Assembly (NCBI GenBank): GCA_009760855.2
Contig: WPIO01000005.1
Span: 2,593,501-2,657,500, forward strand
Length of the DNA stretch: 64,000 nt
Direction of reading: 5' to 3'
Source of the DNA: Cristatella mucedo
Taxonomy: Eukaryota > Bryozoa > Phylactolaemata > Cristatellidae
This document shows positions 1 to 64,000 of this stretch, piece after piece. Both the position numbers and the translations under genes were made by a program. Each line of letters begins with the position of its first letter. The stretch's first letter is position 1. The notes below the pieces were generated by a model that was not told where the DNA came from, searched no databases, and saw nothing but the letters and a program-made list of their open reading frames with translations.

Positions 1-55
1 CTACTGGCATGTGCAATCAGGCGATTACAGCTGGTGCAAAAATCAATAGCCGGAT
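1..55 (+). repeat. LINE family B fragment
   Basis: The first 55 bases match the part of LINE B that encodes the C-terminal reverse-transcriptase region (compare 5,212-5,266 and 39,583-39,635): the shared core is GTGCAATCAGGCGATTACAG followed by CTGGTGCAAAA. It is cut off by the window edge and loses similarity after about base 55. Confidence 0.7.
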
Positions 56-2152
56 GGAAGCTCCGTGTAGTTCCGTTGGTAAACCCGACACAAGGCTTGC
101 AAAGCCAGAATTCATGATTCAGTTCGAAAGAACAGAGATGGCTGCTGGTAATATGATGAATGCTATGGTTAGTGCGATGCAGATTTCAACTCCGCGGCTG
201 TCGAATATGCAGCTCCACTTATAAGATGTGATTCTACTGAGGTAATCTCGCTCTTTGCTGTTGATGGGCTTCACTAACGTCAGTTGGTATGCAAGCACTC
301 GCATGTGTTGCTGCAACAAATACGATTCCTGAACCATGCTTTGAGGCTCCAGGACCAGACGCTTTTGTCATGGGTCCGCACGGACTTGCTCTTTCACGTA
401 AGTTGTGTTTGTGATAAAGGACTTAGGTTCAGAAGTAGCAAACGGGAGTGGATAGGCAGAGTAAAGGAGGTATGACTGAAAAACGTAGAACCACTGCTCG
501 CTGATTTAATCGGACTGGTAAGTGAATGTATGTCGGTAGATATACCAGAGTTAATAACTTAAGAAATACAATTGCTGAATATAAAGTAAACACAGGCTAT
601 GCAGCTTGTTGGCACCGATGATTCAATGGGTTTATTTGGTGCAGAATTCTTTTTTTTTCTGACGGGGCTAGAAACTCAGCTAGAGCATTATTAATTTTCG
701 TAGCGCATTTTTTCTTAGTTGAATTCAATAAGTGTATATTAAAAAAAGGACTACATTGTTTTTCTAAATGAGGATCAAATTTTAGTCAGTAAGGAGGGAA
801 TTTGTGTTAGACAAGCTGAACGATGCCTGTCATAGGAAGTATTGTCGGCGCTATCACGACTATCCAAAATAACAGCTTTAATTTCCGTCTAGTGTAGTGC
901 CAGAGGCTTACAAGTGAGGCCAAAGGTAAATAACTTCCAGGAACCTTAAAGAATCGTCGTTGAACTTTCTGAAAAGTGTACACTTGAAATATTAGTTGTG
1001 AATTAACCGTGAGAGGGACGTTTTTCTTAGCAGAGTTTGAAGAGAAGCCGTTGACCCCGTGCAATGTCCTTGAAGGTCGAGGTTTAGCTCTCCACCAAAA
1101 TTCCGGCAACAACATTAGTGCCACTGCATGACTAAAGACGCAACATGTGGAAATACATGGGCAGGTATTCGCAATGCTGCCTACATTTAAATTAAAGCTC
1201 GGCCTCTGATGGTGAGCTCCAGGCGATGTATTTAGTGAACACTTTCTCCACACGTTGTCTCAAAACTTGACATGTATCAGACTGCCGGTGGCAGAATTTG
1301 CAGGTCAACTTGAGAAGACCGTCCCAAAGCATTCGCAATTATCCAGACAGCTCTCCGTTTTTCGTGAAGGCCAATGCTGCGAAGGTGTGGTGTGCCTGTC
1401 TTATATACGAACACATACCTAGTCAAATTGACTTAAAAAAACATCGTCTACTAATCGAATACACCTCTCACAATCAGCACCGCTAGGATGCAAGAAATGC
1501 TGGCTGAGCGACTCATTTCGACATTTCACACACGCTGTGGCATCTCAGCAGCAGAGGCTTCTCCGTCTTCGGTGCTCACCAGAGCAATCTCTCTAGAGCT
1601 CGGCCGTCCTAGAATGGGTGACACCAGGGAAGACGACACCGTAGCAACAGCCTACAGGCGTATTCGAAGAGCAGCGAGCCTCGATGCGAGATTTGTAAGA
1701 AGGGAAATTTTATGTTAAACGAGGGAGCTTTGCCGTCCTGGTCTACTCGGTGCGAGTTACCAGTGAGGAGGATTTACCCTAAGCGAGCACCGATCTCAGG
1801 ATGTAACCCAAGCAAGTACCGCGAGCAGTAACTGCAATAGAAATCGCAGTAATCGATTAGCTTTCGCCGCCCACGAGAGAAAAAAAGGAGCTCGGAGCCG
1901 CGTGCTGAGGCGGAAGCTGCATCTGCGACTGCAAGCTGAGGTGACTGCCTTGCCGACTGATTAAACTGATGGGCTTCGTCGGGCTCATTAGCCGGAATGA
2001 GCCGGGCACAGCCCCGCCTAAGCCGTGCGAGAGCCATCGGCCGAGCTGGCTTTGCGTCAAGGCAGTGGCCCCACTAAGACTGGCTCACCACTCTCAAACA
2101 TCGTGGAGACTCGCGGGCAAGGACCAGGGCACTGGGTTCGGCGGGCCGTTAC
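56..2152. other. No recognisable gene
   Basis: I see no conserved domain here. A 148-codon open frame on the minus strand (807-1253) has no family motif I recognise and may be chance. The stretch 1,480-2,150 is richer in GC than its surroundings and lies just downstream of the minus-strand transporter exon at 2,153-2,321, so it may contain that gene's last exon, but I could not identify it. Confidence 0.4.
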
Positions 2153-2321
2153 CATAGTAAGCGCCAGGCCGGCGAAGCATGTGGCCGTCCAGGCGAATCC
2201 GATTTTCTCGGTCAGGTAGCCCCCAGCTGACGGTCCGACGAACGCCCCGAGTGCAGAGCCGGAGCACAGCAGGCCGCCGACCATGCCGTACGTTTGCACG
2301 TTGTCCGGGTGGCCGTTCTTT
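2153..2321 (-). CDS. SLC18B1-like MFS transporter, late exon (gene 2)
   Basis: A 169-nt exon read on the minus strand. It is preceded by a TTTTTCTAG acceptor and followed by a GTAACG donor; one base then 56 codons, no stop. The peptide includes TYGMVGGLL, GSALGAFVGPSAGGYL and EKIGFAWTATCFAGLAL. These are the conserved helix 10-11 motifs of SLC18B1 proton-coupled polyamine/amine antiporters (G-x-V-x-G and GA-F-x-GP-x-x-GG, then an aromatic-rich G-F-x-W). Length and phase are identical to the gene 1 exon at 30,073-30,241, but the DNA is clearly more GC-rich at third positions. It is probably part of the paralogue starting at 15.4 kb. An alternative is a mutually exclusive spare exon of gene 1. 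Middle exons for this copy were not found. Confidence 0.75.
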
Positions 2322-3107
2322 CTAGAAAAATTAGATCTGGCTTCAAAGATAGGATCGTAAGCCCTTGTGACTTCGGGACTGAGATAAGATCTAGGGCTGC
2401 AATGCAACTCTTGCATCGCCTTGAGTCGCATGAGATCGGTGAAGAGCCAACTTCCGTAGGCGGAGATTATTACGAATGGTGGAGCTCGAAGCCAGCTCAG
2501 TTTTTACGGCAAGCTTAGTGTGGCTAATCAGTTTGTCATAGCATAGCTCTGGACCTCAAAAGTTATAATGAAAAGGGGCTTGGATCCGGAAATCTGGGCC
2601 ACGAGCCGAGGGAAGTACATAAAATAGCCGTCACCTTTGTTTGTTGCTTGCTGAGAATTCGGCTTGCACCTTGGGCGGAAAAGGCGACAGGTATGAACCA
2701 GTGTTCTACACAAGTTACGCATTACCGTTGGTCAGTGAGAGCGAGGGCAAGGCCCTCGAGTAATTGACCGGCTAGCCACTTCTGTGTCAAGTAAATACTA
2801 AGGAGGTGGTACAAAGGTCTCGCGAAGTGACCTCAGTCATTCACAGAAGTACGGCTCGTGCACTTCGGCTCCCGAGTGATGGTCGGGAACGACAGACAAG
2901 TGAGTCATAGCATAGTGTGGCAGCTCTCCAAGGACAGAATGCTTACTGAACCAGATGTTCCAGTCTCCCATAGTTGAGGGCTCACTTCTACCGATATTGC
3001 TTGACAGAATCAGTGTTCATTCGTTCAAGCTGCAAGCGCTCTAACTTGCAAGCTAAACCTCTTTTACCTCGGAGTAAACCTTTCTATTTTCAGTTATATC
3101 ACTACGT
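2322..3107. other. Intron or intergenic, nothing recognised
   Basis: Upstream (in transcription direction) of the 2.15 kb exon. Open frames here are short and match no family I know. It probably belongs to an intron of gene 2. Confidence 0.4.
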
Positions 3108-3250
3108 GCAGTGGGCCTCTGGGTCTTCGCCGGGGGGGGGGCGAGTTGAGAGCCAGCTCCTTACGACCCAGGTCGTGGGTTCGAGCCCTGCAGTGGGCGA
3201 TCCTTCATTGCTCGCTGCAAGCGAATGAGGCTGCTGAATCAGCTAAGCCT
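3108..3250 (+). repeat. SINE S1 copy (tRNA-derived)
   Basis: Contains the box B motif GGTTCGAGCCC after CAGGTCGTG, then the S1 body (GGGCGATCCTTCATTGC, GAATGAGGCTGCTGAATCAG). The 5' half is damaged by a run of ten G. Same order as the copies at 13.3, 14.1, 37.3 and 63.4 kb. Confidence 0.7.
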
Positions 3251-3412
3251 GTGCGACGTAATTGGATAATGACGAGCCGCTGGAAAAATCAAGCAAGAAA
3301 GAACATGTCATTAAGGGAAGCAGTGGTGCGAAGGTATTTTGTCGTTTTCTTAAGCATCAGCGATAAGCTTTTAAGAATGTCAATGGTCACGTCCAGTTAC
3401 ACTAGATGCAAT

Positions 3413-3545
3413 AATAATAATAATAATAAATAATTCATTTGTATAGCGCCCCAAGAGAACTTAATCTCTATTCAGGTGCTTCACAATTGCCTCAGGGCTC
3501 GAGCCCACGACCTCAGCTAGGCCTTGGTTGGGACGCAATAGGTTT
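3413..3545 (-). repeat. SINE S2 copy with LINE B-like tail
   Basis: Read on the minus strand it has a tRNA-like head with box B-like GGGCTCGAGCCC, then AAGCACCTGAATAGAGATTA, AGTTCTCTTGGGGCGCTATA and an ATT-rich tail at 3,410-3,433. That 3' end closely resembles the end of LINE B. Confidence 0.6.
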
Positions 3546-3554
3546 TCCGATTTA

Positions 3555-3700
3555 CCAGCCTCATTTGCACAGCGGCAGAAGAGCTTTAACGGCTGTTATC
3601 GCCGCTTGCAGTGGGCAATCAAATTCACGACTTCGGTCACGAAGAGCGGGCACTTTATCTCCTCGGCTAAGAACCAGGGGCCAAAGTAGTTCTCTTGATG
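3555..3700 (-). repeat. SINE S1 fragment next to S2
   Basis: Reverse-complement S1 body: CAGCGGCAGAAGAGCTTTAA then GCTTGCAGTGGGCAAT on the plus strand. It directly abuts the S2 copy in the same orientation, so the two form a composite. Confidence 0.5.
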
Positions 3701-5171
3701 CCTCCATAAGTTAAATCCCTTCATTTTTTTCTCTATCACACATGCGTGAACAACCTCCTATTGGGCATTCACATCACACCGTACCCCCCTCCTATGACTC
3801 AATGCCCTGTGGATAACGTCATTTATTAGGACTTTCAGGATTTGCTGCAACAGCAGCGTTGCTAACGGCTACATCGTGGCAAGTTCTATTGGAAATGAGT
3901 GCTTAATAGCTTCGCGGGCTATCGGTTAAGACTTTCGGTCATGATCAACGTATAGTCTCGTTCGCAAACTATATCTGTTGCACACTCTTTTTACCCTCAG
4001 TTGAAGACCTGGGGCGTGTTCTGAAAAAATGCTTGTTTTGTAAAGTGCAGCACCTCATCAAAGTTGAGTGTGCCTAACTTGAAATAATTGGTGCAGCTAA
4101 CAGGTCTTATACCAAGCAGTGCTGTCCAGGATACATTCAAATGCAACGTGTTACTTACATTGCTGCATTTAGTGTAAGCTGATAGGGTGGCAGCCATGTA
4201 CTAACGATACCAACTTCCAGTAAGGCTACGGATAATACAAGCAGCCAGGTAGACCTATAACAAAGAAAACAACTTGAGAAACAGGGAAGATGTTAGACAC
4301 GGCAATCATTAGTCAATATTTCTGTGGAAAAATCATTAATTAAATTATCGTGGGTATTTTAGATTAGTCGATTGTGGGAATCATGCAAGCCTACTTGCTT
4401 TGAAATAAATGGAAAGACTGGACTTGGCCCGAGTGTGAGAAGGCTCACAGTACCAACAGCACATCCAGTAGATATAATCAGTTTCAACTTGTCGCCCCCA
4501 CTGGAAATTATAAATTACTTTGAACAATTTTGAGGTCCGCAGGGTGCACATGGCTATAACATACAAGAGCCAACAAGTCAGAACGTTTCGCGTGGTAGAA
4601 TACATTGACGTGTAGCTGAAGCAAGTTGGATGTAGGACATGTTAAACTGGGTCACTTCGAACGTAGCTGCTTGCTCTTCCAGAGCGGCTGTGAACAATTT
4701 AACAATTTCATCATTGGCAGGTGTAATTCTATACTGTATTTACCAAAACTCTGCAGCAAATTTTCCAAGTCTTACCTTTTTGTCTTGCCGGCCACGAATA
4801 TCACTCGTACTAAGCGATTATTCAGAAACGACAGTCGAATCGTTATAATATAAGCCTGAGCAAGTTTTGATTGTAATTAATTAGAACTCCAGTTAACGTT
4901 GATAAAGACCCAACAAGTCACAGCGTTTATAAATACAGCTGTTTATAAGCAGTTATGAACCTCCACCTTAAAGAGGAGAGTTGTCGTCGCTCTGCTTCCG
5001 CATTAACGCTTATCGGTAGCCTATCGATAGCCACCTAGCTTCTATCCTCTGGCAAACCAGGCTAACCAGGTTAACGTGGGAATGCGTGGCGACAGTGGTC
5101 GCGCCGCTCTGGCTCCTGCCGTGGTCGTCCCGAGACAAACGGTCCACGCCCGATTTGGCTCGCTCAGTATT
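3701..5171. other. No gene seen; small GC-rich patch at the end
   Basis: AT-rich sequence without recognisable domains. Bases 5,070-5,165 are clearly GC-rich, with several CpG, and sit against the 5' end of LINE B copy B1. They may be part of that element's upstream region or an unrelated remnant. Confidence 0.35.
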
Positions 5172-5870
5172 TAATCCCGTCTCGATTTCTGTAACTCACT
5201 GCTTGCTGGCCTACCGGCGTGTGCAATCAGGCTCTTACAGCTGGTGCAAAACTCTGCAGCTAGGCTTGTCTGTCGTGAGCGTCACCGTCGCCATATCACA
5301 CCACTTCTCGCCGACCTGCACTGGCTTCCAGTCAAGCAACGGATCGAAGTCAAGGTTTCGTCGCTCACTTTTAGGTCACTTCATTCTTTGGCTCCAGTCA
5401 ATGTCTCAGATCTACTCCCCTACCAGGCCAAGCATCGCACCACCCGCTTTTTGGAATCCAACAGCCTCCAAATACCACGTACAAACCTCAAATCCTTTGG
5501 AGACCGTGCATTTAGTTCGTATGCTCCAAAAGCCTGGAACTCCCTCCCGACCTGCGTCAGAACATCCCCAGACTTGACCACATTTAAAAAGAACTTGAAA
5601 ACACACCTATTTAGGACAGCACTTTGAGGGTGCATGTGATTTGTCCTTCATGTGCTTATGCGATCTGACGTTGTGCATGCTGCCACTAAACACGTTTGCA
5701 TGCTTACTCTGTGCATGTCACCGCTAACCATGTTTTTCATGTTGTTCATCAAGCATGATATTACTCACCCTTCAATCGCGTTTCCCTTTGCGGCAAATTT
5801 AAAGCGCCTAGAAAGAGATTGAGTTCTCTGAGGGCACTTTATCAAGTGATTATTATTATCATTATAATTA
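5172..5870 (+). mobile_element. LINE family B, 3' end copy B1
   Basis: 5'-truncated non-LTR retrotransposon of the L2/CR1 superclade. The open frame at 5,244-5,627 encodes the region after the reverse-transcriptase fingers and palm: QNSAARLVCRERHRRHITPL, LADLHWLPVKQRIEVK and AWNSLPTCVRTSPDLTTFKK, all standard for L2/CR1 C-termini. It ends with LKTHLFRTAL and a TGA stop. The 3' UTR then runs to AAAGCGCCTAGAAAGAGATT, GAGTTCTCTGAGGGCACTTT and an ATT-rich tail. It has no polymerase catalytic core, so it is dead. It is the least decayed C-terminus of family B here. Confidence 0.85.
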
Positions 5871-8800
5871 TTTAACGAATAAGCTAAGCTTGCCGATAAA
5901 TAATGGGTATGCGAATTTACTTATGAGGTAAAAAAGCAAAACTGAGAAATATTTTATTCGCAAAAGGAATTCTAGAAAAAGTACATCACACATGCAACTA
6001 AGTAATCTACGTATCTCAAGCTTTGTGATAAGTGATTTAAAGAAGCCTTTTTGTGTAAGTAGTTTCATCTTCATTTGAGGCAACATCATTTGATTCACTT
6101 TCCATAACACGCTCCCAGTCTTTGGGATTGTGATGGCTAATGACAAACTTTAATAGGAGCAATTCAACTTAACAAGGCAATGCCACTTATAGGATACCCT
6201 TACTGCTAATGGTAATGTGACTAGCACCTTAAGTACTAGCTGAAAAAACTTATCAAGGTGAGTTAAATTTCGGGCGTTTCTTAAGGGGAGCAGCAACGAT
6301 GAACACGGACTGGCAGCACACGTGGATCTCAATGACAGAACAAAGCGAGAAAGAGAGGGAGATTGCGGAAGAGAATGTTTAGCTTGCCATCTTGCGGCGT
6401 GACGGAGGGTAGCAGGACATTCTCGCTTCAATTAGTTGAGATTTCCTTCAAGATACCTTTGCTTTTTAAGCAGATAACAATTAAATAGCCGAATATATCC
6501 TGTGTATTGTAAAATAAGAATTGATAAAAATGATTCAAAAGCTTTAAAAACTAATATTACGCTATAGATCTTCTATAAGCTGACCGCTCCGATTAACCAG
6601 AAGCACGAGCTCACGATTACCGATACGTGGCGATACCGAACATGTTTTATGACACTAAGCCGTCCATGGAAAAGCCACCAAAGCAGCGGCAACTAACGGA
6701 GCGGCATGCGATTCAAACAACATTACCCATGCAAATCCACCAAGTGGCACCCTCTAGTGGACTCTTCGAGCAACTGGTCAGTCTAAAACAAAGAGGAGGC
6801 GGCCGTAAACGGGCTAGGCAATACTAATCTCACTGAAATAGTGCTTGCAGCTCTAGTAGCTAAAGTGCACGCTCATATAACAGTGAAAGAATTGCGAGAG
6901 ATAAGTAAGTTTTGGCTAGCTATAATTTAACAATCTTCGTACTGCAACCTTCGGATCAGCCGCCTGCAGTAATTCTATGGCGTGAACATTAAAAAATCGG
7001 TTGAACATGGCATTAGGCAGCTGAGCCGATTGAACCCAGTAGGGGGTGGTAAGGTCTGATCGTCTGCCAAACAGCTGACCCAGTTCCGTCAAGATACCGA
7101 TATCTGTTTTCGATCCTAATGGCCCCGTGTGGCGCTGGTAGCTTAAATTGTTGAACTAAACAAAAGATGGGTCTTTGGAACTGATAAACCAGCTTCAAGC
7201 AGAGTTCAAAGCATTTTTTGCGTTGCCAAACTGTTTGCTTGAAATGATATATTTGCGCCAGGAGTCGAATTATTGAACACAATCTAACCTTACTCTGGTA
7301 ATGCTATTTCCGGATGCTAGACTTGTAAAAGTAAGAATTTATTTGTAATCACGTTGACTAAGCGAGCCCTAAAAATTAGTGAGCTAAGGCGCTCGAGAGC
7401 CTGCGGCTGATTTATTCTCACATTTTTGGGAATTAAATAGCATCAAAATTTGAAAATGTATCCCACTTGGCGTTTATTTACCGTGTTTTAACGATCATAG
7501 GCAGCACAAAAAACGGATAGCCTTGCCCACTGGTTGCAGAGAAACTAAATTCAGTACGTTCACTTTCCAAAGATTCCTACTAATGCATTTAGGGCTATTA
7601 GTTATCCCATTGCTGTGGGGAATTTCATCTTGAGAATACGGCAAGCTATCGGTGAATCGCTTGGTTTGGAGCAGCTTGGCGCACAATCATTGCTGACAGG
7701 AAAACGAACGTCGTTTTTTGCGATATTGAGATATGACATTCAAAGGTGAGCAGGATATGGAGCGAATTTGCGGCCACGAGCTTTTAGTTGTTCACACTCG
7801 TATTTTCTTAGTAAGGCTGACAAGTTTTACCAAATGATCATGCCTGGATGTAAACTGCCACAATCACTCCTACGTTTTTTGAGTTCGAATATCAGGCTTC
7901 TTGAAGATTCGCATACAATTTTCCGGGTAGAATTTAAGACTGTTAGAATTGAACACTTTAAAATCTGCACGTGGAGGGATTTTTAATATTTACGTATATC
8001 TACATATATATTTAACAGCTTTATTCAAATTTTTCTCTAAATGTCGATGCGATTTTATTTGACTAAGGACAAGGTTGATAAAGAAGAAAGCTTAGGACAC
8101 CTCACCGTATGCTTCTTCACTAGGCACTGCAAACCTTTCGCTTGGTCAGACGAAAAATCCTAATAATTCTTGAGGACCGCACGAATACGCATCCGGATCG
8201 CCGCGCTGCTCACGAGTTCAAATATTCTGAAATAACCAATGCTAAATTGACAGCCGGTTAATATATCGCATGCAATTTAGTTTAATATGTTTGTGTGTGG
8301 TACTATTTAGCTGACTCGGATGCTGACGAGACCATTGTCAGGCTTATTAGAAGATTCACAACGTTGATTTATTTAAATTTGTGCAAGGATTAACAAATCA
8401 TGGCTCATTATTAAGATTAGCGTAAAATGGTCTTAGACGGCATTTACAAAGTAATCACTTTCCTAGCATTTTAACTTGTCATCTGACCAGTGATACAATT
8501 TACAATTTCGATAAGCATAAGCACTAATCCTGTATACGGCTCAAATACTAAGAGAAGCAGATACATTTTCAATTGACTTAAACTGTTTCCAATCGGAAGA
8601 TTTCTTGACCTCAATATCGTGTGAGTTCAAGGACATGGGATATCTGAAGGCACGTTCTCAATCAGATTTGAGGCGCGTTAAAGGTACAGCACAGCGACTT
8701 CAGTCAGAGGGGCTGACAGAGCAGTTCGATGCTAGAATATAAAGTATCAATGATACGAAATCATACTATTTATAGTTCCTTATCTGTATGTAAACATAAG

Positions 8801-9199
8801 ACAACTCAATAGTTATTCAAATGCTTACTAAATCACTACAAATGAATCGATACCTAAGCGCTAGCGACACGAACGGAATTAAGTATCCAGCAGCAACCAA
8901 ATATTATACTGGGGCTAGCAAGCTAAAGCAAACATGACGACACTCATTGCCTAGGATGACTACGATCTCTAGCTTGTACGATTACTGAATCAGATACATA
9001 ACTTAACATAACATTTCATAACATATAAATAATAGCAGGCCGATCACACACAAGCAACAAAAGACTACTTCACCAGGGCAAACGGAAAGCTGTCCGGAAC
9101 AGATGCGCTTTCGATGAGACTTGAAAGACGCTAGTTCGTTACAAGCCGTGTCTATAGACAGAAGCTCCATGCTTTCCAGGCACACGAACTAAAGGCACT
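5871..9199. other. AT-rich stretch, no gene recognised
   Basis: Only short open frames without family motifs. The small open frames on the minus strand at 6,150-6,431 and 7,013-7,282 and on the plus strand at 6,627-6,827 look like chance. If gene 2 runs from 15.4 to 2.2 kb on the minus strand, this would be intronic. Confidence 0.4.
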
Positions 9200-9850
9200 A
9201 TTACCAAGTAAGTCTTTCAATTTAGTGCGAGGGGCAGCGAGTGAACTAGTTGCTGAGGAGCAGGTGCTGGGAGAGCACATTGAAGGAGCAACAAGGTCGG
9301 ATAGGTAGGCTGGTGCAAGCTATTGGAGGAGCTTGTAAGCCAGGCTGACGATCTTAAAATCTATTTGATGCTCAATAGAAAGCCTATACAGCTCAAATAC
9401 TAGTGGGGTAATGTGACAGCTATGCCTTTGATGGCAGACCAGACGAGCCATTGAGGTTCGCAGCAGTTGCAGTAGGCTGGAGCAAGAGAATGTAGGGACA
9501 CAAGTGAGTGATGGAAATGTTAACTCAAAACACATCATATTGGACGGCTACTGAATGTCTGTGAGAAGTGGTGTACCGCAGCAGCTGCGAATCGCAACTG
9601 CCATTTTAGCTGTCGTGAACATCGCAACTTCACCGCAACTTGCTAGGTTCACGACAGACGAATCTACTAGTGTTTTTACGAACCAGCTATCGGCATGTTA
9701 TCGCAAGGGCAGGAAAACCTACACGTAGCAAGTTACAGAAGTACAGACGAGATTTCAGATATGCAAAGACTACCTCAGATACGGTATCATTATCTAAGCA
9801 GGCCAAATTGCCAATGATACATTATTGAAAGTAAACAGACTTTCCGAGGA
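9200..9850 (-). mobile_element. LINE family B, decayed copy B7
   Basis: On the minus strand, 9,320-9,538 still reads MARLVCHQRHSCHITPLVFE, the RT C-terminal motif of LINE B. Bases 9,600-9,850 correspond to the upstream part, with the same order as 39,460-39,660 reversed (GTTCACGACAGACGAATCTA, AGTACAGACGAGATTTCAGA). Several frameshifts and an internal duplication of the CGTGAAC segment mark it as old. Confidence 0.65.
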
Positions 9851-10677
9851 GTGGTAATGGTCAACTAGTGTGAGGTCACGTTTAAAAAGAATATAAAGAT
9901 ACCGGACCGAGGCCACAAATGATAAGCTGGTTGAAACTATTTTGAGGGTTAGGCTTTTGAGTTACTGGGAGAAACAAAATTTTGCCAAAGCCATTAAGTT
10001 GCTTTTATAACTATTTCTTTCGAGAAAGTCTGTAGCTCTATTCAAGTTCGAAAGTCAGCATAAAAAACTCTAAGAAGCATTTAAGAGGTGGAAGGCAGGG
10101 GAATAAAAGCTTCGGATCAACTTTGAGTCATCGGAATGAGAATGAAAGACACACTGGAGATTTCATAATTTATTAAATACACCCAGAGGCGATAATTAAA
10201 GCCAAAGAGAATAATTTCTAAACCTAAGCAAGGCCAAAATCCTTCAAACGTCCGAGTCTTAGGTGGGGCTTGCAAAAATGGGCGCTAGCTTTGCTGAAAT
10301 TAGGTTGTGAGTTACGGACAATAATTTGAAAATTTAAATCAGGTTATGGAAATGAACCTTTCTAACAGGCACCATTTCAACCGTAGCTGGGAAATATAAA
10401 TTTGAGCTGCAATGTATAAATGTGGAAATAGTAACAGTAATTAATTTATTTCATCTTCAATAGTATGACTAGCATAGATATTTCTATGGAGCTGGGTCAT
10501 GCCAACTCTGCGAGTATACATCAATACCTTGACTTTAGAGTTCCAATCATTTGGTACACCTTTGAGTGTACATGAGGAGGTAAACGTGTAGTACTGGTTC
10601 ATTAGCGTATGAGCTTGCTTTTACGCTAATGATCCAATATAAACGTAGCAGTATAAACATAATATATATTATTTTTT
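9851..10677. other. No gene seen; small hairpin
   Basis: AT-rich. A perfect 10-bp inverted repeat, CATTAGCGTA at 10,600-10,609 and TACGCTAATG at 10,622-10,631, could form a hairpin with a 12-base loop. Its function is unknown. Confidence 0.4.
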
Positions 10678-10803
10678 TCAAGCATGATTTTACTTACTAT
10701 TCTATTGCCTATCACTTTGCAGCAAATGTAAAGCGCCTATAAAGAGATTAAGTTCTCTGAGGGCGTTTTATCAAGTGCAATATTATTATTATTATTATTA
10801 TTA
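10678..10803 (+). repeat. LINE family B 3' tail, copy B8
   Basis: TCAAGCATGATTTTACTTAC, then GTAAAGCGCCTATAAAGAGA, TTAAGTTCTCTGAGGGCGTT, TTATCAAGTGC and (ATT)n. This is the characteristic 3' end of LINE B without coding sequence. Confidence 0.8.
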
Positions 10804-11054
10804 GGCAATTATTACTTGGTTGTTCAAAGGCCAAATAAATCCCCAACAATTATTTAAGATATAATACTCACTTGGCAAGTTTATCTCTATTCGTGGCTAT
10901 TCTCCACGTTTAGCCATGCTCGCAACTCATTGCTTTGGGATATACCTATATATATTATAGTAGCCCCAGCTTGCTCATAGAAATCATCAGGACCTTATAT
11001 AGTGTGCCGTGAATTACCTGACAAGTATGGTCTAAATAGCTTGAAAATTAAACT

Positions 11055-13200
11055 GTTGCACTTTGAAAGCCGCTGAATTAAATCCAAAGAGAATTGGATG
11101 TTCGCATAGCGATTGTATGGTCAATTTGACACCGATTACGGCATTAGACCGGGAAATTGTTGTCGATTGCCATACATTACCCCCAGATTGGACGTGCTCC
11201 ATGGATTAACTTTATATATTAATCGCTTGACACACGGCGAACTTTTGTATGCACTGCACAATTGAACTTGGGACAGCCGGTTTCTACTCGATTTGTGAAC
11301 ATTTGAGACTAGGTGTGTGCCATTACTGTCAATTACCATGCATTGCCCCTAGATTAAACGCACACAATAGGTTAAAATTACGTGGTGAACTTCAAACACA
11401 GAAAATTGTTATATGCAATGAGAATTAGAGCATCGCTCAGCTGATTTCAAGTCGATTTGTGACGGATTGAGTGTACCGGCCATTGCTGACGATTGCCATG
11501 CATTGTTGGACAATTAACCTGCAGAATTGCTTGGAATTTTAGTGGCCGCACTTTTAACAGACGGAGTTTTTATGTGCAAAGATGAGAATTTAAGCTTCGT
11601 GCAGCCAACATTTAGTCGATTTGATGTTAAATTTAGTGGATTGCGGTTTTGGGCCAAACCATTGTTGTTGATTGCCATTCATTCCAAGATATTTTACGTG
11701 CTCAATAAATTGAAATGATGTGGTTCACTTTGAAAGCAGTGAGCTGTAAGACTCAAGGAAAGTTGGAGCTTTTCCAGAACGTCCAGGCCGCTTTGCTAGG
11801 GATCGTAGAGGATTGCTGCATTGGCCCCACTGATAGCCATGGATATCCATGCAGTGCTCGAAAATGAAGCTGTACACTGGCTCTAAGGCTTTTGAATAAA
11901 CTTTCATAACCAAGAAACGTTGCATGTTGTGAGTATTGAAGATTCAACCAGCCAATTACTAGTCAATTTGTGGTGTCCTATCACTGATAGCAGTATAGGC
12001 CCTGGCTATTGTTGTCGATTGCTATGTGCTGCCAGCGATTGTACGTGAACAACTCGTTAAAAAATTGTTCGGCATACTTTGTGGACTACTATGGCATTTC
12101 AGGAGGTCAAGGAGGCACATTAGGCCAGAAGAAGCCACGCCTACTCCACGGGAGCACGGCCACATGAACAAACCGTCACAACAGATGCACAAATCCAAAC
12201 GAGAATTATAGGGGTAGACATTTATTATTACTCACCGGTCAGCCACTTTAGTTTCAAGCAAGCGCCTAATATCAGCTCTAAAAATAAACACAGGTCGAAG
12301 ATGACTTGAGCTGCAAGCAGCAGTAATGACTTCGAATAAAACTCTGACAACTAAATTAGGCCGGATCCAATAATAAATAACTAGGCGGCTTAACGCCGGA
12401 CTGGAGTACTAGCTAGGCTAAATCTGGCCTAAAGGTTGGAGTTTGCCAACATTTGAGTTGGAACAATGCGATAGCACTTTAAACACAGTTTGCTGCAATA
12501 CGCAAGAAAATGTGGAGCTTCTCTATGCCTCTCTATATCATTTAAGAAAGATAAAAAAGATTGAGGTAATAGCCTGGGCTATTGCCACGATTGCCATGCA
12601 TTACCCCAGATCAAGTATGCAGATGAGTTACGATTACGAGGGTGCACTTTAAACATAGTAAAATGTTAAATGAAATGAGAATTGAAGCTTCACTTAGCCA
12701 GTTTCTGGTCTATTCGAGACGAATTGCCGTAGCGGTCCTGGCCATTGCTGGCGACTACCTCGCATTGCCCTACAATTAGGGAGCAAATTAGCTGGAAAGT
12801 GAAATGATTTAACTTCGAAAGCAGTGAAGTTTTACACGCACTGGGCATTGTAGCCTTGAACATCAAATTTCTGGTAGAGTTGCGTTTGATTTATTAGATG
12901 TGCATGAACAGTGCATATGAGACTAAGGGTCAAGCCAGTGCTGTTGATTGCCGTGCATTGCCTCAGATCGTACAAGCACAATAGGTTTAAATCATGCGGT
13001 TGCACTTTGAACATTGTGTGCCATGTAATGTATACCAAACTAGAGCGATACTAAACCAATTTATGGGCATTTAATAGCGGAAAGGAGATCAATGCTTAAT
13101 TGACCAGAGCCACAGCAGTCGTATGCCGTGCCTTTTTGGCGAATTCTGAGGTGCCGAATGGCTTGAATTTATGCGGATGTGCATTTCACACAGTATTCTT
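11055..13200. repeat. Degenerate satellite, period about 165 bp
   Basis: A recurring block, core GATTGCCATGCATTGCC, appears at roughly 11,167, 11,329, 11,497, 11,669, 12,019, 12,590, 12,750, 12,948 and 13,115. It is flanked in constant order by CCATTGCTG before it, CAGATT-ACG-GCACAATAGGTT after it, then GGTTGCACTTTGAA, AATGAGAATT-AGCTTC and AGTC-ATTTGTGA. Spacing is mostly 160-170 bp. Units are only partly alike, so the array is old. Bases about 12,070-12,440 interrupt the register and are probably an insertion. Confidence 0.7.
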
Positions 13201-13274
13201 TTATGTCCAATAGAAAACGGAAATCGGCACAATCTATTTCCATTCACTTTGCAGTGGATTGCAGTGGAGTGTGG

Positions 13275-13440
13275 GCCGGGATTGCCCATGAGGTAAGCTA
13301 CTCGCTCTTCACGACCAAGGTCGTGGGTTCGAATTTTGCAGTGAGCGATCCTCTATTGTCCAGTGCAATTTATAGCGATGGCCGTTAAGGGTCTTCTGCC
13401 GCTGTACAAATGAAACCCTTGAATAAGCAAGCATTACGAT
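13275..13440 (+). repeat. SINE S1 copy
   Basis: tRNA-like head with GACCAAGGTCGTGGGTTCGA (box B region), then AGCGATCCTCTATTGTC, GATGGCCGTTAAGGGTCTTC and TGCCGCTGTACAAATGAAAC. It lacks the final AATCAGCT seen in other copies. Confidence 0.7.
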
Positions 13441-14111
13441 ATTTCCTCGGCCGTTGCAGTCGATTGCAGCTCATTGCACGAGAACGATAGCACCTATGCA
13501 AGTTAAATTTTTCGAAAACACTTTTTGCAGAGTCATCTATAAAGGAACTTTTCCCATAGTATTTCTTTTGTTCTTTGGTTCAATGCACTGGATTGTGGTG
13601 GATTTCGGTAGTCGCTCCAGCCGCTCCAATCGATTTCCACAGGGTTTTTAAGAACGTGACCTAAGTACGGTGCGAAATTTTTGTGGATTCACTTGGATTA
13701 CGTTGTAGTTTTATATTCTTAGTTGGAGCTTAGCACAACCGTCTTGCGATGGATTTAAGGTGGCTTTACGTGGACTGAAGTTCAGATTTGGGTCTTTACA
13801 GTCAATTGGCGTGACAATGCGTGAGCCCCGAGGTATGAAATTTACTAGCTGCATAAAAATGATTGTGTACTAAAATATTCACTCGAAAATTGAGCTTCGC
13901 GGAGCGGATATCCCATTAATTTCAGCTTTTCATGGATTATAGTAGATTGCAGTAATTCATCCGACCCGTCTGTCTCTCTCCCTCTCTGAAATGTCAGAAC
14001 ATTTGCAAACTATAGGTACATGCACCACCAAAGATTTGTCGTCACGAGTGTTCTACTTCTATTCTTAGCTTTCTTTGGATCGCACAAACAGTCATAGAAG
14101 ATCACTATGAT
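13441..14111. other. No gene seen
   Basis: Contains GATTGCAG/CATTGCA echoes of the neighbouring satellite (13,450-13,620), otherwise nothing recognisable. Confidence 0.35.
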
Positions 14112-14285
14112 GCTGGGTCGATGTCCCGGAGGTTAAGTGCTCACTCGTCGCGACCCGGTTTGTGGGTTCCAGTTCTGCAACGGGCGATCCTTTACCGTCA
14201 ACTGCAAGACGTGGCCATAGCCATCAGGGTTCATCTGCCGCTACACAAATGAGGCTGTTGAATCAGCAAACCTCGTTTGCTTTAT
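14112..14285 (+). repeat. SINE S1 copy
   Basis: Box A-like CCCGGAGGTTAAGTGCTCAC, box B GGGTTCCAGTTCTGC, then GGGCGATCCTTTACCGTCAA, CTGCCGCTACACAAATGAGG and CTGTTGAATCAGC. A full-length copy of the family, about 170 bp. Confidence 0.75.
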
Positions 14286-14700
14286 AAGCAAATTAAGGCC
14301 GGTAAAAATCGGTAGCCTGTTCTGTATGAGTGTCTCCAGCCGCTGCAGTTTCAGTGGGAGTCTCACGGAGACGCAGCAGACGCACGTGCACATTTAACGA
14401 AACTCTCTTTTATTACTCTCAAAGGGCACATATTTGAGAGCCAATCATTGCAGCAGATGACGCGAAATAGAACGTGCATTAGTGGCCAGCCGCTGTGCAG
14501 CTTCAATGGCTTAACTACTGGCCCCAGGTGAGGCATGGGCATTAGTCACAAACGCTTCGCTAATTACAGCAGAAGCCGTAGGCCCACAAACACCTGCAGC
14601 ACCTAAAGGATGGGTTAGGGAAATTTGGATACTAGCAGCTACAGCCGGGACGCTGAGTAAAAAAACCTTTCGTCGCAAACCAGGTGGAAGTCCGACTTAC

Positions 14701-14798
14701 CAGGCTCCCGAAAATAGGCCATGCAATTAATACCGTTTGCTGGAATGAGCCGAACAAGATGCTGAGACCGCTGTCGCCGACGCACCTTTGGACTCGGC
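14701..14798 (-). CDS. SLC18B1-like MFS transporter, exon 2 (gene 2)
   Basis: A 98-nt minus-strand exon with a CGTCGCAG acceptor and a perfect GTAAGT donor. In the frame set by exon 1 it reads two bases plus 32 codons, ending GLSILFGSFQQTVLIAWPIF then GSL. This matches helix 2 and the following P-x-F-G loop of SLC18B1-type MFS carriers. In the other frame its first bases read AESKGASAT, which is what the family has between helix 1 and helix 2 (E-A-x-x-K-G-A-S). The exon therefore carries a one-base shift inside itself, which is offset by a shift at the C tract of exon 1 (see findings). The 300-bp intron to exon 1 is typical. Its neighbours belong to the same gene. Confidence 0.75.
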
Positions 14799-14859
14799 CT
14801 GCGACGATGCACAGACAGAGCTGGGCGTCGAGCGCCTCCCCAGCCGCCAGCGTGGCATC

Positions 14860-15700
14860 GCTGCCCGCACGCTGCCCCAATCTCACTGGCGCTCAAGCTC
14901 GAGCTCACGCTGCCCCGAAGCTCCTCGTGGCGGAAAGCTCCGCGTCCGAGGCTCCAAGAAGCTCGTGTCAGCCCCGCCCCCGAGGACTGCTACAGGCTGC
15001 GGCTGCGGCTCGCAGCCTCAGTAGCAGGCAAGCTGAGTAGCCACGACCCGCGACGAGTTGGTAGGAGCGTCGGCCGGCCGCTGCTCTGCAGCGCTCACCT
15101 CGCGGGGGGGGGGGGGAGAAGAACGGCATGAGGACGGCGAAGGGCATATGTGAGCTGAGGTTGGGCAGCGCGAGCGCGAAAACCGTCTGCTTCTCGCGTC
15201 CCGCCAGACGTCGGCGGCAGGTGCCGATGCGTCGCAGCCCTTTGGCACCGATCAGAGTGCGGCCTTTAGGCGTCTCGGCAGCGGCCCGAGGCGGCTCTCT
15301 GCCTCTCTCGCCGCCGTTCGCTCTCGAGCTTCGGCGGGCGAGGGACGGCTGGCTGTTGCGGCAGGGCTGCGCCAGTGCGTCCGACGCTCGGTTGCTGGTA
15401 GCTGACATGCCAGGAGACGAGAGCGACAGCGGCTCGATGCTTTCGCTCACAGGTCGCACGACTTCGCAGTGTCCAGGTCATGCCTTGGGGCGGGTGGAGC
15501 TAGGCCACTTGGATTTGCAACCGAGCCTCAGACGACGCTCGGAGAGCTTCGAGCCGTCGGTGAGGCAGCGTCTTATCGAGTTGGCTCCTTAGTTCCTCAG
15601 TTAGTTGAACAAGTAGATTAAACGTCGTCGCCGGACAGAGGAGACTCGATATTTATTCCGCTCCGGCATATGCAGTCTATACACACGCGGAGCAAGGAGA
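14860..15700. promoter_or_regulatory. GC- and CpG-rich island over gene 2 start
   Basis: Dense in CpG and C/G runs compared with the AT-rich surroundings. It covers exon 1 and the start codon of the minus-strand transporter gene 2. This position is typical of an unmethylated promoter region, but no TATA box or clear initiator was singled out. Methylation status is unknown. Confidence 0.5.
15099..15408 (-). CDS. SLC18B1-like MFS transporter, exon 1 (gene 2)
   Basis: Minus-strand exon from an ATG at 15,408 to a CGAG/GTGAGC donor; 103 codons plus one base. The first 70 or so residues are a low-complexity, Arg/Ala/Ser-rich cytosolic leader. Then comes REKQTVFALALPNLSSHMPF followed by AVLMPFF. 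This is the conserved first helix of SLC18B1/vesicular-transporter MFS proteins (x-L-x-N-x-S-S-x-x-x-S-x-L-x-P-F-F). The helix is followed by a run of 13 C that encodes SPPPP just where the family has P-x-E-A. The start is uncertain: the frame is open further up to 15,459, and the chosen ATG has G at -3. The function inferred from the family is proton-coupled export or vesicular uptake of polyamines or amines. Confidence 0.7.
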
Positions 15701-16214
15701 GGACGGACACAAGTCACTAGGAGGAGCTTATGCATGCGAAGTGGTTAGAATGACTTCAGGGCAAACTTTAAAGAAGTCGGCGACCGGATGAAGAGCGGCG
15801 GATTTGCTGGCCCAGCCGATGATAGGTTCATCGATTACCAGTACAAGAGCACACATAGAATTTCCGAGTCTTGGAATTCGGTCGAATCTTCGCACGAATC
15901 CAAGTCTGTAACTCGACGCCGAGACTGAGCAGGCAATACGCAGGCAAGTTTTCTATGGCTTGCTCAAAGGCTAAGTGGCTTTTGGTGCTTCTAGATAGTG
16001 AACAGACATCATCCCACGAAGCGAAGAGATAATGAGAAGCATAGCAAAGTCAGGATGGGCAGTCGAGGAAGTGAATAGCAGGAACTCAGTCAATCAGGAC
16101 GGCGGGAAATTCTCAGTTTTCCTTAGCCATGCGATCGGCATGCCGTTGGTTTCTCATCGTTTTCGTCTCGCAGTTCGTACCATAATTGCTATTAAGTTAA
16201 GTATGCATGTATGT
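15701..16214 (-). repeat. Spacer with decayed LINE A piece
   Basis: Bases about 15,960-16,100 read like the reversed 3' UTR of LINE A (AAGTGGCTTTTGGTGCTTCT, GAACAGACATCATCCCACG, GAAGCATAGCAAAGTCAGGA). It precedes a better copy at 16,215, so two LINE A 3' ends lie in tandem on the minus strand. The rest, upstream of gene 2, shows nothing. Confidence 0.5.
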
Positions 16215-16800
16215 ATATCTCTCGTCTGTAACTCCACAAAGTCATAAATACTATGTGGGTGTTATGCAGGAGATATTTGTATAGCGCACTCGTAGCCTAA
16301 GCGGCTCTCGGTACTCATTCAGTAGCCAACAGACTTCATCTCACGCAACAAGGAGACAGTGGAAGCATAGCAGAGTCCGGAGAGCAGTTGAGGTAGTGAG
16401 TAGCATGGAAGTAGCAGCTCAGGACCGCTGAAAAAGACGAGCCATAGTCGGCAGCTGGAGAGTAGTTGTCGTTGCCTAAGATTTGTGGAAGTGAGTTCTA
16501 CATTACTGGACCTGCATAGCTAAAGCTTCTGTCGCCAACGGTCTTTAAGCAGAGGAATGGAACAGCTAGTTTATTGTCCACACAGGACCTGAGAGGGCGA
16601 AGAGGCTGAAACTGGCGAAGCAGTTCAGCTAGGGACGAAGGAGCCAAGCCTTGGCGGGCCTTGTGGGTTAGTGTAAGAACTGTATTCTGTATCCGTTGCT
16701 CAACCGGCATTCATCCTAGCTCTTTTTGCAAAGAAGCTACGTGCTCAAACCTTTGGGACTTGAAGACTTACCTTTAAGTCAACCAAGGCGCTGGCATGAG
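16215..16800 (-). mobile_element. LINE family A, 3' end copy A2
   Basis: On the minus strand this encodes the LINE A C-terminus (16,498-16,710: MPVEQRIQNTVLTLTHKARQ, GLAPSSLAELLRQFQPLR) and then the 3' UTR, with CTCACGCAACAAGGAGACAG and TGTAACTCCACAAAGTCATA on the plus strand. The 5' end is truncated just after the RT thumb region. Confidence 0.75.
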
Positions 16801-17069
16801 GAGATAAAACGATCAAGGAAAGCCTGAATATGATGATGGTAAACTGCCTTTACCCAAGGCTCGTAGCTGCAGGCACACGGACGGAGTAGATAATAATAAT
16901 ATGATGAAGATCGACAGAGAACAGCAGATGGCCATATGATGTCATCTCATCAATGACATGAGGTGACGTCTCATCAATGGGGTACTTTAATTACTACCAA
17001 GCACTGAAATGTCGTGGTTGTGTTCCCAGAAGCACCAGCATACTTAAAGCTGGCACTATTACCCTAAGG

Positions 17070-17228
17070 AGCGCCAGGCCGGCAAAACATGTGGCTGTCC
17101 AGGCGAATCCAATTTTCTCGGTCAGGTAGCCGCCAGCTGGCAGTAGGACGAACAACCCAAGTGCAGAGCCGCGTCTTAGCAGCCCACTGACCATGCCACG
17201 TGTTGGCAAGTGGTCCGGGTGACGGATA
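17070..17228 (-). pseudogene. Decayed copy of the SLC18B1-like late exon
   Basis: On the minus strand it reads RGMVSGLLRRGSALGLFVL then PAGGYLTEKIGFAWTATCFA and GLALLR. It is close in DNA to the exon at 2,153-2,321 (the stretch 17,070-17,150 differs at few places) but not to the gene 1 exon at 30.1 kb. The 5' acceptor and the first codons are gone, the conserved TYG is TRG, the GP of the GA-F-x-GP motif is lost, and the last Met codon is AGG. It is not expected to be spliced into a working protein. It shows that the region duplicated at least twice. Confidence 0.75.
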
Positions 17229-17811
17229 TATCCAATGGAGAGTAGGCTCCATATTTTGGGTCATGCCCAGTAGTGACGTTGGATTTACAAGACTACCTAC
17301 CCAGCTTGCTGTGCAGCCCCCTCATCGTAATTCAATGCAGGAAGGTGATTGCATGCCTATAACTGTTGCCACAGTTTATTATGGATGGCTATGAATAATT
17401 CGGCCTAGCACGATTAAAAGCATTGGGCTTTTAACGTATAGCCCAAGATGACTTATTGGTTTGTCTCAGCACAGCATATGATAATCCTAAGTTTTAATAT
17501 AATGTTGCTTGAAGATGGGAAAAGTGACAAAGAGCTGAGGTTATGCAGGCCTATTGCAATTCCATTTTGGCAGGGCTACCGAAAAAAGCCACGGTGCGTC
17601 AGCACCCGGTACTGATTGCGGCAGCAAGGTTTATAAACAAGTCGCGAGGCTCTTACTTTCTAATCCTTTGCTAAAAATTTCTCTGAGACACAGAGTTAAA
17701 TTCTTTCACAGAAACCTAATGCCAGCCGCAGCTTGGCTCCTGCTTTGCAGTTCAGGCTTTGATTGAGCCATAGAAAACTCTTCGGCGTAGCATCCATTAC
17801 GAGCTGCGGTT
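17229..17811. other. No gene seen
   Basis: No recognisable coding or repeat structure. Confidence 0.35.
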
Positions 17812-17925
17812 ATAATAATAATAATAATAATAATAATGCACTTGATAAAGCACCCTCAGAGAACTCAACCTCTTTCTAGGCGCTTTACATTTGCTTTGTG
17901 GCTACTGGTGGATATACAGTATATT
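17812..17925 (-). repeat. LINE family B 3' tail, copy B9
   Basis: (ATA)n then ATGCACTTGATAAAGCACCC, TCAGAGAACTCAACCTCTTT and CTAGGCGCTTTACATTTGC: the reversed LINE B 3' end. Confidence 0.8.
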
Positions 17926-18484
17926 ACACTAGTTTAGAAAGATAATTTTCCGGGCCAATTTCAGCCTCCTGGCACTCTTAGGCCATCTATGGTTAATACA
18001 TTAGCCACTTCAAACCTACCCTCAAAGACTCGTGGGCTGCAAAAGCTTTTCCTCGACATATATAAGACAGTGGAACTTACTTAATGCCATGCAAACGAAA
18101 GGACATCCTCTAACCTGCCAACTGTAAAATACCATTTCCAGCCGTCCTGAGCTGCTACTTTCAATCTAACTACTTCCTCGAAAACAATCCTGACTCGGCT
18201 CTAGATCCCACTCTTTGTGCACGACAGTCCTCTTGGCTATCGTTTACCTACCGAAAAATCTCAAATAACCCTTGAGTGGGCTAATGACAACTTGACAACT
18301 CGCCCTCGTAACACCCACTTGGCCTTTGCGGCTTTGTGGACTTAAAAATTACATCACATCATTCAACATCCTTATACCTGCAAGTCACCTGCTGAGCATT
18401 TGACCTTCATCACAAACATAACTGGCGTCAGGATTTTTTTAAGGGCCTTGCTCGAAGCTTTCAGAGACTGGACAGATTCATTGT

Positions 18485-19410
18485 GCTGTAACGTATCTAC
18501 GTCTGTAACTAGACAAAACCACAAAAACTATTTGGGTATTACGCGGTAGAGTTTATAATGGACTGACAGCCTAAGCGGCTTTCGGTACCCATTCGGTAGC
18601 CAACAGACTTCATCTCACGCTAAATCGAGTAAGTGGGAAGCATAGCAGTCAGGCGAGCAGTTGAGGTAGTTGGTAGCATGAAAGTAGCAGCTCAGGATCG
18701 CTGCAACAGATAAGCCACAGTCAGCAGCAGGAGAGTAGTTGTCATTGCGTAAGAATTGTGGAAGCGAGTTCCACAGTCTAGGACCTGCAGAGCTAAAGCT
18801 TCTGTCGCCAACGGACTTTAAGCGGAGGAATGGAAAAGCTAATTTATTGTCTATACAGGACCTGAGGCACGAGGAGGCTGAAGCTGATGCAGCAGTTCAT
18901 CTAGTTATGGAGGAGCCAAGTCGTGGAGGGCCTTGTTGGTCAGCTTAAGAACTTTGGTCTGTATCCATTGATCAACCGGCAGCCATCCTAGCTCTTTTGA
19001 CAAAAGAGACTCGTGGTCAAACCTCTGGGACTTGAAAACCAGTCTGGCAGACATATTAACAGCCATTTGCTGTGGTCTAGTAGCTTTTTTTTGGTAGCCC
19101 AGCCAAGAGGGAATTACAATAATCAAGCCGAGACAGAACTACAGAGCTAGTTATATTTTGCAAGCCACTATGGCTGACAGCTCCACATCTTAAATAGTAT
19201 TGAACGTGATGGCTAGCTGTAGAAGCAGTGAATGATGCTTTAAAAATTTAGGCAGCTGTTGAAGACAGTAACGAAATTTTGAGCATGTGGTGATGGTCGC
19301 ACCAGCAGCATCGCCTATCAGAGGAGCAAAGCCTTTTAATCCAGACAAACGCTTAGTGTGTCCTACGAGCAGCAGGTCGGTTTTATTGTCATCAGTCATT
19401 CGAAGCGTCA
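18485..19410 (-). mobile_element. LINE family A, copy A3
   Basis: Minus-strand reverse-transcriptase C-terminal half and 3' UTR. Frames at 19,190-19,399 read NKTDLLLVGHTKRLSGLKG and those at 18,905-19,126 read SARLVFKSQRFDHESLLSKE then LGWLPVDQWIQTKVLKLTNK, collinear with A1 at 35,010-35,520. Frameshifts separate the pieces. It ends with the LINE A 3' UTR (GTCTGTAACTAGACAAAACC on the plus strand). Confidence 0.8.
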
Positions 19411-19949
19411 GTCAAAGAATTGAGGTAAGCCCAGTTTTGTGGCTGGGTAATAGCCGAAATTGAAAAGAAAAGAAGACAGCATTCGGCTGCAATCCTGTGA
19501 TTCACAATCTTCCAATGGCAGATTGAGAACCTAACTTGGAAGTCGATTTTTCCAAGGAAATGAATTAAATTAAACCCGTATTGCTTTTAAAGAGCAGCGA
19601 TCGTTTGTTTGAGCTAATATTGGACTAAAGTGCAAGAAAAACTGATATGACCGTCGGAGTAAACTCTCCTCGTTTGGGAAACATTACAAGTATGGAAGTT
19701 ATTGAAATGTGTCTATGCTGCAAACTATGCAAATAGATATACTATTAGCACCTAAGCCTTGCTGAGATTTTCTTTCGAATGAACCCGCGGTAAAATCAAC
19801 GAAAACGGAAGTAGTAGTTAAAATAAACGGTAGAGGGAAGGTGTAAGGTCGACACTGTAACTGTTAGTCGTCTGCTTTTTTATTAGATAAACGGTCGGGA
19901 ATAGCTAGGCCAGATAGCAGCCATCTCGGAGCAGCCAGAAGTGGAGATC

Positions 19950-20230
19950 CTAAAGGCTTTTGATCCGACTTACCTTACCGAAATATATTCATATCAATCT
20001 TCACATATTGCTACCAGCTCCTCTAACTCTAATCATTGTTCCTCTCGAACCAACCTCGATTCTTGTCAAGACCGTGCCACGTCAAGTCAGGTCATCTGCT
20101 CACAAATCCTGGAACTAAATGCCAAATGACATCGGGACACCCCTGATTGAGGGAACTGATTCAAGCTCGACATTCAATCTTTCAGGGCAGCATTTGGTCT
20201 CTTTGGGTGAATAATAATATTAATAATAAT
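19950..20230 (+). repeat. Decayed LINE B-like 3' fragment
   Basis: GACCGTGCCACG, CCTGGAACTAAATGCC and GGCAGCATTTGGTCTCTTTG follow the order of LINE B copy B2 (39,870-40,010). An ATAATAATATT stretch at the end resembles its tail. Weak similarity; old. Confidence 0.4.
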
Positions 20231-20465
20231 ACATCTAAATAGTGTCCGTGGAAAACATGATCTATTTTTAGGCATTTTACATAAATTGTCTTAATGAGCT
20301 TTAGCCTGATGCAATGATATAATTGTAATTACAATAATACACTTGATAAACCGCCCTCAGAGAACTCTATCTCTTTCTAGGCATTTTAAATTTGCTGCAA
20401 AGGAAACACGGTCGAATGGTGTGTGGTATCATGCTTGATAAACAACATGAATAACGTAGTTAGGG
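20206..20465 (-). repeat. Two LINE B 3' tails in tandem (B10)
   Basis: Plus strand: ATA-rich run then ACATCTAAATAGTGTCCGTG, AAAACATGATCTATTTTTAG (20,206-20,290). Then at 20,335-20,465 ACACTTGATAAACCGCCCTC, AGAGAACTCTATCTCTTTCT, and the upstream part ATCATGCTTGATAAACAACA. Both are reversed LINE B ends. Confidence 0.65.
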
Positions 20466-21959
20466 GTGATGAATGTTATGACCAACCAAATGATATGCTT
20501 TCTTCCCGACCTATGCACATTATGTAGTGAGAGACTTATTTCACATTAGGAGGACAACAGATGTTTTAATAATATTGTTTGTAGTTTTTAGTGAAAAAAA
20601 CAAAGTCGCAACTTCATAATTTTTTCTAGAAAAGACTAAGGCTCCGTGGTATGGGCTAAGTAATTTATTAGGCATTATAGATTTCGACTGAGCTTCAGCC
20701 TTAATCTAGGCTAAGCTATCACGCGTTAATTGACAATTTTGAGCAATTTCGGGCACCCTGAAGGCTTCTGCTAATGACTAAAAATGTATACTTGCAATGG
20801 TCAGTCTCACTGTTAAATAATGTTAGGAATACCCTCTTGTTAAAGCTGGAGCGTTATTGCTTTTAAGCACATCATACAGAGTTTTAGGGGCCCATCCGAA
20901 TTGGAAAAGGTCTGACACTTCTTCTTGCTGCTCGACTCAACCATTCTCTGCTGCCAGTTGTAGTGTGTGTCACGAGGCTCGAGCTTATTAAACGCAACGG
21001 ACAATTGAAGCACCATCATTAGTGCTCTAGAAATGTATATGTGTAGATAAAGAACTGCGAGATGACGAATATGACTCACAAGAGGGCAGCCTCAGGGTAT
21101 GCTGCCATTAGTAGGATGACGTCAGGCCCCATAAGTCGGCAAGGCAGTCAGCCGCTCTCTAGCACGAGTCTTTGAGCTGCCTGTTGCTTTGGATCAGCCA
21201 AAGATAAGTCTCCTTAATCACTAAAAATGGGCACTCACAATTAAACCGCATTGGAAATGTTCCAGTCATGTTTTCTGCATTCAACACTAATCAGAGGAAC
21301 AGCCGCATCGTCATCAAAGATACACGATGCAGGCGTACGTTTAATCAGTATGCTCACGTGCTCACAAAGATCCACCAGTAAGTTGATCGCCGCTTTGAAG
21401 CAGATGGTTTATGTCTGGATATTGATAACGCTTCAATTCAGCATTTTATTAGTCTCCAAATCAATTTACATTCTCTCGCAAGAGCAATTCCTGCACTTGC
21501 ATTCTGAAGATGGAACTTGTGCTCTCGGTTTATGCTCTAATAATCACGGCTTAGGCTAACTACATGAAATGCATAGCAAATGCCTAGAAAAAACAATGCT
21601 TTCAATCTACCGAAGATTGCAATGAATTGCTAAGATACTCTATTTACCTATATTTTTAAGCCATCTAGGAAATATTAGCAACCTTATTGAGATTATTGCC
21701 ACCATCAGCTCAGCTATGTCAAGATGATTTCTTGTCTGTAGCTACTCTATCCACATTGAAATCAGGCGGGATGCTCATTCGAGACCTGCCATTTTGAAGT
21801 ACCACTTCAATATTTTTCATTCGAGCCATCGTTCCTACGTACTTAGTTTTCCAGCTTGTTCCTCTACTTTGAGCTTTGGATTGTGGTGTATACTAAGCCA
21901 GAAGCCTGATGATAAGTCATGCATCGGAAGCAGCTATCCCGGGTTCAGGGTTAAGCAAT
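20466..21959. other. No gene recognised
   Basis: AT-rich. A 102-codon plus-strand open frame at 21,251-21,559 has no recognisable domain. Confidence 0.35.
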
Positions 21960-22080
21960 AGCTGGCTATAATATTAATAATAACAATGATAATGCACTTG
22001 ATGATGCGCCCCCGAGAACTCAATCTCTTTCTAGGCGCTTTAAATTTGCTGCAAAGGGTTATAATTGTATCACTGGTATT
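21960..22080 (-). repeat. LINE family B 3' tail, copy B11
   Basis: TAATATTAATAATAACAATG, ATGCACTTGATGATGCGCCC, CCGAGAACTCAATCTCTTTC and TAGGCGCTTTAAATTTGCTG on the plus strand. Confidence 0.8.
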
Positions 22081-22149
22081 GTCAACTATTTTCCATGTAA
22101 TCGTTTCCTTTTCTACCTGCATCACTGATTACAAACTTTCCACACTTAA

Positions 22150-23400
22150 AGGCAAATTCAAAGTCAAATCAAATTAAGGTGAGGTAGAAGGCTATAACAC
22201 TGATAAGCAATAAGACTGGCATAGCTGCTAAAAAAATGGTGTTAATGAACAGTTGGCCGAGATACTCACTGAAATAGAAATTTTTTGAAAGGACCGGTTG
22301 ATGTAAAACGTTACCCAAACGAGCCAGGATTTGCTTAACCAAAGAGGCTCACAATCAGTCGATTTGCTCAACCGCAGCAACTTGCTCGAACTCCTAACAA
22401 CAATGTGCAAGCCTAACGTCAAGTTTGCTGCCATTTGGCTTGAGATTGGCCTCAGAATGCCATGATGGCAAGCTCCAACATTCAAAAGAGCTTCATACTT
22501 GCACACCTGATCACTTCTTTCCTAATGGTCTCAATGATAAGCCTAAACATTTTTATTACTGCATTATGAACGATCGTAAAGGACACTGCGCAAGAAGAAG
22601 CATTCGACACTTGCGAACCTCTTATTTCAGGTAGAGGCTGGTCGGCTGCTTTAATGATTTTCTGACCGGAAGCTCGTAAGGGACATCTGCTCCACTACTC
22701 TGTGCACTGCTATCGTTGACATTCAGAAGAACCACAGTTTTCTACTAGCCAATATGACTAGGGAAAGGATTATGAGAGCTTGGTCAATCTGTGAGCTGGT
22801 GTTTATGATGTGTATGCCCTGGTCGAACTACTGAACTATTTTGGGCACAAGCTCAAGGTAGCCCTACTTCCAATCTGCATAGATATTATCTCCGAGATTT
22901 CCCACGACTTTGAAATTATCAGTGAAATCATCAGTATGGCGAAGGGTTCGTGCAAGTACACCGACAAACTGCTGGGTAAGCAGAATGAGATCGTTCACGA
23001 TTTGGATCAACAGCTGCAGGATAAAGCAGACCACGGCCAGATACAGGACACTGCATCGTACAGCAAACAAGTTAGTTAACTTGGTCGCCTTCACTTTGGG
23101 AACGTTACACCTAATAATCCAGATGTTAGCCATGACCGCTAAAGTCGCATAGAGGAGAGCACGACGAGGAGAACGATAGCACGGCTGAGCGCAGAATCAA
23201 TCTTGCATACCATCTGGACCGTCGGATTTCATTTAAGTATGCCTCCATCGTATCTCTCAATTACCACAGGCAGAGCGAAAACGGGATCAAGATATTTTCC
23301 ATGCTTTCCACTTGACTGATCGAAGCTGCGACTGAGATTCGAAAAGCTCCCTCGAACTTTACTGGATGCGAACTATGTAAAAGATACCCTGTTGCTGTTT
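22150..23400 (-). pseudogene. Broken gene for an unidentified multi-helix membrane protein
   Basis: About 1.2 kb of minus-strand sequence still reads like coding DNA in pieces. The best piece (22,864-23,150) contains ATLAVMANIWIIRC, then KATKLTNLFAVRC and the strongly hydrophobic VLYLAVVCFILQLLIQIVND, followed by a polar, helical-looking stretch with TRTLRH-like and DNFKVVGNLGDN residues. After in-frame stops it goes on with QIDQALIILSLVILASRK, and near 22,190-22,290 another frame gives INTIFLAAMPVLLLISVIAF. Upstream, another frame gives ALSRAIVLLVVLSS just before ATLAVM, implying a frameshift. The overall size (about 400 residues, several helices, no introns) would suit a chemoreceptor-like or prominin-like membrane protein, but I recognise no diagnostic motif. 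Nothing here suggests it works. Confidence 0.35.
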
Positions 23401-24257
23401 GTTGAGAAAGAAGCCACGATCGTGAGGAATTAAAGATCCAGTTTACTCAAAGTGCAACCACTACTCTAGTGATGAATATAAGACGCGATTTCCACTGTAT
23501 TTACCGTTCTTGACAGAGCTTGAATCTCTTAGGAAACTGAATCTGCCACTAGAGACGACAGATTTAGCTCCACTTGCAGTTGGAAATAAATGATACTCTG
23601 TTAACGGATTCAAACTCAAGATCTCTTTTAGTTATGCAAGCAGCTTAATCCTAGCTGAGATCTAGAAGAGCCGCAGTAAGTGCTCTTCACTTAACCTCGC
23701 GCAGGTAAGCAAGCAGTAATCACCGAATAAATTTCACTCTGGCACTGAAGAAGCTGTACCAAACACATGCGTGTTAATCTGAGGGAAATTGTAAGTCAGT
23801 GCGGCTGTTACAATAAGTCTGAAGCGATTTTCGCATTTTCGCTGCGTACGAACTTAACGCCAGAAATTGAAATTTTGTTAGATGAATTTCCAGGCAAACA
23901 GTAGCAGAAGAGCATGTAAGGTGAGAGCACACTGGAAGAGCAAAGAGATCCGATATGAAAGCCAGAGGGACAGGCGAAGTCAGGCCGAAGTATACTCTTT
24001 AGGCGAATGTGCGGTGGTCGAGCCCTTCTATCCGCCTGTTATTGTGGTCTGTAGGGGGGAGGACTTCAAGGTTATAGCTATTTACAGCAGCTTGCCTTGA
24101 TTGACCGAGTTATGCTTTTAGACATTGCGGGAGATACAACTAGCCATTTGATCATACTTTCGCTATATCGTATGCAAAATGACTAGAAATAGATTCAGTT
24201 ATCTGAGGATGCTACACAAATGTGTTATTATTATTACAAACTAATTTCGACACAGAA
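23401..24257. other. No gene recognised
   Basis: No recognisable family motif. A short plus-strand open frame at 23,882-24,100 is Arg/Ser-rich and probably chance. Confidence 0.3.
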
Positions 24258-24268
24258 ACATGTATATG

Positions 24269-24309
<41 letters not shown>

Positions 24310-24341
24310 GCGCGCGTGCGCGCGCGCGCGTGTATGTGTGT
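24258..24341. repeat. Alternating purine-pyrimidine tract, (AC)n then (CG)n
   Basis: 84 bases alternate strictly purine/pyrimidine: TGTATATGTATACACAC, a long (AC) run, then CGCGCGCGTGCGCGCGCGCG and TGTATGTGTGT. Such tracts readily adopt the left-handed Z form in supercoiled DNA. Confidence 0.9.
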
Positions 24342-24899
24342 CTTCGCGAGAGAGTGTGTATTTACTCGTAATTCAAACAGAATTCGTCAAGCACCAGCCA
24401 AAGAATTGAGCACAACAACAAACTTGAAGGAACCCTGTTGACGAAGTCAGTACGGAGCAGCTGTCCCGGCATACGTGCGAAGCGACCTGTCGGCTAGAAT
24501 CTTCAAGTGAACGGGCCAGATTTTTGAAACCAGCCAAGCTCAAACGGAAGCTGCCTGATATGATGGCTATATCGTTGAATATACACGGGAAAAGCTACTG
24601 AATTTCGCAACACTTGCAGGTGTTTCGGGGCACACGCCGGAGTCCTGAATAAATGAAGTTGGAGAAGTCCAAATGCAGTGCTTCAAACGGGCTAGCAAAT
24701 AGTTTGTGATAAGCTTGTCTAAGGAGGCTCCAGTGGAGGAGCAGGATTTTTATCTGCAGGGCGTACCTGCGAGATGTTCATTTAGGTGGGTCAATACATT
24801 AAAGAAATAACAAATCGCAGAGCAAAATCACAGTTTGTTCAATGCGAACTCGGAATTTGGCTTCTCGTAGATTAAAATTTGGAAATAATTACACCGATT
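24342..24899. other. No gene seen
   Basis: Nothing recognisable between the microsatellite and the GC-rich island. Confidence 0.3.
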
Positions 24900-26150
24900 T
24901 AGTTGATCGGAAAAGGAGTGTGGCGATAGGGGACGGCCCAAGCCACCACCCCCTTAGAGAGCGGGCCAATGCTGTGTGCCCACCCCTCGGCTCCCCTGCA
25001 CCGGCCGAGTCTATCGCTTGCCAAATTTCATGGCTGAAAAAGTGGGCCACATTGGCAGTCCGCTAACCCGATGACCAGTCGCGTTGTACCATCCAGCCCA
25101 GATTATTGTAAGATGTCTCAGGGCGATGCCAGACGAGCCAGCCGTAGCCTATCGCTGCCCAGGAAAGTTTTTTTCAGTACTGACTGCTAGGCGGCTTTGA
25201 GGGTTAGGGTACAGGTGCAGGTTTATGGCAGGGTGCGTTATTGCTTCACAGATAAGCGACGACGCTGCACTTCACTTGGGGCTGGGGTTAAACGTAGGCC
25301 CGAGGTCGGGGAATGGTAGCCCAAACTAGTAGGAGGCGAAGCTGCAGCGCGTGAGGCGGCTAACGATTCGGCGTCAGCCAGAGCGGGGCACCCGCGAGGC
25401 TGTACAGTCGGAGCAGACTAGAGCAGACGAGTCGAAAGGATTCAGAGGGAGCGTCAGCGGAGCAGAAGGAGTCGGAGAAAAGCAGGCGACCTACACGGCC
25501 TGAGCCTTCGCCATCCACTGAGCTGGGCACTCACTCACATCGACTACAAGCGACGACGACGGCTGAACATCGGCAGTCGGTCGTTCAGTGAAAATGCTCG
25601 TGACACAGACGGCTGGCGTCGGAAATGTACCGTGCACGCTGTTGGTCTTTGCCACTAGTAGCTAGGGGGTTGGAAGGAGTAGCGTTTCTGAGGTGCAGGT
25701 AGCCGCTTCTCTTCAGAGCGGCGGCCGAGGGTAGTAGTCGTTTCGGCTGAGTTGTAACCGCACAGAAGCTCGTACCCCGGTATTCTACAGGCGGACGGTG
25801 TAGTGCAGCCCTGCAGCGCGGCTAAACCGCAAGCGGTCATAACCGGGTGCCGAAAGCAAGAGTTTATTGTGGGCCTGTTAGTAATGGTTACGCGTCGGCA
25901 CAAGCGGCTTACTCGGCGCGAACCGGACCGACGAAGTTAACTGCGTGAGAACTCCCGACATGCGACTGCAATAAGCTACCGCACGCCTGCGTCGTCAGCG
26001 ATGATCCCGATCCCCCGAAGGCGGACCGCTACAGCACCTCAAGATACGAGCTGCTAACTGAGTAGCCGACAGAGAGCTACCGTGCAGTCTAAGTTGCACT
26101 TAGATGTTCGTCGCCGTAGGTGCGAGCAGGTGTAGCGGGAGTGTGTGCGC
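24900..26150. promoter_or_regulatory. GC/CpG-rich island without an identified gene
   Basis: About 1.25 kb markedly richer in GC and CpG than the rest, similar to the island over gene 2 exon 1 at 15 kb. It contains a tiny plus-strand frame (ATG at 25,592, 23 codons) and a 82-codon minus frame at 25,655-25,903, neither recognisable. It could be a promoter, either of an unseen gene or of the lost copy whose late exon survives at 17.1 kb. No transporter helix-1 motif was found in it. Confidence 0.4.
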
Positions 26151-26154
26151 CGTA

Positions 26155-26316
26155 GGTCTGTCTCTCTGTCTCTGTCTTTTACTCTATCTATCTCTCTTCT
26201 TTTCTCTCTCTGTTTCTCTCTCTCTCTCTCTCTTTCTCTCTTTCTCTCTCTCGCTCTGATCTCTCACTCTTTCTCTTTCGCTATTTCTCTCTCTCTCTTT
26301 CTCTCTCTCTCGCTGT

Positions 26317-26370
<54 letters not shown>

Positions 26371-26460
26371 CCTCTCTCTCTTTCTCTTTCTCCCAATCTC
26401 TCTCTCTCTCTCACTTTCTCTCGCTCTCTTTCTTGCTCTCTCTCTCACTCAGCCCTCGCT
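26155..26460. repeat. (CT)n microsatellite
   Basis: About 300 bases of TC/TCTC runs with scattered TTTC, TGAT and CCC interruptions. Open frames reading Ser-Leu or Arg-Glu repeats through it are artefacts. Confidence 0.95.
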
Positions 26461-28639
26461 CTCTCCTGCGCTAGCTAGCCATCCTTTCGCTCTTTGTCTA
26501 ATGGAGTACAGTAGTCGGTCCACATTCTGACCGCCCTTTGTCTGCCCAGAGCTCCATTCCATGCTTAGCAGATCTCGCTGTCAGACTGACATATCGCTCC
26601 TCTCCCGGTTAACTAACGTGTCCCATACCCAATCCGACCCTTGGCTAGGCCGCCAGCTACGGGTCGCTCTAGGTGCCCTAGTCAGACCCACTAACACCAG
26701 GGCTAGTAACGCGGCTAACTTGAAAGCTGCCCCAGTGCAGAGTTACTGAGAGCCTGAGTAGATACTGCTAGTCACAACCTTCAATCTTTGAAAAATATGT
26801 CTGCGATGGGAAAGCCTTGGAGAAGCTATACGTGTGTTAAGTACACAGGTGGTGTTTCAACCGGAATAACACCCTAAGAGAAGGGAGAGGCTCGTTTGTT
26901 GGTTGTCTCAAGTGTTTGCGAGGAGTAACGGGAAAAGACCGATTTCGACGGGCAGCGTTATTGTGAGCTTGTCGATAAAGTTCGGGCAAAACTAGCGAAT
27001 GGTGCTTGATATTTCGGTCTAGCTCACGGCAAGAAGCTCGTGACACCTGGGTAACAGGAAGCCAAAGAAGCAGAAACGACGGAAGCGCCTGAGTGTAGTC
27101 AGGCAGGCGTAGCTCAGTGAGCACCTCACTTATCACAAGTTCAAAAATAGAAAGAGACTGAAGGTGAAATTCGAGCAATTCACGACCCATGTCTAGGCTT
27201 GAAGTTCTTACCCGGCTGGCAAGGCTTACCACTGCGTTATAAGACACTTAAGCACCTGCACTGAAATGCAACACTCATGTTTCTTGTGATTTTTCCCCCC
27301 ACATAAATGAGTACTTTAGAAAACAGCAGGACGAAACAAAAACAAGTGTTTTTTTAGATGCATCTAGAAAAGACCAGATCCGAAAAGAGTGACGAAATAT
27401 TGTAGCCACTGCTGATAGTGAGAATCGTCCCAAGTTCTTGCGGAGGGTTTTTATTTTAAAACATTCAAGTGATTTTGAAATGCACTGCATTCATTTATCG
27501 CTTGTTTTTGTCGCTGTCCTCTAGCACGTTAGAGCTTCAAAAGCTTTGAGGAACTAAGACGTGAGCAACGCTATTTTAAAAAAGCTCAGTAAGCCTGCTG
27601 TTCTTCGAGCGAGCTAATTAAATCTTCTGATATCCTCTCTTTGTTTGGTATGCTATGTCACAGAAAACCTAATCAAGTATTTATAACATATGCATTTGCA
27701 CAGCCCTGACAGAAGAATTTGTTTTCGTCAATATCTATTGAAAAAGCACACGAAAGAAAGCTAAAAGGATTTCGTTTGTTCTACAAATTCAATTAAAACT
27801 CATCTTGATGTTACAAGGTGTCACTCTGTTCAATAAACCGCTGCATATTTGAGTAGCATTGCCACGATATACAAAATAAAAGAAGATATATTACAAGATA
27901 TGCCTATTATTGCAAAGATACAGGCAAGCATTCTTTGGTGCACGGTCCTGCACGTTAAGATATGCCGGTCATGCGCTCAATGTCAATTTAATGCCGCGTA
28001 TCAGAAGGCATAGTCAATACAACCATACAACACAGATCTTAAATGTGGCGCCATTTTGCCATTGCGGTTTAAATGTCTGTCAAAACATTGCTGCTGCTGT
28101 CATACGTGTTGCAAGTAGCCCTACCTAAGTGTCAAAAGCGGACCCGTTTCTTCTTTTTTCAAGTGCACAAACCGGGAAAATCTCACAAGTGCAGACATCA
28201 ACTTTGGTAGGAGAATCGCCGACCCATTGGCAAAAACCTAAAAATAGAAAATTAAACTAATTATAAACAGCGGTCAAAAATGCTGTTTTATATGCTATTA
28301 TTCAGAGAAATACCGAATCATGTTCAAGCTTTCAATTAGTATTCACCCAAGTCTTTAAAACCGCTACCCACTGACATGGTGGCATATCCTGATTTTGCTA
28401 AATTCAAAAAATAGATGGAGACTTGCCTGTTCCGGGCAGCCTTCACTTTGTCCGGGTAATTTGACTCTTATAGACTTTTATTTATAGAAATTGTGCACGC
28501 CGTCCCCAAGGGACGGAACAATATATGCTTTTTTATTGCGTCCCAGTCAACTAATCCTTTTTCCCTAGGGGCTTTGAGTGCTCAATTATGCACGGTTCTG
28601 TGGATGCGGTTGGAGTTTTCTTTTACCATTTTATGTACC
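26461..28639. other. No gene recognised; one longer unassigned frame
   Basis: A 136-codon minus-strand open frame (26,837-27,247) reads a Leu-rich, basic protein (for example ELVISEVLTELRLPDY and ALPSFLLLWLPVTQVSRASC). I know no family like it. It lies downstream, in transcription direction, of the last identified gene 1 exon, and a CAG acceptor-like site lies just upstream of it, so a 3' exon is conceivable but unsupported. The rest is AT-rich. Confidence 0.3.
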
Positions 28640-28659
28640 TCTGCTGCTCTAAAGAGCCA

Positions 28660-28790
28660 CACAGACTAAGAGGGTGCTTTCAGGAGAGTTTTCTCTAACA
28701 CACCCATAGCCCAAACGGCTTTTGGTACTCATATGGTAGCCAACTGACCTCATTTCCTGGAAAAAAGAGAAAGTGAGAAGTATTTTCTGT
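28660..28790 (-). repeat. LINE family A 3' UTR fragment, copy A4
   Basis: ATAGCCCAAACGGCTTTTGG, TACTCATATGGTAGCCAACT and GACCTCATTTCCTGG on the plus strand match the reversed LINE A 3' UTR (compare 16,290-16,350). Confidence 0.65.
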
Positions 28791-28884
28791 GTGCTTCCAC
28801 ATGCTTATTCACAGCATGATAACTTACTCCTTGGCGACACTTGGTGATTACTTGTTTGATGTGAGTAGTAAATGGACTAGATCG

Positions 28885-29030
28885 CACCACCCTGGACTTA
28901 CCCAAGGGTATGGTGCTTGCCCTTAACAACAAGGGCCGTGTGCTCGAGACCTGCGCCATGTGGTAAACACCTAGATCCGGATTAACTTTTCTAAGGATGC
29001 TGTACAAATAAAGTTTTCTTAGGTAAATTT
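28885..29030 (+). repeat. SINE S2 copy
   Basis: tRNA-like head GACTTACCCAAGGGTATGGT, box B-like GTGCTCGAGACCTGCGCC, then AAACACCTAGATCCGGATTA, ACTTTTCTAAGGATGCTGTA and CAAATAAAG. Matches the S2 copies at 62.7 and 40.9 kb. Confidence 0.6.
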
Positions 29031-29299
29031 TATGTTCTTTTATAGGGCTACGATGTTCTATATTATTATTAATATCAATATTATTATAATATATATAACT
29101 TTTGCCACTATTATTACCGCGTCATGTGGTTGGCTTTATTCATTGCTGGGATACCTAGCCACGACATTTGTCCCTTGTGTTGAGTTTGTTGGTACCAATG
29201 TAAGCGCCATGCCGTCCCCGTCTTTTTAAGCAAGAGTTAGCCTACGTAGGCATGAATAATGCCAATACGAATTGAATAACAGATAAGTAAATATGTGAT

Positions 29300-29465
29300 A
29301 TCTGATTTGACAGCCTCTTTGTACAGCGAAAGATGAGCCTTTATGGCTATCCCCGCCGCTTGCAGCTGGGATAAAAGATTGCCCACCGCAGGATTCGAAC
29401 CCACATCCCCAGTAACGAGATCGTGAAAAGCCTTACTCAGTGTGGCATTACGGCTCACTAAGAAC
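29300..29465 (-). repeat. SINE S1 copy
   Basis: On the minus strand: GTGAGCCGTAATGCCACACT, TTTTCACGATCTCGTTACTG, box B GTGGGTTCGAATCCTGCGG, GGGCAATCTTTTATCCCAGC and GTACAAAGAGGCTGTCAAAT. A well-kept full-length copy. Confidence 0.8.
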
Positions 29466-30072
29466 GAGAAGCTTTAAGGTCAATTTTTGGAGGGAAAAAA
29501 ATTCGACCGCCGGTGTATCCCATTCTGCCAGGTACTGCAGGTTCACACGGATGAAACATTTTTGGCAATTGCCTGGTGCGAACTTGGAGATATAATTCAA
29601 TTTACCCCGTCGAAAGTACCGGGGCAAGCAAAGGGTGTTAGTAAACATGATTACGGCTTCATGAGACGAGTAAGATTTTTTCGTCAGTGCCCCTATACAT
29701 ACATGTAAGTGTTCAATACTTTTGTCGCCGCTCTTTTTTTTATTCACTTTAGTGTTTTACAAGAACAATTCTGGAGCTTGCTTAGTCGTAAGATTCTCAC
29801 CGCAAATAGATAGGGGATAACCAAACAGACTGCTTGACATCATTGCACTCGCTGGCCTCAGATTCTGTGGGTGCGATTTTAAATGATACTTAAAAGCAAG
29901 TATTTTAGCTGCGATAAGTCGATGATGAGGCTCGAAAGAAAGGATGACATAACCAGCTTTGGCGAATGGAAATTCCTTCTTGATTTAAAAATGTCCCGAT
30001 TCATCACTCAATATCAAGTGGCTTTGTTTTTTCGTAGTAATGAGAGGAATCTATCCCGGATTGACGAATTAC
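29466..30072. other. No gene recognised
   Basis: Overlapping open frames on both strands at 29,448-29,747 have no recognisable domain. The region lies downstream of the last identified gene 1 exon and may contain intron sequence. Confidence 0.3.
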
Positions 30073-30241
30073 CATTAAGAGAGTCAATCCTGCCAAGCAA
30101 GTGGTGGCCCACGAGAATCCAATCCGGTCCACCAAGTAGCTGCCTAGGAGAGGTCCGGTAAATGCTCCTAGAGCGGTAGCTGATCCAAGGACTCCACCAA
30201 CCATGCCATAAGTATCGACATTTTCGGGATAACCACGTTTT
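30073..30241 (-). CDS. SLC18B1-like MFS transporter, late exon (gene 1)
   Basis: A 169-nt minus-strand exon with a TTTGCAG acceptor and a GTAATT donor; one base plus 56 codons, no stop. It reads RGYPENVDTYGMVGGVLG, then SATALGAFTGPLLGSYLVDR and IGFSWATTCLAGLTLLM. These are the helix 10-11 region motifs of SLC18B1 (T-x-G-x-V-x-G, G-A-F-x-G-P, G-F-x-W-A-T). It is the last confidently placed exon of gene 1, whose earlier exons lie at higher coordinates. It needs a preceding exon ending in phase 2, which exon f (31,985-32,085) provides, but family proteins have about 35 more residues in between, so another exon is expected. The remaining helix 12 and tail were not found. Confidence 0.85.
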
Positions 30242-30564
30242 CTGCAAATGCAGATGGTTGCCTGATGAACAGACTAGCATCAAGATCTCTATTGAAGCAG
30301 TCTTTTACTTACACGTTGATTATGAGACTACCGGATGCCTTCAATTGAAAAGTCAAAAACTAGATCCGGCATCCACTTTTCGACTGCATTAATCTGAATG
30401 CTTCTCTACTTATGTAAACTGTATCGTGTTAAAAACTTCTTAACAACGTTTCAAGAGCATATGCCACACGTTCACGAATGCAAGCAATCGACACCACTGG
30501 TTACAATTACTTGTCTTCATGAAGCAAATTCATGACCAATATATCTCCATGCATACATTTGGCG

Positions 30565-30710
30565 TATCTAATTTGATGACAAGGAGGCAGTGCAGCATGC
30601 GAAATTGCGAGAAAGGCTAAAATATCATACAGTAAATCCGGCATTAACCATACTGTCATAGCCAATGGTAAGACTTTGAGATTAAAAACATGATCACTGT
30701 GAAAAATATC
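30565..30710 (-). CDS. Possible missing exon of gene 1 (tentative)
   Basis: On the minus strand, after a good GATATTTTTCACAG acceptor at about 30,703, the sequence gives one base then a frame reading FNLKVLPLAMTVWLMPDLLY and DILAFLAISHA. A hydrophobic helix ending in M-P-x-x-x-x-I-L resembles the V-P-T-F-x-x-M-L block expected between exons f and h, and the start phase (one base completing the codon begun by exon f) fits. Against it, I found no GT donor in the phase needed to join 30,241. It could be chance or a decayed exon. Confidence 0.3.
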
Positions 30711-31984
30711 AGCGATTGCATGTTGCTCCTTGTCTGCTCGGGTAACTGATGAGAGATTCGGATTCATAGAAATTACAGCAAGAATAAAAAGTGCACTTGC
30801 ATACTACTGCTAAATTATTGCTGCTTCTGAAATGACGTACTGCATAGTTTATATATCAAGCACAAAATTATCCTTTTATTTAAGTAACTAAATATGGATC
30901 TTTCCATTGTTATCTCGGGAAGCTTCTCTTCAGCAATGGCAAGGATGTTCATGTACCTCCTGCATTTTGTCACCTGTCCACAAATTAACATAAACTGCAC
31001 TAGTTAATCTTGATCGTTGCAGTTACACGCATAACAAAGATTTATTGAAAAATTTATCTGAACAATTATTTTCCAGTTGATGCACATTTTTATTGATCTG
31101 AAATCCTCGGAATTACGTGAAATTTTACTAATTGCTAAATCTTTTTCTGTGTAGGCAATTTAAGTCTCCAAGATTCACTACTATTGATCATGCTGTACTG
31201 AATAATATAAATCTTCGGTTTGTAGAATGACGGTACTTGTTGATTCCCTTAACACGAGGCTCTCACATCTCTAGCACAACATACCATTTTCAACTTCACC
31301 GGAGGTACTGGTGAGTAGTTTCAATTGTACGGTTTTATTGGAAACTGCTGGTTGTGCCTGACTATCTCAATAGCTCTGCTAATAAAAGCTAACCCTTCAG
31401 ATGAGTAGCATATGAAACCTCAAATTTAATAAGCAAGTTCCATAGTAATTACTTTTTCAATGATAATATTTTTAATTGAAGTTACCTCACTGTTTTCTGT
31501 TAATGCCCAAAATATACCAATTAATGGTATAATATAACAGTTATCTTAGCAATACAACTTTGAAAGAACTAGCGTTTCTCGTATAGTTTTGTATATCAAC
31601 AGGACCTCAGCACAGGGAGATTAATTGTAAAATTACTCTCCAAACAGCTGCATTTCTAAACGCTCTCAAAGTCTGTGAGAAAAGAGAATACGGCAATGTC
31701 ATACTCTTGACTTGCCACCTTTCAGCTGGCAACCAATGTTTTCTTATTATGTCTGGCAGTCGCTTACATGACAGCATCGATGCAAAATTGGTAAGATGGA
31801 AGCCAGCAGCCAGCGAGTCCGATTCCATTTAAAGCCAATGAGCCTATGAGTATCCATTGAGACCTGGTAAACGTAGCCAACCGGGTTCAAGACGTGCCTC
31901 AAATCAATCTCAATAGTACTTGCAATTGCATGGGCAGTCTCTATCGGACTAAGAGCACTAGGTACATTTGAAATAGTTACTCAC
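30711..31984. other. Gene 1 intron sequence
   Basis: AT-rich intron. Small open frames such as 31,607-31,828 (minus) show no family motif. Confidence 0.5.
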
Positions 31985-32085
31985 TTGGAGAGCATCGGCA
32001 GAAGGGGAGTGAGTCCCAATAAAAGTCCGCTGGCTGTTGCAATGGCAGAGCCGATAACCATGACACATTTCAGCCAGCTGCCAGC
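31985..32085 (-). CDS. SLC18B1-like MFS transporter, exon f (gene 1)
   Basis: A 101-nt minus-strand exon, acceptor TTTGTAG, donor GTGAGT; 33 codons plus two bases. It reads AGSWLKCVMVIGSAIATASG then LLLGLTPLLPMLS. This fits helix 8 of an SLC18B1-like carrier, including the family's L-L-x-G-P/T-x-P-L-L-P motif. It follows exon e, which ends phase 0 at the D/G-K of the helix 7-8 loop, and joins it in frame. The 5.5-kb intron to exon e is largely filled by LINE B and LINE A. Confidence 0.8.
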
Positions 32086-32689
32086 CTACAAATACCGGAT
32101 AAAATAAAGGAAATTTCTACCGCTCAGTAAGCATCCCGTGCAATTCATCTTCGAGCTATCTTTTTTTCTATTATTCACTGTTCCTCGAGAGATTCACTTA
32201 TGCACTAATGTCATCGCTGAGAGAAAAGCTTAGTTTAAAAAAAGTTCTCCAAAACAGGCTCGTGCAAAAGATAAGGTTTCGTCATTGAAAACGGGATATA
32301 CCTGCAGCTTCATATTTGATACTTAGTAACACTTCAAAGACTTGTCTCAAGTGGAAGATGCATTTTTGTAGTAGCTAGTGAGCACTGTGACGAGAATCAA
32401 GCTTCCCCATTAACATATGCAGCAGTGTGAGTTTCAAGGACCCACGACTTAAATCTTTCGGATGAGTATCCTGTGCTACCGCACTTTTCAGTGAGGATCG
32501 GCAGGAATTGCTTATGGGACTATTCAATTAATGTTGATTATCTTTACTGACATTATTCGTTTGTTGAGTAATTCTTATATTTTATAAATCCTGCAGAGTC
32601 GTCAGGGCGAGCGCCTCGAACGAATCCATTAATCTAGCTATTACCCTAACGCAGCAATAAATAGTTTATTGAAGCATTAGGTTAATAAT
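32086..32689. other. Gene 1 intron sequence
   Basis: No recognisable element. Confidence 0.5.
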
Positions 32690-32985
32690 GCTGATAATAA
32701 TAATAACACATCTGATAAAGCACCATCAGAGAACTCAATCAATTGCTATGCACTTTACAATAGCTGCAAAAAAGCAACATTAAATGGTTAGTGGCCTCAA
32801 GCTCAAAACAATACATGATTAGGGGTGACACGCTCAGGGTCAGCATGCAAGTGTGGTTATTGGCAGCATGCAACTGACCCACAAAATGCTTTCGATAAAT
32901 ATATGCTTTTTTAGTTTCTTTTTAAATGCGGACATGCTAGGAGATGTGTTGAAACAGGTTGGGGTAACTTGCTCACAATTTTCAG
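32690..32985 (-). mobile_element. LINE family B, 3' end copy B12
   Basis: Plus strand: ATA-rich run, CACATCTGATAAAGCACCAT, CAGAGAACTCAATCAATTGC, then GATTAGGGGTGACACGCTCA, GGGTCAGCATGCAAGTGTGG and the coding end TTTCTTTTTAAATGCGGACA. Contains 3' UTR and the last codons only. Confidence 0.75.
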
Positions 32986-33859
32986 AGTGAGCTGCGATAA
33001 TTTTTAATTGCTTAGTCATCTGAGACCATCTCACCTTACTCAGTATTATTTAAGTTCCCACATGTGAAATATTATGCCCAGTGTTTTTAAAAATCCTGAT
33101 TTAATTCGTAAGTACTATAACAGTACAGAAAATGAAAAGGTAATATAGTGCTCTATAATATCATAGTATAGTTCTATACACCTTATGAATGCTGAAAATG
33201 AGAGTGATGTCACGTAAATCCTTGCAACGTGCACAGTTTCTAGGTTTTAGGAAAATTTACCTCGGCAAAACTAATGCTTTGTGAGCAACTGGCTTCCAGC
33301 ATCTTCCTGAATTTATAAAATCTGGGAAAGCATGATGTCACTTGGGAATAATTTTCAAACTTTGGGAATATAGGAACTACAAGAGTAGTCTGAAAGATAT
33401 CCAAGGTTCATTAGAGACTCAACAAAAGGATACTAGTTTAAGTAGAGAATGAAACAGCAGAAGACCTGGTTAAGAATTATTTCCGACGGATATACCCAAG
33501 ATGAGATAGAAGGGATATTTTTCCCAGTGTTGCCACCTCGACGTCAAATCACAGCTTGATGGGTAAACAATGCAGGACAGAGAGAAGTGGTGTGATTTGC
33601 CAGGGGCAACAAGTTTAGCTGAGGTGATAATTTTTCCCCCATCTGAAAGCTTCCACTTGAAAAGTCAGTGATAACCACATAAAGTGAGCTACGTAAACAT
33701 GGACAGAATGTCGTGAATGCAGTGACAACGTTGACTACCATATCCTTATCGACGCATGCCCAAAATACAGGCATGTCAGGTAGATCAAAGTAGCCGAATT
33801 GACAGCCGACTGTGGCCTTGTATGCCTCACACTTATTATGATTACTAAAAAATAAACCG
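32986..33859. other. Gene 1 intron sequence
   Basis: AT-rich, nothing recognisable. Confidence 0.45.
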
Positions 33860-33977
33860 ACTGCTTAATAATAGTATTATAAGACTTGTGCGTGTATAGC
33901 ACCCTCAGAGAACCCAATTTCTTCCCAGTCACTTTACATATGCTGTATTGGAAGTATTCTCAAGTGGTTAGTGGTAG
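33860..33977 (-). repeat. LINE family B 3' fragment, copy B14
   Basis: AATAATAGTATTATAAGACT, then GCACCCTCAGAGAACCCAAT, TTCTTCCCAGTCACTTTACA and CAAGTGGTTAGTGGTAGCAT: reversed LINE B end. It is cut at about 33,977, where LINE A begins on the other strand, so one element inserted next to or into the other. Confidence 0.65.
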
Positions 33978-35945
33978 CATGCACAAGACAGTAAACCATT
34001 TACTAGCCAATGCTGTGAGGTCTGACTCCCCAGATATTAAGGGCTCGGCCGAAAAGTTTTCAGCCTTGTTTACTAAAAAAATTGTGTACATTCGTGCCTC
34101 AATCAAGCCCCCTCCGACCAAAGTAATCGCTGTTCCTCAACCTGTGACCTTCCTCAAAAGGTTCCCCAACGTTTCTGCAAGCGATGTGGCTGCCTTAACA
34201 AGGTCAAGCAAAAAGAGCTCGTCTCCTGAAGACCCTATACCTTCATCTCTGTGGTCTTCACCAGCAGACCAACGCCCTGCCATAACCAAGGTTTTTAATG
34301 CTTCTTTGGGAAGAGGGTTTGTCCCCAAGTCCTTCAAATTGGCAATCGTTAGAACCATTCTTAAAAAGCCTGGATTAGACACAGAGATCCTAGCAAACTA
34401 TTGGCCAGTTTCCCTTCTTCCGTTCTTATCAGTGATTCTTGAAAAAATTGTTGCTAAGCAGCTGGTTTAATATATTGAAAATAATGGAATGTCAGAAACA
34501 TTTTAATCAAGGTTCAAGAGGCCGCACTGCACTGAAACTGCTCTCATCCGTGTTAACAATGACATTCTACGTGGCAACGACGACGGGAATGTCACTGCCC
34601 TAGCTCTGCTAGATCTGTCTGCTGCCTTCGACACCATTGATCATGAAGTTCTGCTTGAACGATTGAGAACAACGATCGGTCTGGCAGGCGGAGCACTGGC
34701 GTGGTTTAAATCATACTTGTCTGATCGTGTTCAATCCGTGTCGTGTGGGGTTCAGGTTTCAGACACAAGAAGGGTCACCTGTGGAATTCCTCAAGGGTCT
34801 GTACTTGGTCCCTTGCTGTTCTCCATTTATACACAACCTCTTGGAAAAGTGATTAAGGCACATGGAATAGGATATCACTTCCGTGCTGACGATACTCAGT
34901 TGTATTTGTCATTCAAACCATCGGAATCTGCTGTGGCTACTGAGAAACTGAATGATTGCCTTGCCGATATTCGATCCTGGATGTCGGAAAACTTCCTGAA
35001 ATTAAATGACGGTAAAACCGAACTGCTGCTCATAGGACACCCTAAGCGTGTGGCTGGATTAAAAAGCTTTGCCGTTATAATAGGTGATGCTATTGTGCGA
35101 CCATTACTACGTGCTCGAAATTTAGGTGTCGTGTTCGACAGCTGCCTCAATTTCAAAAGCTTCATTCAGAAGACTGCCTCTACAGCTAGCCATCTAATGC
35201 GATCCCTATCCAAGATCAGGAGCTGTCTCCCGCAGTTGCTTGTAAAAGACTTAACTAGCTCCTTAGTTCTGTCTCGGCGTGATTATTGTAATTCCTTTTT
35301 GGCTGGGCTGCCAAAGAAAGCTATTATGCCTCTACAGCGGACTATGAATATGGCTACAAGGCTGGTCTTCAAGTCCCAGCGGTTTGAGCATGTGTCTCCT
35401 TTGCTGAAAGAGCTAGGATGGCTGCCGGTTGACCAACGGATACAGAGCAAAGTTCTAATGCTGACCTACAAGGCCCTCCACGGCTTGGCTCCTCCATACC
35501 TAGTTGAACTGCTGCACTAGTTTCTGCCTCCTCGTGCCTGCAGGTCCTGTTTAGACAATAAATTAGCTGTCCCATTTCTCCGCTTAAAGACAGTTGGCGA
35601 CAGAAGCTTTAGCTCTGCAAGTCCTAGACTGTGCAACTCGCTTCCACAATTCTTACGCAACGACAACTACTCTCCTACTGCCGACTATAGCACATCCTTT
35701 TCAGCGGTCCTGAGCTTCTACTTCTATGCTACTCTACCATCTATCTCTATCACTACCTCAACTGCTCTCCTGACTCTGCTACACTTCCCACTTTCTCTTT
35801 GTTCCGTGAGATGAAGTCTGTTGGCTACCGAATGCGTACCGAAAGCCGCTTAGGCTGTGAGTGAGCTATGCAAAACTCTCCTGCGTGACACCCACATGGT
35901 CTTTATGACTTTGTAGAGTTGCAGACGGAGATACATTACATTTCA
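33978..35945 (+). mobile_element. LINE family A, longest copy A1 with reverse-transcriptase ORF
   Basis: 5'-truncated non-LTR retrotransposon of the L2/CR1 superclade, lying antisense in a gene 1 intron. One reading frame runs from 33,978 to about 35,815. It contains PVSLLPFLSVILEKIVAKQL (RT1), ALALLDLSAAFDTIDHEVLL at 34,600 (RT motif A, catalytic Asp), GIPQGSVLGPLLF (motif B), HFRADDTQLY at 34,876-34,905 (motif C), TASTASHLMRSLSKIRSCLP, and the C-terminal LGWLPVDQRIQSKVLMLTYK then ALHGLAPPYL. The frame holds three stops (34,468 TAA, 34,504 TAA, 35,518 TAG) and the canonical YADD is RADD, so it is inactive. No endonuclease domain is present. The 3' UTR includes GTTGGCTACCGAATGCGTAC and ends in GGAGATACATTACATTTCAT. 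Confidence 0.9.
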
Positions 35946-35969
35946 TTCACAATGTCAAGGAGTGTAATA

Positions 35970-36030
35970 TTGCTAGAGATGTATGTATTTATCTCCATAT
36001 GTAACTCCACAAAATTCAAAAAGACTAAAT
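35970..36030 (-). repeat. LINE family A tail fragment, copy A9
   Basis: GATGTATGTATTTATCTCCA then TATGTAACTCCACAAAATTC is the reversed LINE A 3' end, placed tail-to-tail about 25 bp after copy A1. Confidence 0.55.
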
Positions 36031-37297
36031 AGAGATAACATCCACAGAGTCCACAAATAAATATGGCTAGTGGCAGTAGGCACAGTGTCATCATGAGCAC
36101 ACAAAGGATGAGCTACGAAATACTTTAACATGCTTGTCAGTCAGCTTGAGTCTCCCACTGATATGGCTCCTGAACCATTGCAGTGAGCGCAGGTGATCCT
36201 GAAGCTAGATGATAGGAGCTCAACAAGGACTTGGTTATCTTTAGCATCAAAAGCTACCAAAAGATTGAGAAAAATAACCATAAATACTCTACTTGTGTCT
36301 TGCTTCTCATATAAGTGAGCGTGCACCCGTAGCAATGCCAACTTTGTGGAGTTACTAGCTCTAAAACAAGGCTGACACTTACCAGCAAAGTTTCAATTTT
36401 ATATTTATAATTTCAGCTGGTCCGCCACGACTCGTTCCAGCGTATTTGATATAAAAATTACCCTTGTACAAGCTGTGGAGATTATCTCTAAACTGAATAT
36501 AAAAATGAGGAGCCTCTCCGATAGTTAGCCTAGATGTATACTTTAATTTGTACAACCTTTTATTATTGAATTGAATTTTCTTGCAAATCTTTGCTCAATA
36601 GGTAAGTAATGGCAATAAACCTAGACGCGTCCAAAAATGAAATGATTCTTGTTTTTTTAAAAAGGTTGATACTGAAAGCGCTAACATTTATTAGGTTTTG
36701 TAGATGGAGAAGTCCATTTATCAAAACAAGAATCGCTTTTGAATTTAAATGAGAAATTTTTCAATAATTTTTGCCAGCAACGTCTTTGAAATTTTGAAAT
36801 CCTTAAGTTATCACTGTCCACCATACGCCTGCTACGTTTATATATATAACAGCTAGTTCAGTTTAGTTTAGTTTAGTCTAGTATAGTTTAGTAATACTAG
36901 AGGTACATCTAAATTCAAAAGTTTGAATTAATACCTAGAAACATAGATCTAATAGAAATACTAATTAATGTAACCACGGGGACACATTCCCGTTCATTAG
37001 CTGACCTACAGAAATAATTGCCCATATTTCGTTTGAATTATTAAATCGAATGATTTAGGTTTTGAATAATCTGCAGGCCGAATTATGTTTGCAGGATTAT
37101 AAATTTGTAACAGTTACTTGAAAATTGTGTAGCACTATTCCCGACTAATTATTATGTGCACTCGGCGTTTAAATGATTTGCACACTTTGATCGGAAGATT
37201 AGAAAACTAATTGGCTTTTTATGGACGAATAAGGGCCAAATTGCACTAACTAGAAAACTATCGTACTTTAGACTGCTACAGTACTACAGCCCCTGGG
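36031..37297. other. Gene 1 intron sequence with weak repeats
   Basis: 36,065-36,130 weakly resembles the LINE B 3' UTR (GTGGCAGTAGGCACAGTGTC). At 36,855-36,890 there are about seven imperfect TTTAG pentamers. Otherwise nothing. Confidence 0.4.
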
Positions 37298-37450
37298 CCA
37301 TAGCCCGGGTTAACGTGCTCACTCTTCACGATCCAAGGCGTGGGTATGGGTCCTTCGGCGGGGCGATCCTATGTTGCCCATTGCAATCGATGATGATAGC
37401 CGGAAAGGCTGTCCTGCCTCTTTGCAAATAAGGCAGCTGAATTAGCTAAA
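37298..37450 (+). repeat. SINE S1 copy
   Basis: CCCGGGTTAACGTGCTCACT (box A region), CACGATCCAAGGCGTGGGTA, GGGGCGATCCTATGTTGCCC, GATGATAGCCGGAAAGGCTG and GCCTCTTTGCAAATAAGGCA then GCTGAATTAGCT. It ends about 90 bp from gene 1 exon e. Confidence 0.7.
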
Positions 37451-37543
37451 ATTTTTACCGTTTAGCGGAAGAGAGCAAAAACTGGGAACTTTACTGGCTA
37501 TTTAGCCTCTGAAAAAATAGACCACCAAACATTTAAACTTTAC

Positions 37544-37645
37544 CTTTCCGCAAACATATCCGACCAGGGGTGCTAAAATGCTGTACATTGCTGGATCCAC
37601 GAGAAAGATTCCTCCAACAGCTGCAGCTCCCAACGATGGGTTAAT
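37544..37645 (-). CDS. SLC18B1-like MFS transporter, exon e (gene 1)
   Basis: A 102-nt minus-strand exon, acceptor TTTATTTAG, donor GTAAAG; exactly 34 codons. It reads INPSLGAAAVGGIFLVDPAM then YSILAPLVGYVCGK. This is helix 7 and the helix 7-8 loop of the carrier (A-P-x-x-G-x-x-x-D/G-K). It follows exon d, which ends phase 0 after the conserved F-L-D-P-x-L, so the joined sequence runs LDPVLSKRILA directly into INPSLG, as in family members. Confidence 0.85.
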
Positions 37646-38639
37646 CTAAATAAATAAGCAAATAACCAAGTACCTGCACTTTGGGTAAGCTATAGCAAGT
37701 GAAGAGAAAGCAAAAGCTGCGAATATTGCACACCAGCACCCCTAGTTGTTTTCTTTTTGTTGGGCAACCGGATGTGGATACGAACTACAGAAGAGATTAC
37801 GCATGGCTACATGTTTAATTGGTAATACTTTGCAGATGTCAGCTAGCGCCTAATTAACACCATGGTCAAGTTTACAGCCGTCATCAAGGTTCACAAAAAT
37901 GCTAAAATCTCGTCAATAGTAGGCTTGATGCTTTTAACTACGTCACCTTTGTACTAAACCAGTCAGGCCTTCTAGAAAGATAATTCTTGAAGGACACATA
38001 TCAGCAACAATCATATTTGTGCTCCTTGTAATATTATAATTTCTAGTACCGAGTCTTTATTTCGCATATCAAAATGACGAGTTCTTTTAGATTGCTAATT
38101 ATTGCTGATTGATTGCTGAACACATTGCCGACTCAAAAGCTGGGCTCTTTTCTATCGCTAATGAATCTTTCGTGGAATTCACCAGGCTTTCCTTGGACTA
38201 CAACCGGATACTTTTCAGCAGATATAGGAATAGGCCAGCAGGTTTTTAATTAACACTTGCAAGTCTAAGCTTCAATTTGCAATCTCAAAAAAGGCCATTC
38301 GACTTTAAAGTTACCACACCTAGAACAAAATAGTCATATTTCATCTTGGAGCTCGTTTTAATAGTTGTGTGTGACATGATATTTGAATAAAGCACGCAAA
38401 AATAACAAAGCATGAGTTCCTTCGATATTTGTCTATGGCTTAAAAGACAAAACTAATAATAACTACTGGTAGTATATAGTACATTAACTTAAAAAAGAAA
38501 ACTTCGCGATTGTTTAGCTCAACGTGTTCCTGATTCTTTGGCTGCAATTTCTTGGCTAAGCTTTTATGAATGGCCTGGTTGTTTCCATTTTAGAATGTTT
38601 GCTGACTTAACAGCATCATATGTGTAACTGCAGTTTAGC
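37646..38639. other. Gene 1 intron sequence
   Basis: AT-rich, nothing recognisable. Confidence 0.45.
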
Positions 38640-38755
38640 CTTAACGGATTTCAGCATCGCTTGGAGTTGGCAGTTGAGGATCGCCCACGAAAGGATTTGG
38701 TCGACCTTTGTCGTGAGGAGCGAACAACTACTCTCGTGAGTCACCATGACCCTAA
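38640..38755 (-). repeat. SINE S1 fragment
   Basis: Plus strand: TTGGCAGTTGAGGATCGCCC, then GGTCGACCTTTGTCGTGAGG and GTGAGTCACCATGACCC. This is the reversed tRNA-derived half of S1, rather decayed. Confidence 0.5.
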
Positions 38756-39379
38756 TACTAGGTCATATTTGACTATCGAATTGATGACTAAATAAAAAGA
38801 TCGACCTCCGTGTTTGATGCATTAAAGTTGCGTCTTCACTTTTCAGTGTCCCGAAATATAATACAACGTTGAAATATCTATACGAGAAAATTTAATCACA
38901 CAGATGCTTCAGTTGTTTGTAATGCATGTCCCACCAGCAATTCTTTCTAAAATACGCTAGTCGTTTAGTTAGTCGCCACTATTGAAATGCATAAAAAGTC
39001 ACAAGGCACGAAGGTGTACATCCCTAATAGTTTAATTTGTCTTAAGCATTTTAAATAATTGCTAGAAATGTATCATCCTGATGCTATTTTTGCAGATATA
39101 TCTGTAATAACCTTTGCCTTGACTGCAATTAAAGATTGAATTCTTTAGTTTTGAGCCCATTCGGCATGGTGGTGTTTTGGTGGATTTTTATTATAATAGG
39201 TAATTTCACCACATATTGTATCATAATTCGCTTTAAAAGTCTACTTCTCTTGATGTATTGCATAGTTCACTGAATCCCCCTTTTCAATTTTGCTGTAATT
39301 ACACAAATTCAGTTTTTCATTCACTCGTAAGAAAATATTCACATTTTTAACTAGCCCTCAATCTTATTTAAGTGTCGTG
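38756..39379. other. Gene 1 intron sequence
   Basis: AT-rich, nothing recognisable. Confidence 0.45.
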
Positions 39380-40255
39380 TTCCAAATCCTTTATCTAGAT
39401 GTTGTGTTCCAGACTGACCTTTCGTAAGACGACCACATCAGCTCCACAGTCAAATCTGCCTACTTTCAGCTACATAACATAGCTAAACTTCGGGCTTGTT
39501 TAGATAAGGATACCACGTCTAAGTTGATCCATGCATTCGTGACATCTCGTCTCGACTTCTGCAACACACTGCTCACTGGCCTACCGGCATGTACGATCAG
39601 GCGATTGCAGCTGGTGCAAAACTCCGCAGCTAGGCTTGTCTGTCGTGAGCCTGGCAGTTGCCACGTCACACCACTTCTCGCCGACCTGCACTGGCAACAG
39701 CCATGCAACGGATTGACTTCGAGGTTTTGCCGCTCACTTTTAGGTCACTTCCTTCTTTGGTTCCAGCCTATCTCTAAGATATCCTCTCCCATCAGGCCAA
39801 GCATCGTACCACCCACTTTTCGGAATCCAACAGTCTACCAATACCTAGTACAAACCTCAAATCCTTTGTAGACCGTGCATTTAGTTCGTATGCTCCCATA
39901 ACCTGGAACTTCCTCCCAACTTCCGTCAGAACATCCCCTGACTTGATCACATTTAGAATTAACTTAAAAATACCTATTTAGGACAGCATTTAGTGGGTCC
40001 CTGGGATTCGTCCTTCATGTGCTTATGCGTGCTGACACAGTGCATGCTGCCACTAACCACATTTATATGCTGACCCTATGCATGTCTCCCCTAACCTGTT
40101 ATTCATTTTGTTTGTTTATCAAGCATGATATTACTCACCATTCGATTGCATTTCCCTTCGCTGCCAATGTAAAGCGCCTAGAGAGAGATTGAGTTCTCTG
40201 AGGGCGCTTTAGCAAGTGCATTATTATTATTACTATAATTAATATTATTTAGGTT
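39380..40255 (+). mobile_element. LINE family B, longest 3' copy B2
   Basis: Begins near GTTCCAGACTGACCTTTCGT and reads, in the frame open at 39,524-39,871, HAFVTSRLDFCNTLLTGLPA then QLVQNSAARLVCREPGSCHV and TPLLADLHW, the region downstream of the RT palm. A frameshift follows. The 3' UTR carries CATGCTGCCACTAACCACAT, AAAGCGCCTAGAGAGAGATT, GAGTTCTCTGAGGGCGCTTT and AGCAAGTGC plus (ATT)n to 40,255. No catalytic core. Confidence 0.85.
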
Positions 40256-40849
40256 GGACTCCTAATCATTGAGTTATTGACCTCAGCGTAGGCTACGGTG
40301 ACTTGGGTCTCAAAAGGACTTGAGCTCAGAGCTAGGAAGTTAAATCATATTCAGCAAATAGAGTGAAACGCGGATTCGGAATGTTTACTTAGTGGATAGT
40401 AGGCCTCTAACGTTAAGTATTATTGATGGTCAAAGACAGACAATGCCAAGTCTTATTTACAGCGTTTGCACTAAATGATTGTGGCCAAGTAGGTTGGTTA
40501 TAGTGTGCATAACAACAGTCAAAGAGAGCCATATTTCACAGCCTCAACACAGATATTTAGTGAATTCTAAGGAACTAATGTACAGTACACATGCAGCTGT
40601 CTCTAATTAGAGGTAAAGAGCAATGATCTGAAGCCTTTACAAATCTCCAAATCAGCATGTGAAGATGGCTCCATCTGAGAAGAACTAGGAATTTCGTAAT
40701 TTTATCTACTGAGGATGTATCGTCTTTCCGCTACTTAACGTATGCTAGGCGAATAGCATGCTGCTTTAAAATTCTAGAGTAGCCCCATGTAAGGTTACTG
40801 AAACCTTGATATGCTTATTAAGCAGTCCAACTGATTCATGGATTAAAAA
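40256..40849. other. Gene 1 intron sequence
   Basis: Nothing recognisable. Confidence 0.45.
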
Positions 40850-41005
40850 TAAAATTTAATTGCAAAGTGCCCTAAGAGCACTTATATATATTCAGGTGCT
40901 TCACGTATGCCACGGGTCTTGATCTAACGACTTCGACCAGACTCCGGTCAAGGCGAGCATCTCAACATTTCAACCACTGGACCAAACCAGCTCGGGTTAG
41001 CAAAA
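40850..41005 (-). repeat. SINE S2 copy
   Basis: Minus strand: GGTTTGGTCCAGTGGTTGAA (box A), GATGCTCGCCTTGACCGGAG, AGTCGTTAGATCAAGACCCG (box B region), GAAGCACCTGAATATATATA and AGTGCTCTTAGGGCACTTTG, then an AT-rich tail. The 3' end is again LINE B-like. Confidence 0.65.
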
Positions 41006-41142
41006 GTAAAATGCTCAATTTTTTTTTATCTAGGAAAGGACTTAAAATCAGTTCATCGGTTTAGCAGCGCCAGAGGATAGAAGCTCTCACGCTTACGAAA
41101 TTATAAGCAATATTTAGCTCCTGCTGCAAACCAAATACAGCT

Positions 41143-41325
41143 TTTTCAAACGGCGAAGCTGTTAGCCTGTGTTTTTTTATACGCCAGTGCATTCCACGCG
41201 CACAAGCTTCGATGAGTTTTTGCAATTTTTTTTTCAAACAACGAAGCTGTTATACTATGTTTTATTTTTTATACGTCAGTACATTCTATGCGCACAAGTT
41301 TCAATGAGTTTTAACAAACAAAAAT
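41143..41325. repeat. Tandem duplication of about 90 bp
   Basis: Unit 1 (TTTTTCAAACGGCGAAGCTG ... GCATTCCACGCGCACAAGCT TCGATGAGTTTT, 41,143-41,222) is followed by unit 2 (TTTTTCAAACAACGAAGCTG ... ACATTCTATGCGCACAAGTT TCAATGAGTTTT, 41,232-41,313). The two share most positions. C-to-T and G-to-A changes dominate the differences. Confidence 0.75.
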
Positions 41326-42692
41326 AGTTTTTCGGCTATTAGTTACAGCTGGACTGTGAATTTGGTAGCTCGCTTTTGAGGCTTGTCCTCGGGTTCACTA
41401 CTGAATGTGGTGGGCCAGCAGCTTCCGTTTATTCTTTCCAATTCTATGGGAGGCCGACGGACTGAGTTAGTGTTTCCTTTTTTTAGGATGGCAATATTCA
41501 GGCTCAGGCAGTGGTATCTTTGTCTGGGGTTTCAGCTAACTGTTTAGTGCACGAATTCACCAATAAACACTGAGCATTACATCAAATAAAGGCACAAACA
41601 TTTATGGCTCAAAAAGAGCTCTGGCTACAATAGCTTAAAAAAATTCAAATTCTAAACCTTTGTCTGCTCGATTCTTAAGGCTGACAGCTTCTACCCAAAG
41701 CACTGAACATCTACGGACTCTGACCTGTGTATTCACTATTCATCAGCTATGGTAGCCCCATCAATTACAAATGTCGCTTTCATTTCGCAATCGTTTGGAA
41801 TGCTTGTTCATGGAACTGAAATTCCTGAATGACCTGTATCGGCATTTCACAAGTGCCAGTGATGGAGTGGGTGGGAGCAGAAAAGTTACGGGCAATTAAG
41901 GTGAAGATAACCAAGCGAGGAACTATAATTCAGAAGAAATTAACTGAAAATAATTTTGGCATGGATTACTAAATGAATGAGTAGATTGCATATGCTTTGA
42001 TAGATACAACTTTAGAGATAACAGACAGGGGGGTTGAGCAAAATAGAGAGAGATTTCCTGAAAGAGATTAAAGACTGTGTCAGAGTAAGAGAGAGGGTCT
42101 TAACAATGTTCAAAGAGCTTTGACTACTGAACGATCGTAGCTAATAGCTGTTGTCGAGATAATCTACAGATAATGAGTAATTTTTCACCCAGTTGACTAA
42201 TGTCCTTGCATCATTCGACTAGCATTGCCGCTCTCCTTAAAGCTCCAATTTTCTTGGCTCTCTTTCGGTCGCTTCAGCCACACTGTCGATGTGGTGGCGA
42301 TTCAAAAAGTTACTTTAACTGAGCTATTACGATGAAAAGAAATCGGTTTAATCAGACAAGTCTCAGATTTCTTTGCTGGACAACAATCACCCACAGCCTG
42401 TAATTACAGAGCTACGCCTGCAGGAGTGTGTGACCACACAGCCTCTATGCCACTAATATCTCGATTTCAGAAGTGGGGCGCCGAAAATGACTGTAATGCA
42501 TCAGTGTGACAAATCATGGCAGCACAGCTGCAATGGGCCTGATGACCACTTTTAAATTAAGGCTATTATTGAAATTTATATAAAATACAGCATGCACACA
42601 GTCTCAAATGTGGGAGCTTTTATCACCGACGAATTGATAAAAAACCTAGCAAAATCAATCGATATTAGAGTAAGTAATATAAATTAGCTCAC
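41326..42692. other. Gene 1 intron sequence
   Basis: No recognisable element. Confidence 0.45.
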
Positions 42693-42826
42693 CGCCAGAA
42701 TTCGCTTCGACAATACCGGATCCAAAAAGCTGAGCTGTAGGTTGCATCCATATACATTAGAAGACGCCAATAGAACTTCTGGAATTTTTAGTAAGACATG
42801 TGGTGACTTTCCTTTAGATAGGCTTC
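42693..42826 (-). CDS. SLC18B1-like MFS transporter, exon d (gene 1)
   Basis: A 134-nt minus-strand exon, acceptor GGTATTCCAG, donor GTGAGC; two bases plus 44 codons. It reads SLSKGKSPHVLLKIPEVLL, a middle stretch with NVYGCNLQLS, and FLDPVLSKRILA. The central loop ending L-L-K-I-P and the helix 7 start F-L-D-P-x-L are hallmarks of SLC18B1. The first Gly codon is completed by the single G at the end of exon c (phase 1), giving VPSIG-SLSKG. The frame is also open further upstream to 42,884, but only the 42,826 start gives a phase-matched join. Confidence 0.85.
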
Positions 42827-43159
42827 CTGGAATACCAGTAATTCCGTGTAATAAACGATCATATGGTGGCCTGTCATTTTTGGCCTTACATGCATATGAG
42901 TAAAAAGTAGCTTATTTCAATGCGATCACCTATTTTTATTTTATTATTTATTATTAATTGTTATTTCTATTTTATATTATTTGTTTTTTGAATTGTTCAG
43001 ATCCACATACAGGGACGGGCTACGTACTCACCTGATTAAAATCACTAAGATCATAACTTTGTAAGCTAAACTCAACTTCTATTTGTTATGTAACCTGGTT
43101 AGGTTTAAAAGCAGGGAAACTTTACTAAGAATCGACTGCTGTCATAGGTTGACTTAGCG
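42827..43159. other. Gene 1 intron sequence
   Basis: Nothing recognisable. Confidence 0.45.
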
Positions 43160-43346
43160 AAGTGGTTCTCAATCTGTTAGTCGCGAACCCTACAATTGTT
43201 GAACGACCCTTTCACAGGGATTGCCTGAGACCACTGGAAAACATGCATTTCTGCATTTCGCGAACAATAGCTTTGTGGTTGGGGGTCACGACAAATTAAG
43301 GAACTGTATTAAAATTTCACGGCATCAGGAAGGTTGGGAACCACTG
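43160..43346. mobile_element. SPIN-like non-autonomous hAT transposon
   Basis: A 187-bp element. Its ends are AAGTGGTTCTCAATCT on the left and AGGTTGGGAACCACTG on the right, imperfect inverted repeats of the CAGTGGTTCTCAACC type. It is flanked by an 8-bp target duplication, ACTTAGCG before and ACTTAGAG after (7 of 8). Inside are TAGTCGCGAACCC, GAACGACCCTTTCACAGGG, TGGTTGGGGGTCACGACAAA and GAACTGTATTAAA. From memory these match the ends and body of the SPIN (SPACE INVADERS)/URR1 hAT family known from tetrapods and a few invertebrates. No transposase is encoded. Confidence 0.8.
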
Positions 43347-43739
43347 ACTTAGAGGCACAGACACCAGGAACTCAACTTAACCACCTGCACCTAAACTAAC
43401 CAAAGCTAAATTTTACATAAATATTGTAGCCGATTGTTTTCTATAACTAAATAATTCATTATTCAAACGTGGCAATCAAATGTTTTCTAATCATTTTCTA
43501 TTTTCAAAAAAGCAAGTAGCCTCTGAAAGGTACAATTTTGAGTGCTAACACTACCAAAAAGGACGATTCATTTGGCTAGGTCTAATGCTATGAGGAACCG
43601 GTAAGTTTTAAACTTGTATACGATTTACAAAATCTAAAGATAATTAAAAGTTTGTCAGCCGTGAGGTGAGTTTGGGAGCACACATTTTAACTGATGGCAC
43701 GGTCTCTTCAAGGTACTTAAAGTTTATTACTAGAGTAGA
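43347..43739. other. Gene 1 intron sequence
   Basis: Nothing recognisable. Confidence 0.45.
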
Positions 43740-43990
43740 ACCAAATGACCAAAACCAGATGAGCTAGAGGTGTGAGAGTATGTGATGTTGTGAAATAAGT
43801 CCTTTGAGGTAAATTTTAGCAAGATCACGGAGTAACCTAGTGATGAGCAGATGAATCTTGATGTCGATAGACTGCTTGACAGGGTTCTGTGCAGATGAGT
43901 GAGAAGTGATAAAGTGTGGCAGTATATATTTAACGACAGGCAAGACGAGACTCCGAATTTTGCACCGACAATATATATCGTCATTTCGTG
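43740..43990 (-). repeat. LINE family B coding fragment, copy B15
   Basis: Order matches reversed LINE B near 62,470-62,560: TTGATGTCGATAGACTGCTT then GAAGTGATAAAGTGTGGCAG. Very decayed; the 84-codon minus frame through it is a remnant. Confidence 0.5.
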
Positions 43991-44999
43991 CAGTGGACTA
44001 TCTGGAATAATACACGTTTAGTCTGAATGTTGAAAAACAATGAACCAGCTTCGTTACATTTTATTTATCGAAGCAGGCCATAATTCAGGAACTTGAGTAA
44101 CTAAAAGTATGCGGGCGACTCTTAAATTGATGGAATCTAATAGCTTAGGGTCATTGTGAAGATGACACCCAGGCTATTCACAAGAGCTACAGGAGACATG
44201 CTGGCCCAGCCCTGTTAGCAGCACAGTCTTACCAATTTATTAATGAAAATGGGGCGGACGAAACAATTACAGTATTTTATAGTCATTAAATTCAAGAAAG
44301 TTCAAATTCTTTTAAGTGTGCATGAAATTCTTATCACGGAAGCTGAGATTTGGAGATGCTAGAAAGCAGGGCAATAATTAAAGCAAAAGTGCATAATTAT
44401 CTAGTCTTCCTAAAATAGAAATGCTGCTTTGCGATTACTTTGGCAAGAGGACGTGTATGGATGGATGGCCAACAGGCTGTAAGGGCCTAAAACAGATGCC
44501 TATGAGAAGCCGTAATTTATGAGCTCATTTGATGACTGCTGTAGTTGATTTATTAACTCCATTAATTCTATCACTGAGATAGGACCTTAAAATTCCCTGT
44601 GCACTGCCAGTGATTAATTCTGAGTTTGGAGGAAATTTAGTGACTAATCATATGAAGCGCTGCTAAGACCTACATCCAAACTAACAGAGTATTCCTAGAA
44701 GGGGCATTATTTACTCGAAGCAATGCAAAATCAGTTGAGTGATTCGCTTTAAAAACGGACAGGAAAATGCTTGCTAGGTTAAAAAGTCTTGATATATTCG
44801 TTTACCCCATCTGACAGCAGGCATTCTAGTATCTTTGACAGGCCGGAAGCGGAGCAACTGGGCGATGACACTGAACTTCTCCTTGTCTGATGTCTATTTC
44901 CTAAGGATTGGCTCTATACTAGCCTAAGTCTTCGGACATAATCTGAGGCTAGGAGTAGATCTAATATTTCCATTATGAAGTGACACTATAAATCTAGGC

Positions 45000-45038
<39 letters not shown>

Positions 45039-45275
45039 AGAAAGAGAGAGCAGAAGGATTGAAATATAGCTGGCTAGTGTTTCTCTTGAACAGGGCGCTA
45101 AATTTTGAAATGAAGCCAGTAGAGAAAGACTTGAACGTGGACGATGAAATATAGATTGTAAATTATGTTAACAGCACCATAGAGCATGTTGGGTTCTACT
45201 TGGAAGCTTTCATTTTAAGTAACTTGCTTCTATAGAAATAAAATAGAGGCTGGCTTAATCACCAATATAATCTTT
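43991..45275. other. Gene 1 intron sequence with (GA)n at 45,005-45,036
   Basis: No recognisable coding. A short pure (GA)16-like run lies at 45,005-45,036. Confidence 0.5.
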
Positions 45276-45555
45276 AGGCAACGACAAGTACTATCCTGCT
45301 GCAGACTATGGCTCATCCTTTTCAGTGGTCCTGATCTGCTACTTCCATGCTACTCATTACCTCAACTGCTCTCCTGACTCTGCTATGCTTCGCACTTTCT
45401 CTTTGCTCCGCGAGACAACGTCTGATGGCTACCGAATGCGTACCAAAAGCCGCTTAGGCTCTGATTGGGCTATGCAAAACTCTTCTGCCTAGCACCCACA
45501 CAGTCTTTGTGACTTTGAGGAGTTAAATACGGAGATACATTACATTAAATTACTA
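45276..45555 (+). mobile_element. LINE family A 3' end, copy A5
   Basis: GCAACGACAAGTACTATCCT, ACTCTGCTATGCTTCGCACT, GATGGCTACCGAATGCGTAC, CAAAAGCCGCTTAGGCTCTG and ACGGAGATACATTACATTAA. Full 3' UTR, no coding core. Confidence 0.85.
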
Positions 45556-46628
45556 AGTGTAGTGATGAAATATGAATGGATAAGATCGTTTTCATGACAT
45601 CAGCTTTTTAAGATTGTATATCCGTTATTCAGTTGGGTTTACATAGAAGCTACGTTCGGCTTTCATTTGGAGGGATAGGTTATCACCTACCACACTGCTA
45701 TAGCTATATGTTTTTTTGACGGACACTAAGTTGCGATAATATGTTCACTTTATAAAGCTTCAGTTAAGTTTTTAAAGCTATTTTAGCGTATGCCGTAACT
45801 CAAAAACTACCCGACGACAGTGTCCACATTGCTTAGTCACAGGATCAGACTAGTTCAGTAAATTAACATCTGCTGCTTTGTAGCTATTTGAAAGTGGAGT
45901 CAGGTCGGATTTAAGTTGAGCAGAAGCACTTAGGATGATAATTTTAGGAATGGCTTTAATATGCAGAATCTTAAGGTTTCAAAACAAACGGCTAGTTTTA
46001 AAACCTAAGTTCACTTCAGAGAGAAAGATCTAAGCGTGCGCAGCATGTGCCAATACTAGGATTTCTTAGCTTAATATGACAAAACAATGATGAAGAGTGA
46101 GGCTTTTGATTGAACCGGGCGAAGCTGTAAGCTGGTAGAGATAATGGGTCATCCGCTTACGTAACATCGGCTAGTTGGCTGTCAGCTGGTCTATCAAAGC
46201 TGAAGAGAAAACCCATAAAAGAAGGGACTATTTGTGAAAGACATAATTGAAATAAAATGTATGATTAAAAAAGGGTACATGTAGCTATCTTAATGCAATA
46301 ATTACATGCCGACGCTTCCTGCTTATGGTTGGAGGTGCGAAATGCGAAGAATTTGAATAACTGTTTTGAGGGGGACCAACAATTATCAAAGTATTCTGCA
46401 AGAAATGAATGGAAAATCTACTTCACTGCTATTTTTACTAAACATATAATTATGAAAGAGATCTAGCATAAAGGGTTTACGTCTCCCACAATAAGAAGCG
46501 ATTCGGTTTGATCTAGCTCTAGGTCACTCTACAAAAGTCGAGGTTACCATCGTAAAGCTTGTTTTTTTGACTATAATTTCTTGAAAATCGGGAAGAGGAC
46601 TCCAACTACATATTTAAATTTAAAAGTG
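45556..46628. other. Gene 1 intron sequence
   Basis: Nothing recognisable. Confidence 0.45.
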
Positions 46629-46859
46629 GCACGTATACTCGTATTGGGCTTGAAAATAGAAGCAAGATTAATTTGCTTCCTAGCTTGCACGTATACTCGT
46701 ATTGGGCTTGAAATAGAAGCTAGATTAATTTGCTTCCTAGCTTGCACGTATACTTGTATTGGGCTTGAAAATAGAAGCTAGATTAATTTGCTTCCTAGCT
46801 TGCACGTATACTTGTATTGGGCTTGAAAATAGAAGCTAGATCAATTTGCTTCCTAGCTT
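46629..46859. repeat. Minisatellite, four 57-58-bp units
   Basis: Units start at 46,629, 46,687, 46,744 and 46,802. Each begins GCACGTATACTCGTATTGGG, continues CTTGAAAATAGAAGCTAGAT and ends TAATTTGCTTCCTAGCTT. Units differ by one or two bases (TCG versus TTG, one lost A, one TCAATT). Within each unit GAAGCTAG and CTTCCTAGC can pair as a small hairpin. Confidence 0.95.
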
Positions 46860-48083
46860 GAGCAATTTCGTGCATTGCGGCTTGAAAAAATTCCTAAGCA
46901 AAGTAAAGTGTACTAGTTAACCTTTTCTTCTCAATTCAGGTAAATACACAGTGCTAACAAGAATTATTTCGAATGCCACAGAAATAATAAAGGGCTTTAA
47001 TTACAGCGTCAACAAATATGATTGATCACTCAGAGGTGCCGAGCTAAAGCTGGCGGAGTGTGCAGTTGCAGTTGGAACACCTGATGTCAGAAAGGTGGTT
47101 TGGCGAGCACTTGCACGCAGGACTATGGGCTCATGCAGCAGGTCCCTTAAGTCAATTAAAACAGAATTTATTCTGCACCATTGACAAATTTCAACCTGGA
47201 AGATAAACGTCAAGCAGTTCGTAATTTACTTTAATTACGAGTTCGAAGGGCCGTAAGAGCTTTGATTTTGGGAAAATCAATATCATAAAGCTCAAGCTGC
47301 GTTTACTTATTAAACGAAAAGCTGGAGCTTGACTGTGCATGGACAGTTTATTTAAGCATAACAGTAAATCATTGGCTGTTTTCGGCGGTGACCGGTTTGC
47401 CTGAGATGTCAATATAGGATACTAATATGAGATTGTCGTTGACTGATAGTGGTGTAAAATCGTATCTCGTTATTTCCTTTTTGTATGTACAAGACGAAAC
47501 TAGTTTATATGGAATTCCCTACACGGTGTACACTTATGGTTTTACAAAATGTAGTGCGTCTGACTTTTTCATATGGAAGAGTATACCTAAGGATGCAGCT
47601 GCATTAGTTGCTCGTCTTCAATATGAGCATTTTGAAATCACACCCGCAGATTCTGGAATACTTTATACAGCCACACGCGGTTTCCTAATAAAGCCACTGC
47701 TGCTGGTTTAAAGGATTGTTAAGTAGTAAAATCTCGGAGGACTTTTTACAATTTCTAAATTATAATTGGTGGCTTAAGCAATAATAGAGCGTGAAGTCAT
47801 AACTTTTTAAGAAACAATCAGCAGGCATGTGATAAGGGATCAAGGAGGGCTATCATAGAAATCCAGTTGAACAACATACATGGATTTTTGTCACTTGCCG
47901 TCTTGCGCACACTATGCTCTAAAGGTCAAAATAGTGAGTTTAGCGATGTATGCATTATTGGTTAAAGTGCTAACACAATAGGACAAACTTTTCAGTTCTC
48001 AGCAAATTAAACAGATATGTTTTTTATATAAATACTCTTGGATTCATTTAAATACTTCGAAATATCTAAGTATTTTACCTTAC
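46860..48083. other. Gene 1 intron sequence
   Basis: A 94-codon plus-strand open frame at 47,427-47,711 and minus frames at 47,001-47,412 show no family motif. Confidence 0.4.
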
Positions 48084-48171
48084 CTATACTGGGCACGATA
48101 ATGCAGGAAACAACAAAAGCGAACAGCAATACGCCTCCAACCACCAAGAACGGCAACTTGAATCCACCAAC
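48084..48171 (-). CDS. SLC18B1-like MFS transporter, exon c (gene 1)
   Basis: An 88-nt minus-strand exon, acceptor TTTTATAG, donor GTAAGG; 29 codons plus one base. It reads VGGFKLPFLVVGGVLLFAFV then VSCIIVPSI. This is helix 6 with the signature Y-E-V-G-G-F-K-L-P-F-x-V-x-G seen in SLC18B1 when joined to exon b (which ends GGFLYE in phase 0). The last G goes on to complete the first codon of exon d. Confidence 0.9.
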
Positions 48172-49489
48172 CTATAAAATATTGATAGAATTCGCTAACA
48201 ATTGCTTGTGAATCACACGAAATGTTTGGGGATATACTGAGCTCATCACGTAGTGGCGAAAAGAAACCAAACCTTAAAGCGAAATCAATAGGTTGTTTAC
48301 AGTTAAGTAAGTAAAGTGGGCTCCTATTTAAATTAAGCTATTTTGCTTGAGTCAAATCACAATTAGAAAATGTGCGCAAACTCATCGAGCACCGTTTCAT
48401 TCATTTGCAGTCCCTCAGTCTGTCTACTTAACACGAAATTAGGTTGCAGAAAAACCGTTACCTTTTACACTATATCCACTATTTACCTTTTTAGTTGCAA
48501 TCGAATATATCCTTACAAATCTTTGTACTTCATTTAAAATCTTCAGGACGATAGCTTTGCATTGAATTCTCTAACCTGATCTGCCGGTGCTTTTTATGTG
48601 AGGGGCTCGTTTCAGCAGAGATATTAGACACATCGCTTTAATCACAGTCTTATCGCAGCAAGTTCAGAAGGCCTGAACATTTTAGGACGTGACTTGCTTG
48701 CTTTTAGTGTTTCTAGTGTGCTCTCCCAGTAAGTAGTAATACAAGAATTGGAAAGCACTCTCTACGCTTTCACTTTTGTAGTAATGACATGCAGCTGTAC
48801 CTATGCTTTGATAATTCCTAGCCTTCCAGCAAGTCAAATTTTTTAAAACGCCTTGCTGCATGTATTGCTGTTATTTGCATTTGGATTGCATCAAAATTTC
48901 TAAAATGAACCTATTGGCGGGGAACCAGGTCCCCGTAAAGGCCCTATGCTCAATGTGAATTAATTAATCATTTTCTAGAAAATAGTCAAAATCGTAGAAA
49001 AACGTCATGTTCAGTTATACCTGTCATGTTCAAGCGGAGGACGCAAAGACAAATTCCGCATCCACTCACCGTGCCGTAAACGGAGTTCGCAAAGAAAAAA
49101 CTAGTGTTGCTGTCGAAACGCCTAAAGTGCAGCTCGGACGCAGGAAGATCCCCCTCTACCGCCTCAACAGACCTGACTGGTGTCTTTCTCCGCAAACTAG
49201 TAGAGAATAAAAAATTAAATCTGACCATGGTATATCTTAATCTACTAAAAAAGACAATGAAGCCTATAAGGAGGTCTATCTGACGATTATTCGCTGATTT
49301 ATAGTGTTTTTGCGAGATCCATTGGTTCTTTTGGGGACCCGGGCCCGCTAATAGGTTTAAATGAAATCTCGATTAAACTAACTTACTAGCTTTAGGGAGA
49401 CCCAGTGTGACTGAGAAATAGGACAGAATTACGAGTTGGCTCTGCCAGCATACTTCCAGTAGTTTCTGTCCAAAATCTGAGTGTCGTGT
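48172..49489. other. Gene 1 intron with a possible exon relic at 49,040-49,190
   Basis: Mostly AT-rich. The stretch 49,040-49,190 is richer in GC and on the minus strand reads VRSVEAV in one frame and GVSTATLVFSLRTPFTAR in another, ending at a GTGAGT donor. This recalls exon a (RIIDANG ... ISTAGFAILVHSFP) with frameshifts, but its place between exons b and c is out of order. See findings. Confidence 0.35.
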
Positions 49490-50290
49490 TCCAGAATGAT
49501 GTTTTACCAGACTGCCGAATCTGCTCCACAGTCAAGTCTACTTGAGTCTAGCTGATTGACATTGCTCGAATTTGAGCCTGTTGGACAGGCAAACTACATT
49601 TAAGTTGGCCCATGCTTTGGTGACATCCGTCCCGACTTTTGTCATTCGTTTCTTACATGCCTACTCGCTTGCATAATCAGAAGCTAACCATTAGAGGAAA
49701 TGTCTGCAGGCAGGCTTTCCGGTGCGCGCTCGCGTGGCAGTTTGCAAGCCAAGACACTTCTCGTCAACCTGCACTAGCTTCCAATCAAGCAGGGTATTGA
49801 CTATAAGACTTGGGCAGTCACGTGTAGATTAATTTGCTCTCTTGCACGAGCCTAAACATCAGAACTAATTCCTTATCAGGTGAGGCATCATACCACTTTG
49901 TCTTTTGACTTGATTCAGTTAGAAGTGGATCAAGCCCAAATAAAATCATTCGCGCATCGAGCGGTTAGTTCGTATACTCCCAAAGTCTGGAAGTCAAGCT
50001 ACTGACATCACGACACGCCACGACATGGCAGCATTTACAAAGAAGCAAAACCTGCACCTTTTTCTCACAGCATTTTGTAAATCCTAGTGATGCATCCTTC
50101 GTCTGCTTTTGATTAGTTTCACTGTGAGTTTTTGCACTAGTCATATTTGCATGTTGATAGTGTTTGTGTCTGTAACAGTGCATGGTATCTGCAACACTAT
50201 CATGATACTTATTTTATAGCACATGCAAAGGCTCTTGCAGAGGTATTTAGTACTTTGCGAGGGTGCTACGCAATGTTTTCTTATTCTTAT
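49490..50290 (+). mobile_element. LINE family B, decayed copy B3
   Basis: Follows B2 throughout in order: GTGTCGTGTTCCAGAATGAT, CATGCTTTGGTGACATCCGT, ACACTTCTCGTCAACCTGCA, TTAGTTCGTATACTCCCAAA and GCTACGCAATGTTTTCTTAT. Many changes and small indels destroy the frame. Confidence 0.7.
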
Positions 50291-50719
50291 CTCTCTTATT
50301 AGTAATAACGATAGAGAATATGGGAACGATCTACCGCATCAAATTTTGGCAGCCGTTTGAAGCCAGTGACTGAAATCTGCCATCTGGCTGCCACTGTTGC
50401 ACATAAAAGGGATCAAAATAGGTCTGGCTTATTTGGTACCTCTGGATTTGCAGATCGACCACTAGCTAGGTTTAGGCTAACTGTGAGTCATCACTAGTTA
50501 CAATGCTGTAATTGATAAGAGTTCAGGGAATAGCAGCACTTGAAGAGTCATGTGATGGTCATAGAAGTTTTTGTTAAGCATAAGAGGTCATGTTGGTTCG
50601 AGATTTCTTGATTATCACAATTATTGCAGATTAAGAATATGAGCAGATGGGTCTAATAATGAAGGGCCCTCAAATATTTCCACAGCTGTGGCCTAAGGTA
50701 CAGGACTCGGGTATTTCAA
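50291..50719. other. Gene 1 intron sequence
   Basis: Nothing recognisable between the two LINE B copies. Confidence 0.4.
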
Positions 50720-51540
50720 CCAAAATTGGCTCTGCCTGCATATATCCTGTCAAACCTTCACGTAATCTTGGTATTCAGCTCCAAGATGGCCTTTAATTAG
50801 GCGATAACTCCAGCTCCGCAGTCAAATCTCTATACTTTCTGCTAGATGGCATTATTACAATTCGAATTATAAAATTCTAAAATTGCTTAGAACAGGAACA
50901 CTGCATCCACACTGGTCCATGTATCCTCTATTGACTTTTGTAACTCACTGCTTGCTAGTCTCCCAGCGTGTGCAATCAAACGCTTACAGTCGGTGGGAAA
51001 CTTAGCAGCTAGGCTCACCTGCAGTAAATCTCGCAGTTACCACATCGTACCACTTCTTGCCGACCTGCACAGGCTCCCAATCAACCTAGGCATCGACTTC
51101 GAGGTTCTCCCACTTGCTTTTAGATCCCTTCATTTTCTGGCCCCAGCCTATTTACCAGAAATACTCCACTACCAGACAAAGAATCGTACAAACTGCCATT
51201 CTGACTTACATAATTTAGTCATACTTCGTTCGAACCTCATAAAAAGTTAGAGACAGTGCCTTTAGTTCAAATGCTCCGATAGCCTGGAACTCAGTATCGA
51301 CGTTCGTCACAACGTCCCGTGACATAAAGACACTGAAGAAGAAGTTTAAAACACCCATGTCTATTGCAGCATTTGGTTAGTCTTTGAGATATGTTCTTCC
51401 TGTGCATGTACCTGCTTACACTACGCCGGCTGCTTGGGGATGTTACCATCGATCATTTGGTAACGCTTTTTATACAGCGTCTGTAAAGTGCCAAGAAAGA
51501 GATTTAGTTCGCTGATAGTGCTATTCAAATTATATGATAA
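50720..51540 (+). mobile_element. LINE family B, copy B4
   Basis: Frame 50,993-51,250 reads NLAARLTCSKSRSYHIVPLL then ADLHRLPINLGIDFEVLPLA and FRSLHFLAPAYLPEILHYQT, the L2/CR1 C-terminal region. Upstream, TTGACTTTTGTAACTCACTG matches B1. The 3' UTR is degraded (AGAAAGAGATTTAGTTCGCT) and lacks a clean ATT tail. Confidence 0.75.
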
Positions 51541-52647
51541 CTATTAGGCTTGTAGCCATTAAAGCCCAATTTTCTAAACAAACTACCTTTTGGTCCCATA
51601 TTGGACCTAATAACTCAAAACAAATGCTTACCATACTTTTAAGGAGATGACTCGCCGCGAGCACTGCCTGGGGACAGCCAATCTCTGCTCTCTTTCGAGC
51701 TACTTGCTGTACAACTTTTTTCAAAATTGCACGTTTTGACGGAGTATTTACAAATCAATACCTATCCCTCTCTGCTCATGATCCAAGTCCATTCAGCAAG
51801 TTGGCTAGTAAAACCGACATGTGATATGACAAAACAATTCGAGTCACCTACCATAACGTCTAAGTGCCTTACTGTTGAAGCTAGGTTTGCATTGGAAGCC
51901 AGGGAAGCCAGATTTTCGGCTTAGCTGGGAAGTATGGTTAGAAAAAAATGCGAAGGTGCCATAAGTAATCGTAAATCAATATGGCCGGATATGGGTTGCA
52001 TTTAATTGTAGCAGAGACCTAGCATCGCCAAGCGGCCTTTCCTACCGGGCAAAGACGGGGTCAAGGAAATTCTCTAACTTCTTTGTCGACTGTAAGAATG
52101 CTTGCAGCGTCTGCCACTGAGAGGAAAAGAGAATAATAAAGTGTGAGAACAAGATACTGAGTAAGAAATCAGAATTCAGTGGCCAGTCTGCTATAGCATT
52201 AATTAGCCGCGACGAACTGTTCAAAATCCTACATGTATTTAAATGCTAATGAATACCTTGGGGCCAGAGATTATTCCAGCTGCCAGCACACCTACTAAGG
52301 CTGTCACAGCCACCAATTGTCGATTGCAATGAGGCGACAATAAAACTTCACAGGAACAGCTGGAAATTACACGGCTTGCTCCATAGCGACCTTGCACTGG
52401 ATTCCTTCACCAGCTTGACATTAAGTTGCCTACTGTGCCCTACGAGCCAGCAGAAATAGCATATGTCTGCTTGGGTCAAGATACCAAAGCGAAAGCTGGT
52501 GTATGCATTTGGTTTCCCATAACTGTTGCGGTAATGAAAAAACAGGAGTGTGAATGTGACAGTCACTCATACAAAGTTGGCAGGTTGAGATATTAATTCA
52601 CATGGCACAAAGAACTCCTCCCGGAAACCAAATGCAATGCAACTTAC
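51541..52647. other. Gene 1 intron sequence
   Basis: Short open frames without motifs. Confidence 0.4.
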
Positions 52648-52716
52648 CTCGTACAAAAAGCCTCCGATTGGCGGTCCCGCCATTTCTCCCAGGGCAACAC
52701 AAGCGTCAGTCAAGCC
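52648..52716 (-). CDS. SLC18B1-like MFS transporter, exon b (gene 1)
   Basis: A 69-nt minus-strand exon of exactly 23 codons, acceptor CTATTAAG, donor GTAAGT. It reads GLTDACVALGEMAGPPIGGF then LYE. This is MFS motif C of helix 5 (G-x-x-x-G-P-P-x-G-G), the antiporter signature shared by SLC18 carriers. It joins exon a (ending HISLVL, phase 0) to exon c (starting VGGF, phase 0) with no gap relative to the family. The frame is also open upstream, but only this acceptor gives a gapless join. Confidence 0.9.
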
Positions 52717-52874
52717 CTTAATAGAGTCAATTCGTACACATAACAAAACTGCTGTAGAATATAGCAAGACTTATCAAAACGTTATAAAGAAAAGAGCTCA
52801 GCCACTAATTTAAACTACCTACTAGCTTGGCATAGCTCATTAATAGAGCAGGCGCATTTTCATGGTATAAGTGC
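52717..52874. other. Gene 1 intron sequence
   Basis: Short spacer. Confidence 0.4.
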
Positions 52875-53090
52875 TCTGTAATAATGATGATAATAATAAT
52901 ATATTTGATGTAGCACCCTCAGAATACTCAATCTTTTTCTAGGCACTGTACTTTTGCTGCAGAGGAAGCAAGATCAAATGGTTAGGGATAGTATGATCAA
53001 TAAATAACAAGAATAACAAATTAAGGGTGACATGCAGAGGGTCAGCCTGCAAGTATATAATTAAAAGAAGTCGTTTTTTATAATTTAGCT
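52875..53090 (-). repeat. LINE family B 3' end, copy B13
   Basis: ATGATGATAATAATAATATA, TGATGTAGCACCCTCAGAAT, ACTCAATCTTTTTCTAGGCA and GGGTGACATGCAGAGGGTCA on the plus strand. It lies about 160 bp upstream of exon b. Confidence 0.7.
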
Positions 53091-55365
53091 AATAGTTGGT
53101 ATCGTACCAGTTATTTTAGTAGATTTACATCCGCATTTATTAAATATGCGATTCCAAATTAAATTATGGAAGTGACAGATGAGCTTGATCAATTGATGGC
53201 AATTTCTCATTGCCTTGTACCAAGTCAGCTAGAAGAGAATCTTAAAACCTTGGCTCACTTAGTAATCCCAGGAAATTTCTTCTCTCACTTATTTGCAGAT
53301 AGTTACTTATATAGATAAGATTAAGATTAAAAAAGAAGCCTAAGTTCTGCAATATAAAGTAGATCTTATAAATGAGAACTGCTGTTCACTGGGCTCATTG
53401 AAACATAAAAACTAAAGTCGCTCTACTAAATTAGATAACATTAGGTTCATCTCAAAGTCATTTTAGTTTGAATTAGTTGTTGTACTATATTTCTAGAATC
53501 GTCAGCATCTGAAAACATATTACTAGGACAACGGAAAATTGTATTCATAGTCAGATCTTAAAATCGATCAGGCGTTAAGTAAATATCGGACCCTCTGATT
53601 ATGAACAGTCGTTAACGGGTCTTGATACTAGTCTGTAGCTTACATATGCTCAATAGTCGGTCAATCGTATGACTGCTTATGTTTCTATTTAATAGACCTA
53701 ATCTTGAATGAAATGAAGAGACAAAGCTGGAAATAACGACATATACCTCTTTTTTAAGCCGCTGCTCTTTAGGGCTCCAAAAGTGTGTGGCATGTATTCA
53801 GCGGCACGTGGTCCTAGCTTTTTTAGATTGAAACTAAAGACTAGTATGCCAAGAATTATTAAAAAAATGGAGTCACCTCAGCCAAATCCTGAGTCTAGCA
53901 CCTTATTCTCAGTAAATAAACTTTCAGATATACCCTTTCTTCGGCAATGCTCAGCTTTTCCTGAACACAGTTTTCTTCTTGAAATTGATAATTAAGCTAT
54001 GGCTATTGTCCTGGCATGTTTAATTCCAGGCTAAGTGATTCAGTATGGAATCTACACTTTTTCATTGAGCCTATCAGATCTATTGATATATTAAAGGCCA
54101 ACATTATTATCATCGTGTATTGGTGCTTCGAGATCCAGCAGATTGATGGGGAAAAGAATGCATGGCTGAGCGTATTTATGCTTTAAAGCAGCTAAAGGTC
54201 TAATATGATCAATATTGGCATCTTGATAACATTATTTCAAAGTATCACTAAGTATAATTGAATACAGCTGCATGCAATATATTTCCTAGCACTTTAGCAC
54301 GATGATCTGAAGGCCTTCACTGGGCTTGGTAGCCGTTACAAACATCCGGAAGTTGGGGCATTCAGGAAAGTACCCTGACCGCATTATTTGCGATCCACGG
54401 GTTCCCCTCACTTTGGCCAATCTAAAAGCCAATGACGTTGATGCGAGAATCAAAGTGACTTAGTCTGCACATATTCTTGAGAATATTAAACGCAAGGTTT
54501 CCCCTATGCCTAGTCCTTAATGCTAATAGCTTTTTCACAGTCAAGCTGGATTCAAGCAATTATCTTACAGCATGTTCAGCTAACAGCCATTCAGGCTCGA
54601 GTGCCTTTGAAAACGTTCGAGTTTAATATTTGTCAGCGTCAATAATCTCATGGTGAAACTAAATCATATGCCTGTCAGGGTTTATTTTACACAGACGGCT
54701 GAACTAAAAATCTGCAAGTAGGGACCAAAACTCTTTTACCATAAGTTACATCCTCCAAGTAAGTTACACAGAAAAAACAACTCCAAATTTCAAGAATCTA
54801 TATACAGACTTGCATGCACGCGGATACTTACAAAGATAAATATCTAGGGTTTTTTGTGCAGTTGAGAAATACAAGGAGGACAATCAAAGACATTACATAT
54901 TAAAGTTACTATTGATCCAACCCTTCGAGCTGAAGTGTGCAGTAATCAGGAAAAACAGAATCTCAACAAGGGTGTTGCTGCCTACTATCCGTTGTTCTGT
55001 GCTGCATTGCCGACGTTTGATTAATATCGATAACTAAGCAAGAGCTCTTTTTTAAAACCACCCAAGGACATACAAATCCAGAAACTAACGCTGCCAACTT
55101 GTACTTTTTGGGTAAATGTTTCTCTGCACTAAGTAAATTATCGCCTCCGTCTCTCTTTCTTTCTCTTTTACTTTTGCTCTCCATATAGTTCTCCTTGTAT
55201 TCTAGGGGAATGAAACTTAGTTTTATTTATTTATTATGTAATTTTGTGGCGTGACCATTAGTTTCTTCTCGCAGCCTGACTGAACTAAGCCTTAGTTACT
55301 AAATATGAATCGAGGAGCTAGAGACATCGAGTTAGACGTAGTGCAAGTAAAGATTTAAGTGGTAG
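53091..55365. other. Gene 1 intron sequence
   Basis: AT-rich, with no gene or family motif recognised. Confidence 0.4.
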
Positions 55366-55447
55366 ACAGAGGGCAGAGAGATAGAGATAGAGATAGAGAG
55401 ATAAAGAGAGAGAGAGAGAGAAAGAGAAAGAGAGAGAGAGAGAGCAG

Positions 55448-55489
<42 letters not shown>

Positions 55490-55600
55490 CGAAAGTGAGA
55501 GAGAGAGAGAGAAAAAGAGAGAGAAAAAAAGAGAGAGAGCAAGAGTGAGACAACGAGCGAGTAAGAGAGAGAGAGAGAGAAAGTCTGAGAGAGAGGGAGA

Positions 55601-55639
<39 letters not shown>

Positions 55640-55708
55640 CGATCAGAGTGAGAGAGAAAGAGAGAGAGAGAGAAAAAGAGTGAGACAGACAGAAAGAGAT
55701 GGAGAGAA

Positions 55709-55751
<43 letters not shown>

Positions 55752-55850
55752 AAGAGATGGAGAGAAACATAGAGAGAGAGAGAGAGAGAGAGAGAGTGAG
55801 AGAGAAAAAGAGAGAGAGAGAGCAGAGTGAGAGAGAGAGAAAGTGTCAAA
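55366..55850. repeat. (GA)n microsatellite, about 485 bp
   Basis: Runs of AGAG with scattered A-rich, GCAGA and GATAG interruptions. It lies in the 8.1-kb intron between exons a and b of gene 1, so the transcript is CU-rich here. Ser-Leu and Arg-Glu frames through it are artefacts. Confidence 0.95.
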
Positions 55851-57979
55851 GAAGAGGAAAAAGAGTCGCTGAATTACTATGCATCTAAAGCTTCAAACTT
55901 GCTGCTGAGTGAGTTAAGTCATCGACTGAATTAAAATGAAAAATTTTGTAACCACCCCTTTATTAATTATATTTGCTCTCTCCACATTTAATATTTTTCT
56001 ACTTGCACACGTTCAATGCCATCTGGTGTGTATTCATCATGAGTCAGTCTGTTGGTGCTTTTTGGGGAGCTCTGCAAATGAGTGAAATGCAGTCTAGACT
56101 GCTCTAACTTCCTTTAAGAGACTTCATATGTCTCTGCTTCCAGAGGGTGCAAATCTTGGATGCTTGGATTTTCGGCTGGGAAATGTGCAGCGGCTATTAT
56201 GTAGCTCCTGTCACCGACTGGCACTGGTGAGCCTCAACCGAACTAATGATTTTAAGGCTCTGTGACTCTCTTCAAGGTTCACTCATCACATTTCTCCATC
56301 ACACCAGTCTGAAGCAATCACTCCTTATGATTACACAGGAATCAACAGGTCCTTATTCTCGGGTCTTTTTATCAAAGTTTAAACTACTGGAAATTCTTTG
56401 AAGGCCATGTACTTGGTTATCTCTTTTTCAGAAATACCCGGAATTTATGACACTTTAGAGTCTATTCTTTATAATTAGACACTATAAATAAAATACCTGA
56501 AGCATCGCTCTTCCACTTTAAACAAGGTACTCAATTCTTAAAAGTGTTGCCAAGACAGATTTATATTGATCTCACAATAATATAGATACGCTTTGTAGGT
56601 TTCTTAAGTATGAGCAAATTGCAACGGTTGCAATGTATTGATGTTTGCTATCAAACAAGTCCCGGAACTTGCTGGGTGATTTCATATATTCATAAATTTT
56701 AGCAAGTTCTTTCCCTTCGCTGTCTGGAATTAAAGATTAAAGCTTAGACAAGAGCGATGAGTACAACATTTATTATTAAAAAGCTCTTCACCTCGCCATT
56801 AACCTAGTATTTTCTACCAGCAAGTTATAGCACGTGTACATTATTATCTTGTCTTTTCTTTGGACAAAGAAGTCAGAGAAACGATCTGCTGGATCATCAC
56901 AGGGATCACGAGATTAGCAGCTCACGCCAGAGTGGTTTGGGAGATTGTCGATCATAGACATCAGCATTTAGCTTGAGGAGCTACAATTAAAGAAATGCTT
57001 TATAGAGACTAGAATTGACCTTGGCTAGATTCGATTGTAGATCTACAGTAGCTTTCGTGAGTCAGTCGACAGATAATCATTCCAGATCTTTAGTTTTATG
57101 CTTAACGCTTTCGATAGTTAGATATAGCAGTTTAATGTCCTTGGTAAACCGTAAGGAGTGTGGGTGAGGGCTCACGACGAGCTTAGTCAGAGCTAGAGAT
57201 TAATCGTGAACGTCAGTTTGATTCGTGCTGTTGCATTCTACCAATGATGACATATATCAAAATGGGGATTGAGCAGCGCGGGCGAAGAAGATGTTTTCCC
57301 ACGGAGTGCATCGACGGCAAGGATCTCGAGGTTTCGCGATTCACATGGGACTTTAGATGTGGATGACGGCACACGCTGTAGACTAAATGATATCTGCATG
57401 CTGTCAATCACTCAGAATTCGGTACTAATAGGTAATGATAGCATGTATTTGCAAAAAATAATTGATCGAGTGTATGACCGATAACGTGAGTTGGGTCTTT
57501 AACATAAACAACCCCAGAAAACAAGGCAGTCAGTGAAAGACATATTCGGTACTCAAGGCGTCAGATAAGTTATCAAATTAATTTTTAAATAACCAATAAT
57601 GACGGCAGATTGATAGCTTTCCAACTGAATCGAAATTCAATAAGAGAAATCTTAGATAAAGGAGGAGTTGCTACTGTAGAGGGGACAGACTGTTGCCACA
57701 ATTGGTAGACTATCGTAGGATGAACTCCAAACTAAATATTGGAAAGACAGGTCAAGGAGACTGCATATTGAACTTGCTTCAACTTGAAGAATTTGTGTGT
57801 GAGAAAAGCAAATTCGCAACAAATTGTCATCGACGCCGAGATGTGAAAGAAGAATCACGTTTTATTGCATCGTTTATGGTTGGGCAGTTACCCGTTTGTT
57901 TTTTAGCAATTTCTAGGTCAAGGTGAGCAGGTCAAAGCCTCTTCCAGAAATAATCTCGCTTATTATCACGGCTTAGTTA
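55851..57979. other. Gene 1 intron sequence
   Basis: No recognisable gene. A GC-richer patch at 57,250-57,400 carries short open frames on both strands without family motifs. Confidence 0.4.
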
Positions 57980-58055
57980 TCGTTCTTATAACTCTGTATG
58001 TAACTCCACAAAGCCTCTAAGAGTATATGGGTGTTGGGTAGGAGAGCTTTGCATA
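57980..58055 (-). repeat. LINE family A tail fragment, copy A8
   Basis: AACTCTGTATGTAACTCCAC, AAAGCCTCTAAGAGTATATG and GGTGTTGGGTAGGAGAGCTT on the plus strand: reversed LINE A 3' end, abutting LINE B copy B5. Confidence 0.65.
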
Positions 58056-58059
58056 ATAT

Positions 58060-58645
58060 TAATGATAATAATAGTAATAATACACTTGATAGATTGCCCT
58101 CAGAGAACCCAATCTCTTTCTAGGCACTTTACATTTGCTGCAAAGTGAATTGCAATTGAATGGTAAGTAAAATCATGCTTTAAAAACAAACAAAATGAAT
58201 ATAATGGTTAGGGGTGACATGCACGGGGTCAGCATGCTAATGTGGTTAGTGGCAGCATGCACAGTGTCAGCACTCATAAGAACATTAAGGACGAATCGGA
58301 AGAACCGATGCAATTCTGTGATAGATATGTGCGTTTGTAAGCTCTTTTTAAACTTGGTAAAGTCAGGGATGCTGTGATGCAAGTCGGGAGTGAGTTCCAC
58401 GCTTTGGGAGAAAACTAATTAAATGCACAGTCTCCGAAGGATTTGAGGTTTATACGAGGTATCAGTAAACTGTTAGACTCCGAAAAGCGGGTGGTACGAT
58501 GCTTGGCCTGTTGGGGGAGTAGGTCTGAGAGATGGGCAGGAGCCAAAGATAGGTGGACCTAAAAGTGAGCGACAGAACCTTGAAGTCGATCCGTTGCTCG
58601 ACTTGTAACCAGTACAGGTCGGTGAGGAGTATAGCTCACTCACAG
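58060..58645 (-). mobile_element. LINE family B, 3' end copy B5
   Basis: Plus strand starts with an ATA-rich run and ACACTTGATAGATTGCCCTC, AGAGAACCCAATCTCTTTCT. It then has the 3' UTR (GGTTAGGGGTGACATGCACG) and the coding end reversed (CTTTTTAAACTTGGTAAAGT, CGGGTGGTACGATGCTTGGC, GTCGATCCGTTGCTCGACTT). Same extent as B1. Confidence 0.8.
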
Positions 58646-59149
58646 CATAAGCGGCCTTCTGCATGTATTCGATAAAACCAGCCGTAATAACACTCAAAAA
58701 GGGAAAACCATGAAGCATATTGCACCTCCTGGCTGAGTCACTAGGGGAATGCACCATTCTCTCGACCCCTGATGACGACGATGACTAAAGTACCGAGGTG
58801 GTTAAAAACGAGAACTTTCAAATCTACGTCTCAGACTAGTAAACCAACTGGCTTCTATCTCCAAACGACGTACGATTCCAGAAAGAAACTATTCTTATAA
58901 GTCATCAATATTTTAAATTCTGAAAACGAGGCAAACGTTGCATAAAGCTCCATGCCTGGAGATAGTATCATATTTCAGCTGAGTATCCTAAGATCGCACG
59001 TCAATGCACCACCTGACCACGAAGCTAGCAGCCTCAGAATCGTATCAGGCGTTCGTGACACGTGAATATACTTATGACCGGAAGCGTAGTCTAGAATGCA
59101 AGCCTAGGCTGCACATCCGAAACCATAACCGTACCGTAGGAAATAACTA
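58646..59149. other. Gene 1 intron sequence
   Basis: Nothing recognisable. Confidence 0.4.
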
Positions 59150-59345
59150 CTGGCTGATTCAACAGCCTCTTATATGTAGCGACAGAAGAGCCTTTACGGC
59201 TAAGGCCACCCCTCTCAACGGCAATACAAGATCACCCACCACGGGATTCAAACCCACGACCTCGAGACCAAGGTCTTTTCACGACCTCGGGACCGAGATC
59301 GTGAAAAGCAACCGCCTTATCTAATAGTGTGCCATCACGGCTCAC
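59150..59345 (-). repeat. SINE S1 copy with internal duplication
   Basis: Minus strand: GTGAGCCGTGATGGCACACT, TTTTCACGATCTCGGTCCCG, AGGTCGTGAAAAGACCTTGG, then box B CGTGGGTTTGAATCCCGTGG and the S1 body to CTGTTGAATCAG. The CACGA-CTCGG block is present twice in inverted form, making CACGATCTCGGTCCCGAGGT CGTG-like self-complementary DNA. Confidence 0.75.
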
Positions 59346-60429
59346 CAAGCCCGTTGTAAGGGCTCGCCTGGACATGTTCCCGAGTAGGAAGCCACGATGC
59401 GATGTCGTTCCACCCCAGCCCGACATGCACAGCTCTGCCTGGCCAACGGGTGAGCTGCTTAACTCCTCATTAGACACTGCAGTCAGACAGAATCTGCTGA
59501 CTAAGCCCATTTTAATTGCAATGGGTAAGCATGAGGTCATATGACCGGCCACCCTGCAGTGAGCTACTTTCTGCATGTCAACCGGCCTGTGTGGACGCTA
59601 TTCACTCTCTCCATCTCCCGGTCTCTCCATCTCTTATCTCTTCATGCTCCAGAGCTGGTTACACGAGTATACATTAATAATGTGCACTTATCACTTCACT
59701 CATTTGTACGATCGCTCGCTTGGGTAGCCTTCATATGATACAATACAGCCGTCGATTTCATTTCCACCTCTCGCCGATGGCATGGCAACGACATTTTTCT
59801 AGCCCAGCCGGCAGCTCTAGGCTCACGAGTCCCAAAGCTGCCAGTGGCTGATCCTAAGAGTCTGTTAAACCAGCTATGGTAACCAGCTGCTGCATGGAGG
59901 CAGAGGCATTTTTCAACGTGCTAAGCCACGGGCAACCGATGCAACATGACTGCACCGCCCGACAAAACCTGTTTCTGCACTGTCTAATCGGAGCTCTTCC
60001 GGCCACCAAACTCAACTGCATGTCGGCATGCCGCACCCTCGAGCCTGCCGATGGTCAGGCTCCTAAACCGGGCATGGGGATAGATAACGGCACAGATACG
60101 GTTATTGTTGAGGTAAGGGGCCACTTGATGGCAGTGATGATGTTCTGATGATGGTGTTCCGGAGCAAGACTGATAAGTATGCTGCAATTATACATTTCCT
60201 GACCACTGGCTAATGCCGGCAGTGGTGAGGCCCATCGTAGTCGGCTTCCTCGAAAGCTGTTGGCCTAACAATGAAGCTTGCCTGGCGGACACTGGCATTC
60301 CACTCAAGAAGAGATGGGCATTGAGTTGGCTTTGAGTCTCGGATGCCAGTGTAGCGGCTCGGAATCAGTGCGGTCCCTGTTCGTGAACCGGGAAGCCCCG
60401 CAGCACCTTCTACAAACTCAGGGCAGGGC
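59346..60429. other. Unassigned, moderately GC-rich
   Basis: Several open frames (for example plus strand 59,876-60,148, 90 codons, Cys- and Ala-rich) without recognisable motifs. It lies in the intron after exon a of gene 1. Confidence 0.35.
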
Positions 60430-60800
<371 letters not shown>

Positions 60801-60822
60801 ATATATCTCAAGAGTCTCTTAC

Positions 60823-60970
60823 CAGAACTAAGCTTATATGATCTGGAAAAGAATGGACCAGAATAGCAAATCCTGCTGTAGATATCATGGCCGTGCCATT
60901 AGCATCAATTATTCTGCAAATGAAGCACAAGGTGACGAAAACAACTCCGGGGGGACAACCGTCCAGAAAT
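60823..60970 (-). CDS. SLC18B1-like MFS transporter, exon a (gene 1)
   Basis: A 148-nt minus-strand exon with a TACTTTACAG acceptor and a GTAAGA donor; one base plus 49 codons. It reads FLDGCPPGVVFVTLCFICR, IIDANGTAMISTAGFAILV and HSFPDHISLVL. This corresponds to the loop after helix 3 and helix 4 of SLC18B1 (F-L-D-x-x-P, R-x-x-D-A-x-G-x-A-x-x-x-T-A, F-P-D/E-x-x). The R in the helix 4 motif is the conserved MFS arginine. Exons with helices 1-3 should lie further right and were not found in the remaining 3 kb, which is full of LINE copies. It is the first exon of gene 1 in this window. Confidence 0.9.
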
Positions 60971-61149
60971 CTGTAAAGTAAAAATAAATAGTTATTAAAT
61001 TTATTGAAGCCATAATCTGGGAAATGCCGCGTAAGAAATATGCACGCAATTAGTCACGTACTAATGGCGTGCTTTAAAAGCCACGCTCGAAGATAAATGA
61101 ATTGCCTTATTTTACGATGAGGCTTTGTAAACCTTTTAGGCTGCTAATA

Positions 61150-61605
61150 CAATATATCTCTGACTGTGACTTCATAAAGTTACAAAGAATAGGTAGGTGT
61201 TACGCTGGACATTTTTGCTTAGCAAACTCAATGCCGAAGCGACTTTCAGTATGCATGGAGCAGCCAATAAACTCCATATCACGCAAAATAAAAAACTGAG
61301 ACGCGTAGCTGAGTTATGAGAGCAGTCAACATCGTGAGAGGTAGGAAAGTAGCGGCTCAGGAAGGCTGGGAAGGTTGCGATTCAATCGGCTGCTGGAGTT
61401 ACAATGTCGTTGTATAAAGTTATAGGAAGTTAGTTCAATAGTCTAGATACTGCCAGATAAAAGCTTCTATCGACAGCGACTTTAAGCAGGGGGATGGATC
61501 AACAAATATTTGTCCAAGGATGACCTGATGTTAAGAGAAAACTAAAGCTGGTGCACTAGTTCAAATAGTTTTGAAGAAGCCAAGCTATGGAAAAAAATGA
61601 AGGTC
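61150..61605 (-). mobile_element. LINE family A, 3' end copy A7
   Basis: Plus strand: ATAAAGTTACAAAGAATAGG, ATGCCGAAGCGACTTTCAGT, CAGCCAATAAACTCCATATC, ATCGACAGCGACTTTAAGCA and CCAAGCTATGG. It is the reversed LINE A 3' UTR plus the last codons, quite decayed. Confidence 0.65.
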
Positions 61606-61614
61606 AATGTACGA

Positions 61615-61935
61615 GTTTTACTTGCTTCCACAACTCTTACGCAACGACAACTACTCTCCTACTGACGACTATGGTCCATCCTTTTCAGCGGTCCTGTGCT
61701 GCAACTTCCATGCTACTTACTATCTCATGTGCTCTCCTGACTCTGCTATGCTTCCCACTTTCTCTTTGTCACATGAGACAAAGTCTGTTGGCTACCGAAT
61801 GCGTACCGAAAGCCGCTTAGGTTGTGAGTGCGCTATACAAAACTCTCCTGCGTAACACCCACATAGTCTGTATGACTTTGTGGAGTTACAGAAGGAGATA
61901 CATTACATTACATTGCTTTACATTACACTAGCAAA
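61615..61935 (+). mobile_element. LINE family A, 3' end copy A6
   Basis: TTGCTTCCACAACTCTTACG, CTACTCTCCTACTGACGACT, GTTGGCTACCGAATGCGTAC, CGAAAGCCGCTTAGGTTGTG and GGAGATACATTACATTACAT. Good 3' UTR; it starts within 15 bp of the end of the oppositely oriented copy A7. Confidence 0.85.
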
Positions 61936-62024
61936 CTTGGTCGGTTAACTGGAAGCCATCAAAGCTAAATCTCTAGAATGTTTTTAATTAGCTTCTATTG
62001 TAATAACATGAAATTAATTAGTTG

Positions 62025-62680
62025 CTTAGTGCCCTCAGAGAACTTATTCTTTTTCTAGACACATTGCATAAGCTGTAAGGGGAAGCGCAATCGTATTGTT
62101 AGTAATAGCATACAAAATTTCAGCAAACCTAACACAGATAGAGGTAACATGCCTACGGGCAGCTTGCAAGGATGATTAGTGGGAGCGTGCACAGAGTGAG
62201 CGCACACAAGCACACATAGTAATGATCATAGGAACCCGCAAAATGCGATGACACATTGATGCGTTTTACGCTTCTTTTAGAATTTCGTCAAGTCAGAGGA
62301 TGTCATGGCGTCAGTCAGTTGTAAGGTATAGGCTTTACAGCGTACAAAGTAAAGGCAAAGCACTGACTGGTTTAGCTTTTCTAATGTATAGATAGATGAC
62401 TGGATTCCGAGAAGTGGGTGGTACGGTGCCTAGAGTGGTGGGTCAGAAGTTCTAAAAGGTAGGCTAGCGCTAGAGAATGAAGAGACCTAATAGTGGATGA
62501 CAGTACCCTGAAGTCGATAAACTGCTTGATTATGGGCCAGTGCAGGTCTGAAAGAAGTGGTGTCTTCTAGGCTCACGATAGACAAGCCTGGCTACAGAGC
62601 TTTGCATCAACTCCAAGTGCCTCGTTGCACAGGCCGGTAGACCAGCAAGAAGTAATTGAAAAAGTCAAGACTGAATGTTA
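62025..62680 (-). mobile_element. LINE family B, 3' end copy B6
   Basis: GTGCCCTCAGAGAACTTATT, CTTTTTCTAGACACATTGCA, then reversed UTR and coding parts CGAGAAGTGGGTGGTACGGT, CTGAAGTCGATAAACTGCTT, GACAAGCCTGGCTACAGAGC. No ATT tail remains. Confidence 0.7.
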
Positions 62681-62724
62681 CAAACGCATGGAACCATTTA
62701 TATGCCGTGTGTACGTATAAGCCG

Positions 62725-62880
62725 CCGAGCGGGCTTGGCCTAGCGGCTAAGATGCTCGCACTGACTACGGTCAGGCCTTGATGCCTGGTCGTGGGCTTGA
62801 GCCCCATGACATGGGTGAAGCGCCGAATACAGATTAAGCTCTCTTATGGCGCTATGCAAATGATTAAAAATAAATAAATA
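62725..62880 (+). repeat. SINE S2 copy
   Basis: GAGCGGGCTTGGCCTAGCGG then CTAAGATGCTCGC (box A), GTCGTGGGCTTGAGCCCCAT (box B), GAAGCGCCGAATACAGATTA, AGCTCTCTTATGGCGCTATG and CAAATGATT with a TAAATA tail. The best preserved S2 copy: promoter boxes and LINE B-like end are both visible. Confidence 0.8.
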
Positions 62881-62881
62881 T

Positions 62882-62918
<37 letters not shown>

Positions 62919-62999
62919 ATATATATGTATATATAAATTTTGGTAGATTTTGGCTTTCTTATATATATATATATATATAAGAAAGCCAAAATCTACCAA
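62881..62999. repeat. (AT)n and a 60-bp perfect palindrome
   Basis: After an (AT)n stretch, 62,940-62,999 is perfectly self-complementary: arm TTGGTAGATTTTGGCTTTCT, a central (TA)n, and the exact reverse complement of the arm. Confidence 0.95.
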
Positions 63000-63371
63000 T
63001 TTTATATAGCTAAAAGTTGGCAGACGTTAGTGTGGAGGTGATGAAATCCTTAGAATTAGTTATTGTAACACTGCTATTTTAACACCGTTATTTCAAAGCC
63101 CAGATTTCGTGTGGGTGGAACATTAGATGTGCAGATAAAACGAGCTTTGAGCGTTAAGTTTTGTATTGTCTTAGTTAAATGTTGTTTGTCTTGTAATTAT
63201 TAGGTTGGTTTCACTCTCATTTAATTTGAGAAAGTTTGCTGTCACCCCTGTGTGTATTTCAGCAAAACATGCAGCAAGAGTTTGTAGAGAATTCGATGTG
63301 CCGGGGCTTTGAGAGATTAAAGCTAAGCTTTAACTTAAAGTCATCAGCTTATAAGTTGTTGTTTAGATTGG
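63000..63371. other. No gene seen
   Basis: Nothing recognisable. Confidence 0.4.
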
Positions 63372-63540
63372 TAAGCCGTGATGGTGTAATAGGTCAGTTG
63401 GTTGTTTTTCACGACCTCGGTCTTGAGTAGTGGGTTCAAATCCTGCGGAGGGCGAGCCTTTATCACAGCTGCAGGTGGTGATGATAGCCGTAAAAGTTCT
63501 TCTGCCGCTAAAGAAAAGAGGCTGTTAAATCAGCTAGTGT
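63372..63540 (+). repeat. SINE S1 copy, reference
   Basis: GTAAGCCGTGATGGTGTAAT, AGGTCAGTTGGTTG (box A), CGACCTCGGTCTTGAGTAGT, GGGTTCAAATCCTGCGG (box B), GGGCGAGCCTTTATCACAGC, GATGATAGCCGTAAAAGTTC, TTCTGCCGCTAAAGAAAAGA and GGCTGTTAAATCAGCT. The spacing of the boxes fits a polymerase III promoter, so this is a tRNA-derived SINE of about 170 bp. Confidence 0.8.
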
Positions 63541-63649
63541 CGTGTAGATTGTGCTTTGCGATTACACCAGCAAGAGCGAGAGTATACACTGCGAAGGGAA
63601 TGGTATTAAGCACAGAGCCATATGCAGCCCAATATTTCGATGATTCCTC

Positions 63650-63950
63650 AAATGATCTTCTATTCACATCAATGCCCGGGCCTCCCACTGAGATAGGACT
63701 TCAGCGTTGCTGCAGAGTTTCGTAGAAACTGTAGACATCTGATTGCATGCTCTGAGAGACCAACAAACAGTGAGTGACAGAAGTCGAGAAGGGAAATCAC
63801 GAATACATTACCCATTTGAATGCAGCATCCCTGTGTAAGCATGCCAAAATCTTAGCGATTTCACCTAGCAGAAAGTAGGCAAACTTGAGTGTTGAGCTTA
63901 TTTGGTCGTCAAATGAAAGTTTAATTCAGAACAGGACAGCTAAATTAAAT
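63650..63950 (-). mobile_element. LINE family B fragment, copy B16
   Basis: On the minus strand it follows the 5' half of B2: TTTGACGACCAAATAAGCTC, GTTTGCCTACTTTCTGCTAG, CCTTCTCGACTTCTGTCACT and AACTCTGCAGCAACGCTGAA. Truncated before the conserved RT C-terminal motifs. Confidence 0.65.
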
Positions 63951-64000
63951 GCAGATCGAAAAGGAGATATGCTGGCCGAGCCGATTATGAGTGTTAGCTA

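What the first reader, a model, noticed from the sequence alone, without database searches (positions are those of the whole stretch)
43160..43346. SPIN-like hAT element in an invertebrate-looking genome: possible horizontal transfer
The 187-bp element has SPIN/URR1-type ends, internal blocks and an 8-bp target duplication. SPIN is a textbook case of horizontal transfer, found in scattered tetrapods and in a few invertebrates such as a kissing bug and a pond snail. Similarity to the tetrapod consensus, as I remember it, is far above what vertical descent would leave in a neutral sequence. The imperfect target duplication (7 of 8) indicates some age.
Basis: partly seen in the sequence, partly recalled or inferred. 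Interest (0 to 1): 0.75.

Follow-up and report, generated by a model that had tools for sequence, protein, structure and literature searches.

The report
SPIN-like jumping gene in an invertebrate
A short, worn-out copy of a cut-and-paste jumping gene sits here; it belongs to a family of many copies in this invertebrate genome whose reconstructed sequence closely resembles a jumping gene known for hopping between unrelated animals, which suggests, but does not prove, transfer between species.

Summary
Window 43160-43346 is a 187-bp non-autonomous hAT-type element with inverted ends and an 8-bp target duplication (ACTTAGCG/ACTTAGAG, 7 of 8, centre TA). The window's own genome (572 Mb) holds a large family of it: 2336 first-look candidates with the family consensus as query, 40 scored. 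Of 58 distinct copies, 39 have flanking 8-mers at least 7/8 alike, against 1.14 on average when flanks are re-paired.

Mouse sequences printed in papers agree (18/20, 18/20, 19/20, 59/70). A URR1 internal stretch, recalled, was also found. Three 3.0-3.3 kb copies carry both ends and a broken coding region with a sub-threshold hAT match.

The host is not a vertebrate: its mitochondrial COX1 reads AGA/AGG as residues. The window copy is unusually worn (80% to consensus; the other 39 average 93%). It is a new host for a known kind of element.

The parts
43152..43159 (.). left target-site duplication ACTTAGCG
   Evidence: fits nnnTAnnn, the TcBuster target consensus (PMC3499496, passages)
43160..43346 (+). 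187-bp non-autonomous hAT-type element (SPIN/URR1-like MITE), copy L001 of the genome family
43160..43175 (+). left terminal inverted repeat (AAGTGGTTCTCAATCT; family consensus CAGCGGTTCTCAACCT)
43160..43252 (+). left block shared with the recalled SPIN/URR1 5' end and, in the family consensus, with the first 93 bases of the long copy L147
43266..43346 (+). right block (about consensus bases 107-187) shared with the recalled URR1 3' end and, in the family consensus, with the last 80 bases of L147
43331..43346 (-). right terminal inverted repeat (read inwards CAGTGGTTCCCAACCT)
43347..43354 (.). right target-site duplication ACTTAGAG (7 of 8)

Best explanation
The element is an old, decayed copy of a non-autonomous (MITE) family. 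An internal deletion of a roughly 3-kb SPIN/URR1-like hAT transposon (Buster/Charlie side of hAT) joined about 93 bp of the left end to about 80 bp of the right end. SHOWN: ends, 8-bp duplications centred on TA, many interspersed copies, and long copies with the same ends and a broken coding region. INFERRED: the coding region made the transposase, which bound the shared ends in trans, cut the short copies out and pasted them at nnnTAnnn sites; the family amplified mainly in one wave, and the copies sampled have since decayed. INFERRED, most likely: the founder reached this invertebrate lineage horizontally, from the same pool of SPIN/OC1/URR1 elements that entered tetrapods; direction and route are unknown.
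For: Anatomy. Family: 1421 and 2336 first-look candidates, of which 40 were scored each time and matched; fetched copies lie on many contigs of up to 24.8 Mb. Duplications: 39 of 58 distinct copies at least 7/8, against 1.14 on average (maximum 6) with re-paired flanks; TA at the centre in 47 of 58 left and 48 of 58 right flanks. Consensus of 40 copies: 90/92 to the SPIN 5' end and 171/187 to URR1 as recalled; 59/70 to a mouse genomic stretch printed in PMC8376875 (local score 88, shuffle maximum 26); 18/20 and 18/20 to two mouse primers of PMC2767504. The mouse primer of PMC6221546 differs from the consensus at one of 20 bases by eye. A 71-base URR1 stretch recalled from memory, of which about the first 45 bases are absent from the window family, is matched at 86-96% by all 40 scored of 100 candidates. 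Long copies: left and right internal probes match within spans of 2.8-3.1 kb at three places; the elements fetched are 3288, 2956 and 3110 bp, with flanking 8-mers alike at 7, 2 and 8 positions; pairwise K2P 0.163-0.175. One of five coding pieces matches PF05699 below cut-off, E 0.043. Host not vertebrate: AGA 7 and AGG 4 in frame in COX1.
Against: The SPIN and URR1 references are recalled, not from a database. Subterminal hAT sequence can be under selection for transposase binding, so likeness of some 90 bp at the left and 135 bp at the right does not alone prove a recent common source. No transposase comparison with a tetrapod SPIN was possible. The PF05699 match is below its cut-off, four of five coding pieces had no Pfam match, and one piece had no PDB match. 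Of the three long copies one has an exact duplication, one 7/8, and L146 only 2/8. The window copy is an outlier (79.7% to consensus), so an older wave is possible. Exact patterns and similarity searches outside the host found no relative, though those collections are not of animal genomes.
Confidence: 0.68

Rival explanations
1. A very old, widespread hAT lineage inherited vertically (or exchanged long ago) whose ends and subterminal regions stay alike because the transposase must bind them; the match to SPIN/URR1 reflects function, not recent transfer.
For: The terminal 15 bp are shared by many hAT/Charlie elements (recalled). Between the consensus and recalled URR1 only one mismatch lies in the first 20 bases and none in the last 20. 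The left and right blocks are the parts kept in the MITE.
Against: Similarity to recalled sequence extends inwards: the URR1 stretch, and the recalled SPIN continuation, 29/35 in L141 and L144, 22/35 in L143, 11/35 in L142 (typed only after these loci had been seen). The consensus is 90/92 to the SPIN 5' end, while sampled copies have drifted about 7%. Among the 40 copies scored against the consensus none was above 96%, so no recent activity was seen that would maintain the ends.
Confidence: 0.22
2. Only the generic hAT ends are shared; the resemblance to SPIN is a coincidence of memory.
Against: The references were fixed before any genome copy was seen, yet the consensus matches 90/92 and 171/187, and a probe from the recalled URR1 interior hit the genome. 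Mouse sequence printed in three papers agrees.
Confidence: 0.04
3. The host assembly is contaminated with vertebrate DNA and the family is not the host's.
For: Similarity to vertebrate elements.
Against: Fetched copies lie on many contigs of up to 24.8 Mb. The family has its own internal junction, unlike recalled rodent URR1. The window around the copy has CpG o/e 0.77.
Confidence: 0.02
4. The window copy belongs to an earlier, separate wave than the bulk of the family.
For: It is 79.7% identical to the consensus (K2P 0.244), while the other 39 average about 93% (K2P about 0.07).
Against: It has the same 187-bp structure. In an alignment that includes 10 flanking bases on each side, 41 of its 47 differences from the majority are shared with at least one of the 39 other copies, so they mark no separate group clearly. 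One copy cannot establish a subfamily.
Confidence: 0.15

Closest known systems
SPIN (SPACE INVADERS) hAT transposons
   Same: Consensus 90/92 to the 5' end as recalled; a recalled continuation partly found in longer copies; long form of about 3 kb with short MITEs (SPIN's own sizes are recalled); published occurrence across phyla, e.g. Rhodnius (PMC11614815, passages).
   Different: A new host; the right part of the SPIN MITE was not compared; the long copies are broken; no database alignment.
URR1 (rodent hAT MITE)
   Same: Collinear 171/187 as recalled; 132-134 aligned bases of the URR1 right end at 114-119 identities in the three long copies; interior found.
   Different: About 40 bp of the recalled URR1 middle is missing in the window family; longer copies here have other internal sequence.
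OC1 (OposCharlie1)
   Same: Autonomous element of 2,571 bp with a 192-bp MITE and spread into 12 animal lineages (PMC3621081, parts 1 and 2 of 3 read).
   Different: OC1 sequence not available here; not compared.
TcBuster / Buster family
   Same: 8-bp nnnTAnnn target (PMC3499496, passages) matches the flanks here.
   Different: Insect element; no sequence comparison made.
Another hAT in the same genome (L041-L070)
   Same: hAT C-terminal domain PF05699.
   Different: 30 fetched copies at least 98.5% identical (mean 99.3%), open frames, no SPIN-like ends within the 3.2-kb loci.

Membership tests
hAT superfamily | 8-bp target-site duplication | tested here: met
   Window copy 7/8; 39 of 58 distinct copies at least 7/8.
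hAT superfamily | hAT transposase with C-terminal dimerisation domain in the autonomous partner | tested here: inconclusive
   Three long copies with both ends; one of five coding pieces matches PF05699 at E 0.043, 14 bits against cut-off 21.4; four match nothing.
Buster group of hAT | target consensus nnnTAnnn | tested here: met
   TA centre in 47/58 left and 48/58 right flanks; consensus from PMC3499496.
SPIN | SPIN ends and subterminal sequence beyond the 15-bp inverted repeat | tested here: inconclusive
   Consensus 90/92, window copy 71/92, but the reference is recalled from memory, so this is a strong lead and not a database test.
SPIN | autonomous consensus about 90% or more identical to that of other hosts (90-95% is reported for OC1) | not testable with these tools
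   No SPIN full-length sequence at hand.
SPIN | patchy presence, absent from close relatives | not testable with these tools
   Relatives of the host are not held (note).
URR1 | collinear full-length MITE including the middle | tested here: inconclusive
   Against a recalled reference about 40 bp of the middle is absent from the window family; other, longer copies carry the URR1 right-internal stretch.
OC1 | OC1 consensus identity | not tested
host is not a vertebrate | mitochondrial code differs from that of vertebrates | tested here: met
   COX1 on contig C688: AGA 7, AGG 4 in frame, no TAA/TAG inside.

The most novel reading that the evidence does not exclude
The very SPIN lineage that swept through tetrapods also entered an invertebrate lineage, with a long form of about 3 kb and a very numerous MITE family whose sampled copies have drifted about 7-8%. 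If the rate used for OC1 in marsupials (3.21e-9 per site per year) held here, that would be about 24 million years, inside the 15-45 My range published for OC1 transfers.
Probability: 0.55. Interest if true: 0.62.

Novelty: new member of a known kind. Interest (0 to 1): 0.5.

Why it matters
If true, it adds an invertebrate host, with both short and long forms, to one of the best documented cases of DNA spreading between unrelated animals. The long broken copies make it possible to date the arrival and to place it in the SPIN tree, and so to ask which invertebrates may have served as a bridge. Each further host tests whether these invasions were a short pandemic-like event or a standing process.

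Tried and rejected
Searches for the element or its ends outside the host gave no relative: phages (one match of 31 bases at E 0.6), plasmids, E. coli genomes, viral contigs (exact patterns), genome contigs (exact patterns). Rfam and tRNA scans of the window: 0 hits. A LINE reverse transcriptase matched patterns in 3 viral-contig stretches, none confirmed. The recalled URR1 found nothing in phages or plasmids. A PDB search with one 192-aa piece of the broken coding region: 0.

The mouse primers are weak evidence for the window copy on its own: both match it at 16/20, but the first also reaches 16/20 at two other window places.

The abundant intact hAT of this genome was considered as the mobilising partner and set aside: in 30 fetched loci (L041-L070) no SPIN-like end scored above chance, though its left end may lie outside the fetched stretches. 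Of the 138 PF05699 matches (150 of 766 candidates scored), 63 belong to that strong set; for 40 of the 75 weaker ones about 630-680 bp downstream were checked for a SPIN-like right end and none scored above 29, the chance level; 35 were not checked. The molluscan haemocyanin domain PF14830 gave no match, but it rang in no control either, so this says nothing. Paper searches by sequence word gave useful mouse sequence in PMC2767504, PMC8376875 and PMC6221546 (one passage each). PMC2837401 repeats the primers of PMC2767504; PMC8028178 (Dscaml1 primer) and PMC10216283 (XBP1 primer) look like chance hits; PMC5486091 showed no occurrence on reading. Seven other papers of those listings were not opened. 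PMC11008031 was seen as an outline with abstract and PMC3606216 as passages; neither carries a claim here.

Full report
Observation. The 13-base end motif occurs with one mismatch at 43160-43172 (+) and at 43334-43346 (-); the 21 other window matches have three mismatches each, and the total of 23 is at chance level. The first 16 bases match the inverted last 16 at 13 positions, and the flanks are ACTTAGCG and ACTTAGAG. A motif-free scan for inverted ends with 8-bp duplications found two places in the window, this one and 33259-33625; five shuffles of the window without microsatellites gave 0,0,1,0,0.

Comparison from memory, before genome data. These references come from no database. Printed sequence: two mouse primers in PMC2767504 (one passage read) match the window element at 16 of 20 each; for the first primer two other window places do as well, for the second the next best is 14.

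The family in its own genome. After several unanswered requests the host genome became searchable: 572,011,866 bases in 688 contigs, no relatives held. The window element found 1421 first-look candidates; 40 were scored and all matched, 39 of them at 78-82%. These 40 copies (L001-L040) gave a majority consensus. Against it the window copy is 79.7% identical (K2P 0.244); the mean of all 40 is 92.7% (K2P 0.078), hence about 93% and 0.07 for the other 39. The 40 were picked by likeness to the window copy, so the mean may understate the family's divergence. The consensus matches the previously typed SPIN 5' end at 90 of 92 and URR1 at 171 of 187; about half of the 16 URR1 differences lie at CpG sites, by eye. 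It matches a mouse genomic stretch printed in PMC8376875 (one passage read) at 59 of 70 (score 88, shuffle maximum 26) and the two PMC2767504 primers at 18 of 20 each. The Kcnq1ot1 primer of PMC6221546 (one passage read) differs at one of 20 bases by eye. With the consensus as query there are 2336 candidates; 40 were scored, giving 41 matches: 40 at 94-96% and one at 85%. None was above 96%, so nothing seen suggests recent activity. Candidate counts are first-look numbers, not verified copies.

Target sites. Of 70 loci (L001-L040, L111-L140), 7 did not reach both ends and 5 repeated a copy already counted; of the 58 left, 39 have flanking 8-mers alike at 7 or 8 positions, against 1.14 on average (maximum 6) over 200 re-pairings of flanks. 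TA is central in 47 left and 48 right flanks. This is the nnnTAnnn target reported for TcBuster (PMC3499496, passages).

Beyond the ends. A 71-base stretch of URR1, recalled, whose last 25 bases or so are shared with the window family and the rest not, was searched next: 100 candidates, 40 scored, all matching at 86-96%. The four loci fetched (L141-L144) hold elements of 315-482 bp with the same ends; L141 is flanked by atctagag/ctctagag and L144 by ttttagtg on both sides. The recalled continuation of SPIN from base 86 on matches 29 of 35 bases in L141 and L144, 22 in L143 and 11 in L142. That continuation was typed only after these loci had been printed, so unlike the first 92 bases it is not a blind test.

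Long copies. Pairing the places of a left-internal probe (19 candidates, 19 matches) with those of a right-internal probe (60 candidates, 40 scored and matched) gave three places where the two span 2.8-3.1 kb. The elements fetched are 3288 bp (L145, flanks GTTTAAGC/GATTAAGC, 7 of 8), 2956 bp (L146, GGTCAGTG/CTCTAGCA, 2 of 8) and 3110 bp (L147, ATCTAAAT on both sides). Their pairwise K2P is 0.163-0.175, that is 0.08-0.09 each from a common source, in line with the short copies. In one 576-base coding stretch third codon positions show no excess of changes (26/190, 31/189, 17/190 for L145 and 26/190, 26/189, 22/190 for L146 against L147), as expected for decay after insertion. The MITE looks like an internal deletion of this form: its first 93 bases align to the first 93 of L147 (85 identical) and its bases 107-187 to the last 80 (70 identical). 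The coding region has stops and frame changes in all three. One of five pieces searched matched PF05699 at E 0.043, below cut-off; four matched nothing. Motifs that look to me like a BED finger and a Buster-type C terminus are recalled resemblance only.

Host. CpG o/e is 0.77. COX1 lies on contig C688 with 11 TGA in the matched part. The stop-to-stop frame of 517 codons has 7 AGA, 4 AGG, 12 ATA, 15 TGA, 2 AAA and no TAA or TAG. AGA/AGG as residues excludes the vertebrate code. That serine, methionine and lysine fit at AGR, ATA and AAA, which would favour the code of protostomes over that of echinoderms, rests on remembered conservation. Phylum and species are not settled.

Mechanism and verdict. 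Shown: structure, family, long form, decay, non-vertebrate host. Inferred: movement in trans by the long form's transposase, and arrival by horizontal transfer. The argument for transfer is that a non-coding sequence in a non-vertebrate agrees with printed mouse sequence, and with recalled tetrapod consensus at 91-98%, while sampled copies have drifted by 7-8%. The argument against is that ends and subterminal parts may be held alike by transposase binding, and that the closest references are from memory. The published background, that SPIN, OC1, hAT1 and ET in Rhodnius share up to about 98.1% identity with those of mammals, was seen in passages of PMC11614815. For OC1, 90-95% identity between hosts and 12 invaded lineages were seen in PMC3621081 (parts 1 and 2 of 3).

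Noticed in passing
L041-L070 (own genome, e.g. G000:C62:104187-104423): A different hAT: 30 fetched copies are at least 98.5% identical over their longest shared stretch in all 435 pairs (mean 99.3%). Among the 63 strongest PF05699 matches 16 lie in open frames of 635-642 aa, so it looks recently active; the shared part often ends before an (AT)n run in L046.
   Followed up: partly
2057-2503, 16997-17260, 30007-30273 (minus strand): Three SLC18B1-like (MFS) exon copies, a likely tandem array; the first matches SLC18B1 in the PDB at E 4.5e-11, and all three match MFS_1 below cut-off.
   Followed up: partly
33883-35520 (+): Reverse transcriptase of a non-LTR-type retrotransposon (RVT_1, E 6e-20, in 34507-35517); the frame before it, 33883-34467, had no Pfam match. 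Related fragments at 5175-5624, 39428-39868, 50891-51247 and elsewhere.
   Followed up: partly
17812-17895 and six similar places (nine for the inner block): Repeat with an ATA run followed by a conserved block (CCCTCAGAGAACTCAATCTCTTTCTAGGCGCTTTACATTTGC-like), perhaps a retrotransposon tail (D8 and D9).
   Followed up: no
46629-46860: Four tandem copies of a 58-bp unit, 97% matches.
   Followed up: no
33259-33625: Second place with inverted 13-bp ends (11/13) and 8-bp flanks 7/8 alike; another old DNA element or chance.
   Followed up: no
G000:C676:2828045-2828224 (+) and 2828317-2828503 (-): Two copies of the family in opposite orientation, 92 bp apart.
   Followed up: no
G000:C166:4375626-4376390, C83, C549, C299: COX1 fragments outside contig C688 that still need TGA read-through; perhaps nuclear insertions of mitochondrial DNA.
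   Followed up: no
26157-26450, 55375-55840, 60489-60699: Two long impure CT/GA arrays (about 290 and 470 bp) and a 210-bp AC array.
   Followed up: no
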